DNA of 64,000 nt. It comes from Mugil cephalus. Taxonomy: Eukaryota; Chordata; Actinopteri; Mugiliformes; Mugilidae. The stretch covers positions 19,748,697-19,812,696 of the forward strand of contig NC_061774.1 of the NCBI RefSeq assembly GCF_022458985.1, read 5' to 3'. The notes under the pieces are model-generated. The model did not search any database, was not told the DNA's origin, and was given only the letters and a program-made list of their open reading frames with translations. Of this stretch, positions 1-64,000 are shown in pieces (the first letter of the stretch is position 1; each line of letters opens with the position of its first letter). The position numbers and the translations under genes were made by a program.

Positions 1-653
1 AACATATTTTTATGTGAATTAGGTCTAAAAAGTTTCACTAAAAAAAAAAAAAAAAGTGGGCTAAAAACTTTCCATGTTCTGTCTCTGGAGCATTACATAC
101 ACTGATGGATGTTTGACAAAAAAAAAAAAAAAAATGTTCAAATGTATAGCTGCGCTTGTGAAATTCCCAGAAACCTCAAAAGACCATATGGATGGAAACC
201 TAAAAAAAATAAAAAAATAAATAAATACAAAATGTTTCCACCTGTTTCTCAAGTTAAGCCGCTTTTGTCTGATAAAAAAAATGATAGCAGGAAATGCCAA
301 ACAGTGTGTCAGTGAAGAAATGCACATATGAAAAAGCTATATGTATTTATCTTTCATGACGTCTATATGTTAACTTCTTTTAGATGATATGATACCGATA
401 AAACCATAAAAAAAACATTATTATCTTAAGTTTCAATATTATTCTCTGAACAGTTAATTTACGTGACATTTCAATCGAACATCTGGATATTTTAAACGTC
501 GCGTCACGTTGAATAAATATCACATTAAATCATTTGAGCAAGAGAAAATGAGCAGTCCACATTTTTTAGGATTTTTAGAGATTTAAAGTTCAACAGATTT
601 AAAAGATTTAAGTGGAACATAAACACTACAGCCCTGAAGAAGAGGGTCGTTAA

Positions 654-654
<1 letters not shown>

Positions 655-688
<34 letters not shown>

Positions 689-706
689 TGTCTGTCTGTC
701 TGTCTG
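655..706. repeat. (TG)n followed by (TCTG)n microsatellite
   Basis: Sixteen TG units run into about five TCTG units. Confidence 0.95.
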
Positions 707-2092
707 GGTGGGTGAGGGGTCACTTCTCTGGATGCAGCAGAAGACACCAACCGGGGGTTAATGTTGTTTACTTTCTTTTGCAAGTGGCCATTGTATTCGC
801 TTCTACCCATCACATGACACCTGGTCACAGTCTCCTCATCAGGCCCGTCCTCGACCCTCCGCTCCTCTACCGTCACAAAGACACACACAATCATGCACTC
901 AGATGCACACAATGGGCCTCTTGTTAGCCCCAGCCCGTGTACAGGAAGCATCTTCTGCAGATTTGAGGGCCCAAACCGTGATGCTGGCATGGTCCCGCGT
1001 GTGCCCCTCAGCCTCCTCAATGCAGCCCATTGACGACAGCGCTCGTTTCCTCCAATTAACTGGCAGCGGCACCTCCCGTTATTAATCTAGGCAACACTGA
1101 GAGTCCACTCTGAAACCCGGAACAAAGTGAATCGGTTGCTTTCGCCGCCCTTTCGGGTGCTAAATCATGAATAATTGGTTCTTAATATGTCACTAACTGA
1201 AACCTGCTAGCTCTGTAACATGGGACTCTTGCTTTCTAAAACTTTTATAGAGCTTGTAATTGATGACAAGCCATAAAAAAAAAGCATGACAAGCCACTTA
1301 ACCACTGACTTTTGTCAATTGTTGTCATTATTTCTCAGAACAATTCTTTTTTTTTTTTTCTGACAGGCTTTCCAGACTTCAGATGCAGATCAGTCCAAAA
1401 GGACAAGGCATGAGATGCGCTGCTGATGAGAACCCGTCAAAAAGCGGAGACAGGAAGTCTGAAAGTTTGAGAAAATCTTACTCTTGTTTCAGACAAGCTG
1501 TCCAGCAGTGCTGTCTTTCTGAAATCGGTTCTCACATGGCATATCTGGGAACGTAAGTATTGGACAGGGAACCAAATTTGATGATATACTTGCGATATTC
1601 TAGACAGGAATATCTCCTGGGGCGTCAAGGCGTGCATACATGAGTAAATATTTTTCAGACAATGCTGCCTGAGTTAAAAAAAAAAAAGAAAAAAGAACGA
1701 GCCTTACATCTTCTCCTACATCTATGATGACAGTCATGATGCTCTATGGTGTCTTTAGACACATTTAGTCAGAGCGGAGGAAAGTAAAATATGAAGCAGA
1801 TGTCCAGCTGGATTTAGAGCCCCTGCCAAAACACCGCCACAACACCCATGTTGAAAGGCGAGAACATAAATTTTGACGGGATGTGGAGGCTGGCAGCCAA
1901 AGAGATTTCAGATTTTGAAAACAGAGCAGCATTTCCTTTCTACTGGCTTTGCAGACCTGGAATCCCATCGGGACGCTCTGAGACCAACATACAGATGCAT
2001 AACATGCTGCAATAGCGCCAGACATTTCTCAAGACCTGATGTTCAAAATCTGTTTGTGCAAATATGGCGTCTGGAAAGAATCTCAAGCTATT

Positions 2093-2094
<2 letters not shown>

Positions 2095-2126
<32 letters not shown>

Positions 2127-2134
2127 TGTGTGTG
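2095..2134. repeat. (TG)n microsatellite
   Basis: About 20 TG units with one TA interruption. Confidence 0.95.
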
Positions 2135-3244
2135 GACTCAAGTTAAAAAACAAGTTCATGTGTGCAGATGACCTTTTTCCTATCCTTTCCTTTAACCTAC
2201 TTTTTTATAGTAAAAAAAATAAATAAAAATCAGCCACTGTGAAATCTTTGCCCCACGTGCACACTTTACGCAGTGCTTATCTGACCAAATAAACAACCGA
2301 CATCTTTGTGTGCCCACTTACGCTGTCTGCCAGACGGTAATGGGATGCATGAGAGCTTCATTAGATATGGTGAGCCCTTCTGTTGCGTAAATGACCTAGA
2401 GGTTTGCATGTCCACACAAACGCACTGCAAACACACTCGAGGCACGCAAACGGTGGACAAATACTCAACATTCCTCGCCGGTGGCCACACACACGGACAC
2501 ACATTTACACACACACCGGGGTGGCCTGGTAGTCGGAGGCATCACGTTTCAACAGGTTTTAATGTATCTTTGTTTGCAAGTGTCTGCTGGAAATCTCCTT
2601 GAGCAAGACGTTTGTCCTCTCTCCATAGCCACGGTCGCTGCTTCAGTGCTGTGACATCCCCCGGTGGGCAGAGCACACGTCCACGTATATGATACGTGCT
2701 GTCAAGTGAGCTGAGATCTCAGTTTATCGATGGCCTAAAGCGCGGTACTGTGTGCGCAATCGGAACTTGAATTGATAGATTTCTGAAGAATGACGTTGGT
2801 GATTTTAGGTAATTTTGAATTACTGTGTTGATTTTCCGTGAATGAATATCATACACACAATGAATAATAGTTGAAGTTGAAATGTAACTAACGAATTGTG
2901 AAATCAGGAGCGGAATGAGGAAAAAAAAAAAAAAAACGGGATACAGCTTTCAGGCAGTGGGGTAAAAAAAGGAACCGAAAACCAGCGGGCCTGGGGGACA
3001 GGTGTCCAGACACAGTCAAGTGGAAAAATACAGAGAATGACCTAATTAATGTCCCGGTATTAATTAATAATTCATGAGTGTAAAACCCTTGTTGGACAAA
3101 GGTGATGGTGTGATGTATTAGAGATCAGATGTTTGAAGTAAAAACTGTCAAGAAAATAAATATATATTCATGTATGTACACACAATTGACCAATGAAGAC
3201 AATAATTGACAGAATGACAGTGATTGGCACAGTAGCAATAGGGG

Positions 3245-3455
3245 GCGGGGCCTACTGTGTACAGGAGGCTTAGATTGAAATAAATAAGAATAATATTTGA
3301 ACCTGTGTATTATTTGAATGACTTACTATTGACTGCCAAATGATAATAATAATAATAATATATATTTATAAATAGCACTAGTTTAATATAGAACACATAT
3401 AGTAGGTACGGGGTTCCTATTTAATCCCTCCATCAGTCCTTGGCCTGAAAAACGT
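3245..3455 (+). repeat. Dispersed repeat family, copy 1
   Basis: Shared words with the other copies: TTTGAACCTGTGTATT, AATGATAATAATAATA, TTTAATATAGAACACATA, AGTAGGTA, and the end block TCCATCAGTCCTTGGCCTGA. Confidence 0.7.
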
Positions 3456-5216
3456 TGTCTTTGACCGTCAATGCCAAGATGGCGACTGCTGGGCTCTTTG
3501 AATTTAGCTTGGAGTGAGATTTTTGGTCTTTTAAAGATAACATGTCATGATTAATTGTAATAAGCAACTATTTTAAATAATAATAACAATAATAAATTTA
3601 AGTGATGAAGTGATTACCAGATCACAGACTTCCACTTCCGACTCTTAGACGAGTGCGCATTTTCGAGCATTTGTGGAAGGCGTGGTCAGGACGCTCCCAT
3701 CCTTTCACCTGGCAACGACATATACTATTTCCTGATTGGCTTATTGGCCGCTGATATTTTCGGATTGGTTACTAAAGTCTGTGTGCGGCGAGTTGTCTCA
3801 TTTTTCGGCGTGACAAGTGTCACGTGTGGCGTGAGAGCGTGTGAACTCACTGAAATGCGTGTGTCTCGATTTGAGAGCCCTGTGACTGCTAACATCTTAG
3901 CTTCAAAACCTCGTCCTCTGTTTTTATATACATTCCATGGTCAAGTTCTTTAAATAATGATGAACACATTTATAGTATCTGTTTTAACCTGTTGAGAAAC
4001 TATAGGTGTAACTCGTGTTTGTTATTACCACACACGTATTAGACGTTTCTTTCTTGGATAAAGAAACCTATTTCTCTGATGCCTTTAAAACACTTTTATT
4101 TATGTGAGACAGTTGCTGCCCTTTGTGTTAGGCTCCTGGTTACAATTGCTTATCACAATTTCCTGTCTTCATTCTGACATTTGTTACTCTCCCAAAACTC
4201 GCAGCAGGAGACGGCGAGTGCATAAAAGCATTTTTATGCATCTTTTTCGTCGTTGTTGTTTTTGAGAAATATACCCACGATTCCTTTCCAGGAATGCAGG
4301 ATGTTATTTCAAAAATTTGAGACAAATTTAATCTATAAAATAAAGCCACGGCTCCTAATATCATTGGCAGCGCTTGGAAGTCATAGTTGTAGGCCTGTTT
4401 GGTAAAGTCATTAGCATTTCAGGAACGCTGAAGCGGGCCACGCTGGCGGGGTTTGATAGCAAAAATAACTATGAATTTCAGATGGTCAGAAATTCCAGGA
4501 GTCTTGAAAACCACACGCTTACCAAAAAAAGCAACAACAACAAAAAAGAAAACACGACGAGGGTTGATGGAAGAAGATGGATGCAGAGCGAAGGCCCCGG
4601 TGCAGCATTCTTTTCAGCCTCCTCCTGTTATTTTCCTAAGGAAGCGAAGAGAAAACGGAGGAGCCGTACGTAGCGGCACCACATCAATGGATTCATCGCA
4701 CACTGCGTCATTTGGGTTCACCGTGGTTGCAAGCTAAAGAGTAATATCTAAAGCACATGAGAATGTTTCAGCAGGGTTTGCAGTTTATATTTCTGTCCAG
4801 TTCTTCTTTCCCCAAGTCCTTTCTCACCATTTTTAGACTTTCACATCCTCTTGGTCAGCAACAGTTAACCCTTAGTCTTTTAGGATAAGAGACACATTAA
4901 AAAAAAAAACAAAACACTGCATTTATCTCTGTGCATCAATCCCTGCGGCTGTCGTTGCGTACGAGCGGTTTCCTGTGCAGGGCCTTAGCAGAGAGGAAGT
5001 AACCACCTATCCTGACTCTAACGCTAGCTTTCTGTTACTGTTTAATTGTTGCTACACAAGGAAAAGGGACCCTTTGCCCTGACACTAACAGTGCAAGCGT
5101 TGCTCCGGCAATAATAAGCCGGATGTGTGCAGCAGGTTTCCTAGTTGTTGATGTCAGCTGGAAGTCACTGTTCCTGTTCCCAGGGTAGAAGCGGCCAGGG
5201 TGGGTGGGGATTGATA

Positions 5217-5218
<2 letters not shown>

Positions 5219-5253
<35 letters not shown>
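5219..5253. repeat. (GT)n microsatellite
   Basis: Uninterrupted run of about 17 GT units. Confidence 0.95.
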
Positions 5254-5255
<2 letters not shown>

Positions 5256-8200
5256 TTTTCAAAGTGTGTGTCTTGAAGAGTTTATCATCGAGGTGAAAAC
5301 CTGTCAAACAAAATCAAAAATGTAATCCTTCACGCGATGTGAGGTCAGTTTCCCAATGCATCAGCCCCGTCGGTACCAGCCCTCCCCTCTCACACCAGCA
5401 TTAGTCAAACCTCAGCATATTTGAGTGAGGCTGTGGAAAATGTCAAAATATCGTTTTCTTTTGTTTTGAGCTCCTCTTTCCCATAACAGCCTTCGGGTAA
5501 CACCTCTCCTCGAGCGGTCGCTGTCACGTACACCCGGCGAAGCCAAGTCGTGCCGTCGGAGTCGCGCACATTAAAGCGCATACGTTGGGCCACCTATATG
5601 CTAACACACTGCAGAGCCCGGGGGACAGATCGCTCCCAGATGTGACTTTGCTTCACACCAACTAGAAGATCATTTCCACCCTTACTCAAATTATCCTGCA
5701 CTGTAGATTCCTAGTAAACATTTGCAGACGTCTCATCACTCATCATAGGGTCCAGGGTGTTCATTACAAACTGTTTAGGTCATGGTGTCAAGAAAATTGC
5801 TCTGTCTCTAAATATTTTCTCCAGCTTTACATATTCTTTAACTGTATTTTCCTTAATTGAAAGGGGGAGAGACAAAGATTGAAACTACCTCTTTTGCAGA
5901 ATTGGGTGCTTACATTAAAAAAAAGCTTGGTGCAGATGTTTTCTCCTTCAGAACCCTCCCCCCAACCCCCTTGTTCTTGTGCATGTAGCCAAGTTCTGTT
6001 ACACTGCAGAAACCGCAGGCTTTCTTTGGCATTTATTTTCAGCGTTATCTCAGGAGGCTCAGCTTTAAACAACCGACTGATTGCTCCATCCGTCTCTGAG
6101 TTCATCAGTTTGTTGTCGGGTTAAGGGCTGGACCTCATCATGAACCATCCTTTTGTTATACTGGGGTGTACACTACTGCGGTTACGCTTTGGGTGTCGAC
6201 TCCTGTGGGACCTCCCATGATGAACGGAGGATTTCTCTGCCCCTTTACCCCCTAGATATCCTAAAAAATAATAAAAGGAAATGTAAGATCTCACTGTATA
6301 TGTAGCACAAGATTATACACGCATGATATAAATCAAAGTGAGAGGCTAGATGCAGAAAAACCAACCCACACGACTGCAAAGGAAGTTGAAATTCATAAAT
6401 TCTCCGTCTACTTTTAATGCCAGAATTCCCTTGGCCACAAGATGCCGTCAGAGATTTTGGGGGTTTGCGTGTATGTTACGGCCTCAGCAGCTGCTAAATA
6501 GAGCAGGGCTACACTTACATCCGTGCTAATAGGGTAGAACGAATTGTTGTGGGCGCCTGTCATTCAGGAAGCGACGACCCCATTCATTTTTCACATAGAT
6601 GATGTTATTGGGATTACAGTTAGCCGGAGCATTCCAGCTCCTTGGATCAACATAAAAGCCTCACAACTGCACCATCAATCCGACTGATTAACAAGAGCGA
6701 AACAAAATGTTTGGACCTTTGTTTACGGTACCAGATCCAGCCACCGCGTGAAAGGTTTTATCACGCGAGCTGCTAACTGCAGATGAGAACCGGAGATTGC
6801 CTTGATGTACCAAAACCAGAAAAACCAGAAACACAACTGGGATCTTTAATCACTTTTTTATATATATATATAAATGCGTCAGGTTTGATGGAAATCAGGA
6901 GCTACAGTGTCACATTCTGTTAACTTAACAACAACAAAGCCTTTTGAATTCCCAGTCATACACATTCACAGCTGTGAGCGGCTCTGATTCTGGATAGTTA
7001 AATGATCGGTTCTTAATAGTAGAGACAGAACAGTGATGGCTTTATCCGAGCAAAATCTTGAACATTTTACTCCATAGTAACTGATTCCCCCACATGCGCT
7101 GAGGAGTTAAACCTTGCTCCTAAACACGTCTATCATGCCATCCTCTCAGGACAACGTTTCCCAGTATTGGGAGACTGGTAAGCCGTGGTGGTGATGGCAG
7201 TATGTATCACAGTGCTGTTGGACCATGGATGGCTGGCAGTTTACTATGTGAACTCTCTCCAGCGGAGAGGAAATCTAACAGAGTAGAGGAGCACGTACGG
7301 AACATGTGCAGACTTGACACATCGGCCCAGCTCATGCTGTGATGGATTGGAATTTAGGCCGTCCTGTGAGAACGGACGCACATGAGCTCTTTGCAGGCTA
7401 CAGCATCTGCGCTCGGCTGTTTGACTTCAGCGAGCATCCATCAAAAGCTAAACGAAGGTGGTGGTCAGTGTAGCCACTGAAAGCTCGAGTGTAGCCCGTC
7501 CTGACTCAGTGTGTAACGTATCACGTGCTATGTCAACTCAGCGGCGCCAATAATGGTCCTTTGTTTAAGCCACGAAGTAGCAAAAGAGATGAGGTGCTGA
7601 AGTGGCTGTGCATGTGCGCCCCGTCTGCACATTTCGAAAAACATTCTGGACGTTGTTACATGTTTCCAGACTACTATTTGGCCAAATGAGTTTCCAGTTT
7701 CCAGTGCCTCCACCCAAATGGACAAGCCCGGCCATTTCCTGCAGCTTTTTTTTTTTTAAACTGTCTGCTCATTTTGCAAAAAAAGAATTGCAAAGCAGGT
7801 ACACGGCGCTCTTCTGAAGAATTATTGCCTTTTCTTCCTTCCTTTCTTTTCTCTTGTAAGTAGTGATAGCACACTGCAAACCTGGATAATATGATGGAAC
7901 AAGCATTTTCCAGTAAAACAGCATTAATTCCTCTAGATTGGATCAACCTCTAAGCAATGATATTCAAACCATCATCCATATCATATTAAAACAGTTCCCA
8001 AAGACGTTTTCTTTAGAAAAAAAACAGACATGTCGTTGTGGAGAGAAGTACATTAAGTATCATAAAATATGATGCATATCTGATAGTTTTTTGTACATCT
8101 TCGCCTCCCCCCGCGGTGCTCCTTCCTGCGTCTCATCCCCTGTCACGAAGCGAGCAGCCAGAGCAGCAAGCTCTCCGCTCACGCAGGTCTATTGGACGGG

Positions 8201-9453
8201 AGGGAAGAATTTTTTAATATTTCCTCACTCACCAACCAGAAACATCTTGCTCTCTGTCAGACGAATGAGCTTACCTTGGTGAGATGGATAAGAGAGCGGA
8301 CCTTCAAGCCAAGCCATATGTCCGCCGAGATGAGCTGCAACGATGCTACGCTCAGCCTTACGGCAGATCACCATTGGAGGAAATCCTTGGACACCCACTT
8401 TTGCGGAAAGAGCTCGTGCGGGCCAATTCGAGCTGGCCGTGCCGTGCATCCTCGCTGCCAGCGAGGATTCGTGGAAGAGGCTTAGCTGAGACGGGAGAGT
8501 GCACTCTGGATGAGACTGTTCCACGTCAGAGCTGCTGTCAGATTTGCTCAAGAGACCGTGGATACAAAGTTTCATCAAGGAATGAAGTCAACTCGGTTCA
8601 GTGAGATTTGAGGAGCGGCTGTTTTCTCCCAATTTTGAGAGGCACCTGTATGAAATGATAGCACTAGTCATGGATATTTAGGGCTCGTTAGCTGAAGGCT
8701 TTGCTGGGACGTCAGAGACACACAGAAAAAAACCAGACGGCCGCAAAGTTGTGTGTGTTGCTGAGCATGATGGTGGATGAAGGAGGGGAGGGGTGCAAAA
8801 TGGTTCTCATTATTCTGTCTTGTCGGAATCTGTTGTTGTGTGTGCAGACCGTTCCACGGGACCACTGAGTAAACCAGCTTCGTTTTACAGATCCTGTTTT
8901 GGTGGGACAGGAAAAACGCAAACGTCTTAGATTTACTGCCAAAAGAAGGCATGGAACTAAACGCCGATTTCTGCTGTCAGCAGAACTGGAGCTACGGGGT
9001 CTCCGAATGATATATTATTATAACCGACACAAAGACAAAGGCCTTGATGTGATATGAGAAGGCTCCGGGTTAGCGGTGAAAGCACCCAGTGGCGCTGCAG
9101 TTTTTAGAAAACGAATGCTTTGTTCAAACCCACAGGTATTTGCTTTACCTTCTGGCCAAGGCCCCCAATTGTGGGAAGGTGCCAAAAATCTGATTCTGTG
9201 GGTGGAATTGGTGTATAAGTGCAGCTGTAATTCGATTTTAAGGATCTCTTAAAGGAGTTTAAGAGGTCAGGCTGGTGCTGGTCGAATGGCTTTTGTGCTT
9301 TGTCTGAAAAAAAGAGCATAGTGAGCCGAGATTAGATTTGTCACACTATGACTGGGGAGAAGCATGAATCGTGTCCCTGTGTGGTTTGCAGCAAAAAATA
9401 GCTCTGACGGGTAACTCTTTGAGTAAGAAATTAAGAGATAAAAATGTTCTGGA

Positions 9454-9455
<2 letters not shown>

Positions 9456-9492
<37 letters not shown>
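9456..9492. repeat. (GT)n microsatellite
   Basis: Uninterrupted run of about 18 GT units. Confidence 0.95.
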
Positions 9493-10383
9493 GGGGTGGC
9501 TTCTTTTTCTCCTTTTTTTTTAATTCTCTGAAAACTTAGAACAACACTGAGGGTTTGGGGGAGAGGAAGGGCGTTAGGAACAAAGAGTCACGCTGGAAGG
9601 GAAGACAACATCTGCTTGCCCCTTGAGCGGCGCAAAAAGAAACATCCAAGAAATATTTGTCAGGTTCCTCCCACTGGACATCAGCCTGAAGATGGAGCCA
9701 TGCCTTGCTCTGCGGACATGAAGTGGAATTAATGTCTGTTTTTCTCTCTCTTTTTTTTTTTTTTTTTGTTCAGCTCCTGTTCTTGGGTCCTCAATGGGAC
9801 TTTTTAGCTTGATCATTAGTGAGTGCTGACATGCAGGTTATCCTGCAAGTTCGAAGTCTGGTTGCTTCCTGTGGAGGAGGATGAAGGAAAAGAGTTCCAT
9901 TAACTGTGTGTCTCTGCCAAGACTAAAGAGCATCAAGGACAACAGCGTGTCCTTCCCTCTGTCTCTCAGACAAACACACACATTTGCGCGGCTTTCATTG
10001 TGAGGACATTCATCGACATTCCCTTGCCATTTACTGCAACCTTAAGTACTTAAATAAGAACCAAACCCTAACCCCAAACCTAATTATAATCTTAGCAATA
10101 AAGTCTCAATCCTCACACGGCTCATTTGAAAGAATGTGCCAAAGCGAAGACCGTCCAAAATGTCCTCAGTCCGGTGGTCCTCACAAGTACAAGTCCACAC
10201 GCGCACAGGTGCAAAGTAATGCAGTGCTGATTAGTGTGTATAATGGTGATAATGTCTGTTAATGGTTTAATAATGTGAGACTGTGCTAATGACAATAATG
10301 ATGCGCCAGAAATAGTCGCCTCCCAAAATAGAGCAGGGGATGGGTGTCATTAAACACGCTCCACAGAGAGGTCCTTTGTTTAG

Positions 10384-10423
10384 TGTGTGTGTGTATGTGC
10401 GTGTGTGTGGTGTGTGTGGTGTG
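10384..10423. repeat. Interrupted (GT)n tract
   Basis: GT units broken by ATGTGC and GGTGTG steps. The ORFs crossing it are artefacts. Confidence 0.85.
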
Positions 10424-11361
10424 AGAGATGTTTGTTCCTGTTTTGGTGCTGGTCTGTTGTCTCTGTTTACACATGCACCGTCAATGTGCGTACGAGAGAG
10501 GCTGTGTGCACAAGAGTGCAACCCACAAACCGTGACAATTTGATTCTATCATCACAACGTTTATTTTTTTTTTAAATGTCAAATCATTTAAGGATCCCCG
10601 GCGTCTGTGATAAGTCTCCTCTATTGTATTCTTGCAATGTGGAGATTGCAAACAGACCGTTTGACCGTGGATGTGCAGAGAGTGTGCACATGTACACGTA
10701 CACAAAACCTTGTTTGCGAGCAGATGGGGGGGAACTTTGCTTGATGTACTGAGCTGATACAGAATAACAACACACAATAAAAGATCATTTACACGTACAC
10801 GTGTTTATAAATGAAGCTGAACCCGAAGGCAGACGTGACTCCAAGTGCAACGTAGTCAACTTTTATAGGGGCAAAAGTCTTCTTCATTGACGCTGAGTGT
10901 GTTTCTATATTTTAAAGTGTTCATTTTGAGAGCCGGTCCTTTCAGAAATAGTTGATTCTAACTGTGATGCTACAGGTTCAGGTAGCTCATTGACCACTCT
11001 ATATTTCCTGAAGAATACCTAATAATGTAACAATAATAATAAAAACAAGCTGAATAAGGCAAATGTGTTCCAGTGTAAAATCTCACTCAACTGGTCAGAG
11101 GCAGCAGTATGGCCACCAGAATAAATCCCCTGGTTATTTCTACACTAGAGGAAACGGATGTGTCTGTGTGGACGCTGTGTTTTGAAGTGAGGTTCATTCA
11201 GGGAGAAGCTCGCTGGTACAATTCCCAGGACTCGAGTGCTATTACTCCTGGAAAGCCTCAAACTCCTTTTTTAAATTACAGCTCCATCTAGACCACATTT
11301 CTGCTGCCACAACCCAGGAATTTTCAGGAAAAGTTTACAGAAAAGTTCGTGCATGCGTTTG

Positions 11362-11438
11362 ATTTGCATCCTGGGAAGGATGTTCTTGCCTGTGATGTGA
11401 TTGGCTGCCCCTGCAGCCTCCCGGCTTGTGCTTATAAA
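11362..11438 (+). promoter_or_regulatory. ednrbb: Core promoter of ednrbb: octamer, inverted CCAAT and TATA boxes
   Basis: Three recognisable elements occur in order: a perfect octamer ATTTGCAT (11362-11369, a POU-factor site), an inverted CCAAT box ATTGG (11400-11404) and TATAAA (11433-11438). They precede a first exon with a good donor at the right distance. A TATA plus octamer arrangement suggests a tissue-restricted rather than housekeeping promoter; that is inference. Confidence 0.6.
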
Positions 11439-11461
11439 GCCCAGCGTTGTCAGTCGGCGGT

Positions 11462-11650
11462 GCAGAGCACAGTCGGAGCAAGGAGGCGAGTGGTCCTTAC
11501 GCGCAGCTGGATACACCGTAAATTTTCACTCCTGGGACTCGATATAGTGTCGTAAACTTACTCTAAAGGCACCGGGCCAGGCGGAGGGGCTCTGCTGGAA
11601 TATTGACCGGAAAACTTGTGCCCTTGACCACAACACAACTCAGCGGTCCA
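11462..11650 (+). other. ednrbb: Non-coding first exon of the endothelin receptor gene (predicted)
   Basis: A TATA box lies about 25-30 bases upstream of the predicted start, and the exon ends at a consensus donor (CCA|GTAAGT). It contains no ATG. The next acceptor in order is the CTTTCCCTGCAG before 16154, giving a 4.5-kb first intron and a 5' leader split over two exons, as in other endothelin receptor genes. The exact 5' end is inferred from the TATA spacing, not observed. Confidence 0.6.
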
Positions 11651-13596
11651 GTAAGTCCATTCAAGCTGGTTTTAAATTGATTACATGTTTAACATGTTTT
11701 TTTGTAGAAAAAAAATGCTCTGAAAGAACCACGACTTTAGTTTGTCTGACTCAACCCATCTAATATGTATACACCATGATTTTGTGTTTCTACAAACAGT
11801 CTGTGAATTCATAATAGTTTAGTTATTTATTAACTGGAGCCGTGCGCCTCCGTGGGTCGTGTCACGTTTGCGCTGATTGCAGTGTGGCTACTTTGAATGG
11901 TAAATGTGATTCGCGTTTTTTGGTCACACGGCGTTTAATTTCATATCGACCGCGTCTGAAACTCATTCGCACAATTGTCTCGGTGGATGTTTTCTAACTT
12001 ACTTAAAGCCGACGCCTTTGACTCTAAGGGCCCCGTGAGATGATCTCATCTCACGACAGCGCCAGTTCCGTGCCTTTACGCACATTAAAATGAAGCATCA
12101 CGACCTGTTATTTTGGATCTGTACCATTGACACAGTTCGCTTTTTCACTGGCCCCATGCAGCGCTATGAAGCCGCTTTAACATTTGGCACATGATAGATG
12201 TTGCTGCGCACACAATGCCATGTTTAAATCAAAAGAGTGGAAGTAAGTTCTGTCCTCGGGCTTTTTGTCCATTACGGATAGGATTTATTGGACCTTTTCA
12301 CGGCCGAATCCAATGAACTGCAGGCATCTGGCAGGATAACCAAACTTCACACGTTGATAATGAATCAGAAACAGGGCTGTAAACTTAAACTGTCACATCC
12401 GTGGATTCGGGCGCAGCGAAGCTTAAACATCTTTCGGCCATCATCACTCACGCGTCGTGCATTGTGATGCATATGCAGTGGTAATGGCATTCGTTGTAGA
12501 AGGAGATCCAAGTAGGAGGGACACATTAAGAGAAACATTAGGGATCAGGATTAGTGGCAGAGTTGTAAAGTTTTCATTTAATATGTGTGCTGCACGCAGT
12601 TTAATCCAATTCATTTTTTCTGATTTTATTTTACGCATTCACTGACTCTTGCTACTTATTTCGGTCTTCTCTAGAATTATGTTCCCTGATTGGTGTAAAC
12701 GTAATGCCAACAAATGATCAAGCCTGCTCTGCGAAATTTATAATGAAATTACCTCCTCTTAAAAAAAAAAACATCTGGGATGAAAATCACATGTTGTTGT
12801 TGTTGTTGTTTTTCCATCAAAATGAAAGGACCATTGTTGCGTGATGCATGGATAACTCTACGACTACGAAGATTTTTATTCCAGCCAATCAACATGGAGA
12901 AAATAAAACAAATCTAGTGGCGTTTGTTTCATAATTTGCTCTAAATGCAGTCTTTTATGTGAATTTGCTGAAACTTTCAATCACACTCTCACTATAGAGC
13001 TGCTTGTGAGGGTCCACCCTGGTCACGTCTTGTTGTTATCTCTGTCTTTTACTGCTTGTCCTGCCTTCGGGTCGCTCTCATGACTCCCGGCCTCTGGGTA
13101 CTGAACATCAGCTCTCACTCTTCCCCCCTTTTTCCTGTGCATTCCTTCTAATCTATATTGTTCTTCTCAGCAGCACAGTAGATAAACCTGTCCCTTCAGT
13201 CAACTAACCATGTTTCTTCCAGTGGTTTTTCCACCCCTTCTTCCTCCACTCTTGTTTCCCCACACATCTTCACGGTGTCCCCCTCAGTCTCACTCCGCCG
13301 GCTGCCAACTTTTTCCACCCCCTGCCGCCTTTCTAAGATGTGCGGCCAGCAGAGGAGATGGTTGCAGAAGTAAAATCTATTCGATTAAGGAGATCAGCCC
13401 AGTTAAAACGAAGCTTTCCAATTAAATCACACAGCTCTGCTCTAACATGGCCTAATGAGCTGCCATGTTGTACAACACAAAGGCAACATTCACATGATAA
13501 GAGAGGATATGGATGGAAGGTGGCCAAATCTTTCAGAAGTAATTTCTTGTGATATGTGTGTGAGTTCATCCATGTGATTATTTTTTTTTCTTTGCC

Positions 13597-13598
<2 letters not shown>

Positions 13599-13657
<59 letters not shown>

Positions 13658-13666
13658 GTGTGTGTG
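13599..13666. repeat. Long (TG)n microsatellite in ednrbb intron 1
   Basis: About 34 TG units with one CG step, the longest in the window. It creates false His/Thr- and Cys/Val-repeat ORFs on both strands. Confidence 0.95.
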
Positions 13667-14459
13667 AACAGAACGAGCCTGTGTTCTGGAGCCAAAAGCA
13701 GCTATGACCGGCTGTCTTTGAGAATATGCGTGCGTGCATGAGTGTTTGTGTGTCAGCATGAAATTTTTGCAAATGCCAGTGTATTGGTAGAGAAAACTGA
13801 GCATTTGTCCGAAAAGCCTTTGCCTTTCCAACCCATGGTGTGTAGAGGTCCGCTCGTCCACTCAGAGATGGAGATTTTATTTGTGATAGTGCATCTCTAT
13901 GCTGCCGTCGTTGTCAATCGGGCCATTTATTCCGAGAGGAGCTGCAGGCCATTCCGGGGGGTACACATGATTCCCGAGAGTTAAACTGCAGCCCTCCATG
14001 AAAGAGAAAGAAAGAATCTCTGTCACATGCAGGACAAACGAAAACGTTGTTTCTTATGCGACCTGTTCCATTTTCCAGCTCTGTTTTGTTTTGTCATCTC
14101 TTCTGGTTCATTTTGTTGTGTCTTTCTGTCAACACACAAACAAGCTCTCGCTGCTTTAGCCACAAGATTTCTATCTATATGCTCATAATATTCATATTTT
14201 AGTGTTGGTAAATTTTTGTTTTACACAAATTTAAGTGAAATATTGATTCAAAAACACTTCCCCGATAAAAGATTGAGCTTAATGTGCTAGAAATCAGTTT
14301 GTGTAATCATTATATAAAGCATGTATCCTCTTTGAACATTTATATGATGACGTTTACAACTTTCCTGATAAAAAAGCAGGAGGCGAAGATACATGTTTGA
14401 GTCATGTGTCGGTGGACGCTTAGTTCAACCAATGAAGAAAGAAAAACGTGAATGTCTCT

Positions 14460-15000
14460 ACTGTCACACTCAGTGCGTTTTCATGCACGTGAAAAAAAAT
14501 AATTATTGCCTTAATCGGACTACAACAGGAGAACTTAAGTGCATGTAAACACGTTACTCCGATTAAAATCGGCGTTCTTGTTATCCGATTGAGACACCCA
14601 GATAATGCAATTGAATCGGACTTTTCAATCGGATAATGTGCGTGCGCATGCTCCATGACTGCTGCACTGGGGTGTGACCCCGGAACAAAAACATCCAAGA
14701 AAACCAATCATAGAAGAAGAAGAAAAAGAAGAGAAACGGAGCCCTCTGAGGGATAACGCGGATCTTACCTGCAACGGAAGTAGCGTGAACATTATGTATA
14801 AGATTAAAAAATGTACTAATATTCGTCTGGTTGTTGTTTGAAATGCCGGTCTGCCGCATGAACGACTCTAATTTATTATATCACGTAATAGGTCAACCCG
14901 GAAATCGGGCCGTATTAATGTGGTTTTAACCCGCTGAAAAGATACATATCGCCACCTAGCGTGGAAGGGGAGAACAGTTATTCGATTCGAATTTTCGTAA
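14460..15000. mobile_element. MITE-like element in ednrbb intron 1
   Basis: Contains GTGCGTTTTCATGCACGTGA, TTAATCGGACT, AGTGCATGTAAACACG, ATTGAATCGGACTTTTCAAT and later TTATTCGATTCGAATTTTCG. Short inverted words around TTTACATGCA and ATCGGA mark a fish MITE family also present in vamp7 intron 5. Boundaries are uncertain. Confidence 0.5.
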
Positions 15001-15041
15001 AATCTTTGGTTGATTAGACATTTTTGTATACATTTGTTTTT

Positions 15042-15440
15042 TAAATTCCCCCACAAATTTACACTTATTTAAACATACATTAACATGAACCCAACATATT
15101 TTAATAAAGGGATAAATGGAGGCAGAAGAAGTTATCTTTCAGTCAGCACTTCATTCAGCAATACAACAGTGCACCTTTTTACACAGAGCGCCACAATAGA
15201 CCTGTCAATCTAAGTCTCCTGTACACAGGAACCTACTGCTGTTTGAAATTTAAAAAAAATTAATGAATGTTTGAACCTGTGTATTTTTTGAATATCTTTA
15301 TAATGAATACAAAAATATAATAATGTGTATTCATAAGTAGCAGTAGACCAAGTCTAACACATGGTCACATACAGTAGGTAGGGGGCCCCCCACTTAATCT
15401 CTCCATCAGTTTGGGGGTCCTTGGTCTGAAAAAGACCCCT
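15042..15440 (+). repeat. Dispersed repeat family, copy 2 (longer)
   Basis: Begins CCCCCACAAATTTACACTTA, then ACATTAACATGAACCCAACA and TTTTAATAAAGGGATAA, and ends ACAGTAGGTAGGGGGCC with TCTCCATCAGTTTGGGGGTC. It includes an internal segment inverted relative to copy 1. Confidence 0.75.
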
Positions 15441-15738
15441 GATCTATGCTATAGCCAGTCACAGCCAGGCTTTACTCTTCTATCAGAATATGAGTCTGGT
15501 GACGCGCCATTGGGATTTCATTATGCTTCAGCCAGTAGAGAGGAAAGGAATACCTTTGCACGCAACTGGATAGTCCTACCATCAATCAGAGCCCTTTTGT
15601 TGTAAACAAAATCTACTCCACGGTGCTCATATATCGTTTTTGAGTAAGTGGCTGTCACTGAGTCTATCATTCACCACCTAAACTACGCCAAAAAAGATGT
15701 GAAAGGCCCGGGAGATCTTTCCTGGAGCACAATCAGTT

Positions 15739-15746
15739 AACAATGG
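15739..15746 (+). promoter_or_regulatory. SOX-type site AACAATGG in ednrbb intron 1
   Basis: Good SOX consensus inside a repeat-free stretch about 500 bases upstream of the first coding exon. SOX10 is known to regulate mammalian EDNRB in neural crest. A single 8-base match is weak evidence alone. Confidence 0.3.
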
Positions 15747-16153
15747 AGTGGCTCCAAACAAATATTCCCCCACAAAAATCTGTGTGGGTGGGGGAGGAGC
15801 AGACTGGCTCCCAGGCTATTAATGCGAGGCTCTTGATATATAATTAAAGGATCAATCATGTAGGAGCCAGTTTGTCAAGCAGATATTTCATAGAATGCGG
15901 GGGAATTTTGAGCTGCTGCTGGCACTAAAGATACATCAAAAATCATAAGAATGGTTCCTCCTGGGACGATTAATGTCTTTATGTTTCTAGACAGGAGTGA
16001 CAGACCATAGCTCAGAGCCAAAATATATATTTTTTTTAAACCTCAGAATGCATCTTTGTAATAGATTCACATCTTATGCTCATTTTCATAAACACAAGCG
16101 ACAAGTCGTCTGTTTTGGTTTAACGTGATGGTTCGTGCTTTCTTTCCCTGCAG

Positions 16154-16255
16154 GAGAAACGAGCTCGGACCCAGACCCACGCTGACAGGCCCAGTCGGTG
16201 CATGTGTGTGCCTTCCGGTGCGTCTTTTTAGACTGCTGCGAGGCCTCAGGTCAGG
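16154..16255 (+). other. ednrbb: 5' leader part of ednrbb exon 2, with a short upstream ORF
   Basis: Acceptor TTTCCCTGCAG precedes 16154. The leader holds one upstream ATG (16202) opening a 9-codon ORF that stops at 16231, 24 bases before the receptor ATG. A short uORF this close could lower receptor translation. Confidence 0.55.
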
Positions 16256-19200
16256 ATGAGGGCCATTGCACTGCTGCTGTTCTTGATGGCCGTGGAGGTC
16301 GGGGCGTCCAGGGTCGTCCGCGATTCCCAGGGCGTGCCGGAGGCTTCTGATCCGTCCAAGAGCAACGCGTCGGCTGCGTTGCCGCCTCCGCGGCCGCCTC
16401 CGCAGCCTGTGCGGCCGGGGATCCCCCCGCCCATGTGCTTAAAGCCCACGGAGATCAAGCGCGCCTTCAAGTATGTGAACACCATCATATCCTGCTTGAT
16501 CTTCGTGGTGGGGATCATCGGCAACTCGACGCTGCTCAGGATCATATATAAGAACAAGTGCATGAGGAACGGACCCAATGTCCTGATCGGCAGCCTGGCG
16601 CTGGGAGACCTGCTCTATATCATCATTGCCATCCCCATCAATGTGTACAAGGTAACCACACTGTCTCCCCGTTAGTCTGCAGTGTTTCTTCTGTTCGGCC
16701 AGAATCTTTTGGCGCATCTGAACATTAAATCAAATCTCTTCAAATTAAAATGTCCAAGTTGGAAGGTTTGCAACTGCTATAATATTCACCATTTAAGGCA
16801 TTTTGTACAATATGTAAAATCATCACTTCAAATTAATTCATTTTATTAGGCACGGCTGTGTCTAATTTAGACAGGCTTTAATCTGGGGCCATTTCCCTGC
16901 ACGTTAACAGTTGTGGGAGCGTAGTTTGCGACACCCTCCTTGGAACATCCCGTGGATGGCTGTGGTTTCTTTATGAGGTTATTGCTGTGGTTCGCCTCCA
17001 CGTTCGGTCGCTTTCGTGCGGTTTTGTCAATTTCCTTTTTCAGAAACGTCTGTGCAGGTTTTTCCACCTGGACTATAAAGGATGATTAGAAAAAAAACAA
17101 ACAAACGGGTAACCGCAGATGCAAGCCAGCAGCTAGGCAGAGCCGCGCTGGGATTTTAGACTTTTGTTTACTGGCCCTGTGTGAAGCGAAACTATTCAGT
17201 GGGTTGACGTAATAAGTGTAGCCAGGCAGTAATTGTTTAACTGCAACTGTTATGCCAGTCCAAAACCCAAACAGAAAACATATGAACCTTTTTTTTTTTT
17301 TTTAATTCTACAGATCTGATAGGACTGACTTTGATTGAATGAAGCTGGGATGTAGTCTTGATTTATCCAGCTAATCTGTGATAGAGTCGCCCTTAACTGT
17401 GTTTTCTTTGCGTTAAAGTCCTGCATTTCCCTATTATGGATGGTTGTGGTAGCTCAATCTGTAATGTTAAGAGCATCAAGATGTATTTTAAGGCGATAAA
17501 GAGACCTGATTCGGAACATTTGAAAGTTTGAAGGTCACAATAGTTCTGATTGTTTTAAGATACCAGAGACGATACTGTACGTTTGTCTGAGCAGTTGAAA
17601 ATGATACCTCCTGATAATCAAATTTAGCCTCATTTGTTATTGCACACCACGCTGTCCTGACCCTGGAAGGAACCTGATTTTTATGAGAGAAGAACTTTAG
17701 CAGTGGGGTGGAACACTGTGTTGTAGGTTTTGGCATCAGCAGCTGCATTAATGATGAAAGACAAAAGGAAGAGCGGACCTCGAAATGAACCTTGAAGAGG
17801 TCCGCGTGTGTTTACACAGGTGACACTTATTAAGTTCCTGTCATCACAAAAGCCCCTTTCTTTCCATCTCCCCTCCATTTATTTTTCTCTGCAGCTAATA
17901 GCCGAGGACTGGCCGTTCGGCGTGTACATTTGTAAGCTGATGCCGTTCATCCAGAAAGCCTCAGTGGGTATCACTGTCCTCAGCTTGTGTGCCCTCAGCA
18001 TTGACCGGTGAGCGTGCTGCAACTCCTCAGACACACACACACACTCACTCATTAATTAATTGCCCCTCGTTTTTTCTGATTCTGACACAGGCAAAGATGA
18101 GCACTGAATGCATGCGTCTGTATCCCGTTTAGGTACCATGCCGTGACGTCGTGGAGCAGGGTGAAGGGAATGGGGATCCCTCTCTGGAAAGCAGTGGAGG
18201 TGACACTGATCTGGATGGTCGCCGTGCTGCTGGCCGTCCCTGAGGCGCTGGCATTCGACATGCTGGAAATGCCGTACAGGGGCAACAAGCTGCGCGTCTG
18301 CCTACTGCACCCCGAACAGACCACCAACTTCATGAAGGTAGGCACGATTAGACATGTGCACCAGTACAAAGTATGGAAATAGAAAGTAAAAATTCCTGTC
18401 GCTTGTTAAATCAGAGCTAACTTTAGTTACATTATTTATCATCATTTAAAAATAAATCATTTTCTAAATAAATCAGTTTATCTTATCGGGATCCTCGGTT
18501 TGTACACAAAGTTTTAAACTTCACAGTAAGTGGTGACTGTATGTGTCAAACAAATGCAGCGGTAGAAACCTTAAGTATACGATGGAATTACTCTAACCTC
18601 AGTGTATACTGTATGTCATATGGTGCTTAAGTGAATTAACTGTTTAGTGGTTTGTGATTATTTTTTTAATAAATGCAATGCTATAACTATGTTTCATGCT
18701 CGTAACGTTAAAGCACACAGTCCATCAGGTGTCATGTGGTGTGTACAGGTCAATATTAGGATAACAATTGTGCGTTTAAATAAACCAGTTGTCTATTTTA
18801 TCAAATCAACTGAATGCGAAGTTTGTTTTTCAGGTAACATTTTAATGCGAGATCTAATTTGCACACGCAAATTGAAAAACAAGTGTCTAAAAGCCGCCAG
18901 CAGCCGCTCATGTTTGCGGGTCTGCAGCAGCGCCTTGAGCTGCATGCTAACTACAGCGCTGCAGGGTCTTAGTTTAGCACGTTAGCTTGACGATATTTGA
19001 CCGCTTTAAGTTGGCGCGAGAAGCTAACATGCTAAAAAGGCTTAATCCTTCATGGGGCAAGGAACCATGGTATGGTATCATCGACACACATTTTAAATTT
19101 CGTCCCCGCGCCTCCCAGTGAGGTTTAGAAGCATGTGGTCAGAGAAGATAAAGGAAACACTCTCAGTTGAAATCAGGGTCTAACGTGGTCCTCAAGGACA

Positions 19201-21452
19201 AGGAGCCTTTGAATTTTGGTAAATTTGGTAAATTCATTAACCTTGTTTTTCTCCATGAAAATTTAAAAAATTTCACAAAAGTAAAACAGTCTTCTGACGT
19301 CTTATGGTAACACTCAACACATTTTTAGACCAAAGACCCCCGAACTTTTGGAGAAATAAAGTAGGCGACCCCCTACCTGCTACAATTAAGTCTCAGGCTT
19401 GTGCTATTTATAAAAATACATTACTATTATAATTTGTCATTAAATATTAAGCTATGCCTTATCCCTTCATTAAAATATGTTAGATTCGTGTTAATGTGTA
19501 TTTAACGAAATTGAAATTTGTGGGGGAAAAAAAAAAGGACAAGACCTTTGGTATAAAGGGTTAAACATCTAAGGCGTATTTCACATGGTCACTATAGGGT
19601 ATTATCATGCTGAATAGTTGTGATTTGCAGGCCTGTGATCATGACCTTAAAACTTGGAGAAAAACAAAAAAATCACCTTTTGACCTGATGATGACGTTAC
19701 ATTAAAAGTGTGTGGCTTCACCGTCTATGTATAAGGATTAGAGAATTATTACAATAAACAAATGATTAAGGAGCAGCGGAACAGCGGAGCAGCGTGAAAA
19801 AACCCTCCTGACAGTTGGTTTTGGTTTGAAGTGAATCCAAGTCTATGTTATATGAGAAATGGAACATAGCTTCTCATGGAAATGCGTGAGTAGAACGACT
19901 GAATGAGTGACGTCCGTGGAATGATAAACTCAAAACAGCTGGATTTAAAGTATGTCCAACTCTCGCAGCGACATGGTCGGAGCGGTTTGACTTGGCAGAC
20001 TCAGGCTGTACATGTATTCGTTCAAATTGTTTGATAGCGGTGGTTATGTTGTTTCACAGACACATGGTCAAAATTAGCCTGCGCTCTGATTTAGATCGAT
20101 CTGTTAGCACCGAGCGGAAGGTGGAGTAAAACTTGACTGTTGTTCAACTTCCACCTAATGCCGTGTTCAAGCGCACATGCCGGCAGAACAGTTGACTTCA
20201 AAGCAAACCGCCTCTGCAGAACAATAAAGTTTCAGTGTCTCTTTAATCAGTATCTCTTTTTTATTCTGCCAAATTACTGATTGCAACAAAATGTAGTTCG
20301 TTGCCAGAAAATCCCCGGATTGTGTCTGTTTCTTGCAATTGATGAAATAGGAAGTACGGTGACATTCCCAATATGTGGCTTTTTAATGGAGGAACTGTAG
20401 TAGGATACAGTGGAAACGAGGATTAAAGGTGATTAATGTTAAAACAGTCAATTGTAAATTGAGCTTGATGTTATAATTTAATGCTCTCGGTTGAGCTTTA
20501 ACAGACATGTTAAATGACAAATAAAGGATTCTATTTGTAAGTACTAATATCTCACTAATATCTTTCTGTCCAACCTAAAAAGGCTGCGCTCTTTGTTCTC
20601 AACAGTTCTACCAGGAAGTCAAAGACTGGTGGCTGTTTGGTTTCTACTTCTGCTTCCCACTGGCCTGCACAGCAATCTTCTACACGCTCATGTCCTGCGA
20701 GATGCTCAGCCGCAAAAAAGGCATGCGCATCGCTCTCAACGACCACATGAAGCAGGTAAAGTTCACGTGCGAGCGTCATCCGCGCTTCCCTTTGAACCAC
20801 AGTTAGTTTCCCTTGCGCACGGCCAAGACCGGTCACACATTTCTTTGTGTGCGTTCGCTACAGCGGAGGGAAGTTGCCAAGACGGTGTTCTGCCTGGTGT
20901 TGATTTTCGCCTTCTGCTGGCTGCCTCTTCATCTCAGCCGCATTCTGAAGAAAACAGTCTACGACCAAAATGACCCCAACCGCTGTGAACTGCTCAGGTA
21001 GGCACAGCTACAGAGAACACCTCGTCAGATCCCATTGTTCTCTTTGTCGGTGATTTCCTGTTAAGTTCTTTAAAAAAAAAAAAAAATTCCCCTTATCCTT
21101 GCCAGTTTCCTGCTAGTGATGGATTACATCGGAATCAACATGGCCTCTCTAAACTCCTGCATTAATCCGATTGCCCTTTACTTTGTCAGCCAGAAGTTTA
21201 AAAACTGCTTCCAGGTTAGTAGAACCTCTATCATAAAATAAAAAAAAATAAATAAATAAAAAGTAATCAAAAAGCTAATAAGTGTGTGTGTTTGTTACTG
21301 TGTTGTAGTCCTGTCTGTGCTGCTGGTGCTACAGAACGTCTCCCCTGGATGAGCGAGGCTCCGGAGGCTGGAAGGGCTCCTGCCACAGGAATGGACTACA
21401 CCGCTCCAGCTCCCGCTCCAGCTCCAGTCAGAAATACACAAGCTCTTCCTAA
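16256..21452 (+). CDS. ednrbb: Endothelin receptor type B, EDNRB2-like (class A GPCR), 416 aa, seven coding exons
   Basis: Exons read as 16256-16651, 17895-18007, 18133-18337, 20606-20755, 20864-20997, 21106-21214 and 21309-21452. All junctions are GT-AG and the phases join without a stop. The product is a plasma-membrane receptor for endothelins that signals through G proteins; in vertebrates the B2 branch acts in neural crest and pigment-cell migration. Visible features: hydrophobic signal peptide (about residues 1-18), NAS glycosylation site at 37-39, proline-rich linker 43-59, Cys61 (expected to pair with the Cys in RCELL of extracellular loop 3), helix-1 [15 protein letters not shown], Asp118 (2.50), Cys145 (3.25), Lys153 (the ligand-binding Lys in PFIQKAS), DRY at 169-171, CWLP in helix 6, NPIALY in helix 7 and the palmitoylation cluster CLCCWC. 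The tail ([10 protein letters not shown]...RSSSRSSS...KYTSSS) resembles avian EDNRB2 more than EDNRB1. Odd: Ala125 replaces the Asp of DIPINVYK. EDNRA is excluded by the [10 protein letters not shown] and WPFG-CKL patterns. Confidence 0.95.
16652..20605 (+). other. ednrbb: ednrbb introns 2-4
   Basis: Intron 2 (16652-17894) shows only a T-run at about 17.29 kb. Intron 3 (18008-18132) is small. Intron 4 (18338-20605) holds a GTTAGC/GCTAAC-rich patch (about 18.94-19.04 kb) and a minus-strand copy of the dispersed repeat (19323-19530). No additional exon is seen. Confidence 0.6.
19323..19530 (-). repeat. Dispersed repeat family, copy 3 (reverse orientation)
   Basis: Carries the complementary words AAAGACCCCCGAACTTTTGG, GACCCCCTACCTGCTAC, CTTATCCCTTCATTAAAATA and AATTTGTGGGGG, in ednrbb intron 4. 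Confidence 0.75.

Positions 21453-21480
<28 letters not shown>
21452..21480 (+). repeat. (AC)n microsatellite abutting the ednrbb stop codon
   Basis: About 14 AC units start at the last base of the TAA stop. The repeat is transcribed in the 3' UTR. Confidence 0.9.
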
Positions 21481-21483
<3 letters not shown>

Positions 21484-22490
21484 CACACTGCTCTTCTACC
21501 AAACCAGTGTTTCCATCAGCTCCCCATCAAGGAGAAACGGGTGCCACTGCCAACATACCTGCAAGTACACTGCCAACATGCCTGCAAGCGGATCTGAGTC
21601 GGGAGGTAGAAGCCACTTCTACAGGACTCGCGTCATACTGAAAGACTCAGAGATAAACCCAAAGCGATGAGTTGAATAACAGGACTGTACCTGTTCAGGC
21701 TGTAATACCAAACGCAAAAGCTATGATGAATCCAACGATACGTAAACGTCTACATACTCCGACGCTGAGGCTTGTGTAGAGGGCTTAAAAGCTCTCAGTG
21801 CACCAATATGGTAAATACATTTATAGAGAATGTTTATTCAAGCCACTTGTAAATACATGTACAGTATTATTTACATTCAGATCGCAGCCTTATTATTATT
21901 TTATTATTATTATTATATCTAGCCTTAGTGCTTCATGTATGGAAAAGCACTGATAAGTACTACTTGTTGAAGCTTTAATACCTCAAGGGGAAAGCTAGAG
22001 GGAAACTGTGACCCTGAGTTAGGCCTCAAAGGTGTAAGTCTTTATTTTAAAATGCACAAATGTGCCCCTGCATATATAACATTTACACTGTTTTCACTAT
22101 TTACTTAATAATAAAAAAAAGGTGTTTTGTTGTGCTGAGAAACCGGACAATGTGTTCATTGACACTGAAGGCAGGAGACCTTGGAGAGTGGATTTATCTT
22201 TAATATATTCGTGTTTGGACACGAGATCTGCCACAGCGTTGGAGTCCGCAACAGCGCTCAGATCAGCTGATTATGCAACGAGTGAGTCATGGTATTTATC
22301 TACGGTATCTTCGCCCTGCTTTCAGCCACACCGAAAATCCTGAGAGTCTTTGTGAATGTCTTTATAGAGGGACCTCCAAGTTATTACATGTAGCATTAAC
22401 TTGAGGTTGAAGATCAAATTAAATGTGAATATGGGTTTTTGAATTGCATTTATATTGTAAACAGTAATAAATATTATTTTATAGCATTTG
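21453..22490 (+). other. ednrbb: 3' UTR of ednrbb with two polyadenylation signals
   Basis: It begins with a (CA)n tract abutting the stop codon. AATAAA occurs at 22110-22115 and 22466-22471. The distal signal is the more likely main end, because it is followed by a T/G-rich stretch. The terminal part is duplicated about 600 bases downstream. Confidence 0.5.
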
Positions 22491-22512
22491 TGTCGTTTTG
22501 AGTTATTTTTTT
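22372..22512 (+). repeat. Copy A of a local direct duplication (end of ednrbb mRNA)
   Basis: Shares with copy B, in order: a CCAAGT..TTA start, AACTTGAGGTTGAAG, ATTAAATGT, AATATGGGTTTTT, an ACAGTAATAAATAT block carrying the AATAAA signal, and CATTTGTGT. Copy A lies in and just past the receptor 3' UTR. Confidence 0.8.
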
Positions 22513-22971
22513 GACCATTTTCGTTGGTTTAGATTCAAGAAACATCATGGGGTAAGATCTTCAGCGTGCTATGTAGTTGCACACAAAATAACTCAATACT
22601 AAGTTTGTTTTTAATACACAACAAAAATGATGCACATTAATGAAGAAAATAAGAGTCTGCTATCCAGCTAGCTGCTCTCAGCTACACAGTATTGCCTTCA
22701 GCTACAAGCTAACAACAGCATTCTAACATGGCTGTCAAATTAGTTTAGCATGTTAGCTTGATAGCATGCGCTAATTTGAAGCTAACACAGCTGTGTCTTT
22801 CCCAAAGTCACCATATTGTGTAACAGGATAGGTGTGATTAGCATGTATGTGGTTATAAAGTGAAGAGAACATATTTCCATGACTACGGTCCTAGATTTAA
22901 AGTCTTTGGTTTATTAGAAATGCCTGCATGAAATACTATGCAGTATATCTAAACACAACTGAGCTGGAAGG

Positions 22972-23131
22972 AACTCCCAAGTCATTAGCCTACATTTAGC
23001 CGTAACTTGAGGTTGAAGGTTAGATTAAATGTAAATATGGGTTTTTATGTCAGGTTTTAGCGTGCTAATCTCTCCAGAGAAAACAGTAATAAATATCATT
23101 TTATTACATTTGTGTTGTTTGACTTACTTAA
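22972..23131 (+). repeat. Copy B of the local direct duplication, with its own AATAAA
   Basis: Diverged partner of copy A about 600 bases away, in the same orientation. It keeps the polyadenylation signal (23088-23093) and has a short extra segment in the middle (ATGTCAGGTTTTAGCG). No receptor coding sequence accompanies it. Confidence 0.8.
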
Positions 23132-23869
23132 CTCACCAGTTTCTGTGTGGTGGTCACGGCAACAGCACTTTGATTTATGGCCAGTCCTGATCCCTTCAAG
23201 ATTCGAGAGGTTATTGTCATAGCACAATAAAACATTTGGTTGTGCTGTACTTTGTTATTCTGCATTCCTTCAGCTCACCAGCAAAAGAGTTAAACGTGAT
23301 AAATGTGTTAATCGGTTTAAATCAACCAACTGTAGTCACGATATTTTTCTTTTAGTATTAAATTAAAGATGAAACCAAAATGACTCCATAACGCATAACG
23401 TTATAACATCCAGACACCACAGGACTCTCTCAGGAGGTCCACGTCCATCCTCTGATGAGCTACAACTGTTTTGGAAGCACAAGGGAGAACTACACAATAT
23501 TAGGAAGATGGTCATAATGTTATGCCTGATCGTGATGTGTATGCAGTCATAAACTGAAGACTTAGAAAAATCTAAACTTTGACAGCTGCTACATTAAACG
23601 TCTTTGGATACACATTTATTACAAAAGTTATAAGATGAAGCAATAAAAGAAAAAGACGCTAAATATATATATATATGTATTTATCTATTCTTATCTTATA
23701 TATAAATATGGTTGACATTTGCAGACTTGTGCAATACATTAGTGAAAATATGCTTGAACTAAATGTGAACCAATGTACCGTACTGTGTGTTATTGCATTC
23801 TTACGTATGTACAAAAACTGAGCAGATTTATGAGCAGAGAGATGTTATGTGTGGTAGATGATTAGAAAG

Positions 23870-24340
23870 TTGCAGAGTTGCTTTGATCAACAGGAGGAGG
23901 AGAGTCATTCGGAAGTCTGGAGGCCTCTTGATAGAAAAACTGTTCTCGTGGTTCTTGACTTCACACTGGTGCACCGTGTTCCTGACGCTAAGAGCATGAA
24001 GAGCATGTGCGCTGTGTTACTGATGAGTGGAGTCATAATTGCCCTCTGGGGATGGAAAGGCTGCATCTGGTGGCTTTTCCAGTTCTGACCACAACAAATT
24101 TACACCCTAACAACCAGTGCTTGGGAACGAGGTCCCAAGCACTCACTCGATCGGCGCGCCAAACCTCTTGAGCCATCGCATGAAGTGCAGGTGTCGCTGT
24201 GATTTCTTTACAGGCTGCGATTTGTTGCGAGACCAGGTGGGACATTCACTGATGTGAATGCCAAGGTATTTGAAAGTATTTTACCCTCTCTATGCCTCAC
24301 GCTTGCACTTTGGAACACAGCGCTGCTCCTTCGCCTTCCT
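23870..24340 (-). mobile_element. Degraded fish LINE 3' fragment (Rex1-like)
   Basis: Two stretches resemble the common fish LINE tail read in antisense: one around 23.90-23.98 kb (GTCTGGAGGCCTCTTGATAG, AACTGTTCTCGTGGTTC) and one around 24.23-24.30 kb (GTGAATGCCAAGGTATTTGA, AGTATTTTACCCTCTCT). The match is from memory and heavily diverged. No intact reverse transcriptase remains. Confidence 0.45.
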
Positions 24341-24506
24341 TGGATCAACAATCGTTGCTTTCTGCCTTGGTGATGCTTAAGGGCATACACCCTAGGGCAC
24401 AGTGGTTAACGCACAACAGTCGAGGGTCAAAAAGCTTACGGTTCATGCACCAGATCTGTGACTGCTGATCCCAACTCTCTAAGACAGAAGTCTCTACGCC
24501 TGAATC

Positions 24507-24832
24507 CTTTTTAGGCGTAGGACCCCGAAACTGATGGAGAGATTAAGTAGGGGCCCTCTACCTACTGTATGTGTTCTATATTAAACTCACCTGCTACTAT
24601 TTACTGCTGCTACTAATACTGCTATCTCTAAATATACATTATTATCATTTTGCATTCAATATTAAGCTACCCCTTATCCCTTTACTAAAATACGTTGGAT
24701 TCACGTTAATGTGTATTTAATGAAATTTAAATTTGTGGGGAGAAATTGAAAAATACACATAAAAATGTTGAAGGAACCAAAGATTTTGCAACCCCTCTGC
24801 AGTACCTCTGCGGACCCCTGTTGAAGGTGTAT
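24507..24832 (-). repeat. Dispersed repeat family, copy 4 (reverse orientation)
   Basis: Most complete reverse copy: GGACCCCGAAACTGATGGAG, GGGGCCCTCTACCTACTG, TTATCCCTTTACTAAAATAC, CGTTAATGTGTATTTAATGA and AATTTGTGGGGAGAAATT. It extends to a second GCGGACCCCTG block. Confidence 0.75.
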
Positions 24833-26650
24833 CTAAGAAGGGTTTGTCAGTTCAAGTGTATTGAGCTTTGTGATTAAGCAAATAGAGTACCAAGGTTAAA
24901 TGCAGAGTTGTTGTTGCTGTTTCTGAGGACATTTACGCAATATTTACATGTACATTCAGTTCAAAATGTAACATCCTTGTTATTCAAAGCTTTTTATTCG
25001 CTCACTCGCTTGTAATTTGAACCAGCAGAGCAACTCTGACTAGAGGCCACAGGAACAACCATGGCAAAGGTTGTGTTAAAGTGATGCTTCAGGCAGCCAG
25101 ACCTACTCTCTGTGCATCAATGCCAAGAAGCAGGTTTTGCAGCGACACACTGCTGATTAAATAATAAAAAAAAAAATATGTTCATGTTACAGAGGCGTTC
25201 CTTTTTTTTTTTTCTCCAACCTGTTTTATCCTTTCTCAGAAAAGGCCAGGAGTTTCTCGAGACAGGGATCACGCGGTTACTTTAATTTCTTATTTTGCTT
25301 CTCAGTTTACTTCTGAGGTTCTGTATTCGTGTTTCACAGAAACCTACGTGACAATGCGCGACAAAATAAAAATAAAAGAAACAACTATTTGCCTAGGCTT
25401 TTATTGACTCACGCACGACTGAGCAAGCTGAAGGCAAACGATTACGCTGCTGCATAAACAGGCCCACTGTCAAACACACATAAATCCACATTAAAGCAAC
25501 AAATGTTTATCTGTAAATTTGACAATGGATATTTGAAAATAAGGGCAGGCACACAAAGGCTTACTCATAAGCTTCCAGCTTAGGGCCGTTCCCATTGTAA
25601 CAACTGAGCCAAACACTTTTTTTAAAATGTCATCTCAATGTGTTCTTAATAAAACTTCCACCCGCGAGGAAAATTCGGAACGTCCTCAAAGTGACAAAAC
25701 CACATCAAGCATGGCAGCAACACTGTTTGCTCAGCGAATCAGACATTCACGGCAGTGTTTCGGTCCCAGCGTCGAAACGTTTGACGCGGTTTTGGGAATT
25801 TTCCCTTCTGTGCACGACGACCACGTTTAAATGTTAAACCTGTTATTTAAAAAAGAAAAGAAAAATGTGCGGAAACATGGTAATTGAAGTTTAAATTAAG
25901 TAGGAATACATATTTTTATTTCAGCGCACTTAATGGTTACTTCCTCGGACGTTCTAAGCCAACGATTTGTAGCAACTGTGGCTGTTTTTCAGAAAGTTAA
26001 ATAGAAATTTTCACCACATCTAGTCAGAGCTGTATTGTTGAACTGAGTCTTCTAAAAAACAGAAGATTATTAAGAAAAGCATTCTCCTCACACTATACAC
26101 AATGATCTCCGGCCACGAGACAAGAAGATGGATACGATCAGTCATTAAGACAAATGGAAGGAAGACATAAGAACTATTTTCTGCAGTGGCTCCAACATGT
26201 GGTCAGGTTGCATTTTACATCTTTAACAGTCCAGATGTTTGGAGGGTTGTTTAGACCACCACTGAATTCTAATCAGGTCATTGTTGAGTCCTAGTTGAAT
26301 TGCTCAATGCTGTTAATATGGAGACAAGCTACAGGATTAAATGTGTTCATTTGTGAACCTTAAGGGGTGTCGATGTCCACATCCGCCGGACCGACGGAGG
26401 GATGATATTCACCTCCAATAACTTCAACGTTCACACTGCTCTGTCCTCATTTTCCCTCCGTCCTTCCTTACGTGTGAAGTCCCTTCCAGACCACATTCCT
26501 CTGCTAATGACATTTCAGCTTCCATTTCTCGCCCCGCTGGTCAAACGTGGCTTAAAGAGCACAGGTGGGGGCGACTGGGGGTGTTTTAAATCGGGAGATC
26601 ATGAGATCCCTCTTAAAAAAAGTAGAAAATGAAATTCTTTGTTGACCTAA

Positions 26651-26917
26651 TTTAATATTTCTCATTTGTGGCTGTAACCCTTCCTTCCAACAAAACCGAA
26701 AATATAAACACAAGCCTGACACGCATTTAGTATACATCATAAATCAGTTTAAACAGAATACACACAAAAAAAAAATGTACAAATGTTTGAATGTGACATA
26801 ACCAAACTATTTTCAGGAGGATTTTCAATTCAAGTCTCTCTCCAGTCAGTATAAAAGAGGAAATAACGTTTACACTTCATTTGCGAGAAGCTCCGCAGTC
26901 CTACATGCGAGATGCCG
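26651..26917 (-). other. polr1d: Probable 3' UTR of polr1d
   Basis: No AATAAA occurs close to the stop on the minus strand. The nearest plausible signal is the variant ATTAAA (TTTAAT on the plus strand at 26651-26656). Extent is therefore uncertain. Confidence 0.35.
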
Positions 26918-29900
26918 TCATTCCATGGGCTGCTCCTCTTTCTCTTTGAAGTCATTGACACTTGCCTGGAACAAAATTAAAAGAACGTCATCAGAAGTTT
27001 AGAAATTGTCACATATAATCACTGCCAGCTGACTCCCCTCCTTATCCACTATTGGGGTAATATACAGGGTCAGCCATACAGCTCGCTGGTTTATTCTCTT
27101 ATGTCTGACCATGTGAGGATTTGCTTCTTGCTTTCAGTAGAAAGATGAGAGCACAGTGTGTCAGCCCATCAACAGAAGCCCCGAGGTGACAACAGACGAG
27201 GACCACTCAGTAGAGTAGTGGTAGTAGTAGTAGTACGGCAGGAGGTGCTGACAGCTGGCACAAACAGACTGATGAGGCTCCCCAGTGAGAGCGTGAGCCT
27301 GAGATTTCCTAGTTTCAGTGGTAACACAGACACAGAAAGACCGCCTGTAAACTGTAAACAGATTTAGGCTAGAGGGGTGATTTTCCGTATTTTTCTCATA
27401 CTAAACAAATCCCATAATCTTCATTAAACAACGATAAAAAATAAGGTAACTGATTCTTACTTTTTCATGAAGACATTTTAAGAAACTCAAGATGAGTTAT
27501 CTCTTTTTATTTCTTATCTTATCTTATGTATACCATGACCAGCAAGTGGGTGGCTATGGCTAAGGAGCATGCTAAAGGTAAGGCTAGCTGAGTAGTTTTA
27601 GTAGTTAGCAGTAAGCTAATCTCCAGGATGCTGTAACTCACTGTGAAGCCTTCTTGAGGTGTCGTGGGCCTAACTTAACGAAACATCGGTGAAGGGAGGT
27701 GCCCACTTGAAAACCCCAATGATGTGTCGCATACTGCCTACTGCTGTTTTCTAGGCTAGGCTAGTTAGCTGCTGTCTTCTTGTTGGTTGCTAGTGGTAGC
27801 TGACGGCTAGCCTGCTGGTTGTGTTTTTTTCCCCCCTCAGTTAGACTGGGTTTCTAAGTGTGTTTTGCCTCGTGTTTTACAGAGAGATGTGTGGGTTGAC
27901 ATGTAGTCGCATATCCCATCACTTCTTACCTACTGCTGTTGGCTAGGCTAGTTAGCTGGTGTCTCCTTGTTGGTTGCTAGTTGGTAGCTGTATGCTACCC
28001 AGCTTTTTGGTTTTTCAGTTGGACTGGGTTTCTAAATGCCTAGGATCTTGGCACATGGGATTGTAACATCTAATCCTGTGTAATAATGGATGTATACCAC
28101 ATCCAGGGTAACTTGAGGATCTTTATAGAAATGTTTTAAGCCACCGATCAAGACTTGGCTGTGTATCCGAAACCCTGCCTCGGTTTATTCCTCCAAGGAG
28201 ACGCACCATAATTTATTAGTCGATGAGTTGGAATACAGAAACGTGTCACAGGCCGGAACAGAGAGGCAGTTCAGCGTGTACAAAATGAAGAAACGGCTCA
28301 ACCGGAAAATCAAAACCAAACTCCCGCTGTGAAAAAGGGGCAAACGGGTTTACCTGGAATGTGTTTAGAACATGCTGACAGACATCGTTGAGCTCGTTCA
28401 GGCCCCTCCGCAGCGGCTCCGTGGCCGGGATACCACCTGAAACACACAGCGGATACTTCCCGTGAAAACCAGCACCGCCAACAGTGATTACAAGAGCTTC
28501 CACATTTAATGCACGGACTGTCAGTGATCCATCCGGCCACCGGTGGTGTTAACAGAGCATCGAAGGGGAGATGCTGCTCAGAACCAGTGGAACCACAATA
28601 ACAACACTGGATCATTTTTTTCTCTCACTTTGCCCATATGTTGCGCATTCTTGCAGTCGATGCATGAGCACATGACAGCGACTTCGAAACTCACCATCTG
28701 GTTTGCGTCTTTGCGGAGAGGGCTTTCTTACGTCTGCAGGACAAAGAGCTCAAACACAAAACAAAAAGCCATAAAGGACTACTTCAGGGCCAAGGAAGAC
28801 AAAGGACTGCTGACTGTCATGGACTTTCCTCCACAGTCATCTGACCCCTACCCCACTGGAGATTTATGGGGGCACTTAACGAGTGCGTAAGCTAAAACAT
28901 TCCTGACATCACAAGAGGAGGCTCTTTGGAGCATCGTCTCCTCATGTGGGTGAGAACGTGGAGTTGTCAGGTTTGAACACACTTGCAACGTCCGTAAACG
29001 TTTATTTATGTTTGATACTGGTTTCCCCCGCTAAAGGTCGTCAATACAATGCCTGCTGAGAGGGTTTATCCAAAATTTAATTTTTCACTTTAGCAGCACA
29101 GCAAACATCTGCTTTTATGTTCTCCTCTGGAAAGACGTTTTTAATAAACTGGATGTGGTAAACGCTGCAGCTGAAGATACAACAGGTCAAGAAGATACTG
29201 AAAATTAATGCAGACCCCTGTGTGGTGCAGCTGCAGACACATACCAAGAAAAAAGAAAGAAGAAAAAGAGATTTATATCAGCTTTTATCATTATAAATGG
29301 AATATTTTTTGCCTTTTTTTGTTAAAAATAAACATTTTAATGCTTCACTGTGCAGGATTATCTAGTTTTGGCGCTCAAATTGATTAACCAACAAAATCAA
29401 CACCAAGTGAATGAAAAGAATTGTTCGTTTCGGTCCTCCTGGCGCTCTCTAATGAATTAACACGGGTGACGTCCGCCCACTGCGGCCCTCATCAATAACA
29501 AGACGAATAAATATAGAAACTCAGCCAGATGCTTAAAACCCCCAGGAGCAACCAGGGGTTTTCCCCGGTGCCTTTAAGATGATTGTCTCTCGCTGCGATT
29601 AAGCCACACGGAAAGCTCCTCCAGGAATCCTGACTTTACTCAACAGCACAAACAAGTTGTTTTCAAAAATCCTTTCATGTGACAGGGGGTTGATGTTGTC
29701 TGTCGGCGGGCGACTTATTTTTGGAACAAGGCACAGTTATAGCTCTCTGGGCCGCCACTTTATGAGGTACACATGGCCGAATTAAGGCGCCGTCATCAAA
29801 CGGTTGTGAAACAAACCCCACCTTCATCAGGGAACTGAACTTTCACTTGCTGTTGCCGGGCAGAGAGGTGTTAATTGAACTGTACGGTCATTTTGGAGGT

Positions 29901-30592
29901 GTTAGCAGTCTAGTAGTCTAGCCCTCATTAAAAATAATCCAAACGAATGTCAGAATAACAGAATGCAGATCACTAACGACACAACGGTGCAACGACTTGA
30001 ATCAATACATCTCCTGAAAGCTGAGCGTGAGATTCATTCCACAGCTGTTTAACTACGACGCGAGAGTTTTACTTCATATTACCTATGCGTACCTAATAAG
30101 CTGGTGCGTATGAGCATGTGTGTTTATCAAAGTCCCGGCCTTTCTTGCGTAACTGACTGAGCTAAGTGAATGCACCAGACTCCAATCAGCGTGTTTACTT
30201 GTGCAACACAGCCCCAAAAATGTTTCTCCGTCTTATGGGTAATTTATACTACCTCGCAGGGCTATGCAAGGACCCTCCACCAGTGTGAGACGTTTATATC
30301 GTGCGCTTGTCGGTCTGGCTCGCTCTGCAACAATGCCATCTTTTTTGTTTCTACTTCCTGCTTCACTTTCACCAATGGAAACTTTTGACAAAATTTCGCC
30401 AAACACGAGTGATACAAATGTCCGTATCTCCGAATCAGAGAGGCTAACTGAGGAGGGTCTGGAGATACAGACATTTGTATGAGTGATGTTGGGTGAAATT
30501 TTGGCAGAATCCGGTGGAAATTTCTGCAATTTGCAGCGTTGCAACCGCATACAGTTTAAAACCAAGTGCACACAAGAGATGTTGAAGTGGTC

Positions 30593-30625
<33 letters not shown>

Positions 30626-33600
30626 TTTATGCTATATTGATCCAGAGGGGAAATTATGTTCCCGCTGTCTGACCCATCCATTCGCACACAGTCCACTGGC
30701 CCTTCGCAACCACGGACACGGTGGGAGACAAACCCACACCAGACCAGATCTATCCCACAGTGGAGAAATTTACAGTGTTGCAACAGCATGCCATTTAATG
30801 GACAGTGCAGATGGAAAATCATTTTTAAATCATTTTATTTCTTGTTAGTGTTAGTCTCTTTGCTCTCAGGACTTTCCCATGGGCGCAAGGAATCAACTAG
30901 TCTCTACGTTTTTACTGGCGAATGTCTATCAAAAGTAAAGGCTTCCAAAAAGAGTAGAGTTCGTAGGTAATGGGCTTTTAGGGAGGTGAAGAAACGAGGG
31001 ACTCCATAAATGGCCGGTGTAAGGATGGGACCGTGACTCATGCTAAATTATTCCAGTGGAGTCTCCAAACAAACACAGAAGGAAATGATGGAAATTATTT
31101 AAAATGAAACAACCTTTTCCAAGGAAATGACCAGAGCCAAAGGTGTTACTACAATTACTTATAATAGATCAAAGGCATATTACCAGGTACATTTGCTGAA
31201 GCTAATTTACTGATGGGTGAATTTAAGGAGAAAAAAAAACAAAAATGACAAGGCCAAGACCATTAACCATTAAGTATAATCAATCTGACACACAACTGAC
31301 AGGGACCTCATACTGTAGGTGGTTCTTAGAAGGCTGGCAGATGCTTCCGAAAGGATCTTAGACCCATTCCTCCTTGGCAAATTGTTCCATCTGATGCAAA
31401 TTACATGGTCAGGGTCCAGGCTTCAAGCACGGATCTTAAACTTGGGTTCCCAACATACGTTATCAAAAGGACTAAGATCCGGATTTTGAAAGGGCCCCTC
31501 CAGGACCTTGATTCCAGTGCTCCGGGGTCACTGTCCTGCTTTAACATCCAACTGGAAGCAGATTTCTTCAGAATATCCTTTGAAATTACAACATCAGCAA
31601 CCAGGACAGAACGGGCACATGGCCATATGCTCCCACCATGATTAACTATGGGAGCTGCGCCTTTAGGGCTGATGGCCTCCCTTAACGTACCAAACAAAAG
31701 AGACACCCGTCATGAGTCTGAACAGCTCCAGTTTTGTCTCGTCAGATCAAAAGTCAGGCTTGAGTGTTGCAAGAGTTTCTCTTTGGCCGTGACCACTACA
31801 ATAAAGGGCCCTCACAACAGTGTTCAAAAATAACAATCAGAGTTCTTTACTGATCCCCCCGGGGGGCATGTTCAGAAGAGGCCAGTTAGGTAACAGCTAT
31901 CTCTGCAGAGATCCGGTGGTTCTTGTTGACAGTTCTCATGATGTTCCTCTTTGACATATTAGAGTTCACTGCAGCTGATTGAGGGGAGGGGTCCGACTCA
32001 TAAGGGATCCAGGTGTGGTTTGAAAGATAATAAATTTACTTTGCCATGTTTTTAGGAACTCACATGGGACCTGATCATCATGACCCTCAACCTTTCAATA
32101 TTATTATTATTATTTTTTTTTTTTTACAACTATGTGTCCATAATAATTTTAACTCTATACAAAGACAACGTATTGGAGAAAACAAATCAAATGTTTAACT
32201 TTTCCTCTGTGTAGTGCTGTGTATTTAACAACTCTGTGGAAATGTTGGAAACTGAAGAGACGTAGCTTTGAAAGTGAAATGTCTTCCATTCTTGCTTAAT
32301 CTCAGTTGCTCAATGGTTGGGGGCCTCTGTTGTTGCTGTATATTTCTCTTTAGAAAGCGCCAAATGCCCCCGGATTCTCTGACCACAGAGCCATGGTGTA
32401 GCGATGCGTGCAGAATGTGGTTTGGTGCAGTCTTGATGAAATAAACAAGCCATGGTCTAGAAGGCTGCATATGGCTCTTCAAAAACCTGTGCACATCGTT
32501 CCACGTTAACAGCGCCTTGCACTAGTGCATCTCTGTTTCATCACGGGTATTAGTTCTGATGACAAGCCTGGTGGTCCGTCTCCTATTTAGTCAAGGGGGT
32601 GTGTGGTTTCTTAAAAGAATATCAGAACATTTTGATGGGTCAGACCACAGGAAAGTTCCTGCTACACAAGGCAGCTGGCGTTCTGGATCTTATTTATATA
32701 TGATTCTTTCTTTGCATGGAACAGAATTAACTGGTGGAATCATTTCCACCATATAGTTTTTTTTTTTCAGCCATTTCTCTTGCATACAGAGATTCTTCAG
32801 GTTCTCTGAATGTTTTAACGAGACTTTATTATGTACGACGGGTGATAAGAATTCCCATATTATTGACAATTTGACATTGAGAAAAAATAACTTTCCAATT
32901 GTGGTGAACCACCGACCTACTGTTTCATATTAACCATTCATTCCCTAAAAAACTACTTTTCACATCCACTTCTATCACTGACCCGTTGCCAAATTTAATT
33001 GAGAGCTTCCATGAGATGTTTTTTTTTGTTTTTTCCAGTCTATTTTTTTTTTTGTTGCCCTCTCCTGAAACCAATTACTGGCATCGAATTTAAAATGCAA
33101 ATAAAATAAAATCAGCCTGTCCGCAGTTAAGACCTGTCAAACACTGGAAGCATTTGGCGCATTATGAAACAAAAAAAAAGTAATAATAATAATAATAATT
33201 TTAAAAAAAACACAAAGAAGGCCCCCAACTGTTGAGCAGCTGAAATCGTATTTCATGGAAAATGGAAAGCATTTCACTTCCATCAACTATCTTTTAAATC
33301 TTACTTCTCAAACATGGTTGTTAAAACAATAGGCCTCCCTTTATGTACATTTCACACAGTGTCCCGTCTTTTTTTTTTTATTATTATTATTTTTTTTAGA
33401 AACAAAATGGACCAGATGCGGACGTTCTCTTTAATCTATGTTCTACAAAATGTTCCAAATATCCGTGTGGGCTGACAGTTAACTACTTAATTGTATGCAT
33501 GCAAACATTAACAAACTGTAAGAGGGATAAAAAAGTAGATAAGACGATGGGTGTTAAAGTGTAGTCTCTGACCTCGGGTCTGAATGCGGAAGTTGATCTT

Positions 33601-34782
33601 GCTCTCTGATGGATGGGTGATGGTGTAGCCACAAAACTCCACATCCACACTGACAAAAAAAAACAAAAAAAAAAAACAGGAAAGGGAAGGTAAGATTTGT
33701 GATTATTATTATCATGAATGTGTTGCTTAAAAAGGGTGGAACCGTGTTAAAGTGCACTGTGAACTCACGTCGGACGACGTGGCAGAAAAAAAACTAAACA
33801 CAGGGATCAAAGAGGAGCCTTTGTGATGTGATCATCATAAACTGTATCTATGATCTCTATGAGTTACATTGGGAGAGTCCCTGGCACCTGGATTCAGATA
33901 AACAAATGACACTAGTAAAGCTTCCGTCATATTCCTTGTACTTGAAAAGTGTCACGTAGCTTTGGTGGTGGTAGTGGGTTGAGGGTTAAATACAAACAGG
34001 AAAAGAGGTCAAACTCGTGACACACTGTGTTTAAAGACAAAAACAAAACACTGACTTCTTCATGATCATGTATCTCAGGGAGTTTCCTAGTGTATGGTCT
34101 TCATCGTGAAGCACAAATGTCACGCAGCCTTCGTCGGCCCCATCCGCCTGGACCTGAGACACAAAACAAAACCCTTATTAAAATATTATAGATATATTAT
34201 AGAGCAGATCAACAGGCAAGACTGGGCAGAAAATGACAGAATCTGTCATACTCAAATGCAACTATTGTGCATCAGCAACAACATCTATTATTAATTATCA
34301 CTCAGATTATTTGCACATTAACACCATACAGAGAAGGATTGACAAGCACTGTACATATTCACACTTATTGGGGACACTGAGTGAGAGCAGTGGCTGTTAA
34401 ACTACTGCCGCCCAGTGGAGAAATAGAGCTAAACGTGGACTGAGAAAGCAGCGGATGTGAAGTAGTACGGTAAAAATATCTAATAGTATCTCTGCAAAAT
34501 ACAACCCAGTATACGTGTACAAAGACAGAAAGCAGCATTAAAAATTAAAAAAGACTGATTTTAGAGCCCTTTTAATGTGAGGGGAGTAACTGTTTTCTCG
34601 TGGCTAGCTGCTAAGTTACTCCACGTGAGATTACATGCGGTCAAAAACGCAGCTTTGACTTCTTCAGTTTAATATTTTCGGAGGTGAACTAAGCTGTTGA
34701 GCTGAGCACACTATCAAAACTAAACCATTTTTTATCCTCTTACCATTTCTAATACGGGTTTCTTTTCGCTCTCCCCAGCCAT
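26918..34782 (-). CDS. polr1d: DNA-directed RNA polymerases I and III subunit RPAC2, 114 aa, five coding exons
   Basis: Read on the minus strand: 34782-34744, 34153-34056, 33649-33573, 28436-28354 and 26965-26918. Junctions are GT-AG and in phase. RPAC2 (AC19) pairs with RPAC1 (AC40) as the assembly platform of nuclear RNA polymerases I and III, the counterpart of the bacterial alpha dimer. Family signatures cross the exon joins: [20 protein letters not shown] (exon 2), [18 protein letters not shown] and RIQTRG (exon 3), [17 protein letters not shown] (exon 4). The start [13 protein letters not shown] is a short N-terminus before the conserved fold; the human protein is somewhat longer (133 aa) at its ends. 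The gene runs head-to-head with vamp7. Intron 3, between exons 3 and 4, is 5.1 kb and crowded with transposon fossils. No frame break is seen. Confidence 0.95.
27724..27860. repeat. Tandem duplication unit 1 in polr1d last intron
   Basis: Shares with unit 2: CCTACTGCTGTT, GGCTAGGCTAGTTAGCTG, CTTGTTGGTTGCTAGT, GGTAGCTG and GACTGGGTTTCTAA, in the same order and spacing. Confidence 0.8.
27903..28039. repeat. Tandem duplication unit 2 in polr1d last intron
   Basis: Same block order as unit 1 with an offset near 180 bases and scattered substitutions, so the duplication is not recent. Confidence 0.8.
28742..28890 (+). pseudogene. Tc1-like transposase C-terminal fossil
   Basis: The plus-strand reading contains [14 protein letters not shown], then [13 protein letters not shown] and LWGHL. 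This is the pattern around the last acidic catalytic residue of Tc1-type DDE transposases (PPQSPDLNPIE..W). The Asn-Pro-Ile-Glu part is corrupted (DPYPTGD), so the catalytic Glu is lost. It is an isolated fragment, opposite in strand to the host gene. Confidence 0.6.
30387..30505. repeat. Near-perfect long inverted repeat (hairpin) in polr1d intron 3
   Basis: The left arm (30387-30431) and right arm (30461-30505) are reverse complements apart from a few mismatches, with a 29-base loop. The shared core is ATACAAATGTC-GTATCTCC against GGAGATAC-GACATTTGTAT. It looks like a foldback MITE or a hairpin-forming locus. Confidence 0.8.
30594..30660. repeat. (TAA)n tract followed by a GATCCAGAGGGGAAATT motif
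   Basis: About nine TAA units precede the motif, which resembles the recurrent end sequence of a fish retroposon. A related GATCCCC motif occurs near 31853. Family assignment is uncertain. Confidence 0.4.
31300..31860 (-). pseudogene. Degenerate Tc1-like transposase fossil
   Basis: Minus-strand reading shows [13 protein letters not shown] followed by FVWYV (compare the SDETKIELFG..VW block) and then [19 protein letters not shown] (compare the QHDNDPKHTA block). Frame breaks and lost motifs show it is dead. Distinct from, and opposite in strand to, the fragment near 28.8 kb. Confidence 0.55.
32225..32890 (-). mobile_element. Degraded IS630-Tc1-mariner superfamily element
   Basis: Reverse-strand sequence matches from memory a common fish mariner-type element. 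The C-terminal part shows [18 protein letters not shown], then [14 protein letters not shown], then LQFPTFPQS (compare a WR-MKR-IRQRRPRT..EQLK pattern). An upstream block with GAATCTCTGTATGCAAGAGA corresponds to the N-terminal DNA-binding region. Multiple indels; not functional. Confidence 0.5.
33060..33300 (+). mobile_element. Second mariner-type fragment, opposite orientation
   Basis: The plus strand carries TTTGGCGCATTATGAAACAA, then GGCCCCCAACTGTTGAGCAG and ATTTCATGGAAAATGGAAAG. It corresponds to the same transposase C-terminal block as the neighbouring minus-strand element, interrupted by an A-rich (TAA)n insertion. Confidence 0.5.
33650..34743 (-). other. polr1d: Introns 1 and 2 of polr1d
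   Basis: Intron 2 (33650-34055) and intron 1 (34154-34743) hold no recognisable element beyond A-runs. Confidence 0.6.
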
Positions 34783-35984
34783 GCTTCACACTCCACCATG
34801 TCCGTCAACAGATTGACTGAGGGGTCTTTTTTTAGTCCTCGCCGATGCCTGACAGGCAAGAGAGAGGCGGTAACAGCGCTGCTATCAGCCAGTCAACATT
34901 AATAAAAGTATATTATAATAAAAACTTTTATAATAAAATAAAAGAAGGACAGGAGAATTTGGAAAAAACAGGGCCTGAGACATTTTTGTTGACATAGGTT
35001 TTCTGTTGCATGTTGCCCAATTAGTCGTAAGATTATGACCACCTTTCTAATATTGTGTAGGTATTCTTTGTGTGATCTCTTGTAAGAAAAAAAATGTAAA
35101 CTCTTGTAAAAAATGTTTTTTTTATTTTTTATTAAAAGTCAGTATTAGAGTACTTAGTAGAAATTCATATTCAAACAGAAGATGGCACACAAATACTTCC
35201 ATACCTGTGAGACAAAGCCGAGTGCAAAGCTCACTTTTTTTTTGTCGTACAGCCCGTCGCAGGGTCGACGCAAGCACGTAAGGACACGTACGTATGAAAA
35301 CATGTGACGACGACCCTACGTAGTAGGTAGTTAAAAAAATGTAGTTCCATCAGCTTAACTGTACTATTGAGTACAACGAGCAGTGCGTTCGTTAGAACTA
35401 CATCATCCAGCAGCGAGGCGATTCGCATCCGGTCAGGAGGATTTGCGGAGCAGAAGTCAGTCGAAAGGGATTAGCTAGCTTGCTAGCGACCGAGACCTCT
35501 TTAGATGTGTGAATTCGCGCTACATGAGCCATTCTAAACATCGCTGACACATCGAGGTATTGCATTTGTTGTTTTTTTATCACCGTTGAATGGGATAACT
35601 CGGTAGCTTGAAGCCATAATCGGCATTGCGCTAAACAATAACTACACCCCTACAGCTGCTGGGTACATTGGTCAACAACATTAGCTAGCATGTTGTTTCC
35701 CAATCACTACTTTCTTTAGGCTTTCGTTTTCATTTCTCGTGTCAGCCGAAGTAATTGGCTTTGTGTGTCACAACGCACAATTATTTGATTTACTCAGTTG
35801 CATGCCTAGTTTTCTGTTTTTCATTTGCGTCTTCTGTATTTGTAACGCAACCCTTAAAGCGTTTCACCATCATTGTGTGTGAAGCAATCCCTTCTTTTTC
35901 CCGGTGCTACCAGTAACATCTCCCTGCTCTTGTTCTTGTGCTGTCGCCGAATAATACAATAGAGCCGAAACAACAGCTGTTGCC
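34783..35984. promoter_or_regulatory. Head-to-head intergenic region of polr1d and vamp7
   Basis: The two start codons are 1.2 kb apart on opposite strands. No TATA box fits either gene, as expected for housekeeping promoters. A plausible vamp7 non-coding first exon is at about 35.40-35.55 kb, ending at a donor-like CATCGAG|GTATTG. An imperfect CpG-containing palindrome lies at about 35.26-35.32 kb. Whether one bidirectional promoter serves both genes cannot be told from sequence. Confidence 0.5.
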
Positions 35985-38941
35985 ATGGCAATCCTGTTTG
36001 CTGTGGTCGCCCGTGGAACCACTATTCTGGCCAAGCATGCCTGGTGTGGTGGCAATTTCCTCGAAGTTACTGAGCAGATTTTAGCCAAAATCCCCTCAGA
36101 GAATAACAAACTGACCTACAGCCACGGCAGGTAGGGCTGGACTTCAGTGTGTCTCACCCATCCTCATGTTGTTGTGTGTTTTCCCTGTATCATATCAGAA
36201 TATGTGGTGTGACTGAGTTGTGATTAAAACATGACTCAACTAATGTCTAACCCATTTTTGCTTTTTCTTGCAGCTACTTGTTTCATTACATCTGCCATGA
36301 CCGAATCATATACCTGTGCATCACTGATGATGTAAGTAAGCTTAGATATGTATACATTTTCTTTCTTTTCTTGGGATGCAGCCTTTAAATGTTCAAAGTC
36401 TAAAGAGATGACATTGGTAAAGGCCCTTGTTTTTTTTGTAGCGCCTTTCTACTTATTGGTGCTCAAAACGCTTTACAGTCAAATTACTCACACAAGCCAC
36501 AGACGTTCATTTATGGGAGCATTTTGGGGGTTCAGCGTCTCACATTCCCTGGGATAGAACTGTTAACCCTCTGGTTCATTGACAGCACATTACACGGTAG
36601 AGTGGTATATTTTTTAATCTTCCAAGCAAATTGATAAATGGACACATATGCAGTGTCTTTCTACCCTAACTGGTCCTACTGCTGTCAGTGCTGTACGCTT
36701 AAAGATAAAAGCAGGAACAGGTTCAGCCAGTTAATGTTTTTTACATACTGTACGTTTGGCTACGTTTAGTAAAATTGTACACTCAAAAATGCGCCGTTTA
36801 CTCAACGTGTTTCTTTTTTGTGTTTATATGTGTGTTTGTTTTTGTGTTTAACTCTTGTCTGCTAAAGGACTTTGAGAGGTCACGTGCATTCAGCTTCCTC
36901 AGCGAAGTCAAGAAGCGCTTCCAGACAACATACGGGTCACGAGCACAAACGGCCCTACCCTACGCCATGAACAGTGAGTTCTCCTCCACACTGGCAGCTC
37001 AAATGGTGAGTGTGACAGGATACTGAACGTACTCAGGAACACTGTCATGTGAGCACTGTATGGTTTTATTGTGGTTTTATTTTTATTTGTGTGGTCATCG
37101 AAAACAAAAGTGCACATTCAGCCCTTTCAGAATCCTAAATTTGAAATCAGGCTGCATCATACGCACAAATAAGAGGGTTTGAGAAAAACAATACAGCACG
37201 TACTACAGGATGTTTTTTTAAATCATCTTTCCAGATCAGGAAGTACGGAACGCACCACCTCAGGTGATCCGTGGAAAGCGGATGTAAACAAAAGAGTGTG
37301 CAGCAACTTGCTGATTTAACAGTGAAATAACAATTCAATGAAAACAAATATTATTCAAACATGTTTGATATTAATTCCAGCGGCTCTAATGGAACTATGA
37401 ATATTAAAGATGATTAGATTTCTCACACTGTTGTTGGGAGAGGTGAATCCGGGGATAAGTCAACCAAACGGTTCTTTAGTTTGGGCTGACCTCATTATAT
37501 CTTTTTTTTTTTTTTTTTTCTCCCTGTAGAAACACCACTCAGATCCACGGGGATCAGATCGTGTCACTGAGACTCAGATGCAAGTGGATGACCTGAAGGG
37601 CATAATGGTTCGCAACATAGGTGAGCATCGTTTGTATTTTATCTTTGTGCTGTGATGCTTCATGAAATTCTTTTTAATATAGGACTTGGAGATGATAATG
37701 GAATCAGATGTAATTGTAACTGTAACTGCCATTGTGCATGTTTTGTCCATAACGGAGGAATTGATGCACTAATTATGACAATATTTCACACAAATGTCTC
37801 AGCATGATATAGTAAAGTCAAAAGATAACTTGACTGAGGCATCCTAACATTCTGCAAAATACTTTTATTATATTAATTCAAAATCCTCACTGCATGAAAG
37901 ATACAGTCGTGCATACATAAACTGCAACTTGACTCGAGCTGGTTATTCTTGTCACACTCATCGGTGACCTCCTTTTTATGTTGTGCCCATGTAGTGCTGG
38001 CATTTGTTGCTCATGAAGCCGGAGGACAAATGTTCTTGCCAAGAAATTATGCAATGTTCATTTATTTTGTAAAAAAGTGATTCAAACTGGAGGACCGCGG
38101 CCTCAACTGTCCGATTTCAACGGCCTTTTATTATGAATCTCATCACACTAGACCTTTTGTGCCTTCCAAGTTAACTTTGGCTCTCTTTGTGTTCTTTCTC
38201 CAGACCTGGTAGCTCAGAGAGGGGAGAAGCTTGAGTTGCTGATTGACAAAGCAGAAAATCTGGTCGATTCAGTAAGTTCTTTTTTTCTGGTGCTTGATAT
38301 TTATCAGTCAGTGCGTTTACATGCAGAACTTAATCGAGCTATGCTCAAAATTCAGCTTTCTGACTACAGTCCTTGTCCCACTTTACATGCAACGGAGAAA
38401 ATCGAATAACCGACGGGAACATGTCCTCCTCCTCCACACTAGGTGTTTCCTTATCAGCCGATAAGGCACTTACAAGTGTTTACATGCACTTGCGTTGTCC
38501 AGCTAGAATCCTATAAAGGCGATAATTCGATTTTTACGAGTAAATGAGCTACTGGCAAGTCCAGTAACCCGTCGATGTTATTTTCTCTTCCTCCAGTCCG
38601 TCACATTTAAGACCACGAGTCGTAATCTTGCACGGGCCATGTGTATGAAGAATCTCAAGCTGACCATTGTCATCGTGGTGGTGTGTCTGGTGAGAATTGT
38701 TAATTTATCACCTTGTACACAGATTACTCGCCATACCAGTGCTCAGATTTTTCAGCTAAGTTATTTCCTTTCCTTCAGATTGGATTGTCAGTGAAGAAAT
38801 TCCTCTTGCGTGCGATTGAACCTTTAATGCTGCAAAAGTAGTGAACTTTGCCTCTTTGTTGTCTCTTCTCAGGTGGTGATTTACATCATCGTGTCTGCTG
38901 CTTGCGGTGGCCTCAGCTGGCCCTCCTGTGTCAAAAAATGA
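35985..38941 (+). CDS. vamp7: Vesicle-associated membrane protein 7 (longin R-SNARE), 220 aa, seven coding exons
   Basis: Exons 35985-36130, 36274-36331, 36868-37005, 37530-37620, 38204-38271, 38597-38689 and 38873-38941 join in phase with GT-AG junctions. VAMP7 drives fusion of late endosomes, lysosomes and secretory vesicles with target membranes. The start MAILFAVVARGTTILAKHAW and Kozak context (GCCATGG) match the family. The longin domain covers about residues 1-110. The R-SNARE motif follows (about 125-185) with the zero-layer Arg150 in LVAQRGEKLELL. A C-terminal anchor (about 189-208) and short lumenal tail end in SWPSCVKK. Length equals that of human VAMP7 and identity by eye is very high. 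It is divergent from polr1d upstream and in tandem with mtus1, whose likely first exon lies about 1.4 kb past the stop. Confidence 0.97.
36332..38203 (+). other. vamp7: vamp7 introns 2-4
   Basis: Other than the interspersed repeat fragment in intron 2 and a long T-run serving as the polypyrimidine tract before exon 4 (37502-37519), no element is recognised. Confidence 0.55.
36432..36545 (+). repeat. Fish interspersed repeat fragment in vamp7 intron 2
   Basis: Contains GTAGCGCCTTTCTACTTATT, then GCTCAAAACGCTTTACA and ACAGACGTTCATTTATGG, a pattern seen in many fish genomes (the 'caaagcgctttaca' repeats). Truncated. Confidence 0.5.
38305..38560. mobile_element. MITE-like element in vamp7 intron 5
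   Basis: Starts with CAGTGCGTTTACATGCAGAA and contains further TTTACATGCA repeats (near 38.38 and 38.48 kb) plus ATTCGATTTTT. The same words occur in the element at about 14.5 kb. Such sequences are typical of short fish MITEs without coding capacity. Ends are approximate. Confidence 0.5.
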
Positions 38942-40082
38942 GAGAAGAGGGAGATAAAGGAGAAGGGACGAGGGGGAGAAGTGCCTGTTCAACTCTTACC
39001 AATGGACACAAAAGGAAATACAGTTTCTTTGTCTTACTCCTTTAGCTTCAACGTCTGTGGAAGACATGCTTTCCTCCTCCTCCTGTCTCCTTCCTCAGCC
39101 CACCTTTAAGAGTCTGCACATGTATTTGCCTTTTGGACCGGGAGTCCCACCTCATACCCACTCTAATGGACAGCAGCCACGTGGCTTAAAACTGATGTGG
39201 AACAATAACCTTGCCATATGTTAATCTGGTACATTCATCTTGTCTCATACACTCAGTGGCCTGATGTATCATTTCAAGATACTGTCCTGCATCTATCTGT
39301 GTAATGAATCCATTCAAACTGATCACAGAGATAGCAAAGTTTAATTTGTTATTGTCCTGTTGTACCTTTGATGTCAACACAGACATGTGGGACTTGCAAG
39401 TGAAGGTGTCATCAATGTTGCATTTCAAAATCCATCATGAAGGACTCACCTGTATTGTCTGGTTTGCTGCCATATAATTGAAGACGTTTTGACTAAACCT
39501 TGACCGAAGCAGATTTAACGATTCACATAATTTTATCACAGATAAAACAATAACACCTTCTAAAAGAAACTTGTAAAGTGCTAGGTATGGTCGTACAAAT
39601 AAATATTGTACATTTCATTGATATTATTAAGACGTAATAGATATTTTAAGTCAAGTTTGATTTAGGAGAAATTCTTGTTCTTTATCCTGCCTGTGGACTT
39701 GATGAGAGGCTTCCATTTACCTCCCCCTGGATGTTAGGTCGTGCTCATATTTTCTTTCTGTTAACACGATGCACTTTTTATATTGTACATAGATTTGCTT
39801 TCTGGCATCACATGGCTTATGAACATGTAATTATTTAATTATTGTACATCCAGAATTAAGTGAATAAAACTGATGGTATAAAGTGGTACATCTTTACACA
39901 AGAAAATAATTATGGCATGTCTTTTTATCTTGCACTTGGTTATATTAACAATGATTTTTTATATATATAATCTGGAAAGATTTTTTTTTATTTTTTACAA
40001 CATTATTACAAACCTCACAAACCACCATAACACTGACAGTATAACCACGTCACATGCTCTCACTCATAATGTGGTCAATAAA
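38942..40082 (+). other. vamp7: 3' UTR of vamp7 with several polyadenylation signals
   Basis: AATAAA occurs at 39598-39603, 39863-39868 and 40077-40082. The first two fit a 3' UTR of about 0.65-0.95 kb. Short ORFs in it are not conserved genes. Confidence 0.55.
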
Positions 40083-40359
40083 AGGGCCCTGAACACTAAT
40101 GTATCTGGCATGAGCACCTGACACTCAAGTGCAATATATTTCTTCTACGTACAGTCAGGAAGTCTTACACCTACACTGTTAGGGATGGCGTTTTAAATTC
40201 ACTTATTCTTTATTTGATCATATCTAATTGCACCCACCTCCAGCTGGGAGTGACCTGCAACAACTCATGCTCCAACTGCACCGCGCTGGGGTCAAAGTTC
40301 AAGCAAACAGCACTTGTTCGTCACTCCTACTGGACAATTGGTGAACTATTATGAGCCGC

Positions 40360-40461
40360 ATGCGTTGCAGTGAAAAAGTGAAGCGAGCAGGTGACGTTGA
40401 TTAATCACGATCACCAAGACGTTGTCCGCGCTCCCGACGCCGATGCTCGCTCTCGTGACAG
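40360..40461 (+). other. mtus1: Probable non-coding first exon of mtus1 (long isoform)
   Basis: A GC- and CpG-richer stretch ends at a strong donor (CGTGACAG|GTAACC), about 4.8 kb upstream of the acceptor before the large coding exon (TCTTTACAG at 45244-45252). A second donor-like site (GACACG|GTAAGC, near 43.62 kb) follows another GC-rich patch and could mark an alternative leader exon. Both are inferred from splice signals only. Confidence 0.4.
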
Positions 40462-43400
40462 GTAACCAGCCGTTTTCCTTGGCGCTGTGCTAATTTATTT
40501 ATTTGTTTATTTTTGTTAAACTCAGTTTCATGGAGGCGGTTTTCCACAGTATGACTTAAATCCCGATTACGTGGCAGGGAAATGGTAATTTTCGGTGTTT
40601 CTTTAAGTTGAATTCATGAGAAAATGTATAACGTTTCTCCTCTCAACAGAAAATAACAGGCAGTTATTTTTAGCTAACACAGTGCTAGCAAAATATTTAC
40701 AACGGCTGTTTATTTTTATTCCTTTATTTTGTATTTTTTCGACTACTGTGGCAATTAATTAATTATTTAATTAAAGCGGCTTTTAGTGGCGGTATGTCCG
40801 TTGTGTTTGTGCTTAAATATGACAACCACCTCATAAATGAGCTCCGTAACCAGACTATAAACCGTAGAAGGACTTGGAAGGATACAATTTACTTGCTATT
40901 TGTAGCTACACACACTATGTTTACGCCTGATGTAATTTTAGAGCTAAGGGGGGCAGACCTCGCATGGGGGTAATCTAGCAGTCAGGTGCAAAGGGGCAAA
41001 GTTGTTTTGATCGGAAGATGTTGTACAAGTGACTTCATGTGAGGGCCAGGGAGGAGTGAAGTACCACAATTACACCAAGCAGGAGTCATTAGTGTTACTC
41101 CTCATCTTTAAAATATACACACGTGGCTTGTGTGTTCTAAATTTAATGCAATTTCACATAAAACAACTGCCAAAATAGTATACTGTTGACAGTCCAAACA
41201 CAGTGTTTCAGGTTGACCTGCTGGGATAATTCAGGCAGCTGGATGAAAACTAGTGATGTGTGGGTCGATACTGAAATATCGATACCTCCAATTCCAGATA
41301 TTTATGCTCTAAAATCAGTTCTCTAGTCAAACATCGGATACTCCATGTCAGTCATTCGAGGTAATGTTTGTCATTAACAGGCACACAGTAGGAAACAGCC
41401 AAACTATTGAGATATAGGAACACAACAAACCTTGTGAAACAGCTCAGGTTAAACCACAAAACAGAATGTGAGGCATTTATGATGAGGCAGACAAAAGAGG
41501 AGAGCACAGTGTCAGAATTAAGATGTGAGTTTTCATTTTTATAATTGTTCTTAATAATTAAACAGTTTATTTTAACAGTTGTACTATTTTATTATTCTAC
41601 TTCAGATCTGTATTGCCGATACCAGCCTGAATTTTACTCAGTATCGGCATAGAAAGGAAATCGGTGTATTGGACTACACTAACGAAAAGCATAACCATTC
41701 AACCATACGCCAGGGCCTTCCTCTGTAAATAGAGGCGCTCAGTTCTTGTTTTTCAAGTGTGACATCAGTAGCATCTTTGTGTGAAAGAGAAACGACGAGG
41801 ACAGATTTCCAGAACTGCTGACACGTGCACCTGTTTTTCACTAGATGGCATAAGGCCACAGCTTTGTCTTGAAATGTCTTCTTTTTGAAGCACGTTTCTG
41901 ATTGAAACAGAGCTCCGTGCTGTTGTACTGACCGGGCTCATTAGTGTGGGTTGTGCCCCCGTGCTTTACAGAGGACAGCCTTATCCCTCTGCTGTGCTGA
42001 CTGGATCCCCCCCCCCCCCCCCTTGTCTGACCTGCTGCCCTGTCGTAGTGTGGGCCACTACTGTGTCTTGGCTTTTGATGCCTGGCTCTGCTACTCATAA
42101 CTGCTCGCTGTGTGATGCTAATATGTCCAGTCACCCATGCTAAGGCTGGGAAAGGCCACTTGGAGCTTTGTGAGTAGGTGCCCGAGGGCCTTAACAAATA
42201 GAGAAGGATTGTCCTATCGCTCTCGCTCTGACTTTTAAACATATAATTCAGTGTGACGGCAGTAACTTTTATTTTATTCCTCTAAAGATAAATGATCTGA
42301 GTTGTGTGTATGTCAGGCAGATTGCATTTATTGCTAATACTCTGAGGCCCTTATAAAAATCAATTTTACACTGTTGTTTAACAAGGTCGAATGGCTCTCA
42401 AAATACAGGATTCAATTGACCACGCAACGGGCAGCTTACTTGCTGTCTGTCATGAGAGGGGTTTTAGTCGGGCACACTACTTGTTTTGACTGTACAGTAC
42501 AGTGTATAATATTTAGGTGGCAGCATTCAGTGCATCACCGTGGTTATGATCTGCAGAGTCTTAAAGCTGCTTTTCTAAATTCTCCTGAAAAGGGACGTCA
42601 CATCCTTATTCAACAGTCTTAGTTGGAAGCTGCGATTATATGCTTACATTGCATAACAAGTAACCAATTTTTACTTTTATTTTTTTTGGACATCATACTA
42701 ACTGTTAGAACTCTGAGGAGATTATAACCTGCTCTTAACAATGATTTACATCTTGTCTCTAGTTAAGATTAGATGGTCGTTCCAAGGGTCACGGGCCTTG
42801 TATAGATTAAGCAGAAATAGCTTGGGTGTTAGGGGTCTTAGACTCTGGTGTCACATCACGCCTGTACGTCTGGATCAGGTGTCAGGCTGTTTATGTACAA
42901 CATGAGGCATCTCGTCACCGGAGAAAAAACACCAGCTATACTGACACTCTAATGTGTAGGTGAGTTTTAATGTACAGTTTGGCTTGGAATTGGTTGTGGT
43001 GCAACTTTATCCTGCACCCAGGCCTCCTGTCACTCTGCTCTTTTCATTTATCTCGCCCGATACATTCCTTCATAAAAGACGGACCTTGGCTGCTTAGCAA
43101 CAATGAATGCCAACTCCGTATGGCAGTCTCTGGCCACTCCCCTTCACTGGGCTCGGCAAGGATAAGGTAACATGTTGCTTTCTTCCTCGCTAGCTCCCTT
43201 TTGTAAACTTGGGAATGGAACTCTAAACTGAGCACAGTCCCTAGCTGGACTTTGACATGCTTGCACAGACAGAGCAGTGTGCTGCTGATGCTGTCTGACA
43301 CGAGAGCTAGTTGGCGAGATTGCTGATCCACTGCTGCAGTAGGCCTGTAGGGCAAAGTCACGTTACCTCAGGAAGGGGAGGGAGAAAAGAGAAGCGAACA

Positions 43401-45252
43401 ACTGCACAGGGGGCACCCTCATTCAGGCTGCGATGTTACTGATGCACGGCTGATTCTGAACACGAGGAGGGAGTAGTGATGGGATGGGGACCGACTCACA
43501 CTACTGTCTGCTCAGTTGGCTCGATTAAGCGCTTAGGAAGAAAAGCAGTAGTGAGATTGTTTCTTAAAGGCTAAACTGAGCAGTGCCTACCCGCAAAACT
43601 GAATGATCTCTGCCATGACACGGTAAGCTACAAAGAGGATTGCAGGATTGTATTATTTTTTTTTGTTATTATTTTTCCTTCACTGAAGTACACAGGACAG
43701 AGAGGGACGCCAGTAGAGGTATTGGAAGTTAGTTTATATATATCAGTTGAACACCTTTTCATTCAAAGTGTTTAAACCAATTGTGTTTTCATACAGTGGT
43801 TTTATTTGTTAATGGGTTTTTTTCCTGTCTGTTGGCTCAGTGTTTTGTGACTTTGATCATAGAGTTTTTGTTATTCCATAAACATTGTCACATCGTGGTT
43901 TGTTTCTAGTACAATCGAACCTTATGTAATACTTGCTTAGTCACATTACAAGGTTCAGTGTGCAGAGCACTTTAACCAGGCATCACATTTTTGATTGTAG
44001 AGACTGTAATCTGAAGTAAGGTGTGTTGTTTCTCTACCTATTAACCAGACATGAGTCACTGAGCTTTAGACTGTTGCCCATGTTAATAGAGGAGGGGCTG
44101 CTTTATTATATCTTATCAGTTCTGCCATTGAAAGATTTTTACGGGACGGAATTGTATGTATTTCTAAGTAATATTTAAAATGTACTGACTTGGTGCTGCA
44201 GAGGCCTGAATGGTTCTGTCAATCGTGCTCTTTTTATTTATTGTATTTACTTTTACTGTGTTATAAGATTTAAGTTTAAAGCTTTAAGTTGTAGTTTAAT
44301 TTTTAATTATTTATAATTTGATATGACTTTCATGTCTCACAGTGTCAAAATACATTAGGTTGGCTTTGTTAAACATACCAGATTTTGACAGTAAAACAGT
44401 CACTCAGTCTAATTATAGTTTTGTGCACCTCAGTTATGTAGTGACATTTGGCCAAGCACCAAATACACATTTGTTCTTGGAGGGTCTTGTTCAGCACTCT
44501 ATGCAGAAGGTAAGGGAAAGCTAAACATATAAGCTAAGGTTTTGCTGCCAGGAAGCATGAGTTTCACATACCACTGAACTGATAAACGTAACAAAGGGAA
44601 TAGTTGATGTATGTTTTCATCCATTATTTCATGGTGATTATGACTATGACAGTGGGAGCTATACAACTTTACAATATCGGTCATTTGCTTTGGAGTCATG
44701 TTTAGATTATTAATTATGTGTTAATTTACATCCAAATTTGGCTATTTTCTTCAATGCAGTAAGGTGTCTTGGTTCTGCATAATGGGGCGTTTTAAAGCTG
44801 TTGGTGACCTGATATCTTTCCCTCTCGTGGTACGTACCACAGTGGTGCCTTTGTTGTAGTAGTGGCTGGACAGCTTTGCAGTTCAGCCTGCTTAAATAAA
44901 CAGTGCACAGCAACGCAGTTAAGATAGCTGTTTACTTCTCATTCCAAATCCCAGTTGGCTCATGTCAAAGTAGAAGCATGGCTCTTAACTGTTGGTCCAT
45001 CCTCGCATTAAGGCTTTCATAAAACCATGACTCAGCAGAGACAGCATCAGCAACAGTGGTGCTGAACTTCCATAACTTTTTCAGAACTGTCACCTGTTTT
45101 ATCCCCCTTGTTTGCAGGCCTGCTTTTTTTGGAATAGGATTGTGGTATTCTGTGAAAATATCAGCATAAATTGACGCTGTTTTATATATATATATGCGTG
45201 TGTGCGTGCATGTTGTGTGTATATATAATGTGACCTATCCCTCTCTTTACAG
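40462..45252 (+). other. mtus1: mtus1 leader intron region
   Basis: No coding exon is seen. It contains a 16-base C-run (42007-42022), a near-consensus CTCF-like word (CACTAGATGGC, near 41.84 kb) and an alternating TA/TG patch just before the large exon (about 45.18-45.23 kb). Confidence 0.5.
42007..42022. repeat. Poly-C run (16 bases)
   Basis: Unusually long homopolymer of C in the mtus1 leader intron. Could also reflect a sequencing-length error. Confidence 0.85.
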
Positions 45253-45277
45253 ACCTTCTGCCTGGTCACCAAATTTG

Positions 45278-45337
45278 ATGGATTATAGTGCTGTTGACCG
45301 GAGTCAAGGCTACTCAGTACTTACTCTATCCGAGTAG
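45278..45337 (+). CDS. Upstream ORF (19 codons) in the mtus1 large exon
   Basis: ATG at 45278 encodes MDYSAVDRSQGYSVLTLSE and stops 16 bases before the chosen mtus1 start, in a different frame. It lies downstream of the acceptor, so it would be in every long-isoform mRNA. Its role as a translation brake is inference. Confidence 0.4.
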   Translation: MDYSAVDRSQGYSVLTLSE

Positions 45338-45353
45338 GTGCAATCCCATCAGA

Positions 45354-48300
45354 ATGTCTAATAGAACATTTATGATGTCCACCGACCAAGTTGAGGGGAC
45401 AGCTCCTCAGCCTCACAGAGCCCTGCAGCTGGTTATATCCCCCGAGAGTCACTACCTGTCAATGTCACCTGACTCTGAAAGCAGTATTTCCAACCCGAGT
45501 GATGGAGAAGCCAGAAGCTCCACTGACGTAAACACACTGGAGTGCTGCATCAATGAATGTTCCCCCTTAAATAACCTCTGCAACAGCACCTTATCACAGG
45601 GGGCGAGCACAAACATGAATCAGACTTTCATTGCCACACCTGTAAATGGGAGCATGAATTTTTGGAATGAAAACTTGAACCTGATGAGCGGCGAAGATCA
45701 TGGATCAGAGAAGTGCCAGACCTTTAGTAAACTCACAGAAGAAGAAGGGAGTGCAGGGATCTCTCCAGACTCTGCTGGCAGGGACAGCCAACTTAGTTCT
45801 TATGAGAATTCTTGTAGAGGATCCACTGAGAATGATTGCTGCTTCCTGAGCTCTGGGGAAATGGTAATGAGGAACAACAGTTTCAGTCTTGAGGACCAGT
45901 CTGTCTTGGTAGTCTCTTCCCTGGATGAATCGTCCCTCTCTCCAGCTGCAGGTCGTCCAGCATTGCCTACTGACTCTAACCTGCTGTCATCAGCTCTTCC
46001 AATTGTTCGTGAAAAATCAACAGAGAGGGCTACTGAGGAGAACACAGGCAATCCTTGTCTTGGCATGACTTTCACTCAGCCAGACAACTGGGAGCTCCTC
46101 ACTGAGGAAAATGATAAAGCAACACCCAGCTCTCTTGTACCTCTGCCAAGTGAGAATGAAGGGAGTCTTTTGATGACTTTTATCTACGAAACATCTACAG
46201 AATCCAGAAAAGAGACAGAGTTTCCCAGTGCTGAAGGAGATCCCGTGCCTTATTTTTTGGGGACAATTACACCAGAACAAGGCAAGAACTTTGCAACCCT
46301 AAACCCTAACCCTGTGCAAGAGAGTGATAAAGATATTCATACTTCCACTCCGGTACAAAACACTGGGAACCAGATACCCGGCCCCCCTTCCTTTTCTCAG
46401 TCTCCTTGTACTGGAAATGCAAGCAGCCCTAAACTCCACCCTGTTAAAGAGCGTCAGTCTCCTGTTACTCCTAAACAGCGTCTGGCAAACAGAGTGCCAC
46501 CTTCTGGTAGCAAAGTAAAGAAAATTGAAATTAAGAAATTTCCAAAGCCGGACTTCAGTAGTGTGAAATCTAAAATCATCACTCGAGCTACACATCAAAT
46601 AGCAGTGCGGAAACCAACACAAGTTAATGTCAACAATAAACATAATGGCGTGCAAAGAGCAGCCACTGTCAGGGTTAGTCCTGTCAAAACGAGGAGTAGG
46701 AATGCTAGTGGGCATAACATTGTGAATGGACAGGACAAGATCAGAGCATCCCCACCTGAAAAATACCCAGTAGCAACTGACTGTGCCTCAGCAATCCAAT
46801 GCAGTAATGCAAACTCTGAAACAAAGCAGGTGGTCTCAAACCAAGAATCAGCACAGCAATCTGGCAGCGAGACAACCTGCTTCTCATCCTTGGATAAAAC
46901 ACCTGTTAGAAGTGGTCAAAAAGATCGCAAACCAACTGCAAAGAAGGGTGTGTCAGAGAAAATTGAGGTCAGGTCAGACTCGGCTGTAGGTCAGGACAGG
47001 CCTCATCTCTGCAAGACTCGACCTCGCTGCTCATCTGAGAGTTCACCATCTAGGCCACCCAAGGAGAAAAGATCTCTCACATTCTCAGCCAGTTTTACTG
47101 TTCCCAGAGCTGACTGCCACCGTAGCCACACTAAACCAGGGACCCTGAACAGCTCTTCCCGGTATAAACGGCCTGTCCAGTCCGAGGAAGCAAATGGATC
47201 TACTGAAAACTCCTCAAGAGAGGTTAAGAAAATCAGCCTGGTGGTGAGTAGATGCATGTCCAACAACTGGAAATAAATAAATATGCTGAACCCCTGCTAA
47301 TATCATATTTGGTTGTAAATTTTCTTTAAACCACAACAAAGCTGAAAAACAGGACACAGAAATATTTGTTTGGAGCTGTGAGGGATATTTGGTGGAAAAA
47401 TGAAGTGTATAGGTTGTAATTTAGTGAGTGACACCATGCTCTCTTTTCAGGCAGAATTGGATAACTGGAAGACTAGACTTCGAGGGAGACCATCCCCTAG
47501 GCGAGGTGCCAGTCCCAGACCAGCCACTCTGTCAGACAGGCAGAGACTGGGAACCCTGGGAAGGGATGAATCCAGGACCTCCAAAGCTGTGGAGCCAACT
47601 CAATCCAAACAGAGGAGCATTACAGGTTTGACACATCTTTGTTTGACTAAATGCATGTCATGTTTTTGAGTGATATTGGGCCAAATTGTTATGTTGTGAA
47701 ACTGTAGAAGACTTCAGAAAAGATGCTGTGTTGACGAAGGCAATTGTTGACCAATAAATGTCATAGGTTCGTAGGTAAGTCCTACAAGCTACTTGGACAG
47801 TTCAAATCCGACTGATTTCCTTTATCTCACGTGTTGTGTAAAAGAAAAAAAAAATAGTGTGTCAGTGTTTAATCCTGTGTGGAGAAGCTCAATTTGATTG
47901 TTCGCCTTAGACTTCCTTATAGGTAATTGTAAACTATAATTATGTAGATCTTTGTAACATAGTTTGTTCAATCAGAAAACAACATTTAGCACTATCTCTG
48001 CTCGGCCCGCTGTCTTGACCTCATCCGTGTTTAACAGGAACAGTGTTGGATACAGATATCACCTCCGGTCTATGACCAGAGTTTTGGCATGAGCAGACAA
48101 CTCTCTCTGTGTTAGTGGTCTACATAGTAAGACGAGTCCTGGGAAGAGGTGGACTCTTCCTCTCTTGGGAGGCCATCTGTACGAATGGGAAAGGCAGGGG
48201 AAGGAAAGGGAGGTTTTAGCTAACCAGTGGCTTTAAAGTGAGAAAACAATGTTTTGAAAGAAGTAGTAACATTGTTATGCTCCAGCTACACCAGGCACTC

Positions 48301-51300
48301 CACACACAGATACGTTATTTAGCGTGAACTTGTTCTTTGTGGTTGATGGCATTCGAAATGTTTGCTGTTGTAAGCAAGATTGGTGAGTTTTAACCAACTT
48401 CTGTTTCAGTGACAGTTGTTTTTCGTCGTGTGAAATGTTGTTTAAATTATATTTCTTCTTCTCAGACATACCTAAAACAGAATTATTCCACTACTATGTG
48501 AACTTGTCTGTAATAAAGAGCTCTATGTCCATTTCAGGTATTCAGAGAGGAGAGCCAACACATGGCGCGGCCACAGCTAAGCCCCAGTGGTGTGGATCTC
48601 GACCTACTCAGACCACTGCTCGTCCTCCTCTTATGGGCCCTCCCCCTACCCCTGCTTCTAGACTACCACGGAAGACCCTGGGGCCAGCTAGGAGCCTAAA
48701 TGAAGGCAGTGTTCACAGCGAACTGAGTCACAGCACAGGGAATACTCAAGGTGAGGCTTATAGAAGATGTTTACATGTTCTCAAGGTGTATGACCTGTTA
48801 ATGTAGTTATATTAAGTTTTAAAATCACTTATATGCCAGCTGTCAAACATAACCCTTGGTTTTTAACGACACATCTGGACCAGTAAGGGAGGGGCTGCTG
48901 TTTAAATGACTGACCCACTTCAGGCCTGGGCTTGGATGTAAATCTCCCTCCGTGCAAATCTTTCTCTGCGTTTAATAATACCTTCACATCTGCCAAAATG
49001 TAGCAGAAAAACAACATTTATTAGATTTCTCCATTTTAAACAGCTCTAATAGAAATTCAGAAAAAATTAAATTAGCTAAAATGCAGGTCAGGTGCAGAAA
49101 ATCATCTGTTTTGTTGCTGATTGTCAATCGAGAACATACTAATACTATTTGTACGAAGGAGCCCTGTTGTGCTTAAAATCTTCAGCAGCATGCAGGTCTG
49201 TGATTGGCTGAGAGGATCTATTTTCCAAACTGGGGGACCCCCCCATCTCTTTCTGTTGTCACGGCAACGGGTTACATTCCACTCTAGTTCACACACAGTG
49301 TTGCCTGAAGGAGAGACGGCAGACGTGCACTATAACTGATGCCGTCTGAGGTGGATTAAAAGAGCGTTTCATTCATTTTTAACTGAAAACCGATGGCTGG
49401 TTACACTGGACTTCGAAGCTGCACTTGGACTGAATTTCCTGCGTATATTTTCAACAACACCTCTTTATTCGCACAAGGCAGTGCAGCATCCAACTGTGAT
49501 GTCACTCTCTTGACATGCCTGCTCATTGGATCCTATCGCTTCTGTATCATCCCTTTGTTAGCTGCATTAAATGGAAAAGATAAAAAGCTTTGGAGAAGTG
49601 AGTGAGACGGTCAGTTTACTCATAGCTGGGGTTTCCATGGTGAAGTACTTACTTTTGAACGTTTTCAGTTATACGTTGTTTATAAATAAGCTTCTGTTAG
49701 ATTATTTGCTGCATTCTTACTCTGATAATTGTTATAATAGTCAGATTAACATTTCTTTCATTGTTCTTTTACATGAATGTTTATATAAATATATTTATTT
49801 AATTTGGTGCAAGCAAGTTTTCACATATTGTTCCATAAATGATCCGTTTACATCCTCTTTTGCTTGACTTTCTTACCATCACTTGTGATAGAATACTATG
49901 TGAGCTCAATGGTAATGACACTAGAACTGTTGCTAGTTGCTGTATTGTGGTAATGAATGGTGAATCTCAAGTGTTTTCACAAACCAGAATTTAATGGCAT
50001 AACTTGCACTATGTAATCAGAACGTTTCTATCTGTCCACCAGTTTTTGGAGGAGCTGCACATAAACCAACCCCAGTGAAATCTGTTGTACTGAAAGCAAA
50101 GTTAATCTCAACCCCTGGGAAAAACGCTGGACCAGGTGAGACACACACACACATCCTCAAACAGTACAGACCTCATATGTCCATTATTTTTATATTTCTT
50201 TTTTTGATTAAGTAAGCAAGTTTCCCTTCATGAACTCCCATTGATCTCTCAATAAATAAGGCATTGATTGATTTATCTTTCATCAAATCCTCACATTATG
50301 ATAAGGTAATGTCCTACACGACCCAAAGTGTAAACTCTCAGAAGTCACAACTCTGGTTCCTTTGTGTTGTGTGGTGACAGTCCTTGATGAGTCATCCTTG
50401 ACCTTGATTGAATTAAATGACTGAAATCTTTGTTGGCCAGTAGAACCTTGATCAAACCCCACGGTTTGATTTAAAAGCTGTCTGTGTGTCACTGCAGTTA
50501 GTCGCCAGCATTTCTGTTTCATTATGGGTCAGACTAACTCCAGCCTCTTTTCTCACCTGGATTTTCTGCTCGTAACAGCATTGACCACAGCTTGCAGGCC
50601 TGCTGCGTCCTCAGACAAAGGATCATCAGCTTCTACATTCAGCCCTCTGAAAAGGAGCGCTTCAGCAAGATTTGTCCGAAGTTCAAGTGGACCTGGTAAG
50701 AGTTTCCTCTTTTCAGTTTGTTTTTTTGACATGGATCTTATTGATTTTATTATCTGTTTTGCCAGACTTAAACTAAACATGGGTGAATGCTTGTGGGGCG
50801 GCACAAAAATGTGTTGTTATTGTGCTTCGTGTAGTACTGTAGTATTCAGGGAAATTATAGCCTATGAGGAAATAGATTTTACATTTCTCTAAAATGTGAA
50901 TCTTTGTCAGGCGTGAATTAGACTTTCCATATTTTACCAAAAAGAATCATGTTTGCTTCAACCTGCTTTAGACGACTGTTACATATCATCAGGTGAACAC
51001 AACACGTATTGCGCTCAGAAATCATTGCAATTCTTGGTTAGTTGAGAAAATAATCAGTTTGAGTCATTGTTGCTCTCTGGGATTGACTGATGAATATTTT
51101 CTGTCTTTTATGGCGTCATTACAGTCTGGTCAGTTTTACTGCTTTTTATTTAATGTTAGATTAAATATGGTTCCCAGTCACGGTTAAGGACACCACAAGC
51201 AGTATCTAGGATGGAGGGTGAATGAGAGAAAGGGTAGAGGGCTAGATTAAATCCCCATTGGCTGCAGTTATGCTCTTTGCTCCTCCCACTCCTTTTTTTT

Positions 51301-54300
51301 TTTTTTTTTTTTTTTATTCTCCAACCCTCCCCCACCCCCTCTCCTCTCTGCCTAGCATCCTGGCTCTGCTACAGCACCGCCATCATCAAGCTTAGAGATG
51401 CTGCTTGCTTTGCTCTGCTGTGGGAGATCCGCGTGTTTGGTGAATAGATGAATCCTGGCTTTACCAAGAGGATTAAGAGATTTTTACTTTTTTTTTTGTC
51501 CCTCTCTCTATCATGTCTCTTAGACTGTGCCACAGATCACTGGCCAGCCTTTAACCTTTTCTGCATATTCTGGTCTTCGCAACTGAGAATTAGATTTTAG
51601 AGCTGGGAGACCTGCCATGCCGAACTGGGTGCCCTCACTTTTTTCAAGGCTGCCTCAGTGGAATAACCGTTACTACTGCTTTTTATTGTTTTATTTAATT
51701 ATTTTCTGCCAGTCCTCATCAGTTCTGATGTCACCTGAGGCATGACACACTGAGGTGCACCGTGGCTTGCAGTTTGTAGCCAGCGTCGAGCGTTTGCTTT
51801 TGGATTTTTAAATCGTTGTTTGCTGAAAACACTGGCTTGTTGCTGAGATGTTGTGGTCCCCGAAACTCTCCCTATCAAACATCCACGTGCGTCTAACAGC
51901 CAAGGGTTTACTCCGAAACATTCAGCTGCTGTCAGGATGCAGGAAGAACACAGTTGTTTTCCACGCAGGTCTGTCTTTTATTTCAGTGTTAATATATTGC
52001 TGTTGACATTGTTGTAACATTGTAGTGGTGTTTGTGTTTCTGTGCTGTAACGTTTAAGCCGAGACTATCAGCGTTGTCCTTTTGAGGTGGTTCTGTGCTG
52101 TTGGCTCTTTCTGAAATCTATTTTTAGTATAGCTATTTACTAGTCGGCAAACAGGAGGTTCAGCTTTCATTTTACCTACCTTGGTCATTAAAACAGGAGT
52201 CTGGGCAGAAGCATTTTAGATTATGATATGTATCCATGAACAACGTAAAACCACCATAATTGTCATATCAACATTTCAGAGTAGCTTCCATTATTTTTGA
52301 GGCTACCGTTTATATGATAAAGTGTCAAAATACACTTTATCTTGGTCTGTGGGACATTCAGTGCTCCTGTTTCACTCAAATGGACCAAGGTTATTTTGGT
52401 TCTTGGTCTCTAGGTTGAACCATGGGAACCCAGCTGTGATTGGTGGACAGTATTATGGGAAAATAGTAGCTTTCTGCAGTTCCCACATTACGTAAAAAAA
52501 TAAATAATAATAAAAAAAGACCAAATATGGTAACGTTTGCCAAGGGTTAAATGTTTAAATTGGCAATGTTTTAACAAAAAATGCAGAATCTTGAATATTG
52601 TCCAAATCCGAGATCTTTTTATCATGACTAACAAGTATTTGTTTATTTATTCATTTTAAGTGCTCCCAGTCTCGTTCTGTTGTGAAATATTGTAAGTTAT
52701 TCTGTCAACCAAGTACTAAAACAAGGGCTTGATTGTGAACGGTCCTGTCACTTGTGCTGTGATGCGATATCTCCTTAGAGTAACAGAACACAATGCAGTG
52801 GAGTCTCTAAATCACTCACTATCTCGTGTTGAGTGTTTGACTTTATGTGGTGCAAAATTTTTTTTTTTTTTTTTGAGCCTTGAAAAATGTCTGAAATGAA
52901 ATTAGGGCAACATATTTCATAATCACAAATCAACAAATGGCCGTGGATTGTTTGTTGTTACGGAGCTGTCGTCAGTGAAAGAGATGATGTGCTTCTGTAA
53001 AATCTGATTTAATTTGGAAAGTGCAGATTTCACGAGATTAAGCTAAATGCTAACTCCCAGACCATATGTTTGCTAATTTGTGGATATTTATTTTCTGTTT
53101 TCAGTATCGTTTAGAATCACACTGAAGGAATTAACCGCACAGAATTTTCTTTCATAGCCTGAAAATCAGACTGAATTGACATTTAATTTTATTCAGAATT
53201 TGAGTGTCTGAATCATCTGCGATGTCTCAGATATTTTAGGTACTGTCTCTGCAGAATAATTTTGAGCGACTTAAATATGTAGACGTATGCATTTTTCTCA
53301 ATATTGCTGTTTCTTGATGTGCACATCAGACCATATATCTTTTTATGGACATGTTCAAACAGTTTTTTCTATAATTTGCTACAAGTAAACTGACCTATAA
53401 ATAAGAAATGCAGTACAGGGGAATAAAATAGTAGATGCTTTATTATGTCACGCAATGTGATATTTAGTTTTGGAAAGACCACAATATGATGAAGGAAAAA
53501 TGTAAGTAGTCAGCTCACTGAGTCTGTTGCTGAGCTTATTGTTTTTTGTTTTGTTATTTTTTTCCCCTGTATAAAGGCATGTTTGTGATGCATATTGGTG
53601 TTCAGATGGTGTGTCTTTGTGCACAACCAGCAGAGGGCGTAATAAAACCTTGTTGAGTTAGTTCACCATCATCAAAATGATTGAAAACAAAGCTCCACAA
53701 CTCAACAATGTCTTTCCATCTGTGTCAATAAGGATCTTTAATATCTCTATCTTCCTGTTTTAAAAAAAAAAAAAAATCTTATTTATTTTACGTGTGAAAT
53801 ATTATCCTACAGTACCATCAAAGGTTTGGACACACCTATACATTGAAGCTTTGCCTCTGTCTTTTATCTATTATCTGGACTCTAAATGTGTTCAGAAAAT
53901 GCTAAGAGTGTGTAAAGCTGTTACCAACACAGATGGTTGTCGCATATTGTGGTTTAACACATTTTCTAACGCTTTTTAACTGTTTACTTTATAACTCGAT
54001 GGGTCATTCCAGAAAACACTTGAATAAGTGTGTGACTCAGACTTTTGGCTGGTACTGTAAGTAATCTATGTAGCCAAAATCAAATTAGTAAATTTAATAT
54101 GAGAGGTCGTTAAGATTTGAAGTTGTTTTTCTGATTTTGTACCATCTGGGTGACACACTGAAGCCTATTATGAGCAAAAATTTTTGTGCAACAGTCAACG
54201 TTTAGTGTCCTGACTACATAATGGCTGAAATCTTTCTGTCCTGCACATGTGTCTTTTGTTGACATTGATCCAGTAGCAGTACAGAATGAATACTTTGTTT

Positions 54301-57300
54301 GTCTTAAAGGCTGTGCCTGTCTCTTACGCTGTAACAGTTTACTTTGGCTCTGAATGACAGAAACTGCCTTTAAGGTAAACTGCATATCCGCATACAGAGC
54401 TGTGAGAGCTTGAGTCAGCCTGTGGTGGGACTGGCTTTTATTATCCCGATTTCTCAAGTGCACAATTTGTGCTTTATGTTTCATAGGTTTGTCTTTTGAA
54501 TCTGTTGCCTTCACGATCATGTGTGCATAATGGTGTGTTTGGTCGAACAAGGCAGTACTGTTTGTTATCTGCAGTATTATTTTTCCAGGCCAGTGTTCAG
54601 AGATTTGGCAGAAGTCTACAGAAGATGGGGACGATGATTTTTGTTGTTGGCCAAATCAGAGGGTGATAAAGGGAAAAATAAAGAGTATATACACGTCATT
54701 AGTTTGCTTGGAAATCCGTTATATTATTATGACATATTGCGTAGCTACATGCTGCTGTTATTCTAGGATGTTATGATGTTCTCGGATGTTGCTCTGTTTA
54801 GTACCTCTAAATTTAACTTGACTATGGTCCAGCTTTTGTGCTTCATAAAGGACAAGTCAATAACGAATGAGGAGACTATATATATCTGCGTAGTATAACA
54901 ATGGATTAATAGAATAATTCACTCAGCTTTGAGGAAGCATGTTTATTTTTTTTGCTTAATAATCTTTATTTATGTAACAGCTACCATCTGAAACAACATA
55001 CAAGGCTGAATGTTGATCCCCACTGGTGGCTGGTAGTACAATATATTCCCTCATTAACGTTGGTATTCCTGTTATGTCACAGGATATTGTTGCTGCTGTG
55101 TTACATAACATGCACTACACCGTCTTCTCAAAGTAAATATGCATACAGACACTTTTCAATTGTCGGTCACATGTCCCTTTTTTTCCCACTCACCCCTGCT
55201 GTGAAAGTGAGAGTGTGTTCTCGCGTCCAAGCTTTGTGGCAGATTAAATAATGTGTTGGTCATTAGTGGGATTTATGGCGGCTGTTGGATATCTGTGATA
55301 TATTTACGAAGCTTGTGTAAGTCAAAACTACAATAGCATGGCCTTGCTAAAATAAGCTGTCCTTGGTGGCCAGTGTCTGCAGGGTGCATTAGGATATGGA
55401 TCCATTTCTGTGGCTGGGTTGTCAGAGGAACAGCACCGGGGATCATCACACCCGCTGACGGGACAGAAATTAGGGCTTTGACTCTGGGGCTTGTGAACCT
55501 GACAGGGGTGTATGAGTTGGGTGGTGCTGCCATCAGGCCACTAGCGGTGGTCATGGAAGGGAGTATGTTGATGATCAATGTTGTCACACTCAACTCATGT
55601 TCTTTCACAGTGGACAAGAACAAATCCAAGCCCAGCTCCCGTCAGCAGCCCCCTCAACAGCCGGCATCCCACCTAAACCAGAGCACTGGACCTCAGGATG
55701 GGATACCAACGAGTTTCACAGAGTGTGGGAAAAAATACATCCAGCAGCTCAAAGGACTCCTGACGGGCAGTAACCGTGGATTTGAGGCAGTTGCCATCGT
55801 CTTGCAGAAAACTTTGACAGAGGTAAGAAAATTTTACTTTTTCAATCTGAATTTATTTATTTTTAATTTTACATTTCAACAACCTGGACTTTGTTTACTT
55901 ATTTTTGTGTATGGTAATAGTGAGTAAGAGATGGATCTTCTATTGATCTGTGTTTACACAAGAGTCAAGTTATCTTTATATTATCACCTTTGGATTCTAT
56001 ATGTTAAATGAAGGAAAACTGATTTCCTGTTTACTGCAATAGGATTGGGAATGAATGCAAGTGTATGAGAGGCTCCACAAAAAGACTTACTCTGCGTGTG
56101 ACGTGTATGTGAAGGAGAGATTTGTCTTTGTTTGACAATCAGTCAATTATTCCTGTGGTGTTGAGTCAAAATATGAGCTGCCTCCTAAAAGAGGCACCGT
56201 GATCTCCTGTTAAAACAAAGGTCTGGTGAAAACCTGGGTTTATTCTAAATTCTAAATTATCAAAAAAATATATATATTTGAGTTGACTTTTCATGGATTT
56301 GCATGTTTCTTTTTGTGGGAAAGACGAGCATTGTCTCCAGTGTTTTTTTAAGTCTTTAAGCCTGTTTGTTTTTTTGACTTCCACTACATGCCTCAAGATC
56401 TTGTTCTTTCCAGAGTGTTTTACAAATAGACTTAAACTAAACGGCTGTCCTCCAGCCAACCCCAGCCATCATACTCCCTCATTTAATTACCGTTGAATTG
56501 AAACGGTTATGTGGTGCTTGGACTCAAGTGTCATTACATCAGAATGCATACCGCCTAAATATGTTTGAGTTATAAAAGTAAATCCAGTTTTTCTATTTTA
56601 ATCTGTGTCTCCTGGTGAAGCTGTGTGGGGGAAAAATGACACCCATTTGTTGTGTATTAATACTTGAAAGCATCCAAATATTAAATTATATTTACAGTAC
56701 TGTTGAATTGTTACATGCTACTGGGTTTTCACCATTTTATCTTATACTGCAGGTATATTAGTTCCACTAGGCAGAACAAAAAATACTACTGTAGCGACAC
56801 AGTTGAATCTTCCCCCAAGGCTTCAGTGCTCGACACATTTGGAGGTGAGGGATCATATACTTGTTCCTGCTGGTTGGTCAAGGCACCTGTACAGATGGTA
56901 GACAGCTGATTTCTGGTTTACATTTCAAAGTACAGTACATCTTTGTAGGAAATGTCCTCCACAGTTGTTCCACAAGCTGTTGTCGTACCTCTGAAAGCAC
57001 GACTACTAAGACCTTTGTTCAGAAAATTAAACCACTGCTTCTCTCAGCTGTGATGCAGAAACTCACCCATGTGTTTTATTGCCTCTGACCTAAATTTCAG
57101 CAACTCCCTTTACCCCGGAGTTTGACACCACACTGATCTTTTACGGCTGCGTTCCGGATAGTTGCAGTTGTGATTGAGTTCATATCAGTCCACTATAAAC
57201 CATAAGAAGCTTAAGTCTCGGGAACACACTTTGTCCTTTTAACCTTATTTCAGGTTTCAGGTCAGTAGTAATTTGTTTTTGATGCATAGTGTATTGAGAG

Positions 57301-60300
57301 ATGCCTCAGCTCATGCATTCCAACAGTGTGAAGCCATTAGTGAAGGTTCTTTTATTTTGATATGTTTGGATGAAATCTCCCAAAGATGATTTCATAACAA
57401 AACATCAGTGTAACAATTTGAGTGATATGTTAAATATGTAAATATATTAATATTTAGTATTGGAGCCATTTTCTTTAATGACTTCAACCCTCGAGCTGAA
57501 TGGATGAGTTTCTTAGACCCTGATGACCCCACCTTATACTGCCAAAGAGGATTTTATACCCACCTAGAAAGGTATCTCTTTGGGTTTATAGACTGTCTGT
57601 GCTCTGAGACCGTGATAGATGACCTATTTTTGATAAGCATTTTTTATTTTATTTTTTTGGCCATCCATCTCATTTTATTGCTCTTTAAATAGTGTGGTCA
57701 CTTTCCAATAAATTCCACCCAGAATTTTGGACCTCGCAGTATGTGGTCATACAAAACGAATATGAAGCAGGATGTTTTTTTTAAAGGCTTTTCTCGTTCC
57801 AGACCATGTAATGTGACAGCTGGTATCTAAGGCTCAGTGCGTGATCTTTAGTCACTTGTGTTTGACTCACGTCCCTCTGTTTTGGCGCCAGGGTTGTGAA
57901 ACTGAATGCACTAAGAAATATTAAAAACATGCTTGTTCCTCTCTGGCAGAAAAGCAGCTGTTAAGACCTCCTCCCACTGACTCAACTTTAACTATTGCGT
58001 GTCTTGCTTATTTCACCCTTATGTTGTACGTGATAATAGTAGATTAAAATATTAAATGGTTGATCTGAGTATCAGGTGTATTAATGGGGCGAGTTGTTAT
58101 GCACTCTGTGTGGAATGGAATCTGGTGGCCACTCATCATACCAAGAATAGGAGGTTGGACCATACCATCATAGTGTGAGAATGCCCCAGCTGTTGACTTG
58201 ATATGGTTATGACCAGCAGCCAAATACTAGGCAGGGACTGTTTCTTATCATGTGTTTGGATGGCGTTTGTAAGCACTGGACCTACTTTGACATACCTCCT
58301 CTCAAAGAGAGAGAAGATGCTGTAAAATGAGTTTCTTTTCAGTAAAGGAATGCAAGTGCACACATTCCATATTCTCTCTAAAAAAAAAAAATACCCCATC
58401 ATGTTGCTTTGCTCTGCTTGTTTTCTGAAATACGCTGTATTTCCAGGATACTGTAACTTGATCTGCTGCAATTAGTCACTGATCTTAGTTCACCATCAAG
58501 GGTTATTCTACACCTCATCATCGTTGTACGCACCGGAGACATTTGTAGGACCTTAGGGGTGGGAAACTGATATCAAATGAAAATGGTTAAAGCGTGCACA
58601 GCCAAACAGGGCAGTCTGTGTTCAAGTATTTTTAGAATAAAAGTATTCTGACTATGAAATGGTTCTTTTCTTCATTTTAGGGTTGGGTGGAGGAAAAATT
58701 TGGTGACTACTTTTAAAAATTAAAAAAAAGTGAGATTACTAAATATTTTTTTTTAATCAAAACTTAGAGCAGACTTAATGATGAAGATCCTTTACGAAAA
58801 TCAGCCTTCTTTCAAAGGAAAAAAAATATGATTGTCTTCAAAAACAAAACATGACAAGTAAAGCATGTCGGTATTTAACTGGAGCAAGTGAAACTGTAGA
58901 AATCAAAACAGTTTGCCATACGGCCAGTTTTCAGTTACGATGTAGTGTGCTGTTTGCAGTGCAGTAGTCAGAGGTTATTTAAATTTTTATCGTTTCTATT
59001 TTTTTAATAGTATCCATTTACCATATATTGATTATAAAAAGACTTGCTTACACAGAAGCTGGAAATGTGATCGGTCACTGCATTATATCATCCTCTAATG
59101 GAGAGACTGTACCCACGCACCCCGTAGCTGTACAGCAGACTGTAAGGTAATGGTGCAGAGGGGCTGAAGGGATGATTTAATGTAGGTTTGGATGAGCAGT
59201 GGGGGGATGGTGGTAATGAAGCCTCTTCATGTATCCCCTGGGTAGGTCACTGCACAGCACAAGTCCTTCTCCATCAGCCTGATGTCAAGCAGCTCTGTGC
59301 AATTTATCTGTTTGCTCCACTCTGGCTGCCTTTAGTGCTGTCTTAAAGTGACCTCACCTCCCCGATGAGGAGGCTGTTCTCATGCACACTGTAGCCTGCC
59401 CCTTTTGTTTTTTTTTTTTAGGTGGATTACGGTAATGCACTCTGCAGTCACTCACCACAGCCAGTGAAGCGGCTTTTTCAGTCCTGCCTTAGATGTAGCC
59501 AGAGCAGTCTGGGAGGAAGTGCGTGCGGAGGTGGTGTGTCCACCTGGACCACTGTTTGTCCTGGAGCACTGGGTCTCCATTGCTACTGGGGGGACTCCGA
59601 CAACCCAAGCCTCAGACTGAGGCTGGACCATGGGCTGTTCTGGCAGCAAATCATGCCTTAGTGCTCCTTGTGCTGCAGAGAGGGTAACTGGCTTCTACAT
59701 TGTTCTATTCTGCAGTGAGGAATAGATGCAGGTCTGGGGAGCAGCAGGACAGGGTGGAATACTATTTGCTAATGTAAACTGATCAGTGAGGTGATGCCTG
59801 GCTTGTCTTACTTGTCTGTTTTTCCTCACGCGCAAAATTGAATTATGCAGGCTGTGTGATCTACGGTGTGTAGTGTCCAGCTGTTGTCATTTGGCATGAT
59901 AAGAGAGAGGTAGCTCACAGATTAACTGTTTTCTGGATCATCTCTGCGTCAATGTGAGGTCTAGCTGGAGCACTGCAGCTAGAACGCAGCCCTCTCCACT
60001 GCAAAACTGACTCAGAAAGGGAGAAATAAGGGAAACAGACTGGCACAAGGCTTGTGTGAAACTGAAAACATGAGTCAGTTCCCCTTTAATCCGTTTCGCT
60101 GATTATTATCTTCTGTTTAGTTCAAACACAATAGCTTCGTAGAAAAGCAGGATTCATCAAACGGTTATGTGACATCGTGGCATTGCATTCATTGCTCATT
60201 TGTGATCTTGACTGTGACGATTTCAGCTTGTTGCTGTGTTAAAATATTGCAGTGCTGTTCGGGGCATGTGCATGACTGTTTACTTTTTCCTTCTGCAGCG

Positions 60301-63300
60301 CGATGAAGCCACGAAGCAGTGCAGAGAGCTGTCCCAGGAGCTGGTCAATCTTAGAGGAGAGCTGGGTAAGTCCGGTCACCTTGCTCTGACTCTAGCAGTG
60401 ATTACAGTGCTTATCACTAAAGTACACACTGCTTTTACATGCTTTACCATTTAGCACCCTTTTTTTTTTTATCCTTTAATTTAATCTTGTGTTGCATGTT
60501 TGTTTAGAAAGTGTGCCTTAAAGTAGCTGCAGGGTTACCTTCTCTTAGTTAATAGAAGTGGTATCAAATTGTTTCATGAATTAAATATCATGTCTGTAGT
60601 CTGGGGGGGATGTCTTACCTTCGCCTATATAGATATTATCTACATAGAGATGGTTAGATCGTTCCTATTCCACTTGCTAATTGCCACGACACTGAAAATG
60701 CGATACCCTTTTGACAAGTTGGTGTGTGCGTGTTTAGCAGTGCTGAGTGGGACAGTGTCAGTCCATTCCCCAGGGAGTGGCAATCTGACCCCTGACCCCA
60801 CACACAGGAGGAGCTTCCACTGGTGGAATTCCCACACCACCTGAGGCCTTGTTAAAGCTCGTGGACAATGACCCATGTTTTATGTTCAGCCTAAGTGCTG
60901 TCACACCAAATAGCCTTGCATGTGCACGCTCGTTCAAACATGCTCTCACAACAGCTTTCAGTAGCAGTAGTGCCGCGGCTCCTCCCCTCCCTCACAGCCT
61001 CGGGACTTCCACATGACTGCTCTTATACGCTGAGCGCTGTTGTGTTTGACTTGACTTCAGGGAGGCTGTGAGATCCACACTGACCTCAGATGGACATTTT
61101 GAATCATGTAGGAAAACAGATTTGACATTATTATTACTTATTTCCTCCTCTTTGGCCATGCTTGCTTCCCCGGTGATTTCCCTCCTCACACAGAAAGAAA
61201 ATAGTACGTCTCTCTTCAGAATTATAGCACAGCCACACCGTTTGTCATACGTTTATTAAATAAAGTGGGATACCAGCTGGGGATGTGATGCTTCCAAACA
61301 TCACCTCGCATTGAGCCAAAATGCAGCTAAGTTTAGATTACGCGAACCCTCCTTTTTCCGAACACTGAGGTGTATGTGTGAGGGGATTTGGAGTCGAAAG
61401 TCACATGACTGCAGAAGCCGGGGGTTCATTTTCAGGCTGTACATACCAAAGCCTGATAGATAGTCCCTATGTTGGCTTGGTGCCTGTTCCTGAATTGGCT
61501 GCCATTATTCCGCTCTGGGTAAGGTGAATCCTCATGCAAAGGCAATGCAGTGTAGTCCTTCATTGGCCTTTTACTTCTTTTTTGTTAATTTGAAGAGAGT
61601 TGTAATTAGAAAACAGATCATGTACCTCGAGTGTTCCACGAGAGCACTGAACGAGAAGAGCCATAACGGAGCAACAGCTGGATTCAGGATTATTTTACAT
61701 CCACTGCTGAGGTTAAACATAGATTCACATTCTAAATAGTTGTGGTTTATTGTCATGCTGTGTATTTGAGACCAAACCTTGGGAGGAAAATCTGGTTAAC
61801 ATTGCAGCAACCTTTCGAGTTCTGCACAGTGTGGTTTTTTTTTTTTTACCCTCTACACTATCACAGTTACTTTGGCCCTATTCAAACAATAGATATGAGC
61901 AGTGTTTGTGCGCAGCCACTAGAACTGGGGACAGGTTGTGGAGCTGTCACCCACTTCTGGCCAGATACAAACACTTTGCAGTGGAGGCAGTTGAGAAATA
62001 GTGAGCGGGATTGACAAAACAAAGGCACGAATTGCAGAAACAAAAAATGACACAATATCGGCTCGGGAAGAAATCTGTTGCATATGTTGCCATTTTCAAT
62101 TTCAGTTTATTATGAAAGAACTCAGTTGTTTCTGTATCTTACTTGCCCTATAAATAACTGCAGTGTAGTTGGCCTCAGCAGTCAAGTGCAAAAGGCACCT
62201 CCCCTTTAAAGTCAGTTTTTCCATTCCTTTTTCTGAGAGCGTTTGGTGTCACACATTTAGGGAGGATTTAAATGGAGGTTCCTTAGTGGACGTATCAGGT
62301 TTCTTATGCAAGCATTTAATAATAAAGTTTTTCCCCTGTCCTTGTTTAACGAATATTACAGTCCGTGCAGCTGTCACACTTTCACCATAGTAAATACATT
62401 ACTGTCTGCTGGTTTTATTTCCAGTCTGCTCGGTCCACTCATCCGAGCGCCTGGAGAAGGAGAAGGAAGAGCTGCGTGTGTCTCTGGAGGACGCACTGCA
62501 GAGGCTGCAGGACCAGCACCAGAATGACCTGTCTGAGCTGGAGCAGAGGCTGCAGGCTTTTTATCAGGCCGAGTGGGACAAGGTTCACCTCACCTACCAG
62601 GAGGAAGCTGACAAATGCAAGACTCTCATGCAACAGCAGGTTTGTCCCCATTTTAATTCCTTTGTATTTAATGTAATTTAATTTATTTGAGAGTTGTTCA
62701 GGGAGATTCACAGCATCTGCTTTTATATTTATTACATTTATTTAAAGGACAGTCTTGAAGGATAACATGTACACGCCCTTAGATGTTATTTAATCTAATG
62801 TTGCAATGTTTTGTAATAAAGAATAACTTTATCGTGTGCTCTGTTGATTAGATGGTTGAGCTTAAAGCCAGTCATGAAGCCATGAAGCTGGAACTAGAAA
62901 ACAGCCATGAAGAACAGCTGCAGTGTGTCAAGCAGCAGTATGAGATGTCACTGGAAGGTGAGCGAACTGTACTTTGCAGCTGAAGTTGATGATTTCCTAG
63001 TTTAATAATGCCCGTTCCATTGTAGTTTTTTGCATCATGGGTATGAAATTGTGAATAGCTTTAACCTTTTGAGGTGCAATTTTCAGAAATGTTTTAATGC
63101 CACATAACATGTAAACGTTTCAGAGCTCAGGAACGTTCACAATGAGGAGCTGCAGTGTTTGGGCAAAACCTTAAAAGATGCTGAAGATGCTCTATCCGTA
63201 AGCTCCTTTTTCTAACTAATGTCCACCAACAACATGTCATGAGAATACCAATCTGATGAGCTACTGTGTTAGACTTTACTCAGTGGCTTTGTTTTTGCTG

Positions 63301-63409
63301 TGTGCATCCACAGAGACAGATTCAAGAGCTGACTGCAGAGAATAAGGCCCTAATTGAGAAGCTCACTGCAGAGGAGAACAGAAGGAAAGCGCTGGCTGAA
63401 AAGAGTCAG
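45354..63409 (+). CDS. mtus1: Microtubule-associated tumour suppressor 1 (ATIP family), long isoform, 3'-incomplete
   Basis: Coding exons: 45354-47243, 47451-47625, 48538-48750, 50043-50135, 50579-50695, 55611-55822, 60299-60365, 62425-62639, 62852-62957, 63124-63197 and 63314-63409. All phases join (3258 bases, 1086 codons) and the reading continues past the window. MTUS1/ATIP proteins bind microtubules and the AT2 receptor tail. The 630-codon first exon encodes a disordered N-terminus with the family block [24 protein letters not shown]. Exon 6 carries [20 protein letters not shown]; exon 7 carries [12 protein letters not shown], identical to human MTUS1 as I remember it. The remainder is a long coiled coil rich in E, K, Q and L. 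The open frame extends upstream to a GTG at 45288, but the first in-frame ATG (45354) is chosen. The ATIP1-type exon supports MTUS1 rather than MTUS2; which teleost copy (a or b) is unresolved. Confidence 0.9.
51230..51847 (+). promoter_or_regulatory. mtus1: Putative internal mtus1 promoter and leader for the ATIP1-type exon
   Basis: Upstream of the alternative ATG lie an inverted CCAAT box (CCCATTGGCTG, near 51.26 kb), a long T-run and a C/T-rich stretch ending in TGCCTAG. That last feature could also be a splice acceptor, so part of the leader may come from a further upstream exon. An upstream ATG near 51.40 kb opens a 17-codon ORF ([17 protein letters not shown]). Confidence 0.45.
51848..51968 (+). 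CDS. mtus1: Alternative first coding exon of mtus1 (ATIP1-type isoform)
   Basis: The ATG opens 40 codons plus one base, ending at a donor CACGCAG|GTCTGT. It joins in phase to the exon at 55611, giving ...[12 protein letters not shown]. The peptide includes [20 protein letters not shown] and NTVVFH. As I recall human ATIP1, its N-terminus reads [20 protein letters not shown] and STVVFHTVEK, an unmistakable match in order and length. This isoform would drop the 630-codon exon and four further exons, keeping the coiled coil. The peptide has basic residues and no acidic ones, compatible with the mitochondrial targeting proposed for short ATIP/MTSG forms. It lies inside a 4.9-kb intron of the long isoform. 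Confidence 0.88.
53627..53639 (+). promoter_or_regulatory. CTCF consensus site in mtus1 intron
   Basis: CCAGCAGAGGGCG fits the 12-base CTCF core (CCASYAGRKGGC) at every position. It lies 1.7 kb downstream of the alternative first exon. Confidence 0.45.
53810..54057. mobile_element. Tc1/mariner-type MITE with terminal inverted repeats and TA duplication
   Basis: The left end CAGTACCATCAAAGGTTTGG and the right end (reverse complement starting CAGTACCAGCCAAAAGTCTG) are inverted repeats of about 28 bases. The element is flanked by TA on both sides (53808-53809 and 54058-54059), the target preference of Tc1/mariner. At 248 bases it has no transposase. The interior ORF is spurious. Confidence 0.85.
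55823..62424 (+). other. mtus1: mtus1 introns around the first coiled-coil exons
   Basis: The intron at 55823-60298 and the one at 60366-62424 show no recognisable genes or intact elements. Several short ORFs (for example near 57.5, 59.4 and 61.7 kb) have no family resemblance. Confidence 0.5.
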
Positions 63410-64000
63410 GTACTCTTGTGTGGACTTATTATAGCAGAGCTCCACTTTGTAAACATCTCATGACTCCGATGCCCCAAGCATTGAAGGTGGAAAAGAACAA
63501 AAATCAATACATTCACTTGATTCTTAAGTAACCCATGTTCTCCTTTTGGTCAGTTTGACTTTCCTTAAATGTGAAACATGATGAGTTATACTCTACTACA
63601 CCATATATCTGTATTAGCTGGGAGCTCTGCCTGTCTCCTGTGCCCAGACTGTAGATTTTAATTTTCCCAGAGTGCTGCTCTTTGCTCAGACTGACACTCC
63701 TCATTAGTATTAAGTGGTTGCCACATGTACCCAGCATCGTTCCCTGGCACTGAAGAGTAATTAGGCTAACTACCTAGCATTATTCTGCTACTCCCCATTT
63801 GTTAATGATACATTAATTAGAACAGCAGTATTAGCAACACATGTGGAAAAGAATATTGGTAGTAGTTAAGACTCCCACCATAATACTACTACTATAATAA
63901 TAATAATCATCATAATAACAATAATAACAACAACAACAAAAATAATAATGCATAAAAACATATAACAGAACAAGCAGAAAAAAAACTGCTGCGTATAAAA
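63410..64000 (+). other. mtus1: mtus1 intron running off the window
   Basis: Follows the last visible coding exon with a donor CAG|GTACTC. It ends with an irregular A-rich trinucleotide tract (TAA, CAA and CTA units) from about 63.88 to 63.95 kb. Confidence 0.6.

Follow-up and report, generated by a model that had tools for sequence, protein, structure and literature searches.

Two first exons, exons 5 and 8, are described for the human MTUS1 gene in one report, where they begin the isoforms ATIP4 and ATIP1, respectively; the same text places promoter P3 upstream of exon 8 and presents it as active in 4/4 cell lines by reporter constructs and as conserved in 11/11 orthologous loci (PMC2706840). 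ATIP1 (transcript variant 5; ATBP50 in mouse) is a protein of 436 aa that starts in exon 8 under P3, and ATIP4 (transcript variant 4; ATBP60 in mouse) is a brain-specific protein of 517 aa that starts in exon 5 under promoter P2. Human ATIP4 has a 36-residue N-terminus followed by 24 hydrophobic residues flanked by charges (PMC3566609), and a 2021 review states that neither its molecular properties nor its function have ever been characterised (PMC8147298). Mammalian ATIP1 is described as a scaffold of the AT2-receptor/ERK pathway that binds the AT2 receptor via the shared tail, and its location is disputed (mitochondrial, Golgi or membrane). One paper places it at the outer mitochondrial membrane (PMC11077360), whereas another contrasts its location sharply with mitochondria (PMC12071853). 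The human isoforms ATIP1 and ATIP4 and their promoters are already known, and the fish result presented here is a solid, modest extension of this mammalian biology.

The window is the whole stretch of 64,000 nucleotides from Mugil cephalus that was analysed. The following features of a gene that we assign to mtus1 were mapped on it.

45253..47243, + strand: L1, large ATIP3 exon, with the ATG taken at 45354
47451..47625, + strand: L2, ATIP3 exon
48538..48750, + strand: L3, ATIP3 exon
49203..49392, + strand: putative promoter and 5' UTR of A4, proposed counterpart of human P2
49393..49597, + strand: A4, probable first coding exon of ATIP4 type, encoding 36 residues and some 24 hydrophobic ones followed by GKDKKLWR (donor GAA/GTGAGT, phase 1)
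50043..50135, + strand: L4, common to ATIP3 and the putative ATIP4, equivalent of human exon 6
50579..50695, + strand: L5, common to ATIP3 and the putative ATIP4, equivalent of human exon 7
51230..51847, + strand: putative 5' UTR and promoter of A1, proposed counterpart of human P3
51848..51968, + strand: A1, ATIP1-type first coding exon (40 residues and one base, phase 1)
55611..55822, + strand: C1, first shared coiled-coil exon, equivalent of human exon 9 (phase-1 acceptor)
60299..60365, + strand: C2, shared exon
62425..62639, + strand: C3, shared exon
62852..62957, + strand: C4, shared exon
63124..63197, + strand: C5, shared exon
63314..63409, + strand: C6, shared exon
64822..65849, if the window numbering is continued: C7 to C9, shared exons beyond the window end

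Exons A4, L4, L5, A1 and C1 follow one another in this order, all of them in phase 1. One clear mtus1 was found in the host genome, and its assignment is based upon a provisional sequence of the human MTUS1 tail, to which the last exon is 75% identical over 76 columns, versus 44% (72 columns) and 51% (68 columns) for two related gene copies, C15 and C9. On this comparison, with human MTUS1 as the reference, the gene is mtus1. The two related genes, which we take to be mtus2-like, resemble mtus1 in having a related C-terminal coiled coil, but differ from it in that no ATIP1- or ATIP4-type exon was detected in the 50 kb and 30 kb searched at the two loci (best E 0.09 and 0.03). Searched against the host genome of 635 Mb, the A1 peptide gave a single strong match, the next one having an E of 9.5 and containing a stop, and neither A1 nor A4 gave any further good match across this genome. 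A fourth tail match, at C5:28898115, is weak and looks like noise.

The stretch from 51848 to 51968 is very probably the first coding exon of a short ATIP1 form of the fish mtus1, with a likely internal promoter upstream of it. Its coding part is of 121 nt and consists of 40 codons and one base from the ATG at 51848 to the donor at 51968, an in-frame TGA being present upstream at 51824, and the intron that hosts it extends over 4,915 bp (50696–55610). The donor, CAG/GTCTGT, is off consensus at +3 (C); by a provisional donor scoring matrix, it ranks top among the 14 GTs of the open frame and 9th among the 318 GTs across 51230–55600. The exon joins the acceptor of C1 (TTCTTTCACAG/TGGACAAG at 55611) in phase 1, with V as the junction codon. 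An earlier note on this DNA had described a 40-codon exon inside a 4.9-kb intron and its in-phase junction with the first coiled-coil exon, and both statements are borne out. Of the extent that it had claimed (51230–51968), the coding part and its donor stand, whereas no signal found in the sequence fixes the start coordinate 51230.

The human ATIP1 used for comparison is a provisional sequence whose first 40 residues were set down after the finding had been read, and the homology comparison is one of this fish genome with that provisional protein. On this basis, the A1 peptide is identical at 29/40 and positive at 34/40 positions, with a BLOSUM62 score of 145; among the 127,762 40-mers from the six frames of the window, the runner-up reaches 26, and shuffling the fish peptide 100,000 times gave no score above 40. 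Within the shared region, only exons C2 (17/22) and C9 (56/75) are conserved to this degree, identities in the remaining seven being 0.24–0.59. As in human ATIP1, the fish exon lies directly before the shared exons, the protein has 10 coding exons (A1 and C1–C9) and the specific part, comprising 40 codons and the split codon, is 41 residues long, which equals the published 436 - 395. The predicted fish protein is 444 aa long versus 436 aa for the human one. Peptide, phase and position, with the human letters provisional, agree with the ATIP1-type first exon that had been proposed for a fish mtus1, and the alignment check suggested for it, run against the provisional human ATIP1, supports conservation of the isoform-specific peptide itself. 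Among the best matches listed for eight published human and mouse primers scanned against the window, none is on A1, and two core strings of the A1 peptide were not found in the literature texts searched. Searches for relatives of this peptide, joined to 93 tail residues, in genome_contigs and viral_contigs returned 589 and 63 pattern matches, respectively, none encoding a relative. Pfam gave no match to the ATIP1-type protein, and in PDB the shared tail had no match at E 0.01, while the ATIP1 head together with a portion of the tail had four at chance level.

That A1 instead serves the long transcript as an internal exon, whether cassette or poison, is very unlikely. Although A1 is located within an intron of the long form and an AG (51846–51847) is found immediately 5' of its ATG, none of the 62 AG acceptors in 50800–51848 yields an in-frame, stop-free cassette containing it, all of the more distant ones being blocked by the TGA at 51824, and its inclusion from 51848 would shift the frame by virtue of its 121 nt. 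Hence, A1 should be a start exon and not an in-frame internal exon, and is most naturally read as a separate start. Use of A1 as an out-of-frame poison exon is compatible with this frame test, but its conservation begins at the Met and matches the mammalian N-terminus (human letters provisional). Just as improbable is that A1 represents an ancient relic, readable but no longer transcribed in Mugil cephalus. The low CpG and the imperfect donor would suit a relic, whereas its phase and usable splice signals have been kept, and its open frame of 40 codons is more similar to the provisional human protein than are seven of the nine shared exons, which argues for continued constraint.

That the alignment with human ATIP1 is a chance match or an artefact of the provisional human sequence is scarcely credible. 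Both readers set that sequence down with the fish peptide already known to them, and two of the five published shared-region primers, both from mouse, encode no peptide of the provisional protein. However, this protein, of 436 residues, splits into 41 + 395 as published, it contains the peptides of the other three primers (2/2 human and 1/3 mouse), and its C-terminus, matching the last fish exon as described above, was written before the fish tail was obtained. Leaving the provisional letters aside, the number of specific residues, the number of coding exons and the exon position also agree with the published description.

If A1 is the start of a short ATIP1, as we favour, transcription would begin at an internal promoter somewhere within the few hundred bases before it, the first intron of the transcript would be removed by joining 51968 to 55611, and the product would have a basic, acid-free N-terminus of 41 residues in front of the shared coiled-coil tail, lacking the microtubule-binding ATIP3 head. 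As this head is left out, the product would be a coiled-coil adaptor directed to another place in the cell. In the fish, promoter activity, transcription and function of A1 are predictions of this model. The region 51230–51848 contains one ATTGG (CCAAT-type) motif, at 51257, and seven upstream ATGs, which would burden a long 5' UTR. The CpG observed/expected ratio is low across most of it, 300-bp windows that start at 51251–51551 ranking between the 8th and the 58th percentile for the whole window. No sequence feature that fixes the transcription start was found upstream of A1. Because such hints are weak and partly contrary (low CpG, seven upstream ATGs), we only infer the promoter, which most likely lies in the few hundred bases upstream of A1 and is equivalent to human P3; the activity of P3 is known from human reporter data (PMC2706840), and the fish promoter is putative. 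A bacterial promoter scan of the window has no bearing on a fish gene and was set aside.

New here is the candidate ATIP4 exon at 49393–49597, which was not part of the earlier note. By its position, phase and layout in relation to the published human description, A4 is probably the ATIP4 first exon: it encodes 36 residues, about 24 hydrophobic ones and then charges, is separated from A1 by the two exons L4 and L5, and splices to L4 in phase 1. On the Kyte-Doolittle scale, hydrophobicity peaks at 1.76 for 24-residue windows (start at residue 36) and at 2.01 for 21-residue windows (start at residue 39), with GKDKKLWR after them, the exact 36 + 24 split being a chosen boundary. A comparable exon was present in 0/1,000 dinucleotide shuffles. 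The predicted fish product, compared with human ATIP4 by published layout, differs from it in length (542 vs 517 aa) and in an internal Arg within the hydrophobic stretch; it gave four Pfam matches, all under the curated cut-offs. Upstream of A4 are an ATTGG at 49203 and an RFX X-box-like sequence, GTTGTCACGGCAAC, at 49255–49268. As the 2021 review calls ATIP4 uncharacterised, A4 is the less expected part of these results.

Since A4 fits the published human ATIP4, the three-start layout of MTUS1 (the microtubule form ATIP3, the membrane-spanning ATIP4 and the short ATIP1) probably predates the split between ray-finned fish and tetrapods. We lean towards a fuller proposal, in which the bony-vertebrate ancestor had a three-start MTUS1 with selection acting on each head and with ATIP4 under RFX/CCAAT control, as the X-box at 49255 may suggest. 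If this is true, promoter choice alone would have directed one coiled-coil adaptor to three places in the cell from before that split onwards. The presence of both first exons in fish suggests that the heads themselves matter, and deletions of first exons or promoters in zebrafish, leaving the shared tail intact, could separate the roles of ATIP1, ATIP3 and ATIP4 in heart and brain.

The A1 head has zero acidic residues (P about 0.007, given the composition of this gene), but the suggestion that its lack of acidic residues fits a mitochondrial role of the short forms is weak. A mitochondrial presequence reading of this head was rejected, its composition and helical moment not being distinctive (the latter is ordinary, P = 0.32). 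In a 1,086-residue part of the long form, 44 of the 1,047 windows of 40 residues are likewise free of D/E, and 37 of these have at least six K/R.

In the Mugil cephalus sequence, mtus1 lies on the + strand and occupies the right third of the window (G000:C5:19748697-19812696 of a 635-Mb, 24-contig genome). Its exons were followed via splice sites and reading frame; the traced exon borders are AG/GT and a single open frame is maintained up to the stop. Exons C1 through C6 of the shared coiled-coil tail were traced in the window, and C7-C9 lie immediately beyond its edge.

45253-47243, +, long-form exon L1 (splice sites and frame)
47451-47625, +, long-form exon L2 (splice sites and frame)
48538-48750, +, long-form exon L3 (splice sites and frame)
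49393-49597, +, A4, probable ATIP4-type first exon
50043-50135, +, long-form exon L4 (splice sites and frame)
50579-50695, +, long-form exon L5 (splice sites and frame)
51848-51968, +, A1, ATIP1-type first coding exon
55611-55822, +, C1, first shared exon (splice sites and frame)
63314-63409, +, C6, shared exon (splice sites and frame)

The predicted long form (ATIP3), its start taken as ATG 45354, has 1,233 aa. By this tracing the fish gene has 16 coding exons; 17 are given for human MTUS1 and 15 for rodents (PMC8147298), and the human exon count appears as 18 elsewhere (PMC3584557). Because skipping of L2 (175 nt) breaks the frame, it is unlike the in-phase optional exon of human ATIP3a/ATIP3b. 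To the left of mtus1, on the same strand, the open frame 16232-16675 holds an endothelin receptor fragment, whose best PDB match is to type B (E 2.6e-35), ahead of type A (E 5.6e-31).

A1 comprises 40 codons plus one base from ATG 51848 and ends at 51968 with the donor CAG/GTCTGT. The earlier note had described a 40-codon exon within a 4.9-kb intron joining the first coiled-coil exon; the intron measures 4,915 bp and A1 reads through into C1 in frame. By matrix scoring, the donor (5.67) is the best among 14 GTs of the open frame and ranks 9/318 in 51230-55600, and the twelve other donors scored ranged from 2.7 to 10.9. The full-length fish ATIP1 prediction is 444 aa from 10 coding exons, 41 residues (40 plus the split codon) being A1-specific.

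The comparison used a working human ATIP1 sequence, set down after the earlier note had been read. The A1 peptide is identical to it at 29/40 positions and positive at 34/40, with a BLOSUM62 score of 145 against 26 for the runner-up among the 127,762 six-frame 40-mers of the window; 100,000 shuffles scored at most 40. The working sequence divides as 41 + 395 = 436 residues, agreeing with the printed lengths of human ATIP1 (436; PMC3994487) and its shared part (395, PMC3566609; 396 in another review, PMC8147298). Peptides encoded by three of five published shared-region primers (human 2/2, mouse 1/3) are present in it and those of the other two, both mouse, are absent; its C-terminus, set down before the fish sequence there had been read, matches the latter at 75% identity across 76 columns. 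Two core strings of the A1 peptide had no occurrence in the literature text searched. Independently of the working human sequence, the fish ATIP1-specific residue count (41) fits human, both ATIP1 forms have 10 coding exons (human, PMC3584557), and A1 lies directly before the shared exons, the same place as human MTUS1 exon 8 with promoter P3 (PMC2706840). A1 is a real, well-placed ATIP1-type exon, and its conservation is a finding of modest interest.

Identity of fish exons to the working human ATIP1 sequence.
A1: 29/40
C1: 27/71
C2: 17/22
C3: 29/72
C4: 17/35
Exon C5: 6/25
C6: 14/32
C7: 23/39
C8: 16/33
Exon C9: 56/75

The isoform-specific head ranks within the three best-conserved exons, which argues for selection acting on the head itself.

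The long-form exons on both sides of A1 have phase 1 ends. Of the 62 AG acceptors that lie from 50800 up to the A1 start codon, none gives an in-frame stop-free A1 exon; more distant acceptors are barred by an in-frame TGA at 51824. If protein-making, A1 should be a first exon; use as an out-of-frame poison exon is an unlikely alternative. A first exon requires an internal transcription start, and we infer an internal promoter upstream of A1. No sequence feature was found in support of the left boundary proposed for this element, 51230. The putative promoter has a single ATTGG (51257) and no match to the TATA strings tried; CpG o/e is low (8th to 58th percentile, 300-bp windows starting 51251-51551), climbing to the 71st percentile for the window starting 51651, and seven ATGs lie between 51230 and the A1 ATG. 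Human P3 had reporter activity in 4/4 cell lines and 13 CAGE tags, with conservation reported in 11/11 orthologous loci (PMC2706840).

A4, with a transmembrane-like stretch, was absent from the earlier note. It lies in the L3-L4 intron, with ATG 49393, 68 codons plus one base and donor GAA/GTGAGT at 49597, and is of phase 1, compatible with L4. Its protein is readable as 36 residues, then a hydrophobic stretch of 24, then GKDKKLWR, the exact 36/24 boundary being our choice (the best 24-residue hydropathy window starts from residue 36, the best 21-residue window from 39). Human ATIP4 is described as starting with 36 residues at the N-terminus, followed by a hydrophobic run of 24 with charges on either side and an inner part of 456 residues (PMC3566609). 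No other candidate in this intron reaches 40 aa, and A4 is, among 15 ATG-donor pairs on the + strand of the window (at least 60 aa, phase-1 GTRAG), the only one with such a stretch. Among 1,000 dinucleotide shuffles of the intron, 13 contained a candidate that reached 60 aa; a hydrophobic stretch was present in 1 of these and correctly placed in 0. In-frame cassette use was permitted by 0/28 acceptors tested. The fish order A4-L4-L5-A1-C1 corresponds to the human exon order 5-6-7-8-9 that PMC2706840 implies. By layout, position and phase, A4 is probably an ATIP4-type first exon; against this reading count an Arg within the hydrophobic stretch, an upstream CpG o/e at only the 63rd-67th percentile, and the low activity of human P2, the ATIP4 promoter, across the cell lines assayed (1.01-1.52; one CAGE tag, conservation in 9/11 loci; PMC2706840). 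An ATTGG lies at 49203, upstream of A4, and 52 bp after it, 138 bp before the A4 ATG, is a palindrome, GTTGTCACGGCAAC (49255-49268). The palindrome resembles the RFX X-box; the pattern, set after the site was noticed, is single in the window versus 0.09 expected and occurred at least once in 9/100 shuffles.

Human ATIP1, ATIP4 and their promoters (PMC2706840) and the rodent counterpart isoforms (PMC8147298) are already described. A literature search on fish or zebrafish MTUS1/ATIP gave no title on fish ATIP isoforms among the matches listed, most subscription journals lying outside its coverage. Gene-prediction databases can be expected to list such isoforms already. The A1 finding probably extends to a three-start layout (ATIP3, ATIP4, ATIP1) in fish mtus1.

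In genome searches the A1 peptide had one strong match (E 2.3e-20; next E 9.5, containing a stop), as did A4 (E 4.3e-42; next 0.45). The shared tail matched mtus1 on contig C5 and two mtus2-like genes, on contigs C15 (L009-L013) and C9 (L015-L017); a fourth match, on contig C5, is weak (E 0.005, one stop) and looks like noise. No A1-like exon was seen near the mtus2-like genes (50 kb on C15, 30 kb on C9; best E 0.09), nor any second mtus1 in the genome, these copy counts being lower bounds because the searches score best candidates only. With two mtus2-like genes but a single clear mtus1, a second mtus1 copy is apparently missing or undetected.

The step from sequence to function relies on mammalian work, in which ATIP1 shares the AT2-receptor-binding tail and lacks the ATIP3-specific head. 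It has been placed in mitochondria (PMC11077360), in the Golgi (PMC8147298) and also at the cell membrane, and cardiomyocyte data stand "in sharp contrast" to mitochondria (PMC12071853). The acid-free head had been suggested to fit a mitochondrial role. The 40 residues indeed hold no D/E, for which P is about 0.007 given the composition of the gene. The argument is nevertheless weak: 44/1,047 windows of the long form (1,086 residues within the window) are likewise D/E-free, 37 of these with at least 6 K/R, and in helical moment the head does not stand out (P = 0.32).
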